Positions 1-49,808 of a DNA stretch of 49,808 bases are shown here, in pieces. Position 1 is the stretch's first letter. The number at the start of each line of letters is the position of its first letter. Source of the stretch: Prochlorococcus sp. AG-402-L23 (lineage in GTDB: Bacteria; Cyanobacteriota; Cyanobacteriia; PCC-6307; Cyanobiaceae); contig QCIO01000009.1 of the NCBI GenBank assembly GCA_003216635.1, positions 1-49,808 on the forward strand. The letters run 5' to 3'. A model generated the notes under the pieces. That model did no database searches. It saw nothing but the letters and a program-made list of their open reading frames with translations, and was not told the DNA's origin. A program made the position numbers and the translations under genes.

Positions 1-563
1 ATCCTACTTCCAAATCTAGAACTTATTTTTTTTTTGTTTACAGCTGAAATAAGTTCATGATTAAGATTCAGAAAATCATCAATCCACAAATTATCTATTA
101 CATCTTTATACAAATTATCTATATTATTCTCAATGTATAGATCTTGAGTTAAACCTATTTCAATACTATATTCATCAATAATATTATTGCAAAAAGAATG
201 AAATGTAGTTACTTGTAACTTGTAAATTTCATTAACAAAATTATCAATTTCGGATATAATTTTTTTATTAGATTTTTCTTTCTCCTTATATTTTTGATAC
301 CAATCCTTAAGGGTATTATCTATCTTACTTTCATTATGATTTTGCAAATATAATTTTAAATCCTGAAATCTCAAAAGTATTTTATCTCTTAATTCAGAAC
401 ACGTATTTTTTGTAAAACTTAATAAGAGTATCTCATCTGGTTTAATTTTTTTCTCTAAAACATTTCTTAAAACTAGATGCGCCAAAGTGAAACTTTTGCC
501 AGTTCCGGCACTTGCTTCTACTAATTTAAATTTGTTATCTAAATTAATTTGATTAATATCCAT
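1..563 (-). CDS. recB: RecB, exodeoxyribonuclease V beta subunit (N-terminal part, runs off left edge)
   Basis: This is the start of a UvrD-family helicase read leftward from ATG at 561-563; about 187 codons are visible. Residues 12-21 read EASAGTGKSF, the RecB-type Walker A, followed by LLLSFTKNT (motif Ia) and TTFHSFCN, all typical of the RecB N-terminus. RecB is the 3'-5' helicase and, in its missing C-terminal domain, the nuclease of RecBCD, which resects double-strand breaks for RecA. It is the last visible gene of a leftward cluster with recC, separated from it by a small methyltransferase gene. The product name rests on the motifs and on the recC neighbour; AddA is a less likely alternative. 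Confidence 0.9.
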   Translation of the reverse strand, partial: MDINQINLDNKFKLVEASAGTGKSFTLAHLVLRNVLEKKIKPDEILLLSFTKNTCSELRDKILLRFQDLKLYLQNHNESKIDNTLKDWYQKYKEKEKSNKKIISEIDNFVNEIYKLQVTTFHSFCNNIIDEYSIEIGLTQDLYIENNIDNLYKDVIDNLWIDDFLNLNHELISAVNKKKISSRFGSR

Positions 564-575
564 ATCTTTATTGAA

Positions 576-1049
576 TTAAAATTCGACCTCATTTTTATAA
601 AGTAAGTAATTCTTAAATTTATTTTTTAAATATTTCTCTTCTAAAGCAATCTTAAGTTTAATTATTAAACCCAGACTTACTAATAAAAATAAATAATAAA
701 TAGATAGCTTGGTTATAAAAACGCCAAAGGAAATAAATAGTAAAGAATAGTACATAGGATGACGCGTAAATCGATAAATACCCGTAGTTACAAGATTGCT
801 ATTATTTATAGGTCTTGGGAAAGGGGATAAATTTCTACCTAAGTCTTTAATTGCAACTAACATTATTATTAAAGCGATTATGATAATTAAAAAACCTACT
901 AAATAAGATAAAGGACTAATTTGAATTATTTTTTTTTGTGGAATAAATTCCCATTCAAAAAAATGGAGACTAATAATAAAAAACTGTAAAAAAACAAGAA
1001 TTATTTCATAAGCAGCTTTTAAAAAAATTTTTAACTGAAATTTAGTCAT
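576..1049 (-). CDS. Membrane methyltransferase of the ICMT/PEMT-like family
   Basis: The 157-residue product has four or so hydrophobic segments and the family signature near residue 90, TTGIYRFTRHPMYYSLL, followed by a C-terminal EEKYLKNKFKNY block that resembles the SAM-binding tail of isoprenylcysteine carboxyl methyltransferase and phospholipid methyltransferase proteins. It probably methylates a lipid or small molecule at the membrane; the substrate cannot be read from sequence. It lies between recC (3 bp away) and recB (12 bp away) on the same strand, so it is probably cotranscribed with them, although no functional link to recombination is evident. Confidence 0.8.
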   Translation of the reverse strand: MTKFQLKIFLKAAYEIILVFLQFFIISLHFFEWEFIPQKKIIQISPLSYLVGFLIIIIALIIMLVAIKDLGRNLSPFPRPINNSNLVTTGIYRFTRHPMYYSLLFISFGVFITKLSIYYLFLLVSLGLIIKLKIALEEKYLKNKFKNYLLYKNEVEF

Positions 1050-1052
1050 TAT

Positions 1053-4000
1053 TTATTTCTTTAATGCATTAATAAGAGGACCATATAATCTGAATGATAA
1101 TTTATCAAAATTATTATTTCCCAAAAAGAAATCTGGTTCTTTTTCATTTCCAAAACATAATTTCATTTCGATATTATCTCTTTCTCCTTTAGAAAAAAAT
1201 TTATTACCGATCCATCTATCCCTAAAAGCTTTTTTCTCATTTTTTGATTTTATTTTTGCTTCTACATATTTATAAGCACTTTCAGGAGGGAGAGGAAAAC
1301 ATTTTTCAGAATAATTTTTAAAAATATTTATGTATTCCTCCAAAATTAAATTTGACTCAATTACTCCAGGGGATTGAATAATTTGCGATTTATAATAATT
1401 TTCTGTTCTAAAAATTACTTTAGTTTTTTTTATATTCTTCTTTAAAGAATAAATGAAGAGTGATTTTATCCAAGCCTCTGTCAAACGACTTAAACTTAGT
1501 TTCGAATGAATTAATTCAATTACGGTGTCATCAGCGATGAAATATTCTTCTTTATTTGCATTTGATTTAACATAAATTCTTTTAATCTTATTATGTTGAC
1601 TTAGACTTATAGATAGACTTTCTAATAAATCTTTGATTTCTTTTTCTTTTATAAAAATACTATTTTTCGGCATAATAATGCCATTTTCAACCAATTGAGG
1701 ATTGATATTCAAATTTTTTAAATCATCAATAATATTATGGTTATCAATCTCTAATTCCTGGATTATTTTTGTAATTAGTTGCGACTTCTGCAGATTACTT
1801 ACATACTCCTCATCTGGATGATTAATAAATATTTCCTTTGGAGAAATATTTTTTTTATTTAGCCAATATTTTTGTGGAGTCTTGAACCAATAAATAAGTT
1901 CTGATAATTTATAATTTTTAATATCATATTTTTTTTCATGCCAATCTATATATTCTACTAATGAATAATTAATTTTTATTATCTCAGAACTATCAATATC
2001 AATTATTTCTTTTTTATTTAAATCAGGATATTTAATTATTAGTTCTCTTTCGGCTTGGTTTAAAAAACTATCAAAAAAAGAAATTAACTCTTTTATAGGA
2101 AAAGAGACATCTAATTTTTTATTGTTTTTGTCATTCTTTACCCAAGTAACTATAAATTTATCTCTACAGGAAATTAACAACTCAAGGAATAAATATTTCT
2201 CTCTTTCAAAAACGGATGGATCGCCAAGGTGATATTTATTATTTAATAAATTAATATTTTCATTCTTTGATAATTTTGGATAATAAACACTATTCATGTC
2301 TATTAAGAAGATAACCTTGTGTGGAATTTGCCTTGAATTTTCAATATCACTTACAAGTATCTTGTTGATACGTGATTTGCTTTGATATTTAGCTTCATTT
2401 ATGCAAGAAATTAATATCTCTCTAAAAACATTTAACAAAATAAGATCATCAGGTATTAAAGGTATTGCGTAATTATCAAGAATTCTATTTATTTCACTAA
2501 TTTCTAAATTGAAATTTGCATTAGAATAAGCAATGTTTTTTAATATAAACTTTATCTTTTCTACCCAACTTGAGTAAGAAAAAGATCCTCTTAGCAAATT
2601 AATATATTTTTTAAAATCAAGTAATAATTTAACCCATTTATTCAAATCCAAACTTATATTTTTATAACTAAATGGTTTTAAATTAAAAGTACCTAAATTG
2701 ACTTCTTTTTCATAAATTAGGCCTAAAGTAATTCTATTTATAGACCACTCTAGAGTATTTTTTTCTTCGCCTAATCTTTCATTAGCATCTAATCCCCAAT
2801 GAAAACCAACTTGGGTAAGTAAGAAAATAATTTCATCCTTCTCACTAATATCAAAATCAAAAATATTCTGAGTTGCTTTTTTTGAAAAAATATAATCTAT
2901 TTTTTCAATTGTGATTTTCTCATTTGCTATTTCAGTGATGTCTATTAAAAATTTATAAATGTCTGGAGAATCATGATTATCCTCATCAATAAAAAAATAA
3001 GGTATCTTTTCACCATTAATTAACTCATTACTAAAGATATACCTTAGATAAGGTTTAACTTGATTAGTTTGTGGAGATAAAATAGCAATGTCACTATATT
3101 TAATATTCTCGCAAGAATTTATTATTTCTATAATTTTATTTCTTATAAATTCTAATTGACTATTCTGATTAAAATGCTCGGAAAGTAATATTGAATCATC
3201 ACCTTCATTTACTAAAAAATCATTGCTATTATTATCAATTAATCTTTTTTGTATTTGATTAAGAAGAGTAATATCTTGCCTATCAAAAAAATTAATTGTT
3301 GGATCAATATAAATTAGGTTATTTTTTGAATTTATACCTTCTTTATAAATATTTTCCTCAATTAATTTCTGAAAGTTTGCTCCAAATTTACCAAATATTT
3401 TCTCAATATTTGAATTGTTTAAATTCAATTTACTTTCATAATTATCAAATTCCAACTCACCTTCAAGACAATTTATTCTATTCCATAAATCATCTCCTGG
3501 AGATAGTAAATATAAATTTACATTGGTAAATTTTGAAATTTCTGAATAAAAGTTAATATGTAGTTTAGATAAGTTATTATCGGAAATAATGTAAATTTGA
3601 TTTGGTACTTTAGTTTGAAAGTTTTTGATTTTTTTTAAATTCTTTATTACTTCAATCATGTATAAACATGAAGGCTTTTCAGATATTTTTTTCTCTAATA
3701 ATTTATATAAAATAGGTTGCCAAAACTGATCTGAATTTAAATTCTTAAATAGATTAAGTGAATTCATTTCATATCTATTCCATTCAGCAATCATTTCAGG
3801 TCTAAAAATTAGATAATCAATAAAATTATTCGTGATCTTTTTTGTCAAATTATATATGTCTCCATCAATTGTCTTATTATTATCCAAATATTTATTAATC
3901 CAATTTTTAAGCGGAAACGATTCTTTAAAGCTATTTAATTCTTGTAATGAATCAATAATGCCCCATTTAATTGACTCAAAATTCCATAAACCCATATCAA

Positions 4001-4235
4001 TTCCTGGGAAAAAATTTGTCAATAATGATTCCGTGTAACTTGATATTGTCTTTAATTCATAAAGAGCACTTATTTTGTTTTTTATAGTTATTTGTTCTCG
4101 AAACCACTTACCCAAAAAATAATTGGGAACAGCTATTTCTAAATTATCATTTATAAGAGGAGGACATATTTTTAATTCTTCTGCCAAAAGCTCACTAATT
4201 ACTTCTATTTTGTTTGACTTGTATAGATTAAGCAA
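1053..4235 (-). CDS. recC: RecC, exodeoxyribonuclease V gamma subunit
   Basis: A 1,060-residue protein, the usual RecC size, adjacent to recB. It begins MLNLYKSNKIEVISELLAEE and carries a RecC-like N-terminal domain with PNYFLGKWFREQI (about residues 37-49). No Walker A motif is seen, as expected for a RecC, whose helicase-like fold is inactive and which scans DNA for Chi. It contributes to the RecBCD helicase/nuclease complex in double-strand-break repair. The start lies 17 bp after the ycf54 stop. RecD is not in the window. Divergence within the family is high, so the call relies on length, the N-terminal block and the recB neighbour. Confidence 0.85.
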   Translation of the reverse strand: MLNLYKSNKIEVISELLAEELKICPPLINDNLEIAVPNYFLGKWFREQITIKNKISALYELKTISSYTESLLTNFFPGIDMGLWNFESIKWGIIDSLQELNSFKESFPLKNWINKYLDNNKTIDGDIYNLTKKITNNFIDYLIFRPEMIAEWNRYEMNSLNLFKNLNSDQFWQPILYKLLEKKISEKPSCLYMIEVIKNLKKIKNFQTKVPNQIYIISDNNLSKLHINFYSEISKFTNVNLYLLSPGDDLWNRINCLEGELEFDNYESKLNLNNSNIEKIFGKFGANFQKLIEENIYKEGINSKNNLIYIDPTINFFDRQDITLLNQIQKRLIDNNSNDFLVNEGDDSILLSEHFNQNSQLEFIRNKIIEIINSCENIKYSDIAILSPQTNQVKPYLRYIFSNELINGEKIPYFFIDEDNHDSPDIYKFLIDITEIANEKITIEKIDYIFSKKATQNIFDFDISEKDEIIFLLTQVGFHWGLDANERLGEEKNTLEWSINRITLGLIYEKEVNLGTFNLKPFSYKNISLDLNKWVKLLLDFKKYINLLRGSFSYSSWVEKIKFILKNIAYSNANFNLEISEINRILDNYAIPLIPDDLILLNVFREILISCINEAKYQSKSRINKILVSDIENSRQIPHKVIFLIDMNSVYYPKLSKNENINLLNNKYHLGDPSVFEREKYLFLELLISCRDKFIVTWVKNDKNNKKLDVSFPIKELISFFDSFLNQAERELIIKYPDLNKKEIIDIDSSEIIKINYSLVEYIDWHEKKYDIKNYKLSELIYWFKTPQKYWLNKKNISPKEIFINHPDEEYVSNLQKSQLITKIIQELEIDNHNIIDDLKNLNINPQLVENGIIMPKNSIFIKEKEIKDLLESLSISLSQHNKIKRIYVKSNANKEEYFIADDTVIELIHSKLSLSRLTEAWIKSLFIYSLKKNIKKTKVIFRTENYYKSQIIQSPGVIESNLILEEYINIFKNYSEKCFPLPPESAYKYVEAKIKSKNEKKAFRDRWIGNKFFSKGERDNIEMKLCFGNEKEPDFFLGNNNFDKLSFRLYGPLINALKK

Positions 4236-4252
4236 TTTACTGGTCGGTTATA

Positions 4253-4570
4253 TTACTCAACTTTAAATGGATCAGTTATTTCTGCATTGGGACATTCGAA
4301 TTCCCCAACTGCAACAAACTCTAAACGCAGCTTCAAGAAAGTTATGAATTTTTTATCTTTTGATAAAATAGCTGCTGGTGGAGATGGAATCTTTGCTTTT
4401 AGATCAACAAATTGGGTGGTTTGCAAAAATGATGGATTTATTAAAAGCCAGAAATCTATTTCTTTATTGTTCTCTTTATAGTTCCTCATCCTCTCTTTCA
4501 AAATCTCCTCAATTGGTTCTTCAACTGTTAAAAACTTTTCACTTGCCGCCACGAAATAATATGTTGTCAT
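4253..4570 (-). CDS. ycf54: Ycf54-like protein, Mg-protoporphyrin IX monomethyl ester cyclase accessory factor
   Basis: The 105-residue protein begins MTTYYFVAASEKFL and contains EPIEEILKER, NKEIDFWLL and FLKLRLEFVAVGEFE, which match the cyanobacterial and plastid Ycf54 family (DUF2488) along its length. In that family the protein stabilises or assists the aerobic AcsF cyclase that closes ring E in chlorophyll biosynthesis. It follows pdxJ by 8 bp and precedes recC, so it probably sits in a mixed leftward operon. AcsF itself is not in the window. Confidence 0.92.
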   Translation of the reverse strand: MTTYYFVAASEKFLTVEEPIEEILKERMRNYKENNKEIDFWLLINPSFLQTTQFVDLKAKIPSPPAAILSKDKKFITFLKLRLEFVAVGEFECPNAEITDPFKVE

Positions 4571-4578
4571 TTTGAAAT

Positions 4579-5295
4579 TTAATTTGATGTAATAAGTGAC
4601 TTCATTTCACGTACAGACTTTTCTAATCCTATCGCTAAAGCCCTTGCAACAATACTATGACCTATGTTTAACTCATTCATATTGTTAATTGATGCAATTT
4701 TTTTAACATTATTATAGTTAAGGCCATGACCAGCATTAACAACTAATCCAAGGTCATTTGCTAAATGTGTAGACTCTATAATCCTTTGAAGCTCTTTATA
4801 CTGTTTAGATCCTGATAGTTCAGCATATTTTCCAGTATGTAATTCTATAAAGTTAAACCCTATTTTTTTGGAATAATTTATCTGTTCACCAAGGGGATCA
4901 ATAAATGCACTTACTTCTATATTTGAATCTTTTAAATTTCCAACAAAATTCTTAAGGTATTGCACATTACTTTTTACATCCAAACCGCCTTCTGTAGTAA
5001 CTTCCTCTCTTTTCTCAGGTACAAGCGTTACATAATCAGGAAGAATTCTTTTTGCAATTTCTAGCATTTCTTCAGTAGCAGCCATCTCTAAATTGAGTTT
5101 TGTTTTTATAGTCTCTTTCAGAAGGAATACGTCTCTATCTTGTATATGTCTTCTATCTTCTCTTAGATGAACTGTTATGGAGTCTGCACCACCTAATTCA
5201 GCTAAAAAAGCAAATTGTACAGGGTCAGGCTCCACAGTTTTCCTTGCTTGCCTTACATTTGCAATATGATCAATGTTTACTCCTAAAGTTGCCAT
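4579..5295 (-). CDS. pdxJ: Pyridoxine 5'-phosphate synthase PdxJ
   Basis: PdxJ condenses 1-deoxyxylulose 5-phosphate with 3-amino-2-oxopropyl phosphate in de novo vitamin B6 synthesis. Starting at the ATG at 5293-5295 gives 238 residues beginning [18 protein letters not shown], the hallmark PdxJ N-terminus. [13 protein letters not shown] (His and Arg catalytic loop), LVPEKREE and VNAGHGLNY follow in the usual order. The frame stays open 60 codons upstream, but that extension ([10 protein letters not shown]...) overlaps the divergent plsC-like gene and is not family-like, so the shorter start was chosen. Confidence 0.95.
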
Positions 5296-5395
5296 AATTT
5301 TAAAAATCTTAGTTTCTAGACAATCTAGTAACCGCCCAATAATAGCTAATAAAAAAAGGCAAACACTTAGATTATTAATATACAGTAAATAGAAC

Positions 5396-6070
5396 TTGAA
5401 GAAGAAATCCCTAGATATTTGGCATAAAATTAACCCTATATTGGGATTTATTGCAATGTTCGTTACCCAGGACATTGTTTTGAGGTTCTTTTTTAGAAAA
5501 AAGAAAATATTAAATAGTAGTTTTTACTTTCCTCAAGATTCTTCTATTATATTAGCTCCAACCCACAGATCAAGATGGGACGGCTTAATACTTACCATGG
5601 CAATGGGTAGAAGGGTAACAAAAAAGGATTGTAGATTTATGGTTACTAAATCCGAAATGAGAGGAATACAAGGTTGGTTTTTAAAAAGACTTGGATGTTT
5701 TTCGATAAATCAAATATCGCCATCTCTCTCAGCGTTAAGACATGCGATTGATATTTTAGAAAAAGGAGAACAACTAGTTGTTTTCCCTGAAGGAAAGATT
5801 AATAAATATGGAAAAAAATTAGTTCTCAAAGAAGGACTATACAGATTAGCTAGATTAGCTACAAAAAAAAAAGCATCCATTATTGTTATTCCAATAGGAA
5901 TTGCCTACAGCAAAGTACCTCCAAACTTTAGGGGCGAATTTTGTTTATCCTTTGGAAAACCAATAGCAATTAAGGATTACTTAAACTTTAATATCAAGGA
6001 CTTTAATATATTTCTTAATGAAAAAATGACTCAAGAGGAAGAAAAAGCATTAAAAAATGTAGGTAGATGA
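5396..6070 (+). CDS. 1-acyl-glycerol-3-phosphate acyltransferase family protein (PlsC-like)
   Basis: This 224-residue protein has the lysophosphatidic-acid acyltransferase block I HRSRWD (HX4D), a block III around [12 protein letters not shown] and a P-rich block IV near [12 protein letters not shown]. It probably acylates lysophosphatidic acid in membrane phospholipid and glycolipid synthesis. The start is uncertain: the full frame uses TTG at 5396, while the first ATG is at 5456 and would remove the first 20 residues. The TTG start was kept because the upstream residues look like a coherent amphipathic N-terminus. It diverges from pdxJ with about 100 bp between. Confidence 0.85.
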
Positions 6071-6113
6071 ATATGCAATAAGTTACTATAAATTTTAATA
6101 ATTGAATAAGAAA

Positions 6114-6629
6114 ATGAAATTCTTAAAATTAATCCCTATTTTTTTTATAATTTTTGGAAATATTCCTTATAAAAATGAAGTTTATGCAGAAATAAAGAAT
6201 CCAGAAGACTACAGAGTACTCTCAAATGAGAGTAAAAAACTTTCCATTTCAAACGTAGAATATTTCATAAAACAAGGTGATAAATATATTCAAAACGGGG
6301 ATTTCGATAAAGCAAAGGATTCTTACCTAGATGCGAGAAAACTAGCAAAGCAGCTTGCATCTTTTTATTCTGATCTAAATTCATCCTTCAAAGGAATTGA
6401 TGTGAGAATACCAAATGAAATGCAGAGGAAAGGTAAGCAAATACTACAAATTTTGGCAGAATCAAATGAAAGATTAGCCTCTATGTACATAAAAACTGAA
6501 AAACCTGAGGTTGCGGTTCCCTTACTTGTTGAAACAATTAGAATAATGTCTCCTAATAGCAGAGAGGGTAAAGAAGCTTATGAAAGATTGATGCAACTAG
6601 GATTTGTTGAGACAAAATTCAAAGGTTAA
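6114..6629 (+). CDS. Conserved secreted or periplasmic helical protein, TPR-like
   Basis: From ATG 6114 the product is 171 residues and starts MKFLKLIPIFFIIFGNI, a clear signal peptide, with probable cleavage near VYAE. The mature part has helical pairs such as YIKQGDKYIQNGDFDKAKDSY-type and ERLASMYIKTEKPEVAVPLL that resemble degenerate tetratricopeptide repeats. The function is not known. An in-frame TTG at 6102 would add only MNKK. It lies 43 bp after the acyltransferase gene and 13 bp before bolA, so it may be cotranscribed with both. Confidence 0.75.
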   Translation: MKFLKLIPIFFIIFGNIPYKNEVYAEIKNPEDYRVLSNESKKLSISNVEYFIKQGDKYIQNGDFDKAKDSYLDARKLAKQLASFYSDLNSSFKGIDVRIPNEMQRKGKQILQILAESNERLASMYIKTEKPEVAVPLLVETIRIMSPNSREGKEAYERLMQLGFVETKFKG

Positions 6630-6642
6630 TTAAAATTTAATT

Positions 6643-6873
6643 ATGATCACTAAAGCAGAAGTCATCAGTTTAATCACTAAAAAATTACCAAATTCCCAAG
6701 TTTTTGTTGAAAATCTTAAAGGAAATGATCATTTGCAAGTAACTGTAATTGCATCTGAATTCAATGGATTATCATTAGTTAAACAACACCAGCTTGTATA
6801 TTCTGCTTTAAAGGAAGAATTAGCTTCAGAGGCTATCCATGCACTGGCATTAAAAACAGAAACACCAAATTAA
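6643..6873 (+). CDS. bolA: BolA family protein
   Basis: The 76-residue product contains the BolA core: VENLKGNDHLQVTVIA, FNGLSLVKQHQLVYSAL and a terminal AIHALALKT, including the invariant His of the RHxxVYxAL-like helix. BolA proteins pair with CGFS monothiol glutaredoxins to bind or transfer [2Fe-2S] clusters and sense iron. The very next gene, 3 bp downstream, is exactly such a glutaredoxin, which supports the assignment. Confidence 0.93.
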   Translation: MITKAEVISLITKKLPNSQVFVENLKGNDHLQVTVIASEFNGLSLVKQHQLVYSALKEELASEAIHALALKTETPN

Positions 6874-6876
6874 ATT

Positions 6877-7200
6877 ATGGACAACCCAACAAAAGATAAA
6901 ATACAAAAACTTATTGATTCTAATCCAGTAATGGTTTTCATGAAAGGGACAAAATTAATGCCTCAATGCGGTTTTTCCAACAATGTAGTTCAAATACTAA
7001 ATTCGTTAGGGGTAGAATTTTGTACGTTTGATGTTTTAAGTGATTTTGCTATTCGAGAAGGTATCAAAGAATATTCAGATTGGCCAACAATCCCTCAGGT
7101 TTACTTGAAAGGAGAATTTCTTGGTGGATCAGACATTCTTATCGAGATGTACAACTCAGGATCTCTTAAAGAAAAAATAGAAATCGAATTAGCGTCTTAA
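6877..7200 (+). CDS. grxD: Monothiol glutaredoxin, CGFS type (Grx4-like)
   Basis: The 107-residue thioredoxin-fold protein has the diagnostic CGFS active site ([13 protein letters not shown]), the preceding VMVFMKGTK strand and [22 protein letters not shown], with cis-Pro and the glutathione-binding GG. CGFS glutaredoxins bridge a [2Fe-2S] cluster with glutathione, often as a complex with BolA, and deliver it to target proteins. It is directly downstream of bolA and almost certainly cotranscribed with it. Confidence 0.95.
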
Positions 7201-7248
7201 AACAATTAGTAAGTATAAATACTGAATTGGTTAATAAAAATTAATATT

Positions 7249-7518
7249 TTAAATCCTTTTTTTATCAAAAAAACCTTTATTTTCATTTCCCTCTGGATCA
7301 ATAAAACTTGACGGATCTAAAATCCATCTTTCAATTAAGCTTTCTAATTTCTCTTGATCCTTTTGCTCTAAACTGCTGCAATTCCTTAAGGCTTGGAGAT
7401 AACCATCACTATATAATTTAAGATCAGATGGCGTATGAAAACGAGTAACTAAGTCCTGGCAACCATCGCAAATTGATTGAAAATGGCGAATTGCTTTGGG
7501 ATTTTTAAATGATGTCAT
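7249..7518 (-). CDS. Conserved cyanobacterial protein, DUF6761-like
   Basis: An 89-residue soluble protein with the central block DLKLYSDGYLQALRNCSSLE and a C-terminal RWILDPSSF, which recalls short cyanobacterial proteins of the DUF6761 type. The family name is given from memory and is tentative. No catalytic motif is visible. It is convergent with grxD (48 bp between stops) and divergent from the response regulator gene (86 bp between starts). Confidence 0.75.
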   Translation of the reverse strand: MTSFKNPKAIRHFQSICDGCQDLVTRFHTPSDLKLYSDGYLQALRNCSSLEQKDQEKLESLIERWILDPSSFIDPEGNENKGFFDKKRI

Positions 7519-7604
7519 AATTCGATAGATTCTGATTTTTATTTAGCATTTGTTATACCTTATTAAGGATGTTTAAAAATTGCCTGGCCAAACAGTAATT
7601 AAGA

Positions 7605-8342
7605 ATGCAATCAACTGAGCAAATCTTAGCTTCAACTCCTGGCAGTTCACAATTGCCTACGAGCTCTCAAACTCCCTCAAGAGTTCTAGTTGTTGAACCT
7701 CACCCCACACTTAGAACGGTCCTTGTACAAAGGCTTCGCCAAGATGGTCATTTAGCTGCAGCAGTCGGCACAGCTGCAGAAGCTGTTGACTTATGCAGAG
7801 AACAATCACCTGACCTATTGGTTAGCGCAGAAATCCTCGATAATAACACTGCAATGAAGCTAGCCCGACAATTGGGGGCTTCTGTCATAGTTTTAACAGC
7901 AAGATCAGGAGTTGAAGCATTAGTAAATCTATTAGATGAAGGGGCAGATGATGTTCTCAGAAAACCTTTTGGACTCGAAGAGCTTGCAGCACGATGTAGA
8001 ACTCTCTTAAAAAGGGGTAGGATAGGATTACAAGAAAAAGTTGAGGTTGGCCCTTTAGAGGTTCATCTTCTTTTAAGACAAGTTACTCTTAGCGAGAAGC
8101 CCGTAGAATTAAGTCCTAGGGAGTTTGCACTGCTTTGCGCTCTCTTGATGCCACCAGGAATGGTAAGAAGTCGTCAAGAGCTCTTAAGGATGGCCTGGCC
8201 GCCCTTCAGTGGAGGTCCTAGGTCCGTAGATACTCAAGTGTTAACTTTGCGGAGAAAATTAGAACAGGCCGGATTGGGAGAAGGTGGAGGAATAACCACT
8301 GTTAGGCAACAAGGTTATCGATTCAGTATTGATAATATTTAA
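7605..8342 (+). CDS. Atypical OmpR/PhoB-type response regulator lacking the phospho-acceptor Asp
   Basis: A receiver domain (about residues 26-135) is followed by a winged-helix DNA-binding domain (about 145-243) with LSPREFALLCALL and SVDTQVLTLRRKLE...VRQQGYRF. Thr98 and Lys120 (LRKPF) of the switch are kept, but the acidic pair at strand 1 is E-P (VVEPHP) and the acceptor position in PDLLVSAEIL is Ala75. Phosphorylation by a His kinase is therefore unlikely, and control may be by ligand, partner or abundance. The gene has visibly higher GC than its neighbours. It overlaps the next convergent gene by 4 bp. The target genes are unknown. Confidence 0.88.
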   Translation: MQSTEQILASTPGSSQLPTSSQTPSRVLVVEPHPTLRTVLVQRLRQDGHLAAAVGTAAEAVDLCREQSPDLLVSAEILDNNTAMKLARQLGASVIVLTARSGVEALVNLLDEGADDVLRKPFGLEELAARCRTLLKRGRIGLQEKVEVGPLEVHLLLRQVTLSEKPVELSPREFALLCALLMPPGMVRSRQELLRMAWPPFSGGPRSVDTQVLTLRRKLEQAGLGEGGGITTVRQQGYRFSIDNI

Positions 8343-8851
8343 TTTATAAAAGCAAAAAGTTCACCACCAATCATTAAAACTGACAGTAATGTTAGTAATT
8401 TATAAGTCCACAGTGGTGATATGTAAGATATTTCTTTAGTAGCAATTCCAGTATTCTTCGAAACAATTAATACAAATTTTTCGAAATTTTCTACCCTTTG
8501 TGGGAAAAGAAAGCTTTCACCTTGATAAGTATTAAAGTAGTAAACTTTACTACCCTGACTCGTGGTTAAAGATTTGATTAACTTAATATCTTCCCAAGAA
8601 ATCTCCCAATTTTTTTTCCCTAAGATTTTAGAAATAAAGCTAGTTTTATATGAAATTTTATTATTACAAGTTTCTACATAATCACTTGTGATATTGATTA
8701 TTAAATAAAGGCCTAAGAAGAATGTAATAATAGAGAGAATTTTTAATCTATCAATAGAGTAAAATGGGATAGGAATTGTAAGCGCTAGATATAAAGAAAC
8801 TAACGAACTTTTCACAAAAAAAAGAGTTTTAAACTTTTCTATCATTTCCAA
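8339..8851 (-). CDS. Conserved membrane protein with a PH-like soluble middle
   Basis: This 170-residue protein has two N-terminal hydrophobic stretches (about residues 12-30 and 36-55), a soluble middle (NKISYKTSFISKILGKKNWEISW... and YYFNTYQGESFLFPQ) whose alternating pattern suggests a bPH-like beta sandwich, and one C-terminal membrane segment (LLTLLSVLMIGGELFAF). The function is unknown. It ends in a 4 bp tail-to-tail overlap with the response regulator and starts 9 bp after crtH, with which it may be cotranscribed. Confidence 0.75.
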   Translation of the reverse strand: MEMIEKFKTLFFVKSSLVSLYLALTIPIPFYSIDRLKILSIITFFLGLYLIINITSDYVETCNNKISYKTSFISKILGKKNWEISWEDIKLIKSLTTSQGSKVYYFNTYQGESFLFPQRVENFEKFVLIVSKNTGIATKEISYISPLWTYKLLTLLSVLMIGGELFAFIN

Positions 8852-8860
8852 AGTATCCAG

Positions 8861-10405
8861 TTAGTCTGGCAATTTAAAACTATTAATTTTTAATTTTGCA
8901 CCTATTTTATGAGCGCATGCGTATCCACTAAAAGCAACTGCATTTAGGCCCTGTCCAGGAAAGCATGAATCTCCTACACAATAAAGGTTTTTAATTTTTG
9001 TAGTATTGAAAGGCATTGGCAAAAGTCCAAGCAACTTTTTATTAGGAATTGGCCCATAACTACCTTCATATCTTCCAAGAAACTTTTTATGAGTTTTGGG
9101 AGTACCAATTTCTTTGTGATCGATATTGCGTTCAAGATTAGGAAGAATAGTTGATATTTTTTCAACAAGAAATGAAAAGTATTTTTCTTTCTTTTGCAAA
9201 TATTCTTTCCTTGATAGGCCTTCCCATTCACTCATTGATGAAGGAGTAAATGCATGTACGATATGTTTACCTTCTGGGGCTAAAGACGAGTCTAGTAAGG
9301 TAGGGATAGAAATAAAAATTACTCCCTTTTCACTTTCTAATTCATCCCAATTCTCAACTAATATGTGATGACAATTAAAGTTTTTGCTTATTAGATTATT
9401 TTCTACCCCAAGGTGAATAGAGACAAAAGAAGGAGAAGGTTTATATCTTTCTGACCACTTATATTCACTTTTTGGAACGTTTTTATTAGCAATTAATCCT
9501 TTCTTTTTATCTTCAAGTCCAAATGTGTCCCATCTAGTGGAATTGGATACAATAATATCTGAATAAATTTCTTCTCCATTTGAAAGCTTAACGCCTACTG
9601 CTTTCTCATTCTTTAAAAGGATTTCTTTCACATTAGCTTTGTATCGAATTTCGCCTCCTAATTTTTCGATTCCAGAGACCAATTTCTCAGCTATCGTTCC
9701 TACTCCCCCTTTTGGATAATTTATTCCTCCAGCATGCCTATCTGTAAAGACCATTCCCGCATTAATCATGGGAGTTTTGAGAGCTGGCATTACTGACCAA
9801 CAAAAACATTCGATATCAATAAATTTTAAAAGTTCAGGGTCTTTTATAAACTTTCTGGCAACATCTCCTGCATTTACTGGCAACCATCTAGCTAATCCTA
9901 AACAGGATAATGGAGATTTAAAGAAAACTTTAAAAAGATAATTGGGGTCCTCTATTGATAAAAGAGGCATTGAATCTAAACATTTAAATACATCTGCACA
10001 AGTATCGTAAAATTTCTTGATACCTTTTTTTTCCTTTGGGAAACTAGCTGATAATTTACTTATAAACTGCTCATAATTTTTATCTACAGAAATACAAAAG
10101 TTATTTGGCAGGTGATATTCCAGTTGCACAGGGTCAGGAATAGTTTCACATTTTTCATTAACATCTTTTAGAGCACGAGTTAATAAATTGGTATAACCTT
10201 TATCTCCAAATCCAAATATCATTGAAGCACCAACATCAAAGGTATACCCTTTTCTCTTGAAAGAGCCACCACTTCCTCCTGGAATAATGTATTTCTCAAG
10301 GACTAGGACTTTAGCTCCCTTAGTCGATAATTGTGATGCAGTCACTAACCCTCCTATTCCAGAGCCAATAACAATTGCATCAAAATTTCTTGTATTCGTT
10401 TTCAT
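8861..10405 (-). CDS. crtH: Prolycopene/carotenoid isomerase CrtH
   Basis: A 514-residue FAD enzyme with the N-terminal dinucleotide fold DAIVIGSGIGGLVTASQL, the EKYIIPGGSGGSFKRKGY block and C-terminal YCVGDSCFPGQGLNAVAFSG, as in cyanobacterial CrtH and plant CRTISO. It isomerises poly-cis-lycopene to all-trans-lycopene in the plant-type carotenoid pathway. Its length is standard and its start is clear (MKTNTRNFDAIVIG). It lies between trmFO upstream and the membrane protein gene downstream on the same strand. Confidence 0.92.
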   Translation of the reverse strand: MKTNTRNFDAIVIGSGIGGLVTASQLSTKGAKVLVLEKYIIPGGSGGSFKRKGYTFDVGASMIFGFGDKGYTNLLTRALKDVNEKCETIPDPVQLEYHLPNNFCISVDKNYEQFISKLSASFPKEKKGIKKFYDTCADVFKCLDSMPLLSIEDPNYLFKVFFKSPLSCLGLARWLPVNAGDVARKFIKDPELLKFIDIECFCWSVMPALKTPMINAGMVFTDRHAGGINYPKGGVGTIAEKLVSGIEKLGGEIRYKANVKEILLKNEKAVGVKLSNGEEIYSDIIVSNSTRWDTFGLEDKKKGLIANKNVPKSEYKWSERYKPSPSFVSIHLGVENNLISKNFNCHHILVENWDELESEKGVIFISIPTLLDSSLAPEGKHIVHAFTPSSMSEWEGLSRKEYLQKKEKYFSFLVEKISTILPNLERNIDHKEIGTPKTHKKFLGRYEGSYGPIPNKKLLGLLPMPFNTTKIKNLYCVGDSCFPGQGLNAVAFSGYACAHKIGAKLKINSFKLPD

Positions 10406-10429
10406 TTTCTAGAGTGTAAGTAGCGCATC

Positions 10430-11842
10430 TTAATAAATCTCGACAGTAGTGTGATCATTTTCAAAACATGAATCTAATATTTTTTTAAAACCATTCAAGG
10501 CTTCCGTGGATCTTTCTTGATAAGCTTTGTACCTTGATCTTTTATCTTTTATTTTTTTAGTAAGTTCAGGAACCAAACCAAATGAAGCAGGGATTGGTTG
10601 GAATTTGTTCTTTTTCTGATTAGACAATATTTGATTTTTGTTACTGATGAAATTCATTAAAGAACCAATCATTGACTCACTAGGGAAAGTTAATGGTTCT
10701 TTACCTTTGGCTATTAAGGATGCATTTATTCCTGCAAGCAAACCCCCTGCGGCAGCTGCTGCATAACCTTCAGTCCCGGTTATTTGTCCCGCAGCAAAAA
10801 GATTTTCTCTTTTCATAAATTGTAATGTAGGTAAAAGCAATTTTGGAGATTCTAAAAAAGTATTTCTATGCATTACTCCAAAACGTACAAACTCAGCCTT
10901 TTCTAAACCAGGAATCATCCTAAATATCCTTTTTTGCTCTGACCATTTGAGGTTAGTTTGAAAACCTACCATATTCAGTAATTTCCCTTCTAAATCTTCT
11001 TTCCTTAATTGGACAACTGCATGAGGTCTCTTTTTCAATCTATTTTCCCTATCAAATAAATCGCCCCATTTTGGATTCCACAACCCAATAGATTTCAGTG
11101 GGCCATATCTCATTGTATCAACTCCTCTTCTAGCAATTTCTTCAATTGGCAAGCAAGCTTCAAAGAAATTAGCTGATTCTTTCTCAAAGTCTTTTAAATT
11201 TGCTTGTTCTCCTTCTATTAATTCATTTCTAAAACGTATGTATTTACTTTTGTCCATAGGGCAATTGAGATATGCCGGATCTCCTTTGTCGTATCTACTA
11301 GCTTTAAATATGATCTCTTGGTCGATAGTATCTCCATAAATAATAGGACTAGCGGCATCAAAAAAATGGCACGAATCAGTACCTGTAAAAGCTTGAATTT
11401 TATAGGACAACTCATCAGCAGTTAATGGACCAGTTGCTAGGATAGTTATATTTTCTTTACTTGGGAGATCCAATTGTTCAAATCTCTTAATTTCAATTAA
11501 AGGATGATTAGTTAAAACTTCAGTTAAAGCAATACTAAATTTAGATCTATCAACCGCTAAAGCACCTCCAGCAGGAACAGAATATTTGTCTGCTGTTTGA
11601 ACTATCAATGAATTAAAAACTCTTAGCTCTTGTTGCAATAAGCCCGCAGCTCTATCTGTACTTAATGCCCCAAAACTATTGCTACAAACCAACTCTCCAA
11701 ATTCTCCCGTATTATGAGCAGGAGTTAATTTAAGAGGTCTCATTTCAACTAATTTAACTGGTACACCAAAATTCGCTAATTGCCAAGCAGCTTCTGAACC
11801 TGCTAGACCTGCTCCAATTACTCTTACTTCTTTCTCTATCAA
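10430..11842 (-). CDS. trmFO: TrmFO, folate-dependent tRNA (uracil-54-C5) methyltransferase
   Basis: The 470-residue protein starts [20 protein letters not shown], an FAD-binding GAGLAGSE motif, followed by [27 protein letters not shown]-type residues diagnostic of TrmFO/Gid, and ends with [20 protein letters not shown]. It uses methylenetetrahydrofolate and FADH2 to make ribothymidine at position 54 of tRNA. The downstream gene is crtH (24 bp); psbY lies 6 bp upstream on the same strand. Confidence 0.96.
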
Positions 11843-11848
11843 ATTGGT

Positions 11849-11965
11849 TTAATCCTTACCCAAAAAGTCTCTATTGAATTGCTCTCTTGCTGGTTTTTGT
11901 ATATTAAATATAACCCATGCTAAAGCAGCGATAATTGGAGCAAAAACTACGATTGTTCTAAGCAT
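11849..11965 (-). CDS. psbY: Photosystem II protein PsbY
   Basis: A 38-residue single-span membrane protein beginning [17 protein letters not shown] and ending [12 protein letters not shown]. Its size, the N-terminal LRT before one membrane helix and the W/F-N-I exit match cyanobacterial PsbY, a peripheral small subunit of photosystem II near cytochrome b559. Translation runs from ATG 11963-11965 to the TAA at 11849. It is 6 bp upstream of trmFO, so the two may share a transcript. Confidence 0.85.
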
Positions 11966-12141
11966 TTTAGAATTTCTATTATTTATATAATATTTTACCT
12001 TTCAACTGTAAATTTAGAGAGAAATTTTAATTTTTTATTTCATAAGTTAAGAATTGTTTTTCTATTGTTCAACTTGAGATAAAAAGTTGTTTTTTTTACC
12101 TTAAGAAGGGATAATTTCATATGTACTCAATATTACAAAAT

Positions 12142-12213
12142 GGGTCGCTAGCTCAGCGGTAGAGCATCCGGCTTTTAACCGGCTGGTCCTGAGTTCGAAT
12201 CTCAGGCGACCCA
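12142..12213 (+). tRNA. tRNA-Lys (anticodon TTT)
   Basis: A 72-nt cloverleaf: acceptor GGGTCGC pairs with GCGACCC, the D arm contains GCTCAGCGGTAGAGC, the anticodon stem CCGGC/GCCGG encloses CTTTTAA with TTT, and the T arm reads CCTGAGTTCGAATCTCAGG. The discriminator is A and CCA is not encoded. Unlike tRNA-Pro further on, no partial copies of this gene were seen nearby. Confidence 0.97.
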
Positions 12214-12728
12214 CATTTTCTAAATTGAGTTCAACATTATAAAATCGAAAGATAATTGTTTTTACTTAAAATTAACTAAAAGCAAATTAAACCATATAAC
12301 TATATACAAGTAGGGGCTATGTATAACTTTAAGAGCAGGTATTTGCGACAAATGAAATTTGTGATTACTTAAAAAAGAAAAAATAAATTAATTTAATAAT
12401 TAGAATTGAATGTTAAAATTTATATACTTTTGGACCAATTTTGAATTTTTTTTTGAGAATAAAATATCAAAAAATATTTTTTAATCGTATCAATTAAGAG
12501 AATTACTAAAATTTGATTCATGTCAAAATTCTAATTCAAATAACAATAATTTAATAAAATTCCCAAGTAATTATTATAAAAATTTTATTAACACATATAT
12601 GTATCAGTTATGCTACATATAGGCCATTTAATGAATAATAAATCTCTTTTTTAAAAAAAATTAAAAAAATACTTTACAAAGCTTCATAAATGCTGTTACA
12701 ATAATTTACAAATATATTTTTTATTATC
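12214..12728. other. AT-rich intergenic region, no gene seen
   Basis: About 515 bp between tRNA-Lys and the minimal hli gene. Only very short open frames are present (for example 17 codons from an ATG near 12319), with no ribosome-binding site or conservation that could be recognised by eye. The last 150 bp presumably hold the promoter and leader of the hli gene; no clear -35/-10 pair could be picked out in the AT-rich background. Confidence 0.5.
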
Positions 12729-12836
12729 ATGACTCCAGAAGCAGAACGTTTTAACGGTTGGGCAGCAATGTTAGGTTTTGTTGCAGCAGTAGGTGCATAC
12801 GTAACTACAGGTCAAATTATCCCAGGATGGTTTTAA
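12729..12836 (+). CDS. hli: Minimal high-light-inducible protein (Hli/SCP)
   Basis: A 35-residue one-helix protein, MTPEAERFNGWAAMLGFV..., with the chlorophyll-binding E-x-x-N-G-x-x-A-M core and the shared Hli tail TTGQIIPGWF. Hli proteins bind chlorophyll and carotenoid and protect photosystems or chlorophyll-synthesis complexes under high light. This one is close to the minimum possible length: almost nothing but the helix. The core Arg of the usual NGRxAM is Trp here (NGWAAM). A terminator hairpin follows 44 bp downstream. Confidence 0.92.
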   Translation: MTPEAERFNGWAAMLGFVAAVGAYVTTGQIIPGWF

Positions 12837-12879
12837 GGTTAATTCTTTAAAAATCTAAAACACTCTCAAAAACTTATTT

Positions 12880-12910
12880 AAGGATTGAAAATAACAATTT
12901 CAATCCTTTT
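12880..12910 (+). terminator. Rho-independent terminator after hli
   Basis: AAGGATTGAAA and TTTCAATCCTT form an 11 bp perfect stem around a short loop, followed by a T run, 44 bp after the hli stop codon. Confidence 0.8.
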
Positions 12911-13124
12911 TAATTTAAACTTTTGGTTTATATTAAGTAAACTTTTTACTTTTTTTTAAATCAAACCACTTTTTTCAAAAGAATAATAGTCACCAACTAA
13001 AAAACTAATGGTGAATTATCTACTATATTATTTTGACATTTATTATTACTTATTTATTTAAAAACTATAAAATCTTTTACTATTATATAAACACCCTTTT
13101 CTACACCTTTAACCCTTTATAACA

Positions 13125-13256
13125 TCAATTTTTTTTATCTTTATCGATATTATCTAAGCATGTTGAACATAACAGATGTCCCTTTTTAATCCAAAAAGTT
13201 TTAGTAGATCTTTCAATATCTTTTCTGCAAATCAAACACTTAAATATTGGTGACAT
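13125..13256 (-). CDS. Small zinc-ribbon-like protein with two CxxC motifs
   Basis: From ATG 13254-13256 to TGA at 13125 there is a 43-residue frame, MSPIFKCLICRKDIERSTK...GHLLCSTCLDNIDK. C7-x-x-C10 and C30-x-x-C33 are spaced as a treble-clef or ribbon zinc site. The function is unknown. No strong ribosome-binding site is visible, but the paired CxxC motifs in one frame are hard to explain by chance. Confidence 0.6.
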   Translation of the reverse strand: MSPIFKCLICRKDIERSTKTFWIKKGHLLCSTCLDNIDKDKKN

Positions 13257-13377
13257 TCGATTAATATAAGAAAAATTTTAGTGAAATTTGATCAAGTCTA
13301 AATATTTTTGAAAAATTTCACTTACAAAATTCAATATAACAATATTTTCAATACTTACAAATGACTCACTCAAATAA

Positions 13378-13406
13378 AAAAGACCTGCTTCTTAGGCAAG
13401 TCTTTT
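13378..13406 (-). terminator. Terminator of porin gene copy 1
   Basis: AAAAGACCTGC and GCAAGTCTTTT form an 11 bp stem with one mismatch and a 7 nt loop; read leftward it ends in a T run. It lies 38 bp past the porin stop codon. Its right arm falls inside the duplicated block shared with copy 2, its left arm outside. Confidence 0.8.
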
Positions 13407-14298
13407 ATATGGGTAGTTTTAATTAATAATTAAATTGATTTAATTAGAAACTAAATGAAGTTTTTAGAGCTACACCAGTAACGTTAGTTGCACCCTCTAC
13501 GATATAAAAACCAGGAGTGATTGTCATACCATCGTTTAGAGGATAAGCATATGAAGCTTCATATGTGTAGTACTCAGGAACTCCATCTGCAAAGTTACCT
13601 GTTGTTCCCATACCTATGTCTAGAGAACCAGCCCCAACTTCAGGGAAACTTAGACCAACAAAGAAACCGTCAGCTGTTGTACCATCATCTACAGATTCAA
13701 TACCTACACTTAAAGTTACAGCATCAAAAGCATAGTAGCCGTTAATTCCCCAGCCAGTTGTTGTTTCTGCATCAGAATAAGCAACTGCTACTCCGTAAGA
13801 GTCTGCAGAGTAAGCAGCTTCAATACCGAAAACATCATCACCTTCTGTCAAAATTTCAGCAGTAGGAGATGAAATACCACCAGCTAATGAGAATCCGCTA
13901 TCAAAAGCGTATGACATTGCTGCAGTAACACCATCAGCTGCACCGCCTACACCAACAGTACTTCCTGTTCCACAGTTACCCATGTAATCAGTAAAAGCAC
14001 TATAAGCACAAGCTCCAGTATATAGAGCACTAATATCAGTTGAATCACCAACCATTACTGTTGCGCCACCTACTGGGAATGTATATGTAAGTCCGTCAAG
14101 TGTTAGTACATCTGTAGTGTCATCAAAAGCTAAAGCGCCAGAAACACCATCACCTATATCAATAGTTGCGCTAAGTGAATCTTCACCAGTGAAACTAGTT
14201 TCTAGACCGATACCCATTTGGTAACCAAATCCAACTTCCTCTCTGCCGCCGTCTTCAGCACCAACAAGAAAATCAACACCAAAAGATGCTGTAGTTGT
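13401..14298. repeat. 898 bp near-identical duplicated block, copy 1
   Basis: This block aligns without gaps to 16525-17422 (offset 3,124). Only three mismatches were found by eye, two near 13485 and one near 13507. It covers the 3' non-coding part and the last ~285 codons of the porin gene. The identity ends abruptly at both edges: inside the terminator stem on one side and within the SETTTASFG coding segment on the other. Confidence 0.95.
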
Positions 14299-14529
14299 CT
14301 CAGAAAATCCACCAACTGTATCAATAGTATCACTACTATCAACTAAACCTTCTCCACCTGCTAAAAGATTATTTGTAGATTTATGGTTAAACGAGTTTAC
14401 ATCTATCTCTAAATTATCATTAGAGTATTTAGAGATGTCATCAAAATTTACTTCGGAAGCACTAACGGATAATGGTGCTAAAAGGCCAAGAGCTGCTGGA
14501 GCAACCAGCAATCGCTGGAATAACTTCAT
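13444..14529 (-). CDS. Outer-membrane porin, copy 1
   Basis: The 361-residue precursor has a signal peptide (MKLFQRLLVAPAALGLLAPLSVSAS), a unique ~70-residue N-terminal region (SEVNFDDISKYSNDN...), and a beta-barrel of short alternating strands ending in the aromatic LKTSFSF expected for BAM recognition. Typical cyanobacterial porins have an SLH domain at this N-terminus; here it is very reduced. It is likely a general or nutrient porin for small solutes. The barrel is nearly identical to copy 2 while the N-terminal parts differ. A T-rich 5' leader of about 80 bp separates it from the sulfotransferase gene. Confidence 0.85.
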   Translation of the reverse strand: MKLFQRLLVAPAALGLLAPLSVSASEVNFDDISKYSNDNLEIDVNSFNHKSTNNLLAGGEGLVDSSDTIDTVGGFSETTTASFGVDFLVGAEDGGREEVGFGYQMGIGLETSFTGEDSLSATIDIGDGVSGALAFDDTTDVLTLDGLTYTFPVGGATVMVGDSTDISALYTGACAYSAFTDYMGNCGTGSTVGVGGAADGVTAAMSYAFDSGFSLAGGISSPTAEILTEGDDVFGIEAAYSADSYGVAVAYSDAETTTGWGINGYYAFDAVTLSVGIESVDDGTTADGFFVGLSFPEVGAGSLDIGMGTTGNFADGVPEYYTYEASYAYPLNDGMTITPGFYIVEGATNVTGVALKTSFSF

Positions 14530-14609
14530 AAAAATTCCTCACACAGAATTAAGTTGTCTATTAATTTTAATGCAATTCAAATAAATTGCAAAGAACAATA
14601 GCCATTTTT

Positions 14610-16427
14610 CTAATCGCACGTGAGGAGAAGATTTCTTATCGGATTTAATAAATCCTCATATTTTTTCCAATATCCAGAAGAATTAGAATTAATTTTTTGC
14701 CTTACCTGCGCACTACTTGCAGTAAATACAGTCCTTTTACTTTTTTGAGGTGAGAGATAATTATCATTCCATTCCCAATCAAGCCAATTTATTAAGCTTC
14801 GAATATTTTCTTTGGGATTTTTGACTACCTCATCATGGTCATAACTATATATAATTGATCCAAATTTGTCTTTGTACTCACCCATAAGTTCCAAATGAAA
14901 TAGATATAGTTCGGTAATATCATTTAAAGAGCTTGCAAAACTTTGATTCAAGAAATTAGTCCTGTAAATGGAAAGGATATTATCAAGTGGGTTCCTTTTA
15001 CAATAAATAATCCTTGCATTAGGAAAAAAATTATAGATAATTGGACAATATAAAAAATTAAATAAATTTTTATCTGTATAGATTTTTTTTTGTGAACCGA
15101 TAAGCATAACTTTTTCATCATAAAGCTTTTTAATATCTATCAAATCGTCATTTTTCAGAAGGGATTCCTCTAAATAAAAAACCTCTCCCATATCCTTAAC
15201 CTCAGGATTAAGACTCAAAATGCTCTCCAACAATGTACTTCCACACCTTGGCATACCAACAATAAATAAATATCGATTACTATCAATTTTTTTCTCTAAG
15301 TTAAGTTTATTGTTTATTTTGATTTTTCTATAGTATTGACCTGTATTTAACTTTCTTCTCAAATCAGATGGTTGGAGTTTTATTTTTTCTTCATTAGCGA
15401 TTTTAAGAAAATATGCACTTTTTTTATAATCTTTCTTATGATGATAGATATTTGCTTTTGAAAAGCATATATATATTTTTTCCGCTTGAGAGAGCTTTTC
15501 TATTTTTATGTTTAGAAGAGTTTTTAATTGGTCATTATGATTTGAAAAATCATACATAGTTGATAATTCATAAAAACTATTTGAATTAAATTGGTCCTTC
15601 AATAAGATTTCTATGTGTGTCTTTATAGACAAATCTAATAACCCTAAATTCCTATACATGACTCCCAAATTAAACCTAAATGGGATGAAATCCGGGAAAT
15701 TATTTATACCCTCCTTTAAAATAAATATTCCTTTTTCTAATTCATTATTTTTAAAATAAAGATCACTCAAAGTAAGATATAAAATTTTCTCCTTACTAAA
15801 TAATTTTTTTAATTTTAAAAGAACTTCTTCTGCTTTTATATATTTTTTTTTATTAATAAATATCTTTGAGATTAAAATTTCCCTCTGAAAATGTAAGAAG
15901 CTATCTTTTGGTAATTTTAAATTTTTCAATAATTCTTTAGCCTCTTCATTTTGAAAAGATTCAGTAAGAATATCAGCTTTTAAAATTTTATATATTTGAT
16001 TATTAGGTTGTAGCTTTATTGCAAAATCAATAGAAAGTAATGCATCCTTAAAGGATTTAAAAGCTCTGTATGTGATTGACAAATTATAGTAAATATCAGA
16101 ATTAGATTTTTCTAATTTTTTTGCTGCAAATAGTGTTTTCAAAGCATCATTAAAGTTGTTCTCTTTCCTCAAAATTTCAGCTAGTAATATATAAGGCTTG
16201 ATAATTAAAGGATATTTCTTAATAGACAAAAAAAATAAGTTTTTAGCAATCTTTAGATTATTAATCTCTCTATTAAAAAGTCCATATGAAATAAGTAAAT
16301 CATATGTATAAATCTTTTGTTTAATTAATTTTTTATAAATTTCATTTGCTTGATATAAATTTCCTTCTTTATGCTTCTCTTTTGCAATTTGAATAGATTT
16401 TGATATTTCTGATGTATCGTATTCCAT
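14610..16427 (-). CDS. TPR-sulfotransferase fusion protein (between the two porins)
   Basis: A 605-residue protein. Residues 1 to about 380 are tetratricopeptide-like helical repeats (for example NNFNDALKTLFAAKKLEKSN, SFKDALLSIDFAIKLQPNN). From about 385 a sulfotransferase domain starts with the 5'-phosphosulfate loop FIVGMPRCGSTLLESIL and continues with IIYCKRNPLDNILSIYR, the 3'-phosphate binding motif. It should transfer sulfate from PAPS to a sugar, peptide or other acceptor; the TPR array may bind the acceptor. It lies on the same strand as both porins, 38 bp from the copy-1 start region and 72 bp past the copy-2 terminator. Confidence 0.88.
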   Translation of the reverse strand: MEYDTSEISKSIQIAKEKHKEGNLYQANEIYKKLIKQKIYTYDLLISYGLFNREINNLKIAKNLFFLSIKKYPLIIKPYILLAEILRKENNFNDALKTLFAAKKLEKSNSDIYYNLSITYRAFKSFKDALLSIDFAIKLQPNNQIYKILKADILTESFQNEEAKELLKNLKLPKDSFLHFQREILISKIFINKKKYIKAEEVLLKLKKLFSKEKILYLTLSDLYFKNNELEKGIFILKEGINNFPDFIPFRFNLGVMYRNLGLLDLSIKTHIEILLKDQFNSNSFYELSTMYDFSNHNDQLKTLLNIKIEKLSQAEKIYICFSKANIYHHKKDYKKSAYFLKIANEEKIKLQPSDLRRKLNTGQYYRKIKINNKLNLEKKIDSNRYLFIVGMPRCGSTLLESILSLNPEVKDMGEVFYLEESLLKNDDLIDIKKLYDEKVMLIGSQKKIYTDKNLFNFLYCPIIYNFFPNARIIYCKRNPLDNILSIYRTNFLNQSFASSLNDITELYLFHLELMGEYKDKFGSIIYSYDHDEVVKNPKENIRSLINWLDWEWNDNYLSPQKSKRTVFTASSAQVRQKINSNSSGYWKKYEDLLNPIRNLLLTCD

Positions 16428-16501
16428 TAATAATTCAAAAGAAAAGATGTCAATTAAATGAATGATACATTCTTTTTTCTCCCCATGGAATTTGAATAAA
16501 A

Positions 16502-16530
16502 AAAAGACCTACCAGTAAGGTAGGTCTTTT
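16502..16530 (-). terminator. Terminator of porin gene copy 2
   Basis: AAAAGACCTACC, a 5 nt loop AGTAA, and GGTAGGTCTTTT form a perfect 12 bp stem; read leftward it ends in T-rich sequence. It lies 37 bp beyond the stop codon and occupies the same place as the copy-1 terminator, but its stem sequence is compensated differently. Confidence 0.88.
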
Positions 16531-17422
16531 ATATGGGTAGTTTTAATTAATAATTAAATTGATTTAATTAGAAACTAAATGAAGTTTTTAGAGCTACACC
16601 AGTAACATCAGTTGCACCCTCTACGATATAAATACCAGGAGTGATTGTCATACCATCGTTTAGAGGATAAGCATATGAAGCTTCATATGTGTAGTACTCA
16701 GGAACTCCATCTGCAAAGTTACCTGTTGTTCCCATACCTATGTCTAGAGAACCAGCCCCAACTTCAGGGAAACTTAGACCAACAAAGAAACCGTCAGCTG
16801 TTGTACCATCATCTACAGATTCAATACCTACACTTAAAGTTACAGCATCAAAAGCATAGTAGCCGTTAATTCCCCAGCCAGTTGTTGTTTCTGCATCAGA
16901 ATAAGCAACTGCTACTCCGTAAGAGTCTGCAGAGTAAGCAGCTTCAATACCGAAAACATCATCACCTTCTGTCAAAATTTCAGCAGTAGGAGATGAAATA
17001 CCACCAGCTAATGAGAATCCGCTATCAAAAGCGTATGACATTGCTGCAGTAACACCATCAGCTGCACCGCCTACACCAACAGTACTTCCTGTTCCACAGT
17101 TACCCATGTAATCAGTAAAAGCACTATAAGCACAAGCTCCAGTATATAGAGCACTAATATCAGTTGAATCACCAACCATTACTGTTGCGCCACCTACTGG
17201 GAATGTATATGTAAGTCCGTCAAGTGTTAGTACATCTGTAGTGTCATCAAAAGCTAAAGCGCCAGAAACACCATCACCTATATCAATAGTTGCGCTAAGT
17301 GAATCTTCACCAGTGAAACTAGTTTCTAGACCGATACCCATTTGGTAACCAAATCCAACTTCCTCTCTGCCGCCGTCTTCAGCACCAACAAGAAAATCAA
17401 CACCAAAAGATGCTGTAGTTGT
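16525..17422. repeat. 898 bp near-identical duplicated block, copy 2
   Basis: Partner of 13401-14298. Both copies are in the same orientation, about 3.1 kb apart, so they could recombine to delete the sulfotransferase gene or convert each other. The flanks on both sides are unrelated. Confidence 0.95.
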
Positions 17423-17608
17423 TTCTGAGAATGATCCAGCCTCAAGATTGTTGAATCTAGCTTCTAAACCGTCAATACGGCTATTAGTTACTGCAATTTC
17501 TTCTGCAGCGTTGAAATCATTAATAGTTACTTCGTTAGCAGATGCAGTCATAGGCGCAAGTAAGCCTAATGTTGCAGGAGCCACTAGTAAGCTTTTAAAA
17601 AGCTTCAT
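16568..17608 (-). CDS. Outer-membrane porin, copy 2
   Basis: Starting at ATG 17606-17608 the precursor is 346 residues: signal peptide MKLFKSLLVAPATLGLLAPMTASAN, then a short N-terminal segment with NSRIDGLEARFNNLEAG, which looks like the coiled-coil linker that follows the SLH domain in cyanobacterial porins, and a barrel nearly identical to copy 1. Only two residues were seen to differ over the last ~285 (I/F and D/N near the C-terminus). The frame extends 21 codons upstream (MKLPHFL...), but that start precedes an otherwise complete signal peptide and was rejected. Confidence 0.85.
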   Translation of the reverse strand: MKLFKSLLVAPATLGLLAPMTASANEVTINDFNAAEEIAVTNSRIDGLEARFNNLEAGSFSETTTASFGVDFLVGAEDGGREEVGFGYQMGIGLETSFTGEDSLSATIDIGDGVSGALAFDDTTDVLTLDGLTYTFPVGGATVMVGDSTDISALYTGACAYSAFTDYMGNCGTGSTVGVGGAADGVTAAMSYAFDSGFSLAGGISSPTAEILTEGDDVFGIEAAYSADSYGVAVAYSDAETTTGWGINGYYAFDAVTLSVGIESVDDGTTADGFFVGLSFPEVGAGSLDIGMGTTGNFADGVPEYYTYEASYAYPLNDGMTITPGIYIVEGATDVTGVALKTSFSF

Positions 17609-17963
17609 AAATTTCCTCACACGAAATTTAAAGGACACCTTAAAATAACGTAAAAAATGCGGTAATTTCAAGTATCAACAGCTACATTTTGTTTAAAGTT
17701 CTTAATTCTTTTATACTTTTGAAAGGTATAACTAAGTTAAGGAGATGAGATCAACTGGTATAAAAGGAATTTGCGGAGAAATATAAAAATTAATCTGAAA
17801 GTTAATTCAAGATGTGACGGTAATATTAGTGTCCTTGTATTAAAAACTTTTTAATTTTTTTGTTGAATTTCACAAGAAATATTGATTGATAGGTAACATT
17901 ATTGGTAATTAAAAATTTAAATTAATTTTTAAAGTACGCGGTAAATTATCAAATACTAAATAA

Positions 17964-20132
17964 ATGAGTGGATTCGGGAGTAACGAAAGAAAAACTAAAA
18001 AGTCAGAAGAAAAAAAAATCAGGACTTTACAAAGAGATAAACTAATATCCAGTGCATTTTCTTTACATTCAAATGGAAAAATTAAACAAGCAGCTGATTT
18101 ATATAATTATTTAATTCAAAATAAAATTTATGATCCTAGGGTACTTAATAATCTTGGCAGTATTTATTCAAATCTTAAGAAGTTTGATAAAGCAATATTG
18201 TTATTTGATGAATCAATTAAAAAATTCCCAAGTAGCCTAGAGGCATATATCAACTTAGCAAACGTGATGGTTATTAAGGGCAAAAGTGATATTGCTAAAA
18301 AGATTTTGAATAAAGTTATTGAATTAAATCCTAAGTATTTGAAGCCTTATTCAAACATAGCAGGAATATTCGTTGGAGAAGGTAATTTCAAAAAAGCGGA
18401 ATTATTTTTGAGGAAGAGTTTAGAAATCAGTCCAAAAGATATTAATACTTTGGTCAATTTAGCATGTGTATTGAAAGATTTAGGGAATCCTAAGCAAGCT
18501 GAGAGATTCTTAAGAGATGCTCTTGAAATAAATCCCAAATTTAATTCTGCCCTAGTCAATTTAGGTGCAGTTTTAAATGAATTGGGAAAAATTGATGAAG
18601 GAGAACAATTATTAAAAAAAGCACTCAAAATAAATCCAAATTCACCAATGGCACTTAATAACTTAGGAAATATATTATCGAAGAAAAATAAAAACAAGGA
18701 GGCCGAACTCTTTTATCGAAAAGCTATTGAACTAAAATCAGATTTTTTTCTCGCTTATGATAATCTTGGTTCTCTTCTATCAAAACAGGGTAATCTTATT
18801 GAGGCAGAAAAATTTATTGAAAAAGCTATAAATTACAATCCTAAATTTGAGTTAGCTTATGTTAATTTGGGATCAATTAAGATTGATCTCGATAAGTTAT
18901 TGGAGGCAGAAGAATTATTTCTTAACGCAATTAAAATTAATGAAAAATATGGTTATGCATATAGAAATCTTTTTAGACTTTATGAAAAGACCAACAATTT
19001 AAAAAAATTAAAAAATAAGTTAAAAACTTTAAAGGAAAATAAAAGTATCATTAATGAAAAATTGTTGTTTCAAGCGAGAATTTTTTTTAGAGAAAAAGAC
19101 TACATCAAAGCAAAAAAATCAATTGACCAAGTTTCTAATGAATGGATAAAAAATACTGATCATCAAACAAATCTTCTTTATTGGTCTTATAAAGCATTTA
19201 TTGAAGAAAAAGTTGAAAATTTTGATGAAGCCTTTAAATGTTTTGAGAAAAGTCAACTTAATCTAAAATATGAAATTTTTAATCCAAAGGTTTTTCAAAA
19301 TTACATAAATACTTACAGAAAAAATTTAGATAATAAAAATTTTGTTGTTAAGAATAATTCACTAAAGGAAAATGTATTTTCTCCAGTTTTTTTAATAGGA
19401 TTCCCAAGATCAGGAACTACATTGCTAGATACAATTTTAAGAAGTCATCCAGAAATTGATGTTGTAGAAGAAAAACCATTAATAAATTCTGTAGAGCAAG
19501 TTGTAAAATCAAAATTCAAATATTCTCTTGATGAACTATATAAACTTAATGAAAATGACTTAGAAGTTTTACGAAATCACTATTTAGAAATCTTAAAGAA
19601 TAATTGTGATAATAAAAACGCAAAAATCTTAATTGATAAATTTCCATTCCAAACTGTTTGCTTACCTCTTATAAATTTATTGTTTCCAAATGCAAAAATA
19701 ATTTTTACGCATAGAAACCCATACGATACAGTCCTATCATGCTTCCAACAAGCATTTGAGCCAAACAATGCAATGTCTAACTTCCGAAGTATAGAATCGG
19801 CTTCGTTAATTTATGATATGACCATGAATACTTGGTTGGACTACAAGAAAAAATTAAAAATAAATTTTATTACTTCTAAATACGAAGATTTAATAGTGGA
19901 TTTTGATAAGCATATTTTAAAAATTTTAGATTTCTTGAATATTAGTTGGGACGAGAATATTAAAAATTATAGAAATACTGCTCAAAAAAGAGGGAAAATA
20001 AATACACCTTCTTCTTCACAAGTTATCCAACCACTTTACAAATCATCAATTGAAAAATGGAAACATTATGAGAAATATTTTAAAAACTCTAATCATTATC
20101 TTCATAAATGGAAATTATATTTTAAGTACTGA
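17964..20132 (+). CDS. TPR-sulfotransferase fusion protein
   Basis: A 722-residue protein with a charged N-terminus, about ten canonical TPR units between residues 30 and 390 (YSNLKKFDKAILLFDESI, GNFKKAELFLRKSLEISP, GNPKQAERFLRDALEINP and so on), and a C-terminal sulfotransferase domain from about residue 470. The latter has FLIGFPRSGTTLLDTILRSH (PAPS 5' loop) and IIFTHRNPYDTVLSCFQQ (3'-phosphate motif). It is related in plan to the gene between the porins but is not a recent copy. It is expected to sulfate a cell-surface or secreted product; the acceptor is unknown. Confidence 0.9.
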   Translation: MSGFGSNERKTKKSEEKKIRTLQRDKLISSAFSLHSNGKIKQAADLYNYLIQNKIYDPRVLNNLGSIYSNLKKFDKAILLFDESIKKFPSSLEAYINLANVMVIKGKSDIAKKILNKVIELNPKYLKPYSNIAGIFVGEGNFKKAELFLRKSLEISPKDINTLVNLACVLKDLGNPKQAERFLRDALEINPKFNSALVNLGAVLNELGKIDEGEQLLKKALKINPNSPMALNNLGNILSKKNKNKEAELFYRKAIELKSDFFLAYDNLGSLLSKQGNLIEAEKFIEKAINYNPKFELAYVNLGSIKIDLDKLLEAEELFLNAIKINEKYGYAYRNLFRLYEKTNNLKKLKNKLKTLKENKSIINEKLLFQARIFFREKDYIKAKKSIDQVSNEWIKNTDHQTNLLYWSYKAFIEEKVENFDEAFKCFEKSQLNLKYEIFNPKVFQNYINTYRKNLDNKNFVVKNNSLKENVFSPVFLIGFPRSGTTLLDTILRSHPEIDVVEEKPLINSVEQVVKSKFKYSLDELYKLNENDLEVLRNHYLEILKNNCDNKNAKILIDKFPFQTVCLPLINLLFPNAKIIFTHRNPYDTVLSCFQQAFEPNNAMSNFRSIESASLIYDMTMNTWLDYKKKLKINFITSKYEDLIVDFDKHILKILDFLNISWDENIKNYRNTAQKRGKINTPSSSQVIQPLYKSSIEKWKHYEKYFKNSNHYLHKWKLYFKY

Positions 20133-20142
20133 TAGAAAAATT

Positions 20143-20313
20143 TTATGAGTTTAACTTTTTAGAAATTTTGAATGAAGTTTGCTTTGTTTTATAAATTTTC
20201 TTTTTTGGAATATTAATATCATCCACGTACCAACCTGAAGCTAATCTTGTATCTATTTCCTCATAACTTTCCTTTTTATTGAGTTTATTAAGAGATTTCT
20301 TCTTATAGTCCAT
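20143..20313 (-). CDS. Small basic protein of unknown function
   Basis: A 56-residue frame from ATG 20311-20313: MDYKKKSLNKLNKKESYEEI then DTRLASGWYVDDINIPKKK. It is lysine-rich with one compact hydrophobic and aromatic patch (LASGWYVDD). The function is not recognised. It is convergent with the TPR-sulfotransferase gene, whose stop is 10 bp away. Confidence 0.5.
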   Translation of the reverse strand: MDYKKKSLNKLNKKESYEEIDTRLASGWYVDDINIPKKKIYKTKQTSFKISKKLNS

Positions 20314-20542
20314 CAGAAAATATTTTTTATAAATGACATTAATTTAAAATATAGCACTAAAAATTTTTTTACCTTCATAATTTTTAATTTTGATAACAGA
20401 GAATTAAGTCATTTAGAACTATCAATAACTCCCTGATTGTCTGAATTCTATAGAAAATAGAAAATAATGCAGGATTTAACCTCAATAAAAAAAATTCTTA
20501 GTTATATTTTTTAAAATATTAAACCTGAGAGCACAAGGTAAA

Positions 20543-20647
20543 ATGACTCAAATAAATTTTTTTGTTAATTGTTTGCCTAGAGATTTAACGGAATTTGCGT
20601 TTTTCTTAGTCGTAGGATTCACAGCAGGTTCAATGGGTTTGATCTAA
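20543..20647 (+). CDS. Small single-span membrane protein
   Basis: A 34-residue frame (MTQINFFVNCLPRDLTEF, then a hydrophobic FFLVVGFTAGSMGLI) preceded by AGGTAAA close to the start. It resembles the class of tiny thylakoid subunits in size and topology, but no named family could be matched. It stands alone between a convergent small gene and apt. Confidence 0.5.
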   Translation: MTQINFFVNCLPRDLTEFAFFLVVGFTAGSMGLI

Positions 20648-20723
20648 CATAATTAAATCTATTAAAGAATAAAACTTATATTTTATATCCATCTATTATA
20701 TAAAAATTTATTATTTTTTTGAA

Positions 20724-21236
20724 TTACAGGGAAACTATAGACTCAACCGCAAAATCAAATTTTGATCTCCCGCAAAGTTCTAATAATTCAACCACAGTTA
20801 TTAAACCAGATATATTCTTACCTTTTTTCTTAATCAATTTGGCAACACAATCAACTGTTCCACCAGTAGCCAATAGATCATCGACGATCGCATAAGTTTT
20901 AAACTTTTTAAGAGCATCCTTTTGTATTGATAAAGAATCTTTTCCATACTCCAAACAATAGTCTTCTTGAATTAATTCTCCGGGTAATTTTCCAGGCTTT
21001 CTTGCAACTATCATTGGTTTCGATGCCTGAAGTGAAATTGCTGCGCCAAAAATAAAACCTCTAGCCTCTATTGAGATTATCGCCTCAGAATTTCTTATTA
21101 CTTGATTTGAAGACATTCTGGTGATTAGTTCCCTAAAAACTTCTGTATCTTGAATTATTCCAAGCAGATCTTTAAAAGCTATACCTTTTTGAGGAAAATC
21201 ATAATATGTTTTTATCAAACTCTTTAATTTCTTCAT
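20724..21236 (-). CDS. apt: Adenine phosphoribosyltransferase
   Basis: Starting at ATG 21234-21236 gives 170 residues, MKKLKSLIKTYYDFPQKGIAF..., the standard APRT N-terminus (DFPxKGIxFxD). SIEARGFIFGAAIS, VARKPGKLPGE and the PRPP-binding AIVDDLLATGGT are in place. It salvages adenine to AMP with PRPP. The frame is open 2 codons further to a TTG, which was not preferred. Confidence 0.95.
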   Translation of the reverse strand: MKKLKSLIKTYYDFPQKGIAFKDLLGIIQDTEVFRELITRMSSNQVIRNSEAIISIEARGFIFGAAISLQASKPMIVARKPGKLPGELIQEDYCLEYGKDSLSIQKDALKKFKTYAIVDDLLATGGTVDCVAKLIKKKGKNISGLITVVELLELCGRSKFDFAVESIVSL

Positions 21237-21577
21237 AAACAAAATTTAAATAATATTTTTGATAGTAATTCTTAAATAGAATTTAGAACTAAGATATTTT
21301 CATTGGTTGATAAAAAATTAAAAAATTAAATTTTTTTAAGTTTTATAAGAAGAATTTAAAATCCCAATCGTCAAAATAAAGACAAAACATTTACCAAATT
21401 TGTCTTGATAAAACTTTTCATGAAATGATGTCTTAATTATCCTAGCGAGATGTAACTAAGAGGCGGGTGCTTTAATTAGTACTCTTTGATTCAGTATTAA
21501 TAAATCTAAATCCGAAAATATAAGCAAAGAAATTTTTTGAATACATAATTAAATTGTTATTCCACTTTTAGTAAGAG
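21237..21577. other. Intergenic region with a faint tRNA-Pro core remnant
   Basis: About 340 bp without a gene. At 21461-21475 the string AGGCGGGTGCTTTAA resembles the flank and start of the tRNA-Pro 3' core found repeatedly downstream, and TAGTACTC follows where GAGCACTA would be expected. If real, it is the leftmost and most decayed copy. The rest is AT-rich and presumably holds the promoter of the YadA-like gene. Confidence 0.35.
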
Positions 21578-22375
21578 ATGAAAAGATCTAAGTCCTTATT
21601 GATGTTAATTCCACTTTTAATTGGAGGGATTCAAACCGCAAAATCTGAAGTAATTGTTCCAGCTAACACAACTGTAAATAATGGAGAACCATTTGAAACT
21701 GGCATTACTCAAATTGGAGATCAATATAGTGATACGTTCACATTTACTGAAGATTTCAGTTGCTCGACATCAAATACTTACTATGAAACCAATAATGATC
21801 GAACATCCCCACTTATATGGGCTTGTATTGAAGCTTTATCTGATTCAGTAGGGTCATCTTCAGGTTCAAGTTCTAGTACCCCCACTACAGATAATGCTAC
21901 GACATCTAACCTTAATAGGTTAGGAGAAGGAGTTGCTTCTTCTACTGCTTTAACAACTGCTTTAACTGCTCTACCTCAAACATCAAAGGAATCTAAATTA
22001 AGTTGTGGTGTTGGAACAGGTGCTTATAGTAGTAAATATGCAGTTGGTTTTGGTTGTGCTTCTAAGCTAAATGAGAGAGTTGATGTTAATGCAGGTGGAT
22101 CCTATGTTTTTGGAGGATCTAAATCTTATGGAGGAGGAACATTAGATAACGGTGTTCTTAAAGCAGGTTTTGTTTTTAAATTAGGAGAACTAAATAAACC
22201 TACTCAATTAAGTCTTAATGAATCAACGGAATTAAAAAAAGAAGTGAATGATTTAAAAGCTAAAAATGATGAAATAATTTCGCAGAATAAAAAACTTTTG
22301 GCAAGGTTAGAAAAGTTAGAGAATATTGCCTTGAAATTTCAATCATACACAGATGTAATATCCATGTCTAAATGA
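21578..22375 (+). CDS. Secreted protein with a YadA-anchor-like segment and C-terminal coiled coil
   Basis: The 265-residue precursor has a signal peptide (MKRSKSLLMLIPLLIGGIQT-AKS), a Ser/Thr-rich middle (VGSSSGSSSSTPTTDNATTS), then ALTTALTALPQTSKESKLSC and strands GVGTGAYSSKYAVGFGCASKL, VDVNAGGSYVFGG and GVLKAGFVFKLG. The order helix, four amphipathic strands and spacing resemble the membrane anchor of trimeric autotransporter adhesins. Unusually the anchor-like part is internal: about 55 residues follow that predict a coiled coil (ELKKEVNDLKAKNDEII...LLARLEKLENIA). It is probably an outer-membrane or surface protein. The family call is inference; the gene lies between a faint and a clear tRNA-Pro fragment. 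Confidence 0.6.
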   Translation: MKRSKSLLMLIPLLIGGIQTAKSEVIVPANTTVNNGEPFETGITQIGDQYSDTFTFTEDFSCSTSNTYYETNNDRTSPLIWACIEALSDSVGSSSGSSSSTPTTDNATTSNLNRLGEGVASSTALTTALTALPQTSKESKLSCGVGTGAYSSKYAVGFGCASKLNERVDVNAGGSYVFGGSKSYGGGTLDNGVLKAGFVFKLGELNKPTQLSLNESTELKKEVNDLKAKNDEIISQNKKLLARLEKLENIALKFQSYTDVISMSK

Positions 22376-22391
22376 GCTAAAGTCTAAAAAA

Positions 22392-22413
22392 AGTGTTCAA
22401 TTAGTGTTCCTGA
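22392..22413. repeat. Tandem direct repeat pair DR0 (11 bp period)
   Basis: AGTGTTC occurs at 22392 and 22403. It sits at exactly the position, relative to the following tRNA-Pro 5' half, that repeat DR2 occupies relative to the intact tRNA-Pro (142 bp before CTTTGGG in both), although the repeat sequences differ. Confidence 0.65.
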
Positions 22414-22465
22414 CCAATTTTTAAACTGAAAATTGCTTTTTTATAAAAATTTTTGGAATTAAGGC

Positions 22466-22544
22466 TTTTATAGATGACTGTTATGAACTAAGATCTTATG
22501 AGCGGGGCGTGGCGCAGCTTGGTAGCGCGGGTGCTTTGGGAGCA
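22466..22544 (+). repeat. Duplicated tRNA-Pro promoter and 5' half, upstream copy
   Basis: This 79 bp stretch matches 23519-23597 with one or two mismatches (offset 1,053): leader from TTTTATAGATG to CTTATGAG and the first 42 nt of tRNA-Pro. Weaker similarity continues leftward to about 22430, including a shared TTTTTTATAAAAA. Confidence 0.93.
22503..22544 (+). pseudogene. tRNA-Pro(TGG) 5' fragment
   Basis: Identical to the first 42 nt of the intact tRNA-Pro (acceptor 5' strand, D arm, anticodon stem and loop with TGG) and breaking off at GGGAGCA in the 3' side of the anticodon stem. The continuation TGCCTTTTTAATAACG is unrelated, so no functional tRNA can form. Its promoter region is retained, so it may still be transcribed. 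Confidence 0.92.
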
Positions 22545-22606
22545 TGCCTTTTTAATAACGAGACTGACTGCAACAACTGACTTTCTTATTTTAGTTACAG
22601 AGTAAA

Positions 22607-22626
22607 AAGCGAGGGAAAGCGACAAA
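22607..22626. repeat. Tandem direct repeat pair DR1 (10 bp period)
   Basis: AAGCGAGGGA then AAGCGACAAA. It lies 74 bp right of CTTTGGG in the truncated tRNA-Pro, and is followed at 22633-22652 by another tRNA-like string CTAGCGCGGGTGCCTTTGAG. The sequence matches DR2 at 23445 (AGCGACAAAAA twice); together they bracket the membrane-protein gene. Confidence 0.7.
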
Positions 22627-22664
22627 AATTTACTAGCGCGGGTGCCTTTGAGATAAGTTTATAT

Positions 22665-23306
22665 CTAGGTAATAACAAGTCCTACTGCTCTTGAAAGAGT
22701 TAATCCAAAGATATCTAAAACTACAAACCCATTAAGAATTCGAATCATTCGAGCTACGTCTGTTTCACAAACACCATGCTCTGTCGTATCGCTAACAACA
22801 ACAGAAGCGGTTTTTGCGAAATAACTAAATGGAGTTGGCTTTTTATCAAAAGTAATCGCTTCTTTACCCTTGCCTATTCTTGATAAATGATTCATTCTCC
22901 AGTACCACCATGAAAATCCTATCAATACGATTGGAACAAATAAAACTAATTCAACTAGAAGTAAAACTGGATCTTTAAGTGGTGAAACTAGAAGCAAATT
23001 CATCGATACAAGTTCCAAAAACCATGCAAAGCTCAAAATTATGCCATAGATATCACTAGCCAATCTTGATTCCTTACCCAAAAGTCCCCAAATTATTAAC
23101 CCAATAATAAAAATCAAAAATATAGCTCCTAGTGGATGTTCATAGTTAGTAAATGAATCCAAAATTAGATGTATATTTTCCAAAAGTTTTTTAACTGGGG
23201 AGTCTTCAACATCATCAAGGTTTAAATTCCTGTCAAAAGAAACTGAAAAGAAGAAAGCTACCGTGAGGATATATATCTCAAGTGGTTTAAAAATTCTTTT
23301 AAACAT
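22665..23306 (-). CDS. Polytopic membrane protein, distantly ion-channel-like
   Basis: A 213-residue protein with an N-terminal hydrophobic segment, FLIFIIGLIIWGLL, ILSFAWFLELVSMNLLL and VELVLFVPIVLIGFSWW as membrane spans, and a final pair around YFAKTASVVVSDTTEHGVC and ILNGFVVLDIFGLTLSRAVG. The last part has the layout of a two-helix potassium-channel pore (pore helix, loop, ARxxxxLxG inner helix), but the loop does not contain TVGYG. The channel relation is a guess from layout only. It is the sole gene between the truncated and the intact tRNA-Pro. Confidence 0.65.
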   Translation of the reverse strand: MFKRIFKPLEIYILTVAFFFSVSFDRNLNLDDVEDSPVKKLLENIHLILDSFTNYEHPLGAIFLIFIIGLIIWGLLGKESRLASDIYGIILSFAWFLELVSMNLLLVSPLKDPVLLLVELVLFVPIVLIGFSWWYWRMNHLSRIGKGKEAITFDKKPTPFSYFAKTASVVVSDTTEHGVCETDVARMIRILNGFVVLDIFGLTLSRAVGLVIT

Positions 23307-23444
23307 TAAAAAAAAATAATTACATAACTATAAATTAAGTTATCTAATAAAAAGATTAAATTAATACAATTTAGAGCCGAGACCTAAAAATTAAATTGCT
23401 TTATTTATTTATTAAGGCTTCACTAAAGTTAAATCTTTATTTCT

Positions 23445-23466
23445 AGCGACAAAAAAGCGACAAAAA
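23445..23466. repeat. Tandem direct repeat pair DR2 (perfect 11 bp)
   Basis: AGCGACAAAAA twice in a row, 142 bp before CTTTGGG of the intact tRNA-Pro. Same repeat family as DR1 at 22607. It precedes the tRNA promoter region, so this end lies just upstream of the functional tRNA gene. Confidence 0.85.
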
Positions 23467-23555
23467 TCATTTTCTAGACTCAAAAGTGATTTTTTATAAA
23501 AAATTTAGCAATTTGGTCTTTTATAGATGTCTGTTATGAACTAAGATCTTATGAG

Positions 23556-23629
23556 CGGGGCGTGGCGCAGCTTGGTAGCGCGGGTGCTTTGGGAGCACTA
23601 GGTCGCAGGTTCGAATCCTGTCGCCCCGA
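23556..23629 (+). tRNA. tRNA-Pro (anticodon TGG), intact copy
   Basis: A 74-nt cloverleaf: CGGGGCG pairs with CGCCCCG, D arm GCGCAGCTTGGTAGCGC, anticodon loop TTTGGGA (TGG), T arm CAGGTTCGAATCCTG and discriminator A. CCA follows in the genome. This is the only complete tRNA-Pro in the window; partial copies of its 3' half recur downstream and its 5' half lies upstream, which marks it as a repeated integration target. Confidence 0.97.
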
Positions 23630-23652
23630 CCATTTAAAAACCAAGTCATACT

Positions 23653-23679
23653 AGCGAGTCTCCCAACTCGCTTTTTTAT
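23653..23679 (+). terminator. Terminator of tRNA-Pro
   Basis: AGCGAGT and ACTCGCT form a 7 bp stem around CTCCCA, followed by TTTTTTATT. A homologous hairpin with a different stem follows the 3'-half copy at 27956, so the terminator is part of the duplicated attachment module. Confidence 0.85.
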
Positions 23680-23705
23680 TTCTCAGAAGTCTCAATAATT
23701 TAAAT

Positions 23706-23727
23706 AGCGATTAAATAGCGATTATTT
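23706..23727. repeat. Tandem direct repeat pair DR3 (11 bp period), left end of arsenic/phosphate module
   Basis: AGCGATTAAAT then AGCGATTATTT, followed by GTATAG and TTGTATAACTTTG, with an inverted TTAATCGCT at about 23755. It lies 119 bp right of CTTTGGG in the intact tRNA. Its sequence matches DR4 at 27811, at the other end of the same module. Confidence 0.9.
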
Positions 23728-23913
23728 GTATAGCCTTGTATAACTTTGTCCAGTTAATCGCTAACCATCACTAGGTTCATTAAACCTCTAAATAAATAAA
23801 ATAATCAATAAAGTACCAATACTGAAAATTAAACTCCAACCCTGAGAATTAATTTTCAATTTAAAAATTATTTATATGTAATGAGTAAAAAACCTAAATA
23901 GGTTAAAAACCAT

Positions 23914-24237
23914 TTATTCACACGACCTTTTACTTGATGATGACTGAATTAAATTACCCATCCAATTTTTAATATCTGATAATACTTCCAAATCTAATTT
24001 GTAGTAAACCCATCTACCTTCTTGTCTATCAGAGATAAGACCTGAATCCTTAAGGATTTTTATATGATAGGAAATTTTAGATTGAGATAATCCAGTCACT
24101 TTAACTATGTCGCAAACACATATCTCTCCACCCATCATTAATTCAAGAATATTTATTCTAATCGGATCTGAGAGGGACTCCATTATCCCAATAAATTGAT
24201 CACTATCAATCTTTTTAAGTTGTTCTAACAAAATCAA
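23914..24237 (-). CDS. arsR: ArsR/SmtB-family transcriptional regulator
   Basis: A 107-residue winged-helix protein: DPIRINILELMMGGEICVCDIV, recognition helix LSQSKISYHIKILKDSGLI, then wing SDRQEGRWVYYKL. ICVCDI carries the Cys pair at the position where ArsR proteins bind As(III). It should repress in the absence of arsenite or a related signal. Two ATCAA-N6-TTGAT sites lie in its divergent promoter with gap-arsJ, and two more before pstS. Confidence 0.92.
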   Translation of the reverse strand: MILLEQLKKIDSDQFIGIMESLSDPIRINILELMMGGEICVCDIVKVTGLSQSKISYHIKILKDSGLISDRQEGRWVYYKLDLEVLSDIKNWMGNLIQSSSSKRSCE

Positions 24238-24285
24238 AGGATCATTAACTTTTTAAATACTAACCTAAAAAATTTAATTACACAT

Positions 24286-24319
24286 ATCAAGAATAATTGA
24301 TATATCAATTATTTTTGAT
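24286..24319. promoter_or_regulatory. Two putative ArsR operators between arsR and gap
   Basis: ATCAA-N6-TTGAT occurs at 24286-24301 and again at 24304-24319, centres 18 bp apart. The site pair lies 49 bp upstream of arsR and 29 bp upstream of the gap start, so one regulator could control both directions. The overlap of the two sites also creates a 22 bp perfect palindrome at 24292-24313. Confidence 0.75.
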
Positions 24320-24347
24320 ATATATTATATTAGGTTTTGATATTTCT

Positions 24348-25376
24348 ATGAAAATTGGAATTAACGGATTTGGAAGAATTGGTAGGTTAGTTTTAAGAAT
24401 TTTATGGGAAAGAAAAGATATTGAAATAACTCATATAAATGAAATTAATGGGGATTCTTTAACTGCATCTCATTTACTAGAGTTTGATTCTGTTCATGGT
24501 AAATGGAATAAAAAAATAGCTTCGAATGACAACGAAATATTAATTGAAGATAAAAAAATTTCCTTTACATCAATAAAGAACTATCTTGATGTTCCATGGA
24601 ATAAATCTTCGGTTGATCTTGTTTTGGAATGTACAGGTAAAAACAAAACTCCTAAAGAATTAAATCCATACTTTGATTCTCTTGGAATAAAAAAAGTAAT
24701 AGTTGCTTGTCCTGTGAAAGGAATTGTGGGAGGGGAACAAGCACTTAATATTGTTTATGGAATTAATCAAGCCCTTTATAAACCTGAAAAAAATAAATTA
24801 ATTACAGCAGCATCCTGTACTACAAATTGCTTGGCTCCCATCGTAAAAGTTGTTAATGAAAATTTCTCAATTAAACATGGGGTTATAACAACTATTCATG
24901 ACGTTACAAATACACAATCTCCAGTAGATTTTTACAAAAGTGACTTAAGAAGAGCAAGAGGATGCATGCAAAGCTTAATACCTACTACCACTGGATCAGC
25001 TAATGCGATTGCTGAAATTTTCCCTGAATTAGAAGGAAAACTAAATGGTCATGCAGTAAGGGTTCCACTTCTAAACGCCTCATTAACCGACATAGTTTTT
25101 GAATTAAATAAGGAAGTAACTGAAGAGCAAGTAAATAATGAATTTAAAAAAGCATCTGAAACATACTTAAAAGGTATTCTTGGATACGAGGAGAGACCCT
25201 TAGTATCCGCTGATTACTTAAATGACTGTAGAAGTTCAATAATTGATGGACTTTCAACGATGGTTGTAAATTCTAATTTATTAAAGATTTATGCCTGGTA
25301 TGACAATGAGTGGGGTTATAGTTGCAGGCTTGCAGATCTTACTTCTTATGTAATTGAGAAAGAAAATAAATTTTAG
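24348..25376 (+). CDS. gap: Glyceraldehyde-3-phosphate dehydrogenase, ArsJ-associated type
   Basis: From ATG 24348 the enzyme is 342 residues: NAD-binding [17 protein letters not shown], the catalytic Cys157 in [11 protein letters not shown], a substrate loop TTTGSANA and C-terminal [11 protein letters not shown]. Seventeen extra in-frame codons upstream (MIYQLFL...) overlap the operator region and were rejected. With arsJ 5 bp downstream it forms the known two-gene arsenate pathway: the enzyme makes 1-arseno-3-phosphoglycerate from arsenate and glyceraldehyde 3-phosphate, and ArsJ exports it. It is not the photosynthetic Gap2. Confidence 0.92.
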
Positions 25377-25381
25377 TTTTT

Positions 25382-26638
25382 ATGAAGTTATCTAGCCTTC
25401 AACAATATAGTGTCGTTACCGCAAACTATTGGGCATTTACTCTTACTGACGGTGCATTGAGAATACTAGTTGTTGGTCATTTTCATGAACTTGGTTATTC
25501 AACTCTGCAAATTGCTTTACTTTTTCTTTTCTATGAATTTTTTGGAATAATTACAAATCTTTTTGGAGGATGGATAGGAGCAAGATATGGGTTGAGACTA
25601 ACTTTATGGATAGGAACGATTCTGCAAATTCTTGCTCTCTTCATGCTGATTCCAGTCAAAGAGAATTGGTCAATAATCTTTAGCGTCTCATACGTTATGT
25701 TAGCCCAAGCACTTAGTGGGGTAGCAAAAGATTTAAATAAAATGAGTGCAAAAAGTGCAGTTAAATCAATAGTTCCAGATTCAGAAGAGAATAATCAAAA
25801 TAGTCAAAAACAATTATTTAAGTGGGTTTCAATTTTAACAGGATCTAAAAATGCACTTAAGGGTGTTGGTTTCTTCCTAGGGGGTCTCTTATACAAGCTA
25901 TTGGGCTTTAATAATGCAGTGGGAATAATGGGTTTAGGTCTATGCTTCGCATTCTTTTTAACTTTATGTCTTCCTAAAGATTCAGGGAAAATGAAAAGAA
26001 AGCCAATTTTTAAAGACCTTTATTCAAAGTCTAAAGGTATTAATATTCTTTCAAGTGCAAGGTTTTTCTTATTTGGAGCAAGAGATGTCTGGTTTGTAGT
26101 AGCTCTTCCAGTATTTTTAGACATTTCTTTTGGATGGGATTATTTAAAAATAGGGCTGTTCTTGGGTGGATGGATAATAATCTATGGTTTCTTTCAAGTA
26201 TTAGCTCCATTACTTAGAAAAGTATGGGGGAAAAATAATAGCCCAACAAAAACTACCGTTCAATTTTGGGGACTTATCTTGACGGTTATTCCTTTATTTA
26301 TTGCAGGAGCATTAAACGGTGACAAATCATTAGGTCCTGTAATTGTTATTGGATTAATAATATTCGGCTTTGTTTTTGCAATGAATTCATCTACTCATTC
26401 CTACTTGATTTTGGCTTATTCAGATAATGAGAAAGTAAGTTTAAATGTTGGTTATTACTATATGGCTAATGCAGCGGGAAGATTATTTGGAACCCTGCTA
26501 TCGGGCTTATTATTTATGCTCGGTAAAAATGCCACTATTGGTATGCAGTATTGTTTATATACTTCATCTATTTTGATTTTTATTGCTTGGCTTACTAGTT
26601 CTAAATTACCTTCCTATTCTTCCAACAGCTTCAATTGA
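25382..26638 (+). CDS. arsJ: ArsJ, 1-arseno-3-phosphoglycerate efflux permease (MFS)
   Basis: A 418-residue major-facilitator protein with about 11-12 membrane spans. It starts SLQQYSVVTANYWAFTLTDGALRILV and has the MFS loop GGWIGARYGLR; these match the ArsJ family. It exports the unstable arseno-sugar acid made by the upstream dehydrogenase, removing arsenate from the cell. Its last 33 bp overlap the 3' end of the convergent pstS gene. Confidence 0.92.
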   Translation: MKLSSLQQYSVVTANYWAFTLTDGALRILVVGHFHELGYSTLQIALLFLFYEFFGIITNLFGGWIGARYGLRLTLWIGTILQILALFMLIPVKENWSIIFSVSYVMLAQALSGVAKDLNKMSAKSAVKSIVPDSEENNQNSQKQLFKWVSILTGSKNALKGVGFFLGGLLYKLLGFNNAVGIMGLGLCFAFFLTLCLPKDSGKMKRKPIFKDLYSKSKGINILSSARFFLFGARDVWFVVALPVFLDISFGWDYLKIGLFLGGWIIIYGFFQVLAPLLRKVWGKNNSPTKTTVQFWGLILTVIPLFIAGALNGDKSLGPVIVIGLIIFGFVFAMNSSTHSYLILAYSDNEKVSLNVGYYYMANAAGRLFGTLLSGLLFMLGKNATIGMQYCLYTSSILIFIAWLTSSKLPSYSSNSFN

Positions 26639-27577
26639 TTTTTTTAAAATTTCACCTTTCAAGGGAACGAAACCCAAGGCAGGAGCTTTATCTTGGTATT
26701 CATCGCTGAGCAATTTATAGAATGTATCTTGAATTGCCTTAGTATTCCTTCCATTACCTGTTTCATAAGCAAGTATCCAAGTTAAGGTTGCTATTGGATA
26801 AGCTCCTTTAGCAGTAGGGTTTGGATTTTTACCAGCCAAGTTCTTATCAAGAGTTATTCCATTTAAAGCTATCGCGCCTGATTCAGTATTAGGGGTAACG
26901 AATTCACCAGATAGGTTTTGAAGTGCAGCAGCCTTAACATTACCTTTAATGTATGACTGGTTTACATAACCAATTGCGCCAGGAGTGTTTTGAATAACAC
27001 CTGCAACACCTGAATTGCCTTTTGCTCCAACTCCCGAAGGCCATTTAACAGATTTACCAGTACCTAGATTCCAGGTTTTAGAGAAAGCCTCCATAGAATT
27101 TGTAAAAGCTTTAGTCGTGCCTGAACCGTCGGAACGATGGGCCCAAGTTAATTTACCTGACTTACATCCTAATTCCTTCCAGTTTTTTATCATTCCCATT
27201 GCTACTTGAACAGCTTGTTCTTGTGTTAGTTTCAGGTCGCAATCATAGTTATATCCAAACGCAATTGTTCCACCTACCATCGGTATTTGAACAAGTCCTC
27301 TAGTAACTTTTTTTATATCAGCTTCTTTCATTGGATCGTCAGAGGCTCCAAAATTAACAGTTTCATCTATGAAAGCTTTTCTTCCAGATCCAGAACCTAC
27401 TGCTTGGTAATTAACTCTAGGGCCTCCAGATTTAGCTAAGTCAAAAAACCACCTAGTATAAATCTTCGAAGGAAATGATGCACCAGCTCCACTCAATCTC
27501 TTTGATGCCATCGCAGATGGAGAAAGTATCAATGAAATTGCAGAAGATAAAATGAGAGTTTTTTTGAAAATACTCAT
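26606..27577 (-). CDS. pstS: PstS, periplasmic phosphate-binding protein
   Basis: A 323-residue precursor with signal peptide (MSIFKKTLILSSAISLILSPSAMA) and the phosphate-binding motifs LSGAGASFPSKIY, YQAVGSGSGRKAF, NFGASDDPM and HRSDGSGTT. It feeds the high-affinity Pst ABC transporter; the other pst genes are not here. Phosphate scavenging and arsenate exclusion meet in this protein, which fits its pairing with gap-arsJ. It is convergent with arsJ and has two ATCAA-N6-TTGAT sites 72-106 bp before its start. Confidence 0.95.
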   Translation of the reverse strand: MSIFKKTLILSSAISLILSPSAMASKRLSGAGASFPSKIYTRWFFDLAKSGGPRVNYQAVGSGSGRKAFIDETVNFGASDDPMKEADIKKVTRGLVQIPMVGGTIAFGYNYDCDLKLTQEQAVQVAMGMIKNWKELGCKSGKLTWAHRSDGSGTTKAFTNSMEAFSKTWNLGTGKSVKWPSGVGAKGNSGVAGVIQNTPGAIGYVNQSYIKGNVKAAALQNLSGEFVTPNTESGAIALNGITLDKNLAGKNPNPTAKGAYPIATLTWILAYETGNGRNTKAIQDTFYKLLSDEYQDKAPALGFVPLKGEILKKSIEAVGRIGR

Positions 27578-27648
27578 TAGCCACTTAGATTGAAGACAAT
27601 TAATTTATAGCATCAAACAAAAAGCGAAATACAAAGATTAAGAAATAC

Positions 27649-27683
27649 ATCAAAATATTTTGATATAATCAATAATTATTGAT
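27649..27683. promoter_or_regulatory. Two putative ArsR operators upstream of pstS
   Basis: ATCAAAATATTTTGAT (27649-27664) and ATCAATAATTATTGAT (27668-27683) are each perfect palindromes of the form ATCAA-N6-TTGAT, centres 19 bp apart. They repeat the arrangement found between arsR and gap. No Pho box of the usual form was recognised here. Confidence 0.75.
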
Positions 27684-27726
27684 ATATACGACCTGTTCGC
27701 TCTTTTTAAACGCTTATTACTTGCAT

Positions 27727-27749
27727 AAAAAAGAGGGGTTTATCCCTCT
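27727..27749 (-). terminator. Leftward terminator upstream of pstS
   Basis: Read leftward, AGAGGG and CCCTCT pair around a short loop and are followed by TTTTTTA. It would insulate the pstS promoter from transcription entering from the attachment module to the right. GATCGACTGTCAATC follows at 27756. Confidence 0.65.
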
Positions 27750-27810
27750 ATGTTGGATCGACTGTCAATCAATGATATTTTACAGCCCCTAAAGCACTAG
27801 GTCTTTGGTT

Positions 27811-27832
27811 AGCGATTATTTAGCGATTAATT
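27811..27832. repeat. Tandem direct repeat pair DR4 (11 bp period), right end of arsenic/phosphate module
   Basis: AGCGATTATTT then AGCGATTAATT, followed by GTATATC and TTGTATAACTTTGGCC. It is preceded by a short tRNA-Pro internal fragment (GCACTAGGTC, 27793-27802) and lies 151 bp before CTTTGGG of the next 3' core. It matches DR3. Confidence 0.9.
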
Positions 27833-27955
27833 GTATATCTAAGGATAATTTTGTATAACTTTGGCCTATTTTTAAGACTCGTAATTTTGTAGATATAGCA
27901 ACTAACAAGCTATAGCCTGACTTGTTTATTTAACCCACTGTCTCAAATTGGAGGG

Positions 27956-28004
27956 CGGGTGCTTTGGGAGCACTAGGTCGCAGGTTCGAATCCTGTCGCC
28001 CCGA
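27956..28004 (+). repeat. tRNA-Pro 3' core, exact copy
   Basis: The 49 nt are identical to positions 23581-23629 of the intact tRNA-Pro (anticodon arm to discriminator A); CCA is not present. The flank before it (TTGGAGGG) differs from the tRNA 5' half, and the flank after it (CCAAGTCATACTAG plus a hairpin) is homologous to the region after the intact gene. It is read as an attachment-site half left by integration. Confidence 0.95.
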
Positions 28005-28026
28005 CTCTTAAAAGCCAAGTCATACT

Positions 28027-28053
28027 AGAGAGTTTCCCAGACTCTCTTTTTTA
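28027..28053 (+). terminator. Duplicated tRNA-Pro terminator
   Basis: AGAGAGT and ACTCTCT pair around TTCCCAG, followed by TTTTTTATT. The stem differs from the one at 23653 (AGCGAGT/ACTCGCT) by compensated changes, which indicates selection for the hairpin. Confidence 0.8.
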
Positions 28054-28075
28054 TTGTTTTCAATCTCAGATGAGA

Positions 28076-28099
28076 AAGGAGCGCTAGAAGGAGCGCTAG
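28076..28099. repeat. Tandem direct repeat pair DR5 (perfect 12 bp), left end of glutaminase module
   Basis: AAGGAGCGCTAG twice in a row, 118 bp right of CTTTGGG of the preceding core. AGCGCT is itself a palindrome. It matches DR6 at 31102 across the module. Confidence 0.9.
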
Positions 28100-28125
28100 C
28101 ATCTTCGAAGATTTTAAAAAGGTGC

Positions 28126-28375
28126 TTAAAAATAGCTCCTAAAGATACTTGTTTTCTTCCATCCTTCTTCCAGGAGTTTCTTATATTCTTTTCTTGCAGC
28201 TTCAATAGTTTCAACTCTACTTCCCTTCATAACTGGCTTACTACTTCTCTTATAAACACATCCATAACTAATCATCATTGCATCAATACTAGGACTAGGC
28301 TTTGATACATCCTCGAAGGGTTCAAATACTTTTATTCTGCTTCTGTCCTTATTAATTAAGAGTAAATTTCTCCAT
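28126..28375 (-). pseudogene. DUF1651-like small protein, frameshifted copy
   Basis: Translated from the residues DRSRIKVFEPFEDVSK to GWKKTSIFRSYF it matches the intact 82-residue protein at 43164-43412 almost residue for residue. Near the 5' end, however, ATGGAGAAATTTACTC is followed by one extra base (250 nt here, 249 nt there), so the ATG frame stops after seven codons. No alternative in-frame ATG, GTG or TTG was found. It is either a young pseudogene or a sequencing error. DUF1651 proteins are small proteins of marine picocyanobacteria with unknown function. Confidence 0.8.
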
Positions 28376-28393
28376 ATTAATAGAGTAATTATT

Positions 28394-28804
28394 TTAAATA
28401 TCTATTGCTTGAGGTTGTCCTTCTAGTTTTTCTATTTGTCTAAATAGTTTCCGCATTTCTGCTTTATTCTCTCTATCAATAACTCCAGTTTGTAGAAAAG
28501 CTAGAGAAGTTTTGATTGCATCAACCGCAGTATATGGTCGAGTTCTTTCAGATAAACCTATATCCAATAATCTTCTGCATAATGCAGGAGCAGCACAACT
28601 AATTATCCCTATTACTTCTTCTAACTTGTAATTAATAGCAGTAGAAATAAGGTTGTCTGCATCAGGATGTTTTCTCCATCTCAGCATTTTATATCTAGAA
28701 ATCTTTGATATTTCTGCACATTCTTCCCAACTCTTACCTTCTGCTTTTGCAAGCAGTCCCCTCCTTATGTTTTCTGGAATCTCATTAGAAATAGTAAGTG
28801 ACAT
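28394..28804 (-). CDS. Helix-turn-helix protein, terminase-small-subunit-like (copy 1)
   Basis: A 136-residue all-helical protein. An N-terminal HTH (RRGLLAKAEGKSWEECAEISKISRYKMLRWRKHPD) is followed by a helical middle (LEEVIGIISCAAPALCRRLLDI...AVDAIKTSLAFLQ) and a C-terminal coil (EMRKLFRQIEKLEGQ). This plan and several positions match the 151-residue protein at 32230-32685 and resemble the small-terminase-like HTH proteins of phages and satellites. DNA binding is likely; a packaging role is inference. Confidence 0.65.
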   Translation of the reverse strand: MSLTISNEIPENIRRGLLAKAEGKSWEECAEISKISRYKMLRWRKHPDADNLISTAINYKLEEVIGIISCAAPALCRRLLDIGLSERTRPYTAVDAIKTSLAFLQTGVIDRENKAEMRKLFRQIEKLEGQPQAIDI

Positions 28805-29002
28805 TTAGTTCCCAGTAATACCCCCTCTGCTCAAGCCCTATCGATACTCTCTAGACTAAGTGGGGTTAATCCTTTGAAGCCTGGAGGCTTTTCAACAAGT
28901 TGATTAATTAACAAATATTTAAATGCTCAAATTGTAGCAACCAGTACAAAACTAAAGTCTTCACGTTTATAAATTTTATATTCTAAGGATATTAAATAAT
29001 TA

Positions 29003-31051
29003 ATGACTTCTACTGAAAAAAAAGCCCCATCTAAAAAGGAAGAATCTGTATTTGATTGGTTAAAAACACTTCCTCCAAGAGAGGGTAATATTTTTTTCTC
29101 ATTGTGCGAAGATGGCAAAAAAACTGTGAATAAATCAAAGCTTAAGGAAGCCATATTTGATGCTGGATTGCAAATAAATGATTTTAGGTTAAGAAGTTTT
29201 TTCAAAAAACTTGATAGGCATAGATCTAATGATATTGAGTTTGAAGATTTTAATTCAATTATAAAAGCAGGAGGTCTCCTAATTGAAAAGGCTTTGAGAG
29301 GAGAACTCGCTGTTCCTGATTTTAGGGATTTCTCAATGAATTTAGACAAAATTTATGATGAGATAAGACCTAATAGATCTGGGGATTTAGCTAAATATAT
29401 TCCTCCTCTTGCCGAGGTTGATCCAGAGCAATTTGGTATTGCAGTTGTTACGACAGATGGGCAAATATACCAAAGAGGTGATTCAGATGTTGATTTTTCT
29501 ATTCAATCGATGTGCAAGGTATTTAACTATTCCATAGTAGTTGAGAATTTAGGTTTAGATAAAGTTAATAGACACGTTGGCGCTGAACCATCTGGAAGGC
29601 AATTTGATGACTTAACATTGATGGTTAAAGGAATGGGAGGAAGCAGTTTAAATCCTAATAATCAAATTCCTTTTAATCCTATGGTTAATGCTGGTGCAAT
29701 AATGACCACGGGTTTAATTAATCCAAAAAACTCAACTGGACAGAGACTTGATTATGTAAGGGAACAGTTTGGAAGAATAATAGGATGGAATGCTATGGAA
29801 AACTCAGGAATAAAAAGGCCAAGATTTAATAAAAATATGGCTCGACAAGAAAACTTTAAAGGCTACAACAATATTGCTACGGGTTTCTTACTAATGGCAA
29901 CTGGTAATATTCCACATTCCGACTCACTTCTTCCTGAGGATGCTCATGAAGAAAAAGAATATGAATACGATTTTTATATTGAACCTGCAGTAGTAAATGC
30001 ACTTAAGGTTTACTTTAGTATTTGCTCTTTAGAAATGACGGCTAAAGACGTTGCAATGGGAGCAGCCACGCTCGCGAACGGAGGAGTATGTCCAATCACT
30101 CAAGATAGAGTTCTTAGTCAAAGTACAGTACGCAATGTCCTTCCTGTTGTACAGATGGCTGGAATGTATAACAGCAGTGGTAAATTTTTCCAAGAAATAG
30201 GATTGCCATCTAAGAGTGGAGTGGGAGGGGGCATTTTACTAATCGTTCCCCAATTAATGGGTATATGTATTTTTTCACCCAGATTAGATTCAGTGGGAAA
30301 TAGTGTAAGAGGATTAGAAGTAGCAAGAAAAATAACCCAAAAATATTTGGTTCATCTTTTTGATGGGACCATGACAGATACAAAAAGGATTGACCCTAAA
30401 GTTCCTATTTCAAAATGGCGAGCTAGTAGTTGTGGTGAAGCAATATGGGCAGCTAGTAATGGAGATGTTAGAACGCTAGAACGACTTACCAGTCAACAAA
30501 GAGATCTTCAAGCAGGTGATTATGATATTAGAACACCATTGCATCTAGCATCTGCCGAAGGTCAAACTGAAGTTGTGAGATATTTATTAAGCATTGGGGT
30601 ACAACCAATTCCTGATCGTTGGGGTGGGTATCCTATTTCAGATGCAAGAGATAATGGTCATAATGAAATTGTTGAATTATTCACTAAATTAGATGTTAAC
30701 TATTCAGAACCAGTTCATTTAGTTGAAGACCCGGATGGAGAAACAGATGAGATGGCAACTTTTGATAATGAAATGATGGTTATAGAATTGCTTTTTGCTG
30801 CTTTTGAAAACGATGTGCCAGGAATAAGACAATTAGTTGCTAAAAGCATACCTGTTCATGCTGGGGATTATGATTTACGAACTGCGTTGCATTTAGCAGC
30901 AGCTGAAGGCAGTTTGCAAGCAGTTAAATATTTAGTTGAGCATGGTCATCCACTAAATGTTCGTGACCGTTGGGGAGCAACTCCTTTAGATGAAGCAAAA
31001 AGAGAAAAGAGAGACTCCGTCATTAAATATTTATCAAGTTTAAAAAAATAA
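29003..31051 (+). CDS. glsA: Glutaminase with EF-hand-like N-terminus and C-terminal ankyrin repeats
   Basis: A 682-residue enzyme hydrolysing glutamine to glutamate and ammonia. Residues 17-105 form an EF-hand-like helical domain (FFSLCEDGKKTVNKSKLKEA...DRHRSNDIEFEDF). The beta-lactamase-like glutaminase domain (about 106-450) has Tyr132 in KYIPPLAE, the Ser169-x-x-Lys172 pair in IQSMCKVF, Asn229 in NPMVNAGAI, Tyr337, Tyr389 in GMYNSSG and Val407 in SKSGVGGG. Ankyrin units follow at 475-560 and 600-680 (DIRTPLHLASAEGQTEVVRYLL, DLRTALHLAAAEGSLQAVKYLV). The order matches animal kidney-type glutaminase rather than minimal ~310-residue bacterial GlsA. It is the main cargo of its module. Confidence 0.92.
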   Translation: MTSTEKKAPSKKEESVFDWLKTLPPREGNIFFSLCEDGKKTVNKSKLKEAIFDAGLQINDFRLRSFFKKLDRHRSNDIEFEDFNSIIKAGGLLIEKALRGELAVPDFRDFSMNLDKIYDEIRPNRSGDLAKYIPPLAEVDPEQFGIAVVTTDGQIYQRGDSDVDFSIQSMCKVFNYSIVVENLGLDKVNRHVGAEPSGRQFDDLTLMVKGMGGSSLNPNNQIPFNPMVNAGAIMTTGLINPKNSTGQRLDYVREQFGRIIGWNAMENSGIKRPRFNKNMARQENFKGYNNIATGFLLMATGNIPHSDSLLPEDAHEEKEYEYDFYIEPAVVNALKVYFSICSLEMTAKDVAMGAATLANGGVCPITQDRVLSQSTVRNVLPVVQMAGMYNSSGKFFQEIGLPSKSGVGGGILLIVPQLMGICIFSPRLDSVGNSVRGLEVARKITQKYLVHLFDGTMTDTKRIDPKVPISKWRASSCGEAIWAASNGDVRTLERLTSQQRDLQAGDYDIRTPLHLASAEGQTEVVRYLLSIGVQPIPDRWGGYPISDARDNGHNEIVELFTKLDVNYSEPVHLVEDPDGETDEMATFDNEMMVIELLFAAFENDVPGIRQLVAKSIPVHAGDYDLRTALHLAAAEGSLQAVKYLVEHGHPLNVRDRWGATPLDEAKREKRDSVIKYLSSLKK

Positions 31052-31101
31052 TATAGTTAATTTAATATGATCTACCTAGAATATGGCACTAGGTCGTTGA
31101 A

Positions 31102-31125
31102 GGGAGCGCTAGGGGGAGCGCTAAG
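31102..31125. repeat. Tandem direct repeat pair DR6 (12 bp period), right end of glutaminase module
   Basis: GGGAGCGCTAGG then GGGAGCGCTAAG, preceded by the tRNA fragment GCACTAGGTCG (31086-31096) and 147 bp before CTTTGGG of the next core. The repeat shares GGAGCGCTAG with DR5. Confidence 0.9.
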
Positions 31126-31248
31126 ATCTAAGATAAGCTTAGATAATCTTCGAAGATAATGCTATAGCTAGTCTCAAATTCGTTCCACCATCTATAATTA
31201 CTCTAGGCTATAACTAAAGTCTCAAGGTTTTCTTAAAAAATAAGCCCA

Positions 31249-31294
31249 GTGCTTTGGGAGCACTAGGTCGCAGGTTCGAATCCTGTCGCCCCGA
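31249..31294 (+). repeat. tRNA-Pro 3' core copy
   Basis: Forty-six nucleotides identical to the 3' part of tRNA-Pro from GTGCTTTGGG to the discriminator A. The upstream flank (AAGCCCA) and downstream flank (TCAGTCATACC) are shorter and more diverged than at 27956; no clear terminator hairpin follows. Confidence 0.95.
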
Positions 31295-31345
31295 TCAGTC
31301 ATACCAATAGATTAGAAATAATATAACTTGTCTTATATTGCGAAA

Positions 31346-31369
31346 GGGGAGCTAGAGGGGGAGCTAGGA
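31346..31369. repeat. Tandem direct repeat pair DR7 (12 bp period)
   Basis: GGGGAGCTAG at 31346 and 31358, 98 bp right of CTTTGGG of the preceding core. The sequence before it (TTGTCTTATATTGCGAAA) closely matches that before DR8 at 32766. It forms the left end of the nuclease module. Confidence 0.85.
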
Positions 31370-31426
31370 AATACTAATTGATATCGTCACTTACTTTTCT
31401 AGTGCCTAATAATTAGACTAGGGATT

Positions 31427-32233
31427 ATGTCTGACCTCAAATTTAAAGAAATACAAGAAATATTATCCATTCTTGGTCGTCATGATTATTTGGCCACGCA
31501 TAGTGAGCTAGATCTAAGATTTGAGCGACAGCAATTAGATAAATATGATGATCTAGATCCTAATTTAGTTGCATATGAAGTAGGGAGCAAAAGAATTCGA
31601 TTAACAGCTTTTTTTACAAAATGGCCTAATCTTGTAGTCTCTGCATTTCTTTTGGAGTTATTAGATGAAGCAAAACAGCTTGAATTAAATGATGCAGAGA
31701 TTGCCGAAATAGAACAATGCAAACAAATAGCACTTAATTTACGACATAGAACAGACGATCAAGGTAATCCAACTCTCCCAAGTCCTTATTTTGAAAATAT
31801 AAGAGAGAATATTCTTGCTGATTTAGATAAAGCTAAGCAGGTAATTTGGATCTGCATGTATCTTTTTACAGACTATAAAATTGCAAGTAAAGTTTTAGAA
31901 AAATATCGTGAAGGTCTATCTGTAGAAATTATCCTTCAAGATGATGAAAAAAATAGAAGGGAGCAATTACAAAGCAGATATTGGAATAAAATTCCCTCAC
32001 TTCTATGGTGGTACCCTAAAACTGATGGAGGAATACTTCATCACAAATTTTGCATTATTGATGGAAGAGTTGTTTGGGATGGTTCATTCAATTTCACTCC
32101 TACTGCCGCCACAAAAAATAAAGAGTCATATGTCTCCGATAATAATATTGAAACCATCTCCAAATATGCAGACCAATTTAAAGAAATTAAAAAGTATATA
32201 GCAGAAGAAGAACGTTTGAGAAATCTTTTTTAA
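31427..32233 (+). CDS. Phospholipase-D-superfamily protein with a single HKD motif, probable nuclease
   Basis: A 268-residue protein. The C-terminal half (about 122-268) is a PLD domain with one HKD motif: H205-x-K207-x4-D212 in LHHKFCIIDGRVV, then G219-S-x-N222 in DGSFNF. Single-HKD proteins act as dimers and are mostly nucleases (Nuc type). The N-terminal ~110 residues are helical and not recognised. It could cut nucleic acid in defence or element mobility, or be a phosphodiesterase; the sequence does not decide. It overlaps the convergent terminase-like gene by 4 bp. Confidence 0.85.
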   Translation: MSDLKFKEIQEILSILGRHDYLATHSELDLRFERQQLDKYDDLDPNLVAYEVGSKRIRLTAFFTKWPNLVVSAFLLELLDEAKQLELNDAEIAEIEQCKQIALNLRHRTDDQGNPTLPSPYFENIRENILADLDKAKQVIWICMYLFTDYKIASKVLEKYREGLSVEIILQDDEKNRREQLQSRYWNKIPSLLWWYPKTDGGILHHKFCIIDGRVVWDGSFNFTPTAATKNKESYVSDNNIETISKYADQFKEIKKYIAEEERLRNLF

Positions 32234-32685
32234 TTAGCTTCTACATCAATAATTCGTTTACCTTCTAACGCATTAATTCTCTCTTCCTGGAATTCAATAG
32301 CTTCTTTAATATCAACTTCCGATACACTACTTCTATTTTCCGAAAGAATTGTTCTAGCCGCTTCGATTCTTGTATAAGCTCTATTGCGTGGATCTCTCAT
32401 AATATCCCGTAAAGTCTTTACCGCTTCGGGTGCAGTATCAATCAATAAATTATCTCTTTCCTCTAATTTTGTATTTCTAATATCCTTTTGGTACGTCTTA
32501 CAGTCTGGGTGCTGTTTAACATACTCCCGAAGTCTTTTGTAATTTGTTTTGGCTTTCTCTGCACTATCTTTCCAGTTGAACCCCTGCCCCCGATACTTCA
32601 ACGCAAGAATAATATCTTCGGGAAGTGGGACTTCGGTTATATGTGGTCTACCAGCTTTAGTTCTTTTCTTATCTTCTATTAGCAA
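32230..32685 (-). CDS. Helix-turn-helix protein, terminase-small-subunit-like (copy 2)
   Basis: A 151-residue helical protein with a basic N-terminus (KKRTKAGRPHITEVPLPED), HTH region ALKYRGQGFNWKDSAEKAKTNYKRLREYVKQHPD, helical middle (LLIDTAPEAVKTLRDIMRD...AYTRIEAARTILS) and C-terminal coil (EAIEFQEERINALEG). It parallels the protein at 28394 in order and in several residues (W of the HTH, HPD, IEKLEG/INALEG). The plan resembles phage small terminase HTH proteins. Two such genes in neighbouring tRNA-delimited modules suggest a shared element function. Confidence 0.65.
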   Translation of the reverse strand: MLIEDKKRTKAGRPHITEVPLPEDIILALKYRGQGFNWKDSAEKAKTNYKRLREYVKQHPDCKTYQKDIRNTKLEERDNLLIDTAPEAVKTLRDIMRDPRNRAYTRIEAARTILSENRSSVSEVDIKEAIEFQEERINALEGKRIIDVEAN

Positions 32686-32765
32686 CCTTATGCACCCAAC
32701 CCGATATCGTCAGATAACCCCCACTCTCTACGAGCTTTTTTATTGGATGTTGTCTCATATTGCAA

Positions 32766-32789
32766 AAGGGTAGCTAGAAGGGTAGCTCG
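32766..32789. repeat. Tandem direct repeat pair DR8 (12 bp period)
   Basis: AAGGGTAGCTAG then AAGGGTAGCTCG. The left flank is a remnant of the terminator (CTCTACGAGCTTTTTTATT) and TTGTCTCATATTGCAAA, as before DR7, but no tRNA core precedes it. It closes the nuclease module, or is the left end of the next module whose core was lost. Confidence 0.8.
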
Positions 32790-32860
32790 TTTGAAGTACT
32801 TTGATCTAAATTGTTCCTACTTATAAGTTCAATCGGTGCAAGTAGTAAGCGTTTCATTAA

Positions 32861-34669
32861 TTATCTTTTTAATTCTCTTAAAACATCCTCAAGTTTTTTT
32901 GTAAAAGTTTCTGTATTAAACAATTCTCCATTACTCTTCAATTTAAACAACTTACTTTTGAGAGCCTTGATTTTACTTGGATTTTTTGAATAAAAAATTA
33001 CTTTTTGCTTATATTCATCAATTGTGTTTGCTATTAATTCCTCTAAACCAATTGATCTTAAAATACTTGAACTTACCCTTGATGCAAAATTTTTACCTTG
33101 AAGGGTGATTACTGGGAGTCCAGACCACAATGCCTCAATTGTGGTAGTGTGTCCATTGTAATTAAAAGTATCTAGCAATAAATCACCAACTATGTATCTT
33201 GAAAGATGTTTTTCATAAGTTGGTTCTCTATCCGCAAAGATAATTTTAGAAAGATCTATATCTCTCATTTCAAAAAATTCTAAAAGATTTTTCATAGCGT
33301 ATTTATTTGGCTTTTTAATCCATAGAAAGCTATCTTCAATTGAATTAAGAATGTCACACCAACATGAAACAGTTTTTAAATTTAATTTTTGAGGTCTATG
33401 AAAAGCAACCATAATAAAACTCTCTTGTTTGAAATTATTAAAATAATTTTTAGTAACTTTATCTGAGATTTTTGTAGTATCGTCAAAACACATAAATGTT
33501 CCAGGAATACTTACTATTTTTTCAGTAAAATTGTCGACTTCCGTTTCAGGGATAACATGATTATCTGCCAATAAGTAATCTATTTGATCAGATCCAGTAG
33601 TCGAAGGATATGCTAAATAACTAATTTGTATAGGTGCTACCTTTTTAGATAATATTCCCATTCTTGATCCTGCAGTGTATCCCATTAAATCAATAATGAA
33701 ATCTAGTTTATCTGATCTAATTATATTTGCCGCTTCGTCATCAGATTTAACGGATATATCTCTGTAAACATCAAATAGGTTTGATATTTTGTTCGTAATT
33801 TGATCTTTTTTTGTATTAATAGAATAACCATAAATTTCGAATTCTTTACGATTATGCTTCTTAATAACTCCTGAGATTAGAAATGAAACTGGATGAAATA
33901 CAAAATTGTTGGAAATATAACCTATCCTTAATTTTTTATTATTTTGAGATTTTAATTTTATATGATCCCTTCTAAAATTTGAATTAAAAAAATTTATTGC
34001 TCTTAATTTTCTTACGTGGTTTTCTTCATCTAAATAAAGAAAGGTTAAAGGGTCACCTCCTTGAAAAAACTTAACACCAAAATTTTTTAATCTAGGTTCA
34101 AATTTATTAATAATCCTCCATTCAAATGTTTTTAATAACAAGTTATAAAAAGCAACTATTGCGTTGCCATATGATGGGTTTAGATTAAGAGTTTTTATAT
34201 AAAAGTCCTTTGCTTTGTTATAGTCTTCAAGTGCATCGAATAATTGAGCCAAATTATAAACAACTAAATAATTCTTAGGATTGACTCTCAAAGCATTCAA
34301 AAAATATTTGATGGCTAATTTATACTCTCTTTGATTCTTATATATAATACCTAGATTATTAAGTGAGCTAAATAAATATTTGTTGAAATCCAAAGATTTC
34401 AACAAATATTTTTTTGCTTCGGAAATTTGATTTTCTTTTAGATATAAACTTCCTAAGTCACTTAATGAATTTGGATAATTTGGATTTTTTTCTATAGATT
34501 TTTTTAATAAATTTATAGCTTCTTTATTATTAGATCTAATGATATTTAAAAAAGCTAATTGATGTAACTGAAGATAGTCAATCTCATTTTTATCGTATAA
34601 ATTTTTTAGTAATTTTTCTGCTTTTTCATATTCTTTATTTAGTATTAGCTCATTGATATTTTTTTTCAT
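32861..34669 (-). CDS. TPR protein with SPINDLY/O-GlcNAc-transferase-like glycosyltransferase domain
   Basis: From ATG 34667-34669 the product is 602 residues: five or six TPR units up to about residue 190 (for example EYKLAIKYFLNALRVNPKNY, EDYNKAKDFYIKTLNLNPSY), then a GT41-type domain with KLRIGYISNNFVFHPVSFLI, FIIDLMGYTAGSRM and YIVGDLLLDTFNYNGHTTTIEALWSGLPVITLQG. It is likely to glycosylate protein or cell-surface targets. The longer frame starts at a TTG at 34699 and was not preferred. It is paired with the sulfotransferase gene upstream on the same strand. Confidence 0.9.
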   Translation of the reverse strand: MKKNINELILNKEYEKAEKLLKNLYDKNEIDYLQLHQLAFLNIIRSNNKEAINLLKKSIEKNPNYPNSLSDLGSLYLKENQISEAKKYLLKSLDFNKYLFSSLNNLGIIYKNQREYKLAIKYFLNALRVNPKNYLVVYNLAQLFDALEDYNKAKDFYIKTLNLNPSYGNAIVAFYNLLLKTFEWRIINKFEPRLKNFGVKFFQGGDPLTFLYLDEENHVRKLRAINFFNSNFRRDHIKLKSQNNKKLRIGYISNNFVFHPVSFLISGVIKKHNRKEFEIYGYSINTKKDQITNKISNLFDVYRDISVKSDDEAANIIRSDKLDFIIDLMGYTAGSRMGILSKKVAPIQISYLAYPSTTGSDQIDYLLADNHVIPETEVDNFTEKIVSIPGTFMCFDDTTKISDKVTKNYFNNFKQESFIMVAFHRPQKLNLKTVSCWCDILNSIEDSFLWIKKPNKYAMKNLLEFFEMRDIDLSKIIFADREPTYEKHLSRYIVGDLLLDTFNYNGHTTTIEALWSGLPVITLQGKNFASRVSSSILRSIGLEELIANTIDEYKQKVIFYSKNPSKIKALKSKLFKLKSNGELFNTETFTKKLEDVLRELKR

Positions 34670-34900
34670 TGAACAGTTAACAGTCAAGATATCTATCAAC
34701 GATTACTATTATAATTCTAAAAAAAAAATAAACTAATCTATGTTAAATTACAGAAAGATATTAAAAAATCAGCAAAATCTTTTAGACAATAACAGTTTTA
34801 AATATGGATATATTTTAAAAGCTAATATCTCATACGACTTGGTGAAAATAAGGGGAAATACTTATTAAATACAATAATTATGTGGTTAAAAAGGATAACT

Positions 34901-35533
34901 TTACTCATATCCGAATTCTTTAAGTAACGGGTAATTTATTTCATTAAATAAGTTTAATTCTTCACTGGAGATTTTCTCCTTCCAATCTGTTTTGGACCTG
35001 ACCCATTTTCCATCAAAAGTAGCGACTGTATCTCTAGAGGGTAATTTTTTACTAATAACATTTTTTTCTAAAAAAGTTTCAATCGATCTCAATACATATT
35101 CAAAATTAAAAAGTATATCTTCGTATCTTACAAGAAGCGTATTTGGCCTTTTTAATGGATTCCATGAAATTAAATGATCCTTCCATGTGCCAAAAGGATG
35201 ATTTCCAATAATTATGTCTTTCATTGGAATATTTTTATTATAGAAATTCCATAAACTTACACTAGCTGCTCTTCCATCTCTAATTATGTAAATTGATCTA
35301 TTATCGTCTTTATTTAATTTATGGGTTTTAATTATTGGGATAGAGCCTTTTTGAAATGTAATGGTTTTATTTTGACTATGTTCTATATGGCCTACAAAAT
35401 TTTCTAAAATTTTATTTCCACCAAGATCTTTAGGATAAATACTTGCCGTCTTAATTCCAAAGCAATTGAATAAAATTGTTCTTAAGAAAGTATTGCCACT
35501 TCTTGGGTATGATGCCAGCCAAGTAACCTTCAT
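34901..35533 (-). CDS. Sulfotransferase
   Basis: A 210-residue single-domain enzyme with the PAPS 5' loop at the very N-terminus (VTWLASYPRSGNTFLRTIL) and the 3'-phosphate motif SIYIIRDGRAASVSLWNF. TLLVRYEDIL and a late FDGKWVRSKTDWKEK (the RxxGxxx-like end) complete the family pattern. It probably sulfates a glycan or small molecule; the neighbouring GT41 gene suggests a surface-polysaccharide or glycoprotein setting. About 230 bp separate the two genes. Confidence 0.9.
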   Translation of the reverse strand: MKVTWLASYPRSGNTFLRTILFNCFGIKTASIYPKDLGGNKILENFVGHIEHSQNKTITFQKGSIPIIKTHKLNKDDNRSIYIIRDGRAASVSLWNFYNKNIPMKDIIIGNHPFGTWKDHLISWNPLKRPNTLLVRYEDILFNFEYVLRSIETFLEKNVISKKLPSRDTVATFDGKWVRSKTDWKEKISSEELNLFNEINYPLLKEFGYE

Positions 35534-35792
35534 AAAGTACTTAAGAGACTTAAGTTAAGTTTTAGCCTAAAAAGCAATATTAATTGTTTTCAAAAGTAGT
35601 TTCTTCAAGAATATTAAGAATTTATCTTTTCAAGTTTAGGAAGTTATAGGGTCATTTTAGGAGCAAATCTATAAAGTATTTAAAAAGTTATTTAAGATTT
35701 TAGATCAAAATTTTGTTTATTAAAGGGGTTACAGTTTCGAATTATATTCAATCTTCTTCTGAACTAAATCTTTGAGAGAACTAGATCGTAGG
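35534..35792. other. Intergenic region leading into an attachment module
   Basis: About 260 bp with no gene seen; the promoter of the leftward sulfotransferase gene is presumably in the first 100 bp. The last 30 bp (GAGAACTAGATCGTAGG) are a degenerate tRNA-Pro internal fragment that introduces repeat DR9. Confidence 0.5.
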
Positions 35793-35814
35793 TGAGTGAG
35801 ATTTGAGCGAGATT
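35793..35814. repeat. Tandem direct repeat pair DR9 (11 bp period)
   Basis: TGAGTGAGATT then TGAGCGAGATT, preceded by a degenerate tRNA fragment and about 150 bp before CTTTGGG of the next core. It is the right end of the glycosyltransferase/sulfotransferase module. No matching left end was found; DR8 has a different sequence. Confidence 0.85.
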
Positions 35815-35943
35815 TTACTTATGTATGCACAACCTTGCAATATCTTCCTACTTTTTAAGACTCATCAATTTGTTTTTAATAGCAACTAACCAGCTACAGC
35901 TTAATTTTTTTATTTAGCCTAGTGTCGCATTTTGCGTCGGGGG

Positions 35944-35987
35944 GCTTTGGGAGCACTAGGTCTCAAGCTCGAATCCTATCGCCCCGA
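35944..35987 (+). repeat. tRNA-Pro 3' core copy with point changes
   Basis: Forty-four nucleotides aligned with the tRNA 3' half; the T-arm region reads TCTCAAGCTCGAATCCTATCG instead of the native TCGCAGGTTCGAATCCTGTCG. CCAAGTCATACT follows, as at the intact gene, with a weakened terminator (CGAATTTTTCAACTCGC). It is an older copy than those at 27956 and 31249. Confidence 0.9.
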
Positions 35988-36062
35988 ATCAATCAAATCC
36001 AAGTCATACTTCCGAATTTTTCAACTCGCTTTTTTATTTCTCATTTGTCTTAAAATCTCTAC

Positions 36063-36084
36063 GGGGGAGGATTGGGAGAGGGTT
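36063..36084. repeat. Tandem direct repeat pair DR10 (11 bp period), left end of the RRM/Hli module
   Basis: GGGGGAGGATT then GGGAGAGGGTT, followed by TGTATACC and GGATAACTTTG. It lies 118 bp right of CTTTGGG in the preceding core. It resembles DR11 at 40615, including the TTTGTATACC that follows. Confidence 0.8.
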
Positions 36085-36125
36085 TGTATACCTTTGGATA
36101 ACTTTGAAGGTTAGCTCACCCGTTA

Positions 36126-36260
36126 TTACTGATATTTGTTTAATAATCGATTATAAATTACCAAAATTACTATTACTCCACCTATACCAAGAATTGCATG
36201 GTATGAATCATGATAATTCTGCCAAAGCTCCTGAGAAATTACATTAATACTTAATAGCAA
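36126..36260 (-). CDS. Small single-span membrane protein, QELWQN family (copy 1)
   Basis: The frame ends QELWQNYHDSYHAILGIGG, then a hydrophobic VIVILVIYN and RLLNKYQ, and is clearly homologous to the frame at 42592-42747 on the other strand (QELWQNHHDPVHATYGIVG...RLLNKYQ). The start is uncertain: a TTG at 36258-36260 gives 44 residues, no ATG is in frame, and the N-terminal part of copy 2 is not conserved here. It may be a 5'-truncated pseudogene. The function is unknown. Confidence 0.5.
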   Translation of the reverse strand: MLLSINVISQELWQNYHDSYHAILGIGGVIVILVIYNRLLNKYQ

Positions 36261-36343
36261 TCTGCCACTCAGGATAGCTTCCTATAGATTTCTCTGTCAT
36301 TAAATTGTAATTTTCTAGAATTTATTTTTAGAGGAAAAACCTT

Positions 36344-36721
36344 TCAAGGATTAAAGTCTCTACATTTTGATCTTTCATTTTCATAATCTTTGATAGCTTT
36401 ATCCCATTCTGATAAATCTGCTTCTTTTCCAGAAATATATAATTCCATTTGTTTCGAATAGTTTGCTGATTCAATCCCACTATTGAATGAAGCATTGCAA
36501 AAAATTATACTTCCAAATTTTTCATAGTCCGTATAATCTCTTTTTGCAGCAAATTCTGCATTTGCCCGTTTCTTATCTAATTCTTTATATTTCAAATCCT
36601 CAATACTAGGTTTTGAAAAAAGTAAGGATGGTTTCTTCTTTACATTTAAATATGCAATAAGGCAAACACCAACAAGAACAACAGCCAATACTCTAATTAA
36701 CCAAATGTTTGTTTTATCCAT
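36344..36721 (-). CDS. Membrane-anchored protein of unknown function
   Basis: A 125-residue protein with one N-terminal membrane helix (WLIRVLAVVLVGVCLIAYL) and a charged, mostly helical remainder with two Cys (FCNASFN and SKCRDF). It is probably periplasm- or cytoplasm-facing with the N-terminus as anchor. No family was recognised. It is the first clear gene of the module after DR10 and is 36 bp downstream of the RRM gene on the same strand. Confidence 0.65.
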   Translation of the reverse strand: MDKTNIWLIRVLAVVLVGVCLIAYLNVKKKPSLLFSKPSIEDLKYKELDKKRANAEFAAKRDYTDYEKFGSIIFCNASFNSGIESANYSKQMELYISGKEADLSEWDKAIKDYENERSKCRDFNP

Positions 36722-36757
36722 TTAATAAAGCGGTACAAAATCACCAAGTAATAAGTA

Positions 36758-37045
36758 CTAATTGTTTCTTTTGAACCTATTGTGTTTTTTATTATTGGGG
36801 CCATTTCTTTTCTCAGCCTCATTAACCCTTATCTCTCTTCCCATCCATTCAACATCTTGAAGATCATCAATAGCTTTTTTTTCAGAATTATGATCATTTA
36901 AATCTACAAAAGCAAAACCTCTTTTTCTTCCTGTTTCTCTATCAAGAGGTAAATAACATTTCTTTACTACTCCATAATTACTAAAAAGTTGTTCAAGATC
37001 TTCAACATTAGTTTCCCAAGATAAATTCCCAATAAAAATAGTCAT
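36758..37045 (-). CDS. RNA-binding protein with one RRM domain
   Basis: From ATG 37043-37045 the product is 95 residues. RNP2 is TIFIGNLSWE at the N-terminus and RNP1 is KRGFAFVDL; the tail is basic and Asn/Lys-rich (EKRNGPNNKKHNRFKRNN). It belongs to the cyanobacterial single-RRM (Rbp) proteins, often cold- or stress-induced. The frame extends 20 codons upstream (MEITSLVQ...), but that start breaks the RRM boundary and was rejected. Confidence 0.93.
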   Translation of the reverse strand: MTIFIGNLSWETNVEDLEQLFSNYGVVKKCYLPLDRETGRKRGFAFVDLNDHNSEKKAIDDLQDVEWMGREIRVNEAEKRNGPNNKKHNRFKRNN

Positions 37046-37176
37046 TTCTTTAATTTTTTTGTGAAGGTATAAATAGTTGCTTTGGACTAGTGAAGTTATC
37101 TCCAATCAAATGCTTCCATTGTTCTTACTCTAACTCTTTATTCGCTATGTAACGAGTAGAAAATATTACATATATT

Positions 37177-37518
37177 TTACAAACCCATTGCTCTTCTCAG
37201 TTTTGCAGCTTCATCTAAACCTTCCATAACTGTAAATGTAGAATTTTCAGTTGCTTCTTTTCTTAGCTTTGAAAGCTCTTTATATTCTGCAGATTCATAA
37301 GCTTCAACGGCTACTCTCATTGATGGGAATTCACAAATAACGGCCAAATTTGCATCCTCAGTCCTCTCCTTACCTTGAGGCTCTGTATCTTTTGCAAAGA
37401 CTTGTCCTCCAACCTTTTTCAGCCACGGAACAACTTTATTTACATATTCATCAAATAAGTCCTGATTAATTATTTTTGCTGTTGATATCCAGTAACCTTT
37501 AGCCCCTTTTTTATCCAT
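37177..37518 (-). CDS. DUF1330-family protein (copy 1)
   Basis: A 113-residue ferredoxin-like-fold protein: KGYWISTAKIINQDLFDEYV, GGQVFAKDTEP, LAVICEFPSMRVAVEAYESAEYKELSKLR and TVMEGLDE, the standard DUF1330 layout. The biochemical function is unknown. A second, frameshifted member lies at 41901-42199 and shares VFAKD/LFAKD and SAEYKELSKLR/SSEYQELSKLR. Confidence 0.88.
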   Translation of the reverse strand: MDKKGAKGYWISTAKIINQDLFDEYVNKVVPWLKKVGGQVFAKDTEPQGKERTEDANLAVICEFPSMRVAVEAYESAEYKELSKLRKEATENSTFTVMEGLDEAAKLRRAMGL

Positions 37519-37908
37519 TTATTTATATTTAGTATTTCAATTAGATTACATCATCTCGTATTGATCAAATTTAGTTTTTAACTTTGCTTCTTTATGAATT
37601 AATCCAACTGTCTCTTATCTTCCAGTAGTTTTTTAAGCCTTGCGCATTAAGTCAGCATATTTTTTGTTTAGTTTTTTCATTAGTTTACTTTTTTAGTTTT
37701 ATATACACAGGCTAAATAAGTGATTATCGTTCTTTGCATTTGCTCTATTGGATAGATCAACACAATTTGTTTATCAGAAATTATTTGACTCTTGCAAGTT
37801 GGATTATTTTTTCAAAAATTCTTTTTTTGGTCAATATTGCTTAGTCTTATCTATACCTGAGATTAATTAAACACAACACAAGAACAAAAATAGATCGTTA
37901 AAAAATGC
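37519..37908. other. Intergenic region with a possible gene relic
   Basis: About 390 bp without a supported gene. On the minus strand MKKLNKKYADLMRKA then stop (about 37630-37680) resembles the first residues of small Lys-rich picocyanobacterial proteins and may be a truncated relic. No repeats of the DR type were seen. Confidence 0.4.
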
Positions 37909-38202
37909 TTAACTCTCTAAATATCTGCAAATAAATTCAAAGTTTTCGTAATCTATAGTAATTGTTTTAAACCTATCTGTTTCTATTTTTCTATTCCCAA
38001 AATTCTGCAATTCAACTTTAATAGATGGATGTTTTATTGAGTACGATGGAGTAAAGCCAATACGCTTTGCACGTTTATGCAAATCCTTTTTAAGTCTAGG
38101 ATCGCAGCCACAGAACAAGATAGTTGGCCTAGAAGAATTACCTATTGAAGCATCAGTAATTCTTTGTTCTAAATCGGATGCGATATTTTCGAGAACTTTC
38201 AT
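37909..38202 (-). CDS. Small soluble protein of unknown function
   Basis: A 97-residue frame with balanced composition: a helical start (MKVLENIASDLEQRITDAS), then TILFCGCDPRLKKDLHKRAKRIGFTPSYS and a beta-rich end (FKTITIDYENFEFICRYLE). The CGCD motif could bind metal or be coincidental. No family was recognised. It stands alone with AT-rich flanks. Confidence 0.6.
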   Translation of the reverse strand: MKVLENIASDLEQRITDASIGNSSRPTILFCGCDPRLKKDLHKRAKRIGFTPSYSIKHPSIKVELQNFGNRKIETDRFKTITIDYENFEFICRYLES

Positions 38203-38500
38203 TCAATTTTTTTTAATTCGGGAGGCATAATTAATAAACAATATTATTTCTTGGGTTATTTATGTAAATTATTAGATTTAGAACGTAATTAGCAGGCAAG
38301 TTTAATGGCTTCAAAAATAGCAAAGCCATTCCCTGAGTTACATTAAATCCTTTTTCTTTCATAAATATAAAGAAGGGGTTGATTCATACATTTTAGATAG
38401 ATTGTCAATTATTAAATTGGTCAAAAGGTGTTGAATCAAAAACTAAGTATTTTTTTTAAATTAACAAAATCTAGTATTAAGTAATTAATATATATATTAA

Positions 38501-38641
38501 ATGGAAATAATTTTAAAAAAGGAAACTTCATTAGGTTTAGAATCCTATGTAGATTTAGGTTTCAATTCCGAAGATGAACTTGAATTAGAAATTTCTAAAC
38601 TTATTAAATTTAGACCTGAATTTGATACTAATTTAGAATAA
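38501..38641 (+). CDS. Small acidic protein
   Basis: A 46-residue frame from ATG 38501: MEIILKKETSLGLESYVDLG, then FNSEDELELEISKLIKFRPE. It is acidic, probably helical and of unknown function. Support is limited to an uninterrupted frame with sensible composition. Confidence 0.4.
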   Translation: MEIILKKETSLGLESYVDLGFNSEDELELEISKLIKFRPEFDTNLE

Positions 38642-38776
38642 GTTGATAACGGTTCAAAAAGTAAAGGTTTAATTTAATATTATCTATTTTTTAATTATTG
38701 GTTTTGATTGAATTCCTCCAAGTCACTTACTCAATACCAATTAAAAAAGTCAGCCTTTATCACTACTAGCTTACTT

Positions 38777-38905
38777 TCATGACAATGTAAGTTTTAAAAA
38801 CCATACGAACGTTGTTGTTGTGACGCTTAAAACAACTGCAACAAAGAATATATATGGAACCACCTTAAAAGGTACATATCCTTGTCTTTTAGATATAAAT
38901 TCCAT
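38777..38905 (-). CDS. Small membrane protein directly downstream of hli
   Basis: A 42-residue frame whose ATG (38903-38905) immediately follows the hli stop codon. MEFISKRQGYVPFKVVPYIF runs into one membrane helix (FFVAVVLSVTTTTFVWFL). The TAA-ATG junction indicates translational coupling with the Hli protein and suggests a joint role at the thylakoid membrane. Confidence 0.65.
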   Translation of the reverse strand: MEFISKRQGYVPFKVVPYIFFVAVVLSVTTTTFVWFLKLTLS

Positions 38906-39040
38906 TTATACAAACCCTGGAATAATTTGTCCTGTTGTTAGATATGCGCCAACAAGTGCAATAAAGCCGATCATTGCAAATCTACCGTTAAGCTTCTCAG
39001 CTACGATTTTTTCCTTCTCAACTGTTTTTGTTTCGTTCAT
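38906..39040 (-). CDS. hli: High-light-inducible protein (Hli), 44 residues
   Basis: MNETKTVEKEKIVAEKLNGR leads into FAMIGFIALVGAYLTTGQII-PGFV: the Hli core E-x-L-N-G-R-x-A-M-x-G and the TTGQIIPG tail. It is a one-helix chlorophyll-binding photoprotection protein. It is first in a leftward pair with the 42-residue membrane protein and close to a divergent hli cluster. Confidence 0.95.
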   Translation of the reverse strand: MNETKTVEKEKIVAEKLNGRFAMIGFIALVGAYLTTGQIIPGFV

Positions 39041-39158
39041 TTGTTTGGTTGGTTGTTTAGCTAAGACGCTTCCTAATGCAATCTTGAAACAAATCTAATA
39101 ATGGGAAATTATAAGTTTGAGTATAATTACTTACCCTCATACCCTCTATAAGCTGTAC

Positions 39159-39314
39159 TTATTGAAGGTACCTTCCCGCCTTCGCGAATTCGAGATTAAA
39201 CATATACTTTTCACCATCATCACTTTCATCGTCATCATCACTGAAAGAAGCAATCAATACATAAACGCATCCCAAACCTAGGATCATTGATAAGCGAAGA
39301 ATAGGATCTGCCAT
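39159..39314 (-). CDS. Small membrane protein with acidic tail
   Basis: A 51-residue frame from ATG 39312-39314: MADPILRLSMILGLGCVYVL then IASFSDDDDESDDGEKYMFN. One membrane helix is followed by a run of Asp, Glu and Ser. It sits between two hli transcription units. The family name is not known to me. Confidence 0.6.
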   Translation of the reverse strand: MADPILRLSMILGLGCVYVLIASFSDDDDESDDGEKYMFNLEFAKAGRYLQ

Positions 39315-39531
39315 TATTTAATTTTGATCAATCAAAAACAAATCCGAGGAATCTTTTTCATGTCTCCATGATCTTTTAATTGCTAGGCTCAACTTTAATA
39401 AATAAATACTAACTGTTACATATCTGTATTAATATAGTTCATAAAATACCGAAATACGCATATTCTAGACCTTTTTCTTTACATTAGTTAATAATAATGT
39501 TACGTTTGTTAACAATTAAATTATTTAACTA

Positions 39532-39741
39532 ATGGCTAATTCTTCATACATAACTACAGAATCAGGCGGAAGGCAAAATATGTTTCCAACTGAGCCTCGT
39601 CCTTATGTTGATCAATCTGTTTCTTACGATGGATATCCTCAAAACGCAGAAAAAGTTAATGGTCGTTGGGCAATGATCGGTTTAGTTGCACTTGTGGGAG
39701 CTTATGTAACTACAGGCCAAATAATTCCAGGTATTTTTTAA
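39532..39741 (+). CDS. hli: High-light-inducible protein (Hli), 69 residues
   Basis: An N-terminal extension (MANSSYITTESGGRQNMFPT...) precedes the Hli helix EKVNGRWAMIGLVALVGAY and the tail TTGQIIPGIF. It binds chlorophyll and carotenoid via Glu, Asn and Arg of ExxNGR. Its stop overlaps the next start by one base (TAATG), so the two Hli proteins are coupled. Confidence 0.95.
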   Translation: MANSSYITTESGGRQNMFPTEPRPYVDQSVSYDGYPQNAEKVNGRWAMIGLVALVGAYVTTGQIIPGIF

Positions 39742-40001
39742 TGTCTCTTCTTTCAGGTTTTTTAGCTCTAATCGTATTCTTCACAGCTGTCCTTATTGCT
39801 TATCTAACCAAGCAATTTCAAAACGAAAATTTAAACTATCTAACTTCAAATCTAATGACAAATTCAAACACTAAAGTAAAAACAATCGAAAAAGAAAAAG
39901 TTGTTGCAGAAACTCTTAATGGCAGATTCGCAATGCTTGGACTAATTGCTGCTGTCGGAGCTTACTTAACAACAGGCCAAATAATTCCAGGTTTCGTTTA
40001 A
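39741..40001 (+). CDS. hli: High-light-inducible protein with an extra N-terminal membrane helix
   Basis: From ATG 39741 the product is 86 residues: a first hydrophobic helix (LLSGFLALIVFFTAVLIAYL), a polar linker, then the Hli helix ETLNGRFAMLGLIAAVGAY and TTGQIIPGFV. The two-helix form is less common than the one-helix Hli. A longer frame from 39666 (MGNDRFSC...) runs through the previous gene in another frame and was rejected. Confidence 0.92.
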   Translation: MSLLSGFLALIVFFTAVLIAYLTKQFQNENLNYLTSNLMTNSNTKVKTIEKEKVVAETLNGRFAMLGLIAAVGAYLTTGQIIPGFV

Positions 40002-40229
40002 ATGCTTTTACTCTCTGTACCATTTTACGATTTTCCATCTTCGCCCATACTAATAATTGGCGCCATAGGGATTGTTGTAGCACTGGCTGTATTTTTTCTA
40101 GCTTACAAAAAGTACTTTAATTCTCCATTTAACAAAGAACTTCAATTAAAGAAAAAAGCTCTCTTGAAGGAGAAAACAGAACTTAACAAAAAAATTGAGA
40201 AAATAGAGCAAGATTTAAAAAATTTATAG
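40002..40229 (+). CDS. Small membrane protein with C-terminal coiled coil, in the hli operon
   Basis: A 75-residue frame whose ATG directly follows the preceding hli stop. It has one membrane helix (ILIIGAIGIVVALAVFFLAY) followed by a Lys/Glu-rich coiled coil (LQLKKKALLKEKTELNKKIE...). Contiguity with two hli genes suggests a structural or assembly role in the same membrane complex. Confidence 0.7.
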   Translation: MLLLSVPFYDFPSSPILIIGAIGIVVALAVFFLAYKKYFNSPFNKELQLKKKALLKEKTELNKKIEKIEQDLKNL

Positions 40230-40237
40230 TGAAATCC

Positions 40238-40327
40238 ATGAACATCGACATTTTCCTAATCTCTTTCTTTACTTATCTATTATTTCCGGTAGTGATGATC
40301 GCTAAGGGAAAAAAATCAACTAACTAA
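40238..40327 (+). CDS. Tiny membrane protein at the end of the hli operon
   Basis: A 29-residue frame, MNIDIFLISFFTYLLFPVVM then IAKGKKSTN, starting 8 bp after the previous stop. A single membrane helix ends in a basic tail. Small size limits certainty, but the operon position supports it. Confidence 0.5.
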   Translation: MNIDIFLISFFTYLLFPVVMIAKGKKSTN

Positions 40328-40424
40328 AAAAAGATTTAGGCTCCCAAAAATAAGAATTTAAACTCTATTCAATACTTACAAAGTCGTTATAGAATTTCCA
40401 TATAAGTTTAAGGAGGGTAATCTT

Positions 40425-40583
40425 ATGACCAACCTCGCTATCGAGCTACTGGTCTTGACTGTGGTTTTAGTAAATTTTGGAGCAATCCTTAAAGCTAATA
40501 TCTACTCAAAATCAGTAAAGGAATTTAGACACAATAGATTATTTTGTAGTAAGACTTTCAGCAATCCTTATTGCATTTTATAA
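40425..40583 (+). CDS. Small membrane protein with a strong ribosome-binding site
   Basis: A 52-residue frame: MTNLAIELLVLTVVLVNFGA, then ILKANIYSKSVKEFRHN. It is preceded by AAGGAGGG 7 bp before the ATG, an unusually strong Shine-Dalgarno site for this genome, which supports translation. The function is unknown. Its end abuts the attachment module at 40598. Confidence 0.6.
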   Translation: MTNLAIELLVLTVVLVNFGAILKANIYSKSVKEFRHNRLFCSKTFSNPYCIL

Positions 40584-40614
40584 AAATTTGGTTCATAAAG
40601 CACTAGATCGTAAG

Positions 40615-40636
40615 GGGGCGATAAACGGGCGAGGAT
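40615..40636. repeat. Tandem direct repeat pair DR11 (11 bp period), right end of the RRM/Hli module
   Basis: GGGGGCGATAA then ACGGGCGAGGAT, with GGGCGA at 40616 and 40627, followed by TTTGTATACC as after DR10. It is preceded by the degenerate tRNA fragment AAGCACTAGATCGTAAGG (40598 on) and lies about 151 bp before CTTTGGG at 40768. Confidence 0.8.
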
Positions 40637-40767
40637 TTGTATACCTAGGGCTATTTTTGTATATCATTGGCAAATTCTTGAGACTAATAATTTCTAATGT
40701 ATTCCAACGAACTTGTCATAGCCTCACTCGTTTATTTAACCAACTTTCTCAAATTGGAGGGCAGTTT

Positions 40768-40782
40768 CTTTGGGAGCACTAG
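40768..40782 (+). repeat. Truncated tRNA-Pro 3' core
   Basis: CTTTGGGAGCACTAG matches the anticodon loop and 3' stem of tRNA-Pro, then diverges (AAGGGACTAATCGCCCC). The left flank (GTTTATTTAACC ... CTCAAATTGGAGGGC) matches that of the exact core at 27956. Confidence 0.85.
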
Positions 40783-40783
40783 A

Positions 40784-41655
40784 AGGGACTAATCGCCCCT
40801 TGTTTTAGATCGACTGTCAATCGTATATTTTATCTTGATCTAAAATTTCGCTTTTATATTTCTCACTAACTTCATCATTGTATCGAAAATTCTGAATTAT
40901 TTTTACTATTTCATCGATAGCTTTTTCTTTATGGTTTGAGGATTTCATCTTCGAAAAAACTTTATGTTGGTATAGATCAAGTATCCCAAGAATACAATCA
41001 TTATTATTTTGTATAAAGTGTCAAAACTCATTTAAAAAGTTGTTCAAGATTCAATACAAAAGATTTAGAGAATGCTTTTGATTCTGTTATTTGGAAATTA
41101 GAAACCACATTATAGAAACAATGATTGATTAAATAAAAATTGAAAGAGCGGGAACTACATCCTTAACGATTATATGTAGAAGATTTAACCAGAATCTAAA
41201 GTGAGGGAGTTGCTTTTAAAGAAAACAAAGAGAATTTAAAGAAAAAAAGTCAATTCCATTGGGATCCACCACAATCCCAAAAAAAATCATTAAGAAAAAG
41301 CTTAAAAATGGAATTATTAAGAAAAAGCTTAAAAAGATTAATAAAGCAATTATTGAAACTGCTGAAATGAAATTTGTAAATATTGAAGAAAAAGAAGAAA
41401 AACTAGATGCGCTTGTTTTTTAAAAGAATGAAATATTGAAGAAGGCGGAGGAGTTGGCATGAACGGAAGACTAGACAAGGTTGTTATGACCAAAAACTAA
41501 TACAACTCAAGAGAGAACTGCACTACAAATGTTCGATTGGTGAAAAGGGGAAATGGGAATGTATAGGAGCAAACGATTACCTCAAGAGTGTTTAATGTAT
41601 TAGATGAGTTTGGCAGTAAATACCAAACAAAAGAAAGGATTGATATTGCGACTTT
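40784..41655. other. Decayed coding region
   Basis: No intact gene is supported over about 870 bp. GATCGACTGTCAATC recurs at 40808. On the minus strand 40817-40948 holds a 43-codon frame (MKSSNHKEKAIDEIVKIIQN...) of low confidence. On the plus strand, frame pieces such as KLIQLKRELHYKCSIGEKGK (about 41500-41560) lack starts, and a reading frame around 41260-41420 changes phase. This looks like gene remains in decay. Confidence 0.5.
41289..41335 (+). repeat. Two tandem copies of a 20 bp sequence, period 27
   Basis: ATTAAGAAAAAGCTTAAAAA occurs at 41289 and 41316. The period of 27 keeps the frame (IIKKKLKNG, IIKKKLKK), as if it were a local duplication inside a former coding sequence. Confidence 0.85.
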
Positions 41656-41823
41656 TTGGCTACTAACAGAATTTCTGTTATGGATAGTCTAGAAAGATGT
41701 GAAGACAGTTATGCAATAGCAGAAGAATTTAGAGAGTGGATACTACATTTAGAAGAAAAAAATGAAAATTTAAAAGATTATGTTTTAAACTTCCCAAAGG
41801 AATTAAAAGAATTATTAAACTAA
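41656..41823 (+). CDS. Small acidic protein, probably helical
   Basis: Using TTG 41656 the frame gives 55 residues (MATNRISVMDSLERCEDSYA, then IAEEFREWILHLEEKNENLK...); from ATG 41680 it gives 47. It ends VLNFPKELKELLN. Composition is even and plausible. The function is unknown. The upstream region is decayed, so a longer ancestral gene cannot be excluded. Confidence 0.45.
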   Translation: MATNRISVMDSLERCEDSYAIAEEFREWILHLEEKNENLKDYVLNFPKELKELLN

Positions 41824-41900
41824 AAAATCAAAGATTAAATTAAACGCTTACTACTTAAATCTCTTTCATGTTAAAGTCCTAAGAATTTATTTTTTATTTA

Positions 41901-42199
41901 ATGTCTAAAGGATTTTGGCTTGTTACTACCACAGTTACAATCCAGCGTTTGATGAATATGCTGAAGCATTTCAACCTTGGATCGAGTCCGTAGGTGGTTC
42001 TTTATTCGCAAAGGATCTAGATGGTCTAACTGTTGAAGGGAAAGGTGGGAAATTATCAGTAATTATAAATTTCCCATCAAAGCAAATTGCAATTGATGAG
42101 CACAAAAGTTCTGAATATCAGGAACTAAGCAAGTTAAGATGGGCTAACTCAATCGATACAAATATCACAATCATGGAGGGAGTGTTACTCATTAAATGA
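41901..42199 (+). pseudogene. DUF1330-family protein (copy 2), frameshifted
   Basis: ATG 41901 starts MSKGFWLVTTTVT in one frame, while the rest of the protein (NPAFDEYAEAFQPWIESVGG, LFAKDLDGL, SSEYQELSKLR, ITIMEG) lies one base out of phase from about 41940. Restoring one A in ACAATCC would join them into a normal-length DUF1330 protein like that at 37177-37518. It is either a recent inactivation or an error in the sequence. Confidence 0.75.
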
Positions 42200-42375
42200 A
42201 TATTATATGGAATGACAAATCCTGGCAGAAAGAGTTCCTTAACATGAAATCTCATTCGCCTTCAGATGCAAAAATCTTAATGGGAAGTGTAAACGGATTA
42301 AAAGATGCATGGCGTTTAGGTGTTCTTCATGTTGAATACGAAAGACTTAAAAAGCTACAGGAGGAAAATATATGA
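42196..42375 (+). CDS. Small protein of unknown function
   Basis: A 59-residue frame: MNIIWNDKSWQKEFLNMKSH, then SPSDAKILMGSVNGLKDAWR and a charged helical end (VEYERLKKLQEEN). AGGAGGAAAATATATG near its end provides a ribosome-binding site for the next gene, whose start overlaps its stop. The function is unknown. Confidence 0.55.
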   Translation: MNIIWNDKSWQKEFLNMKSHSPSDAKILMGSVNGLKDAWRLGVLHVEYERLKKLQEENI

Positions 42376-42551
42376 AGGAATTAGAAGAAAATACTATTGA
42401 ACAAATAAGAACTCTTCTAAATTATTTAGAGCAAACAGATCTATTGAAGAACAAAGATATTCTTAGGTGTTTAGATGTAATAGCTAGAGAGTATGGAGGA
42501 AAGGTAGTGAATGAAAATGACGAAGATTTCGATGTAGATTGGGAAGTATAA
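42372..42551 (+). CDS. Small acidic protein, translationally coupled
   Basis: A 59-residue frame, MKELEENTIEQIRTLLNYLE, then QTDLLKNKDILRCLDVIARE and an acidic tail (NENDEDFDVDWEV). ATGA overlap with the previous stop and an internal GGAGG upstream indicate coupling. The function is unknown. Confidence 0.6.
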   Translation: MKELEENTIEQIRTLLNYLEQTDLLKNKDILRCLDVIAREYGGKVVNENDEDFDVDWEV

Positions 42552-42591
42552 ATTTAAGAAAATTACAATTAATTAGATAAAAATCTTATGG

Positions 42592-42747
42592 GTGGTATCC
42601 TTTTTGGCATATCGCAATGAAGTATTGAAGGAATTTTTACAGGAGCTTTGGCAGAATCATCATGACCCAGTCCATGCAACTTATGGAATAGTTGGAGTAA
42701 TAGTATTGTTGGTAATTTATAATCGCTTACTCAATAAATATCAGTAA
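42592..42747 (+). CDS. Small single-span membrane protein, QELWQN family (copy 2)
   Basis: A 51-residue frame from GTG 42592 (or 47 from TTG 42604): MVSFLAYRNEVLKEFLQELW, QNHHDPVHATYGIVG, a membrane helix VIVLLVIYN and RLLNKYQ. It is homologous to the frame at 36126-36260. ATG 42588 belongs to another frame that stops after ten codons. Conservation between the two copies supports expression as protein. Confidence 0.6.
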   Translation: MVSFLAYRNEVLKEFLQELWQNHHDPVHATYGIVGVIVLLVIYNRLLNKYQ

Positions 42748-42885
42748 CAAGAAACCCCTCCAGAAATTCCAAATACTGAAAGGGTTATTAAATCGACTCG
42801 CAACTATATAGAATCAATTTATGTCTTGCAGCAAACGAAGAGTTGCTTACGAGGTTTGGCCTCAATTAATTTATAGCAAAAATTT

Positions 42886-43101
42886 TTAAACTCCCGCTAC
42901 TTTTCGTTCGGCTTGTCGTTTTTTTAGAATGGAATAAGCTTGTGTAGCCCATTTTCTAGAAATATCAAATTCGGCTTCTAACTTCTCTATAAGTAATTTG
43001 CCAATTTTAAATACTTCTACGAAGCCTAGATAAATTATTACCAGCACCTTAGTTATATTTACTGCAAAAGCTGCTATTTTTTCAATTCTTTGATCTTCCA
43101 T
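42886..43101 (-). CDS. Small membrane-associated protein
   Basis: A 71-residue protein: helical start MEDQRIEKIAAFAVNITK, a hydrophobic stretch VLVIIYLGFVEVF, and a basic amphipathic tail (LEAEFDISRKWATQAYSILKKRQAERK). The function is unknown. Confidence 0.55.
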   Translation of the reverse strand: MEDQRIEKIAAFAVNITKVLVIIYLGFVEVFKIGKLLIEKLEAEFDISRKWATQAYSILKKRQAERKVAGV

Positions 43102-43163
43102 TTGAACTTATCCAAGTCCACTAAAATTAACAGAAGTAAGAAATTATGCAAATGTTTTTTAAA

Positions 43164-43412
43164 TTAAAAATAACTTCTAAAAATACTGGTCTTCTTCCAA
43201 CCTTCTTCTAATAATTGTTTATATTCTTTTCTAGCAGCTTCAACAGTTTCTACCCTGCTACCTTTCATAACTGGTTTACTACTCCTTTTATATACACATC
43301 CATAACTAATCATCATTGCATCAAAAATAGGACTAAGCTTCGATACATCCTCGAATGGTTCAAAGACTTTAATTCTTGATCTGTCATTATTTATAAGAAT
43401 AAATTTCTCCAT
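43164..43412 (-). CDS. DUF1651-like small protein, intact copy
   Basis: An 82-residue protein: MEKFILINNDRSRIKVFEPF, FDAMMISYGCVYKRSSKPVM, VETVEAARKEYKQLLEEGWK and KTSIFRSYF. The central K-S-R with A-x-x-x-Y/W...GW end fits the DUF1651 family, found mainly in marine picocyanobacteria. Function unknown. It has a frameshifted paralogue at 28126-28375 in another module. Confidence 0.8.
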   Translation of the reverse strand: MEKFILINNDRSRIKVFEPFEDVSKLSPIFDAMMISYGCVYKRSSKPVMKGSRVETVEAARKEYKQLLEEGWKKTSIFRSYF

Positions 43413-43634
43413 AAATTAATAATAGATTAAAACAAAGAGGGATAAAGCTGCACTCCCAACTATCTAAAATAAAAATACTGAGAGCATTAAAGATTTTTCT
43501 TATAAATGTAATGAGAACACTTATAACTTATGGAAACCCCATCAAAACCGCTTATTTTTTCATAACAAATCACGCATGGATAAGCAAATATTTAGTTGTA
43601 GCTTAAAAACCTAGTACCTCACTAACCCCGTTAA

Positions 43635-43670
43635 GTGCTTTGGAAGCACTAGGTTGCAGGTTCGATCCCT
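43635..43670 (+). repeat. Degenerate tRNA-Pro 3' core
   Basis: GTGCTTTGGAAGCACTAGG and TGCAGGTTCGATCCCT align with the anticodon arm and T arm of tRNA-Pro, with one base lost in the T loop (TTCGATCC for TTCGAATCC) and no acceptor 3' strand. No DR pair was found within 150 bp on either side. Confidence 0.8.
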
Positions 43671-43791
43671 TTTGCAAAGACTGGCTTTTCAGCAATGGCT
43701 AGAACCCAATTTGGAAAAAAATTGGGAATAATAAATAACTTTGCTATGAATTATTTTAAATACTTTATAAAACTTTTTATGTATTCATAAC

Positions 43792-44271
43792 TTGTTTTGC
43801 TACCTTCTAAACGATAAAAGAAACATATGCTCATATTCCTTAAGAAATTTGTTAAGAAAAAGAAGTAAAGGTTTATCTCGTAATAGTGTTAAGGGAAGAA
43901 AAAATCCAACAAGAAAAAAACTCCATCCCAAATCTAGAAAAATAGCAAAAAGGAAAAATAATTATTCCTTTTCTTCATCTATTTTTTCCTCATTTATTAT
44001 TTTTGCTGGTTTCATAAGCCTTTCAATCACAATATTTTTTCTTATCAGGCAATTACAACCAGTTATCAGAAATGAAAGATTGAAATTCTTATGTACATAT
44101 CAACTTGGTGAAAAAAAAAGTCAAATCTATAAAGAATCAAAATTGGAATTAGAAAAGCTTGTTGGAGATAGTGATAAGTATTGCAAGAATTTTCTTCTTC
44201 CAAAAGAAAAGACCAAAAAAGGATTTAGATTATTCCCAATCATGAGGAATATTCTTTTTAGATTTATTTAG
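43792..44271 (+). CDS. Basic membrane protein of unknown function
   Basis: A 159-residue frame opening at TTG 43792. The N-terminal 60 residues are very basic (RNLLRKRSKGLSRNS, RKKLHPKSRKIAKRKN), followed by one membrane helix (IIFAGFISLSITIFFLI) and a soluble helical tail with three Cys. No ATG lies early in the frame, so the start is unsure. It lies between two degenerate tRNA-Pro cores. No family was recognised. Confidence 0.5.
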   Translation: MFCYLLNDKRNICSYSLRNLLRKRSKGLSRNSVKGRKNPTRKKLHPKSRKIAKRKNNYSFSSSIFSSFIIFAGFISLSITIFFLIRQLQPVIRNERLKFLCTYQLGEKKSQIYKESKLELEKLVGDSDKYCKNFLLPKEKTKKGFRLFPIMRNILFRFI

Positions 44272-44282
44272 TATTTCCCCTA

Positions 44283-44326
44283 GTGCTTTGGGAGTATTAG
44301 TTCGGGAGTTCGAATCCTGTAGGCCC
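44283..44326 (+). repeat. Degenerate tRNA-Pro 3' core
   Basis: GTGCTTTGGGAGTATTAG and GGGAGTTCGAATCCTGTAGG align with the tRNA-Pro 3' half; the anticodon stem no longer pairs and the acceptor strand is GGCCCTA instead of GCCCCGA. DR12 follows 65 bp after CTTTGGG. Confidence 0.8.
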
Positions 44327-44349
44327 TATTAACATCTCAGTATTCCATT

Positions 44350-44371
44350 TATCGATTAAATAGCGATTATT
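44350..44371. repeat. Tandem direct repeat pair DR12 (11 bp period), left end of methyltransferase module
   Basis: TATCGATTAAA then TAGCGATTATT, followed by TGTATAAG. The sequence belongs to the same AGCGATTA family as DR3 and DR4, although the cargo is different. Confidence 0.85.
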
Positions 44372-44450
44372 TGTATAAGTTTGTATTGGAAGGATAGTTA
44401 TTTGAATATTTAATTATAAATTTAAGTACAAAGTTTTCGCCAAGACAAAG

Positions 44451-45101
44451 ATGATTTTCTATAAATTATTAAAAAGATTTTCAAAGGTAATCTTAGTGCC
44501 CTTTATTTTCTTGGACAGGCTGAGATGGTTATCAGAATGGTATTTTTTCAAAAAATGTTCTCCCCCTGCTCCTCATTTCATGAAACAATCTCTTTTATTG
44601 CGTCATGGGATTAATAATTCTGTTTGGGTTGAAACTGGAACTTATTTAGGTCAAACAACAAAATTTTTAAGTGAGCATTTTAGTTTTGTACATTCAATTG
44701 AACCCTCAAAAAAATGCCTAAGAATAGCAAAAAGGAATTTAAGATTTTCAAAAAATATAGCTCTTTATAATGGAACATCCGAATTATGTTTTGAGGAAAT
44801 ATGCTCTTCTCTAAGTGGAGATATTTGCTTTTGGTTAGACGGACATTTTTCTGAGGGTATAACTTTCAAAGGGGCTACAGATACTCCAATTTTATTTGAA
44901 CTAGATACTATTAAAAAATATTTAGAGAATTTCTCAAGCACTGTCATCTTGATAGATGATATTAGATCGTCTCATATAGATAAAGAGAATTATCCTCCTC
45001 TAAATTTTTACGTAAATTGGGCAGATTCTGTAGACATGGATTGGATAATAGAACTCGACTCATTTATAATCAAATCAAAAGGTTTACCTTTCTACAGGTA
45101 A
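44451..45101 (+). CDS. SAM-dependent methyltransferase-like protein, class I
   Basis: A 216-residue protein with a short hydrophobic N-terminus, then a Rossmann-type core: SVWVETGTYLGQTTKFLSEH (glycine loop GTYLG), FVHSIEPSKKCLRIA (acidic end of strand 2), ICFWLDGHFSEG, TPILFELDTI and VILIDDIRSSH. This set is typical of small methyltransferases found in picocyanobacterial surface-polysaccharide islands. The substrate is unknown. It is the only gene between DR12 and the last tRNA core. Confidence 0.78.
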   Translation: MIFYKLLKRFSKVILVPFIFLDRLRWLSEWYFFKKCSPPAPHFMKQSLLLRHGINNSVWVETGTYLGQTTKFLSEHFSFVHSIEPSKKCLRIAKRNLRFSKNIALYNGTSELCFEEICSSLSGDICFWLDGHFSEGITFKGATDTPILFELDTIKKYLENFSSTVILIDDIRSSHIDKENYPPLNFYVNWADSVDMDWIIELDSFIIKSKGLPFYR

Positions 45102-45157
45102 TGAATCTATGAATTTAGTAGTTTTTATTGTTTACTTTATGTTTAATATTTAGAATT

Positions 45158-45177
45158 CACGATTTTAGCGATTAATT
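45158..45177. repeat. Weak direct repeat pair DR13, right end of methyltransferase module
   Basis: CACGATTTT then AGCGATTAATT (9 bp spacing of CGATT), followed by TTATATC and TTTGTATATCTTTGGCC, the same downstream context as DR4 at 27811. It lies about 139 bp before the degenerate core at 45300. The pairing with DR12 is plausible but weaker than the others. Confidence 0.55.
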
Positions 45178-45299
45178 TTATATCTAAGTGAAATTTTGTA
45201 TATCTTTGGCCTATTTATTAAGACCTATAATTTTATAGATAGACCAACTAATAAATCATAACCCCTTGTTTAATTATTCTACTATTTCAAATTGGAGGG

Positions 45300-45325
45300 C
45301 GGGTGCGTTGGGGGTGCAACCCTAG
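45300..45325 (+). repeat. Degenerate tRNA-Pro core, last copy
   Basis: CGGGTGCGTTGGGGGTGCAACCCTAG corresponds to the start of the tRNA-Pro 3' core with several substitutions; the left flank (CAAATTGGAGGG) is the same as at 27956. It marks the right limit of the mosaic. Confidence 0.8.
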
Positions 45326-45346
45326 CTCTCTTTTCTTTATTTATTT

Positions 45347-48300
45347 TTAAGAAACAGGACCAACAGTACTCATAGAAGCAATATATTCATGTATTTCCTC
45401 TGTTGTTCTAGACGCATCATTAGAAATCGCTTTAGAGGTAAGAGCATCGCCAGCAAAGGCAGCGCCGAATAATTTCCTGATAACCATCAATCCATCCCCA
45501 AGAGCAGTCACACTTCCATCTCCATCAACATCCAATACTTTTGCATCCATACCTGCTTGTATAAACTCATGTATTTCATCTGTTGTTCTAGTTGCTTCTT
45601 TAGAGATTGCTTTATTAGTTAGAACATCTCCTGCAAATGCAGCACCAAATAGTTTTCTAATAACCATCAAGCCATCACCTAAAGCTGATACTTTCCCATT
45701 TCCGTCAACATCAAGATTAAATTCCAGAGGTTTAAAAGTTACTGAATCCCCAAGGAAATCATAATTTTCTGCTGGGGATGAACTTGTGAAATTAATTCTT
45801 AATTTTTTTGATTCTCCTATTAAGGAATCAACTCCTTCTTTTGATGTTGAGAAATTAAGGGTCGCTAACGTTGCAGGTAATTCAGTACCTGGGAAATTTG
45901 GTTCTGTGGTTAAGTCTGCCCATATGATATTTAAATATTTATCAGTAGTTGCATCATTATCAAAATCATCAGTGTCATCAATAATAGAAGGATCACCAAA
46001 AGTATCTACTAAAGCAGAGACTCCATTTTTTTCTCCAGATGGAGTAAATACTGTTGAATCATAATGTACTTTTAAGCCAAGGCCGGTTAATGCATTTTGG
46101 CTGTCAGAAGTTGTATAAAGAAGATCAAAATTAATCTCTTTACCGGGATAAAAAATTATCTCATCGCTTAATGCAGATACGGCTTGGTAAGGTTCTGGTT
46201 CTGGTTCTGGTTCCGGTTCTGGTTCTGGTTCCGGTTCAGGTTCTGGTTCTGGTTCTGAACTACTTCCTAAGAATTCAAAACTTGTTATTGTGGGTGCTTC
46301 TGTATCTAAAATATCTTGAGTTAATCCATTTTCAACTTCAAATGTTAATTTGGATTGATCTAAACCTAAAGATAATGCTAATTCTTCTAAAAAATGTTCC
46401 CTATTTATAGCGTTATTATATTTAGAGTCTTCATAACCTCCAGAACTTGATAAGAATGATGGACTTGCGTTTATATTATTATTTTTATCGGAAATCCTGA
46501 AATCCGTTAGATTCCACTTTCCACTTGCCATATTATTTGGCAATTCGAAAGTTGACTTAAAGGTTCCTTCATTTAAATCTCCGCTCGTTAATTGATTTGT
46601 ACTTAATAAGACTGGTAGAGATTGATTATAAGGTCCAGTAAAAGAAAGAATTCCAAAAATATTTCCATAATCAACATTATCATTATTAAAAATAATATTA
46701 TTATTGCCAACACCTACTAAATCATCTTTTACTATTACTTCTATTGATAAATTCTGATCCCCATCAGCAAGATTAAATTTGTTTTTATTTAAATTAATAT
46801 CTAAAATTTCTGGAGAGTTATTATCAGAAACTTTAGCTGTATTTTTTTCTATATCAAAGTATAAATTTGAAGCAGGTATTCCTAAGAACTCAGCAAATTG
46901 TTTTGTCCTTTCTTCTTTATATTTTTCACTTTCTATACTTACGTATGAACCTGATGTACTGAAAATAGAATTATCTGAAATTGCAGTAGGACTTACTAAT
47001 TGATTTCCAATTTTATCTAAAACTGCAAAACTACTTAAGCTCCATTTTCCAGAGGGAATATTATCAACAAGGTCGATTGAAGTCTTGAATCTTGATGTAT
47101 TCTCATCTAAAACTGATAAATTATCAGTTTTTAACATAATTACTAAACTACGATTTTCTTCATTAGAAAAAGATATAAAGCCAAATGTATTAATTAGTTG
47201 ATCATTACTAATATCATTTGAGTAAAGCTTGTCCCAACCATCACTTAATGAGGCAAACCCGTTCCCATGATGTTTTAAATCTATTTCAATATTAAGTTTT
47301 TGATTTGAATTTTCATCAAAATTACTTTTATTTATTTTGATATCTTTTATTTCAGGAATTAAAATTTCTGTTGATTCACTATATGAATTATTCTCTACTT
47401 CAAAAACTAAATCAGAAGGTTTAATACCAAGTTGATTAGCTAATTTAATTGTATTAATCTTCTTTTCTCTAATATCGTCTTTTTCTATTGATATGAAACC
47501 AGCAGAAGTCAATGTATTTCCATATTCATTATTAGAACTAAACCTATTTCCTGCTTTATCTTGGATAATTAATCTATCAATTCTCCACTCTCCTGGTTCC
47601 ATTCCAGAATCTAAAATTATTTCCCTACTTATCTTTATCTTGTTTAGTTCATCATTTAAGATATCATTCGCTGTTAAGGGCAAGTATTTAAACTGCTTAG
47701 AAGGTCCTGCAATCGTTAAGTATCCAAAATTATTATTTGTATAGTCGAAATCTTCTGAATTACTATAAAAAAGAAATTGATTATTAAAATTAGAATAAAA
47801 TCTGCCATTAGAAAGAAATCCAAATAATGTTTGTAAAGAATTTAATTCTTTTGCCAAAAAATTATTATTACCCAAACCAATTCCAGTTTCTTTAATTTTA
47901 ATATCTAAAGTAATTTTTTGATTTTGATTACCTACATCAAATGTATTTGGAATGTAATTTATTTCGTCTTTAATATTTATGGTTTCAAAAGAGATATCAT
48001 CCAATAAAGCTTCTTGATCCTTCTCTTGGCTTAAGTTTCTATTTATAGAAAAATATAAATTATCTGGATTTATGCCTATCGAAGAAAACTTCTCAAGTTC
48101 TTCATTATCCCATGGATTTAATTTATAACTATTAGATTCTTGATCAAACTTATATTCTCTACTTATATTTATTTGATTTTCTCCGGATATGTTTGACGAT
48201 CCATAAATTTCTTTTAAGTAATAATTACCATTTGATGAACTATTAGGAATCTCTATATTTGAAAAATATTTTCCTAAAGAATCTTTCTTATTAATTAATT

Positions 48301-49808
48301 GGTCTGATGATAAATAAGTATAGATTATTGAGTTATCACTTTCATTATGAAAGCGTAAACTAAGGTAATCAAAATCTTTGAAATTTTTAATTTCAGCATT
48401 TAATATAATTATTTCATTTTCTTTTTGTACTAAATCTTTTGAGAGTGACAAATTAGAGAAGGATAAACTTTCCTCATTTGTAGATTGATTTGTACCAGAA
48501 ACTGAAAACTCAAATATATCTGGATCAATTCCTAATAAGGATAAGGCTACTAGGTCTTCCTCATTCCAATACCAAGATTTATCACCATTAGCATCAATTT
48601 CTTCTTCTATATTAAATCCTTCGAAAGATGAAAGTATATAATTCTCCCCTGATAATAAGTTGTTAGGTAAGTTTATATCCTTTAAAAAAGAATCTCCAAT
48701 ATCATTATCAGTTAAAAATGAGTAATTAGAAAAATATGTATAAATCCTTTTGCCACTTGATCTATCTTTAAATTCAAAATTAAAGTAAGTATCTTTATCT
48801 AAATTATCTAATGTTCCTTTTAAAAATAAAATTGGATTATTTTCATCTAAATTAACTTCATCTTTGCTTAAAGAAATTTCAGTAAATTTAAATTCCTTTT
48901 TTTCTTTCTCATCAGGATTAATTAAAATGGAAGAATCTAAAAAACTATTGGGAATTCCAATTTCTAATAATTGCTCTTTATCTTCCTTAGACCAGTCATT
49001 GAATATTTTTTTATTATTTTCATATTTATATGACCTCTGATAATTTGAATAATTTTCTGAGTTTCTTATTCCTATTTCAGTTAAAACATATTCACCTTTC
49101 GTTAAATTATTTTGATTTAGTTCTTGCCAAGAAGATTCATCATAATGTTTTTTACTAGAATCATTATTATTCCATATAGAAAAACTTGAATAATTATCTT
49201 GTTCAATTTCTTTAATGTCAAATTTTAATTGTATAAAACTCTCATATTTATCATTAAAATTGGTTTTAATAAAATGAAGTAAGTCTTCATTGCTAAAGTC
49301 TAAATTAATTAAATTATCTGTATTTTTGATATTTAATTCTATTTTTGCTTTATTAGAAACATTCCCTGTTGTATCAACACACTTATAAAAGAAATTATCG
49401 CTGTTATTATCAGCTCCATTATGCACATAATATGATTCTCCATTTATTTTCAAATAAAGAACACCATTTGTTCCTTCAATTTCTTTAAAGCCTTCATCTT
49501 TTGAAAATGATGAATTGTTGGAGTCTTTTAGATTATCAAATAATAAATCATTTATTGAATAGATTTTTAGTACTGGATCATCATCTATATCATTATCAAG
49601 AATATTAAAAATTTCAGATGTTTTACCTTTACCAACTTCTATTAATTCATCATCAGCTATTGGAGGAATTTCATCAAAATCAGTTACATCAACAGTAACT
49701 GTCTGACTTGATTCATTACCTACAGTATCGGTAGCAACTACAACCACGCTATAAGTATTATTCTCTGCTGCTCTTGCTGGAGTCTCAAAGTCTGGGGCCT
49801 CTGCAAAT
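45347..49808 (-). CDS. Giant secreted adhesin-like protein with Ig-like repeats, EP linker, cohesin-like and dockerin-like domains (partial)
   Basis: More than 1,480 residues are visible and the frame is open at the right edge, so the N-terminus is missing. Cadherin-like sequence at the start (VVVVATDTVGNESSQTVTV) is followed by five or six ~165-residue beta-rich repeats, each closing with a motif such as LGIPASNLYFDIEKN, LGIKPSDLVFEVEN or LSLGLDQSKLTFEVENG. Then come eleven Glu-Pro pairs, a cohesin-like domain (SDEIIFYPGKEINFDLLYTT) and two ~60-residue dockerin-like calcium repeats (LDVDGNGKVSALGDGLMVIR) at the C-terminus. It is probably surface-exposed or released, calcium-dependent and secreted by a type I system. 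Confidence 0.85.
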   Translation of the reverse strand, partial: FAEAPDFETPARAAENNTYSVVVVATDTVGNESSQTVTVDVTDFDEIPPIADDELIEVGKGKTSEIFNILDNDIDDDPVLKIYSINDLLFDNLKDSNNSSFSKDEGFKEIEGTNGVLYLKINGESYYVHNGADNNSDNFFYKCVDTTGNVSNKAKIELNIKNTDNLINLDFSNEDLLHFIKTNFNDKYESFIQLKFDIKEIEQDNYSSFSIWNNNDSSKKHYDESSWQELNQNNLTKGEYVLTEIGIRNSENYSNYQRSYKYENNKKIFNDWSKEDKEQLLEIGIPNSFLDSSILINPDEKEKKEFKFTEISLSKDEVNLDENNPILFLKGTLDNLDKDTYFNFEFKDRSSGKRIYTYFSNYSFLTDNDIGDSFLKDINLPNNLLSGENYILSSFEGFNIEEEIDANGDKSWYWNEEDLVALSLLGIDPDIFEFSVSGTNQSTNEESLSFSNLSLSKDLVQKENEIIILNAEIKNFKDFDYLSLRFHNESDNSIIYTYLSSDQLINKKDSLGKYFSNIEIPNSSSNGNYYLKEIYGSSNISGENQINISREYKFDQESNSYKLNPWDNEELEKFSSIGINPDNLYFSINRNLSQEKDQEALLDDISFETINIKDEINYIPNTFDVGNQNQKITLDIKIKETGIGLGNNNFLAKELNSLQTLFGFLSNGRFYSNFNNQFLFYSNSEDFDYTNNNFGYLTIAGPSKQFKYLPLTANDILNDELNKIKISREIILDSGMEPGEWRIDRLIIQDKAGNRFSSNNEYGNTLTSAGFISIEKDDIREKKINTIKLANQLGIKPSDLVFEVENNSYSESTEILIPEIKDIKINKSNFDENSNQKLNIEIDLKHHGNGFASLSDGWDKLYSNDISNDQLINTFGFISFSNEENRSLVIMLKTDNLSVLDENTSRFKTSIDLVDNIPSGKWSLSSFAVLDKIGNQLVSPTAISDNSIFSTSGSYVSIESEKYKEERTKQFAEFLGIPASNLYFDIEKNTAKVSDNNSPEILDINLNKNKFNLADGDQNLSIEVIVKDDLVGVGNNNIIFNNDNVDYGNIFGILSFTGPYNQSLPVLLSTNQLTSGDLNEGTFKSTFELPNNMASGKWNLTDFRISDKNNNINASPSFLSSSGGYEDSKYNNAINREHFLEELALSLGLDQSKLTFEVENGLTQDILDTEAPTITSFEFLGSSSEPEPEPEPEPEPEPEPEPEPEPYQAVSALSDEIIFYPGKEINFDLLYTTSDSQNALTGLGLKVHYDSTVFTPSGEKNGVSALVDTFGDPSIIDDTDDFDNDATTDKYLNIIWADLTTEPNFPGTELPATLATLNFSTSKEGVDSLIGESKKLRINFTSSSPAENYDFLGDSVTFKPLEFNLDVDGNGKVSALGDGLMVIRKLFGAAFAGDVLTNKAISKEATRTTDEIHEFIQAGMDAKVLDVDGDGSVTALGDGLMVIRKLFGAAFAGDALTSKAISNDASRTTEEIHEYIASMSTVGPVS
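45350..45715 (-). repeat. Two tandem dockerin-like EF-hand repeat units inside the giant gene
   Basis: Units of about 180 bp encode LDVDGNGKVSALGDG and LDVDGDGSVTALGDG, each followed by LMVIRKLFGAAFAGD and a RTT(D/E)EIHE(F/Y)I helix. D-x-D-G-x-G loops are calcium sites. The identity of the middle parts indicates a recent duplication. Confidence 0.9.
46191..46257 (-). repeat. Glu-Pro hexanucleotide microsatellite
   Basis: On the plus strand GGTTCT/GGTTCC/GGTTCA hexamers repeat eleven times; on the coding strand they encode (Glu-Pro)n. It forms a stiff linker between the Ig-like repeats and the cohesin-like domain, and can change length by slippage in whole codons. Confidence 0.95.

What the first reader, a model, noticed from the sequence alone, without database searches (positions are those of the whole stretch)
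29003..31051. Glutaminase with the domain order of animal kidney-type glutaminase as mobile cargo
The protein combines an EF-hand-like N-terminal domain, a glutaminase domain with all key residues and C-terminal ankyrin repeats; motif strings such as VPDFRDF, AKYIPPLAE, NPMVNAGAI and LHLAAAEG run parallel to the animal enzyme from end to end. Most bacterial glutaminases are about 310 residues without these additions. It lies in a tRNA-Pro module flanked by matching repeats. In an ocean cyanobacterium it could release ammonia from scavenged glutamine, with ankyrin repeats controlling assembly.
Basis: partly seen in the sequence, partly recalled or inferred. Interest (0 to 1): 0.7.

Follow-up and report, generated by a model that had tools for sequence, protein, structure and literature searches.

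The report
Mobile animal-like glutaminase in ocean bacteria
A Prochlorococcus genome carries, in a tRNA-flanked gene cassette, a glutaminase built like the animal enzyme; its closest kin are in unrelated ocean bacteria (SAR11 and others), so the gene seems to have crossed between phyla rather than descended within cyanobacteria.

Summary
ORF 29003-31051 (682 aa) has an EF-hand_14 domain, a glutaminase domain with the ten catalytic and substrate residues checked, and two ankyrin blocks. It lies between exact 46-bp copies of the tRNA-Pro 3' end.

The reading needs three changes. (1) The architecture is bacterial too: full-length relatives occur in SAR11, SAR86, Planctomycetota, Bacteroidota and others. 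(2) In 26 of 26 marine sequences examined, most phosphate and filament residues of animal GLS are replaced, so animal-like assembly control is unlikely. (3) It is not cyanobacterial by descent: the nearest relatives outside Prochlorococcus (79-81% identical) are alphaproteobacterial single cells, and one clade with the other cyanobacterial EF-hand glutaminases is rejected (p 3.7e-6).

The gene is rare where sampled: 3/266 Prochlorococcus, 11/297 and 2/110 in two alphaproteobacterial families, 2/107 SAR86 (seed genomes counted). In the five nearest alphaproteobacterial relatives it lies beside a tRNA-Ser or tRNA-Glu, in two between tRNA-Ser repeats. Best reading: a glutaminase cassette shared across phyla through tRNA-directed insertion. 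Enzyme activity, recombinase and direction of transfer are inferred.

The parts
29003..31051 (+). gls: 682-aa EF-hand / glutaminase / two-ankyrin-block protein
29090..29317 (+). EF-hand_14 N-terminal domain (aa 30-105); calcium binding not shown
   Evidence: 32 of 33 aligned relatives match the same family
29381..30361 (+). Glutaminase catalytic domain (aa 127-453): Y132, Q168, S169, K172, N229, E283, N290, Y337, Y389, V407
30434..30700 (+). ankyrin block 1 (about aa 478-566), the one aligned with human KGA
   Evidence: helices within 469-563 in the model
30770..31045 (+). ankyrin block 2 (about aa 590-681), absent from the human KGA stretch used
   Evidence: helices within 590-681 in the model
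23556..23632 (+). intact tRNA-Pro(TGG), head of the cassette array
27959..28004 (+). 46-bp tRNA-Pro 3' copy, left boundary of the gls cassette, 0 mismatches
31249..31294 (+). 46-bp tRNA-Pro 3' copy, right boundary of the gls cassette, 0 mismatches
35942..35987 (+). next tRNA-Pro 3' copy, 5 mismatches
28394..28804 (-). 136-aa ORF in the gls cassette, unknown; matching DNA (90%) in G113
24297..27577 (.). upstream cassette: ArsJ-associated GAPDH, ArsJ, PstS
31427..35533 (.). downstream cassette: PLD-like protein (weakly like DrmC), TPR-glycosyltransferase, sulfotransferase

Best explanation
The gene encodes an accessory, probably cytosolic, serine-lysine glutaminase that hydrolyses glutamine to glutamate and ammonia (inferred from fold and conserved active site). 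It has the GLS domain order plus a second ankyrin block. Because the phosphate-contact and filament-contact residues of animal GLS are mostly replaced, it most likely works as a phosphate-independent tetramer, with the N-domain and ankyrin blocks as its own subunit or partner interface (inferred). It travels as a cassette of about 3.1-3.8 kb in Prochlorococcus, or 2.35 kb in two alphaproteobacterial cells, bounded by copies of a tRNA 3' end (boundaries shown, movement inferred from shuffled neighbours). A tyrosine recombinase acting in trans would insert and excise it (inferred; none was found on the window's contig). The same gene lineage was exchanged between Prochlorococcus and alphaproteobacterial plankton (from the tree; direction inferred as into Prochlorococcus). 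The benefit is probably nitrogen or glutamate balance when glutamine is in surplus or imported (inferred).
For: Architecture and fold: 8gwr_B, TM 0.89 by target length, 541 columns; mouse GAC 3ss4_B, Z 47.9, rmsd 2.1 over 379 residues. Ten catalytic and substrate residues identical in 26 of 26 marine sequences examined. Nearest relatives outside Prochlorococcus 79-81% identical over almost full length in alphaproteobacterial cells. Prochlorococcus plus these alphas: bootstrap 100, SH-aLRT 99. One clade of all cyanobacterial rows is rejected (p 3.7e-6), as is one clade of the rows labelled Pelagibacteraceae (p 8.5e-4). Patchy: 3/266, 11/297, 2/107, 2/110, seeds included. Cassette: exact tRNA-Pro repeats; at the same PstS-repeat junction 2 of 19 testable loci carry gls; different neighbours in G113 and G182. 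Alphas: gls 3' end 20-22 bp from a tRNA-Ser or tRNA-Glu 3' end in 4 of 5 and 0.77 kb in the fifth; tRNA-Ser repeats 2353-2354 bp apart around gls in L049 and L050. glnA-type gene next to gls in 25 of 26 main-clade SAR11 loci.
Against: No activity, oligomer or phosphate data. No recombinase on the window contig (the three integrase-type matches lie on other contigs and two are under the family cut-off). gls points along the tRNA in Prochlorococcus but against it in the alphas, and the tRNAs differ, so one identical element did not simply hop. 79-81% identity means the transfer is not recent. Most relatives are single-cell assemblies. Three of the five near alphas (L048, L051, L079) show no second tRNA copy near gls. 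Direction of transfer depends on rooting. The tree program warns of long branches (among them the cyanobacterial against the marine clade, and human with L086) and of odd amino-acid make-up in four rows; the Pelagibacteraceae test group was named after the quick tree had been seen. Insert-rich regions could be misaligned: phmmer pairs human F378, and MAFFT human F373, with window F275.
Confidence: 0.75

Rival explanations
1. An old cyanobacterial gene inherited vertically and lost from most Prochlorococcus.
For: Synechococcus/Cyanobium have EF-hand glutaminases.
Against: The three of these examined have a TerB-like C-terminus, are 33-35% identical, and their kind forms another clade; the joint clade is rejected. 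Found in 3 of 266 genomes (2 of the 87 good ones), in a shuffling cassette.
Confidence: 0.03
2. Acquired from an animal or other eukaryote.
For: Animal KGA domain order; KGA is the best solved-structure match.
Against: Human KGA is 38% identical against 79-81% for alphaproteobacteria; the human row falls with Gemmatimonadota, Acidobacteriota and other bacteria outside the marine clade, on a long branch. No other eukaryote was in the tree.
Confidence: 0.02
3. A KGA-like enzyme regulated by phosphate-driven filament growth.
For: Same domains and overall fold; five distant bacterial relatives keep F355, F373 and Q416 exactly, and N375 in four of five.
Against: In 26 of 26 marine sequences R317 is Q, K320 D, R387 N, Y394 L, E397 A, K398 T; of seven filament contacts only F373 is kept (roles of residues from PMC10912226 section 8 and PMC13142944 section 4).
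Confidence: 0.1
4. Phage-defence cargo: glutaminase with ankyrin sensor that upsets nitrogen metabolism on infection.
For: Cassette arrays often carry defence genes (recalled); the next cassette has a weakly DrmC-like protein.
Against: The only PADLOC matches of gls lie in the ankyrin part. In the main SAR11 clade the gene sits between suf genes and a glnA-type gene.
Confidence: 0.05

Closest known systems
Animal kidney-type glutaminase KGA (GLS), PDB 5uqe / 8gwr
   Same: EF-hand-like N-domain, Ser-Lys glutaminase domain, C-terminal ankyrin block; same order and fold
   Different: Second ankyrin block; longer activation-loop region and an extra stretch around aa 303-329; phosphate and filament residues mostly replaced
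SAR11/SAR86/alphaproteobacterial EF-hand/Gls/2xANK glutaminases (loci L048-L077, L079, L080, L094)
   Same: 65-81% identity over most or all of the protein; two ankyrin blocks in the nine examined by motif; same replacements at most of the regulatory positions in the 23 examined
   Different: Main SAR11 clade sits at a suf-gls-glnA position, not beside a tRNA in the three loci checked
Synechococcus/Cyanobium EF-hand/Gls/TerB glutaminases
   Same: EF-hand_14 and glutaminase domains
   Different: TerB-like instead of ankyrin C-terminus in the three examined; separate clade
Canonical bacterial glutaminase GlsA (E. coli YbaS, 1u60; B. subtilis, 1mki)
   Same: Catalytic domain (YbaS Z 36.6)
   Different: About 310-330 residues, no extra domains
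Additive flexible genomic islands with tRNA 3' repeats (PMC10872708, passages) and tycheposons (Hackl et al. 2023, recalled)
   Same: Cargo modules bounded by repeated tRNA 3' ends
   Different: Window array lacks an integrase-type recombinase on its contig

Membership tests
GLS-type (KGA) glutaminase | EF-hand-like N-domain, glutaminase, ankyrin in that order | tested here: met
GLS-type (KGA) glutaminase | Catalytic Ser-Lys pair, Tyr466 and substrate residues | tested here: met
   10 of 10 positions
GLS-type (KGA) glutaminase | Phosphate/activation-loop residues R317, K320, E325, R387, Y394, E397, K398 | tested here: not met
   Q, D, V, N, L, A, T in the window protein; F318 is kept
GLS-type (KGA) glutaminase | Filament interface F355, F373, N375, F378, Q379, D412, Q416 | tested here: not met
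   1 of 7 kept (F373)
GLS-type (KGA) glutaminase | Glutaminase activity and oligomeric state | not testable with these tools
   needs purified protein
Additive island with tRNA 3' repeats | Direct repeats of a tRNA 3' end bounding exchangeable modules | tested here: met
Tycheposon | Cargo next to a tRNA gene | tested here: met
Tycheposon | Tyrosine recombinase in the element | tested here: not met
   no PF00589 match (E <= 0.001) on the window's contig, which the window fills whole; matches on C16, C22, C6. A diverged recombinase could be missed
Tycheposon | Satellite-type packaging gene | tested here: inconclusive
   136-aa ORF has no informative family match

The most novel reading that the evidence does not exclude
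One glutaminase cassette lineage circulates among several abundant surface-ocean lineages (Prochlorococcus, SAR11, another alphaproteobacterial group, SAR86) by insertion at different tRNA genes (Pro, Ser, Glu), so that the tRNA-repeat cassette pools of unrelated phyla are connected. The enzyme is a distinct regulatory class of GLS: two ankyrin blocks, and neither the phosphate switch nor the filament switch of the animal enzyme.
Probability: 0.55. Interest if true: 0.7.

Novelty: new variant of a known kind. Interest (0 to 1): 0.56.

Why it matters
It gives a concrete case of a large, intact metabolic gene shared between cyanobacterial and alphaproteobacterial plankton with candidate insertion sites visible on both sides, a tractable case of exchange between phyla in the open ocean. 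It also gives bacterial relatives of a drug-target enzyme that keep its domains but have lost its switches, while some other bacterial relatives keep about half or more of the filament-contact residues (but not the phosphate lysine); comparing the two could show when filament control arose.

Tried and rejected
Phage and plasmid carriage: a close-relative scan of viral contigs found none; a scan with alignment A3 gave two loci matching only the catalytic part at 32-35%; 4 phage and 207 plasmid records match, all under 60% identity (rows shown 29-35%), 26 plasmid records covering at least 80% of the 434-aa query (which ends at the catalytic domain) and no phage record doing so. The 136-aa ORF was suspected by eye to be a small terminase: no support, so no claim is made. 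GC of gls (0.363; window 0.305) does not separate donors, as the relatives examined are 0.34-0.39. Ecological link: PMC12236433 (passage; part 1 of section 17) lists the glutaminase KO among genes correlated with HLI Prochlorococcus in a cyclonic eddy, but at KO level only, so it is a lead.

Papers. Passages by term search: PMC12236433, PMC11982200 (40, reference list only), PMC10912226, PMC13142944, PMC8130709, PMC10872708, PMC12416821, PMC10734472. Sections read: PMC13142944 section 4 (45), PMC10912226 section 8 (46, 97), PMC12236433 section 17 part 1 (47). Not held, recalled only: Pasquali et al. 2017 (32, 44; its title seen in reference lists) and Hackl et al. 2023 (33). Searches listed, by title and start of abstract, no paper that I recognised as being on an ankyrin glutaminase of SAR11 or Prochlorococcus; lists 31 and 98 were cut (15 of 33 and 12 of 34 shown), and the library holds only part of the literature.

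Rows dropped: 8 of 81 extracted proteins (under 480 aa or broken: L078, L098, L103, L109, L115, L116, L118, L124) before the 74-row tree, which adds the human row; the 33-row tree used 32 of the 73 plus the human row, picked by me. The residue counts use 26 of the 36 marine-clade rows. One search examined 25 Prochlorococcus loci: 21 had the repeat after PstS, of which L177 and L188 have too little downstream DNA; 4 had none. The others reach 1.2-1.6 kb past the repeat, which shows a gls placed as in the window or G113 but only just one placed as in G182; one search covers that gap. Of 25 SAR11-labelled tRNA-Ser loci one was cut; within about 1.5 kb gls is present only in the two genomes that supplied L051 and L048.

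Full report
What is there. The ORF at 29003-31051 is real and intact. Pfam finds EF-hand_14 (aa 30-105), Glutaminase (127-453) and ankyrin families. The closest solved proteins by sequence are human glutaminases. An AlphaFold model from 33 sequences (mean pLDDT 83.0, pTM 0.84) matches near-full-length human KGA (8gwr_B, TM 0.89 by target length, rmsd 5.1, 541 columns); with other chains of KGA and GLS2 that include the ankyrin block the score falls to 0.71-0.87 and rmsd rises up to 13, so the placing of the ankyrin block is loose. N-domain plus catalytic domain match mouse glutaminase C closely (3ss4_B, Z 47.9, rmsd 2.1 over 379 residues). Differences from human KGA: a second ankyrin block (32 of 87 aligned columns identical between the blocks), a longer activation-loop region (low confidence, 194-227) and an extra stretch around 303-329.

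Active site and regulation. On an alignment with human KGA, ten catalytic and substrate positions are identical in 26 of 26 marine sequences examined. The residues that bind phosphate or hold the activation loop (roles from PMC10912226 section 8, and PMC13142944 section 4) are replaced: R317Q, K320D, E325V, R387N, Y394L, E397A, K398T in the window protein; F318 is kept. Of seven filament contacts only F373 is kept. Five distant bacterial relatives with the same domains (L082, L084-L087) keep R387, E397, F355, F373 and Q416, with N375 in four of five and D or E at 412; but they have Y for F378, L for Q379 and E for the phosphate lysine K320, and Eudoraea (L081) keeps only N375 of the seven. The marine clade is therefore predicted to lack the animal switch although it has the animal domain order, and the filament contacts may in part predate animals. 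PMC13142944 says that bacterial glutaminases lack a conserved filament interface, judged on Bacillus enzymes; these distant relatives partly depart from that. The EF-hand loop was not shown to bind calcium.

Distribution. A glutaminase domain was found in 3 of 266 genomes of the genus (2 of the 87 good ones), all three this protein. Two of these contigs are Prochlorococcus AG-402-N08 and AG-321-E21 by length and match, which places the window's genome in Prochlorococcus. In 386 cyanobacterial genomes EF-hand_14 was found in 3: the window's own and two of genus g10, whose proteins have a TerB-like C-terminus. Thirty-three of them (L048-L077, L079, L080, L094) match 65-81% over most or all of the protein and are labelled SAR11 (Pelagibacteraceae), SAR86 or Alphaproteobacteria; L078 is similar but broken, L098 partial. 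Seven others at 34-48% come from Bacteroidota, Planctomycetota (two), Acidobacteriota, Gemmatimonadota, a delta-type proteobacterium and Kiloniellales. Of 33 aligned proteins 33 match glutaminase and ankyrin families and 32 match EF-hand_14. Sampled prevalence at E <= 1e-50: 11 of 297 in the family of the SAR11 cell of L058, seed included; 2 of 107 for SAR86 and 2 of 110 for the family of AG-404-B13, in both cases the genomes already known to have it.

Tree. In the 33-row tree the three Prochlorococcus proteins are sister to four alphaproteobacterial ones (100/99), inside a clade with SAR86 (94/87, not starred) and the main SAR11 group; Rubripirellula is next (100/100). The 74-row quick tree agrees on the Prochlorococcus-alpha group (99) and marine clade (100). 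Both runs warn of long branches. The human row has a long branch and groups with bacteria outside the marine clade; its exact place is unsure.

Mobility in Prochlorococcus. The array starts at tRNA-Pro (23556-23632). The 46-base 3' core recurs at 27959 and 31249 (0 mismatches), 35942 (5), and weakly at 43635 and 44283 (9 each). Allowing 3 mismatches the core is in 129 of 151 genus genomes and 52 of 52 good ones, up to 16 copies in one genome, with 0 in the backwards control in every row. The gls cassette is 3290 bp in the window, 3065 in G113 and 3798 in G182. G113 has the same ars cassette before it but a different one after; G182 has different neighbours and, in place of the 136-aa ORF, a gene for an SBP_bac_3 protein with a long internal insert. 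Of 21 loci (21 genomes) with the PstS cassette followed by the repeat, 19 have enough downstream DNA and 2 of these carry gls. No integrase-family match lies on the window's contig; there are three elsewhere, one over the cut-off.

Mobility in Alphaproteobacteria. In the five nearest relatives the gls 3' end faces the 3' end of a tRNA: tRNA-Ser(GGA) at 20-21 bp in L049, L050 and L051 and 0.77 kb in L048; tRNA-Glu(TTC) at 22 bp in L079. L049 has three tRNA-Ser 3' copies; those around gls are 2354 bp apart, and L050 has a decayed pair 2353 bp apart. L048 and L051 share one locus by lepA (lepA named on L048). At that tRNA-Ser, 24 uncut loci (of the 25 best fetched from the 53 genomes of the family of L051's cell, labelled Pelagibacteraceae) carry varied ORFs, and gls within 1.5 kb only in the two seed genomes; five loci keep DNA of the neighbouring transporter gene of L051 without gls. 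By my count 12 of the 53 genomes list an extra tRNA-Ser 3' copy of at least 58 bases and at least 92% identity. No tRNA was found in the five loci checked from SAR86 (L052, L053) and the main SAR11 clade (L055, L058, L065). In that main clade gls sits after a sufA-type gene in 24 of 26 loci and before an opposing glnA-type gene in 25 of 26, the exceptions being contig ends (genes named on L058 only).

Reading. A GLS-type glutaminase has a fixed place in part of SAR11 and a tRNA-cassette form in other Alphaproteobacteria and in Prochlorococcus. The chain enzyme -> glutamate and ammonia -> nitrogen benefit is inference from family knowledge. The gene's orientation relative to the tRNA differs between the two phyla and the tRNAs differ, so I infer repeated capture by tRNA-directed insertion rather than one element jumping unchanged.

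Novelty. The enzyme architecture and the tRNA-repeat cassette are each known kinds; the combination across phyla, with a switch-less two-ankyrin-block form, I rate as a new variant.

Noticed in passing
L045:10638-11774 (-), G182: Directly upstream of gls, same strand: an SBP_bac_3 protein split by an insert with two likely membrane segments (by eye), topology like a prokaryotic glutamate-receptor channel (GluR0 = Slr1257, recalled); weak match to Slr1257 (1ii5/1iit, E 5e-4), better to cyclohexadienyl dehydratases. A glutamate sensor beside a glutamate-making enzyme would be worth a look.
   Followed up: partly
window 22415-22544 and 23468-23597: A 130-bp copy (90%) of the tRNA-Pro upstream region with the first part of the tRNA (22503), followed by a 213-aa ORF: an apparent 5'-side duplication, opposite to the 3' copies.
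   Followed up: no
window 24297-27577: ArsJ, ArsJ-associated GAPDH and PstS in one tRNA-Pro cassette; the PstS-to-repeat end recurs in other Prochlorococcus with different following DNA.
   Followed up: partly
L147, L162 and other loci: Extra tRNA-Ser(GGA) 3' copies near the lepA locus, 687 and 1024 bp from the tRNA in L147 and L162: tRNA-repeat cassettes may be common in this SAR11-labelled family.
   Followed up: partly
window 31427-32233 (+): PLD-like protein in the next cassette resembles DrmC of DISARM systems, well under the NCBIfam cut-off.
   Followed up: no
window 14610-16427, 17964-20132, 32861-34699, 34901-35533: Several TPR, sulfotransferase and glycosyltransferase genes around the array.
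   Followed up: no
L082, L084-L087: Distant bacterial EF-hand/Gls/ANK proteins keep F355, F373, Q416 and mostly N375 of the animal filament contacts (not F378 or Q379), so filament formation may predate animals.
   Followed up: partly
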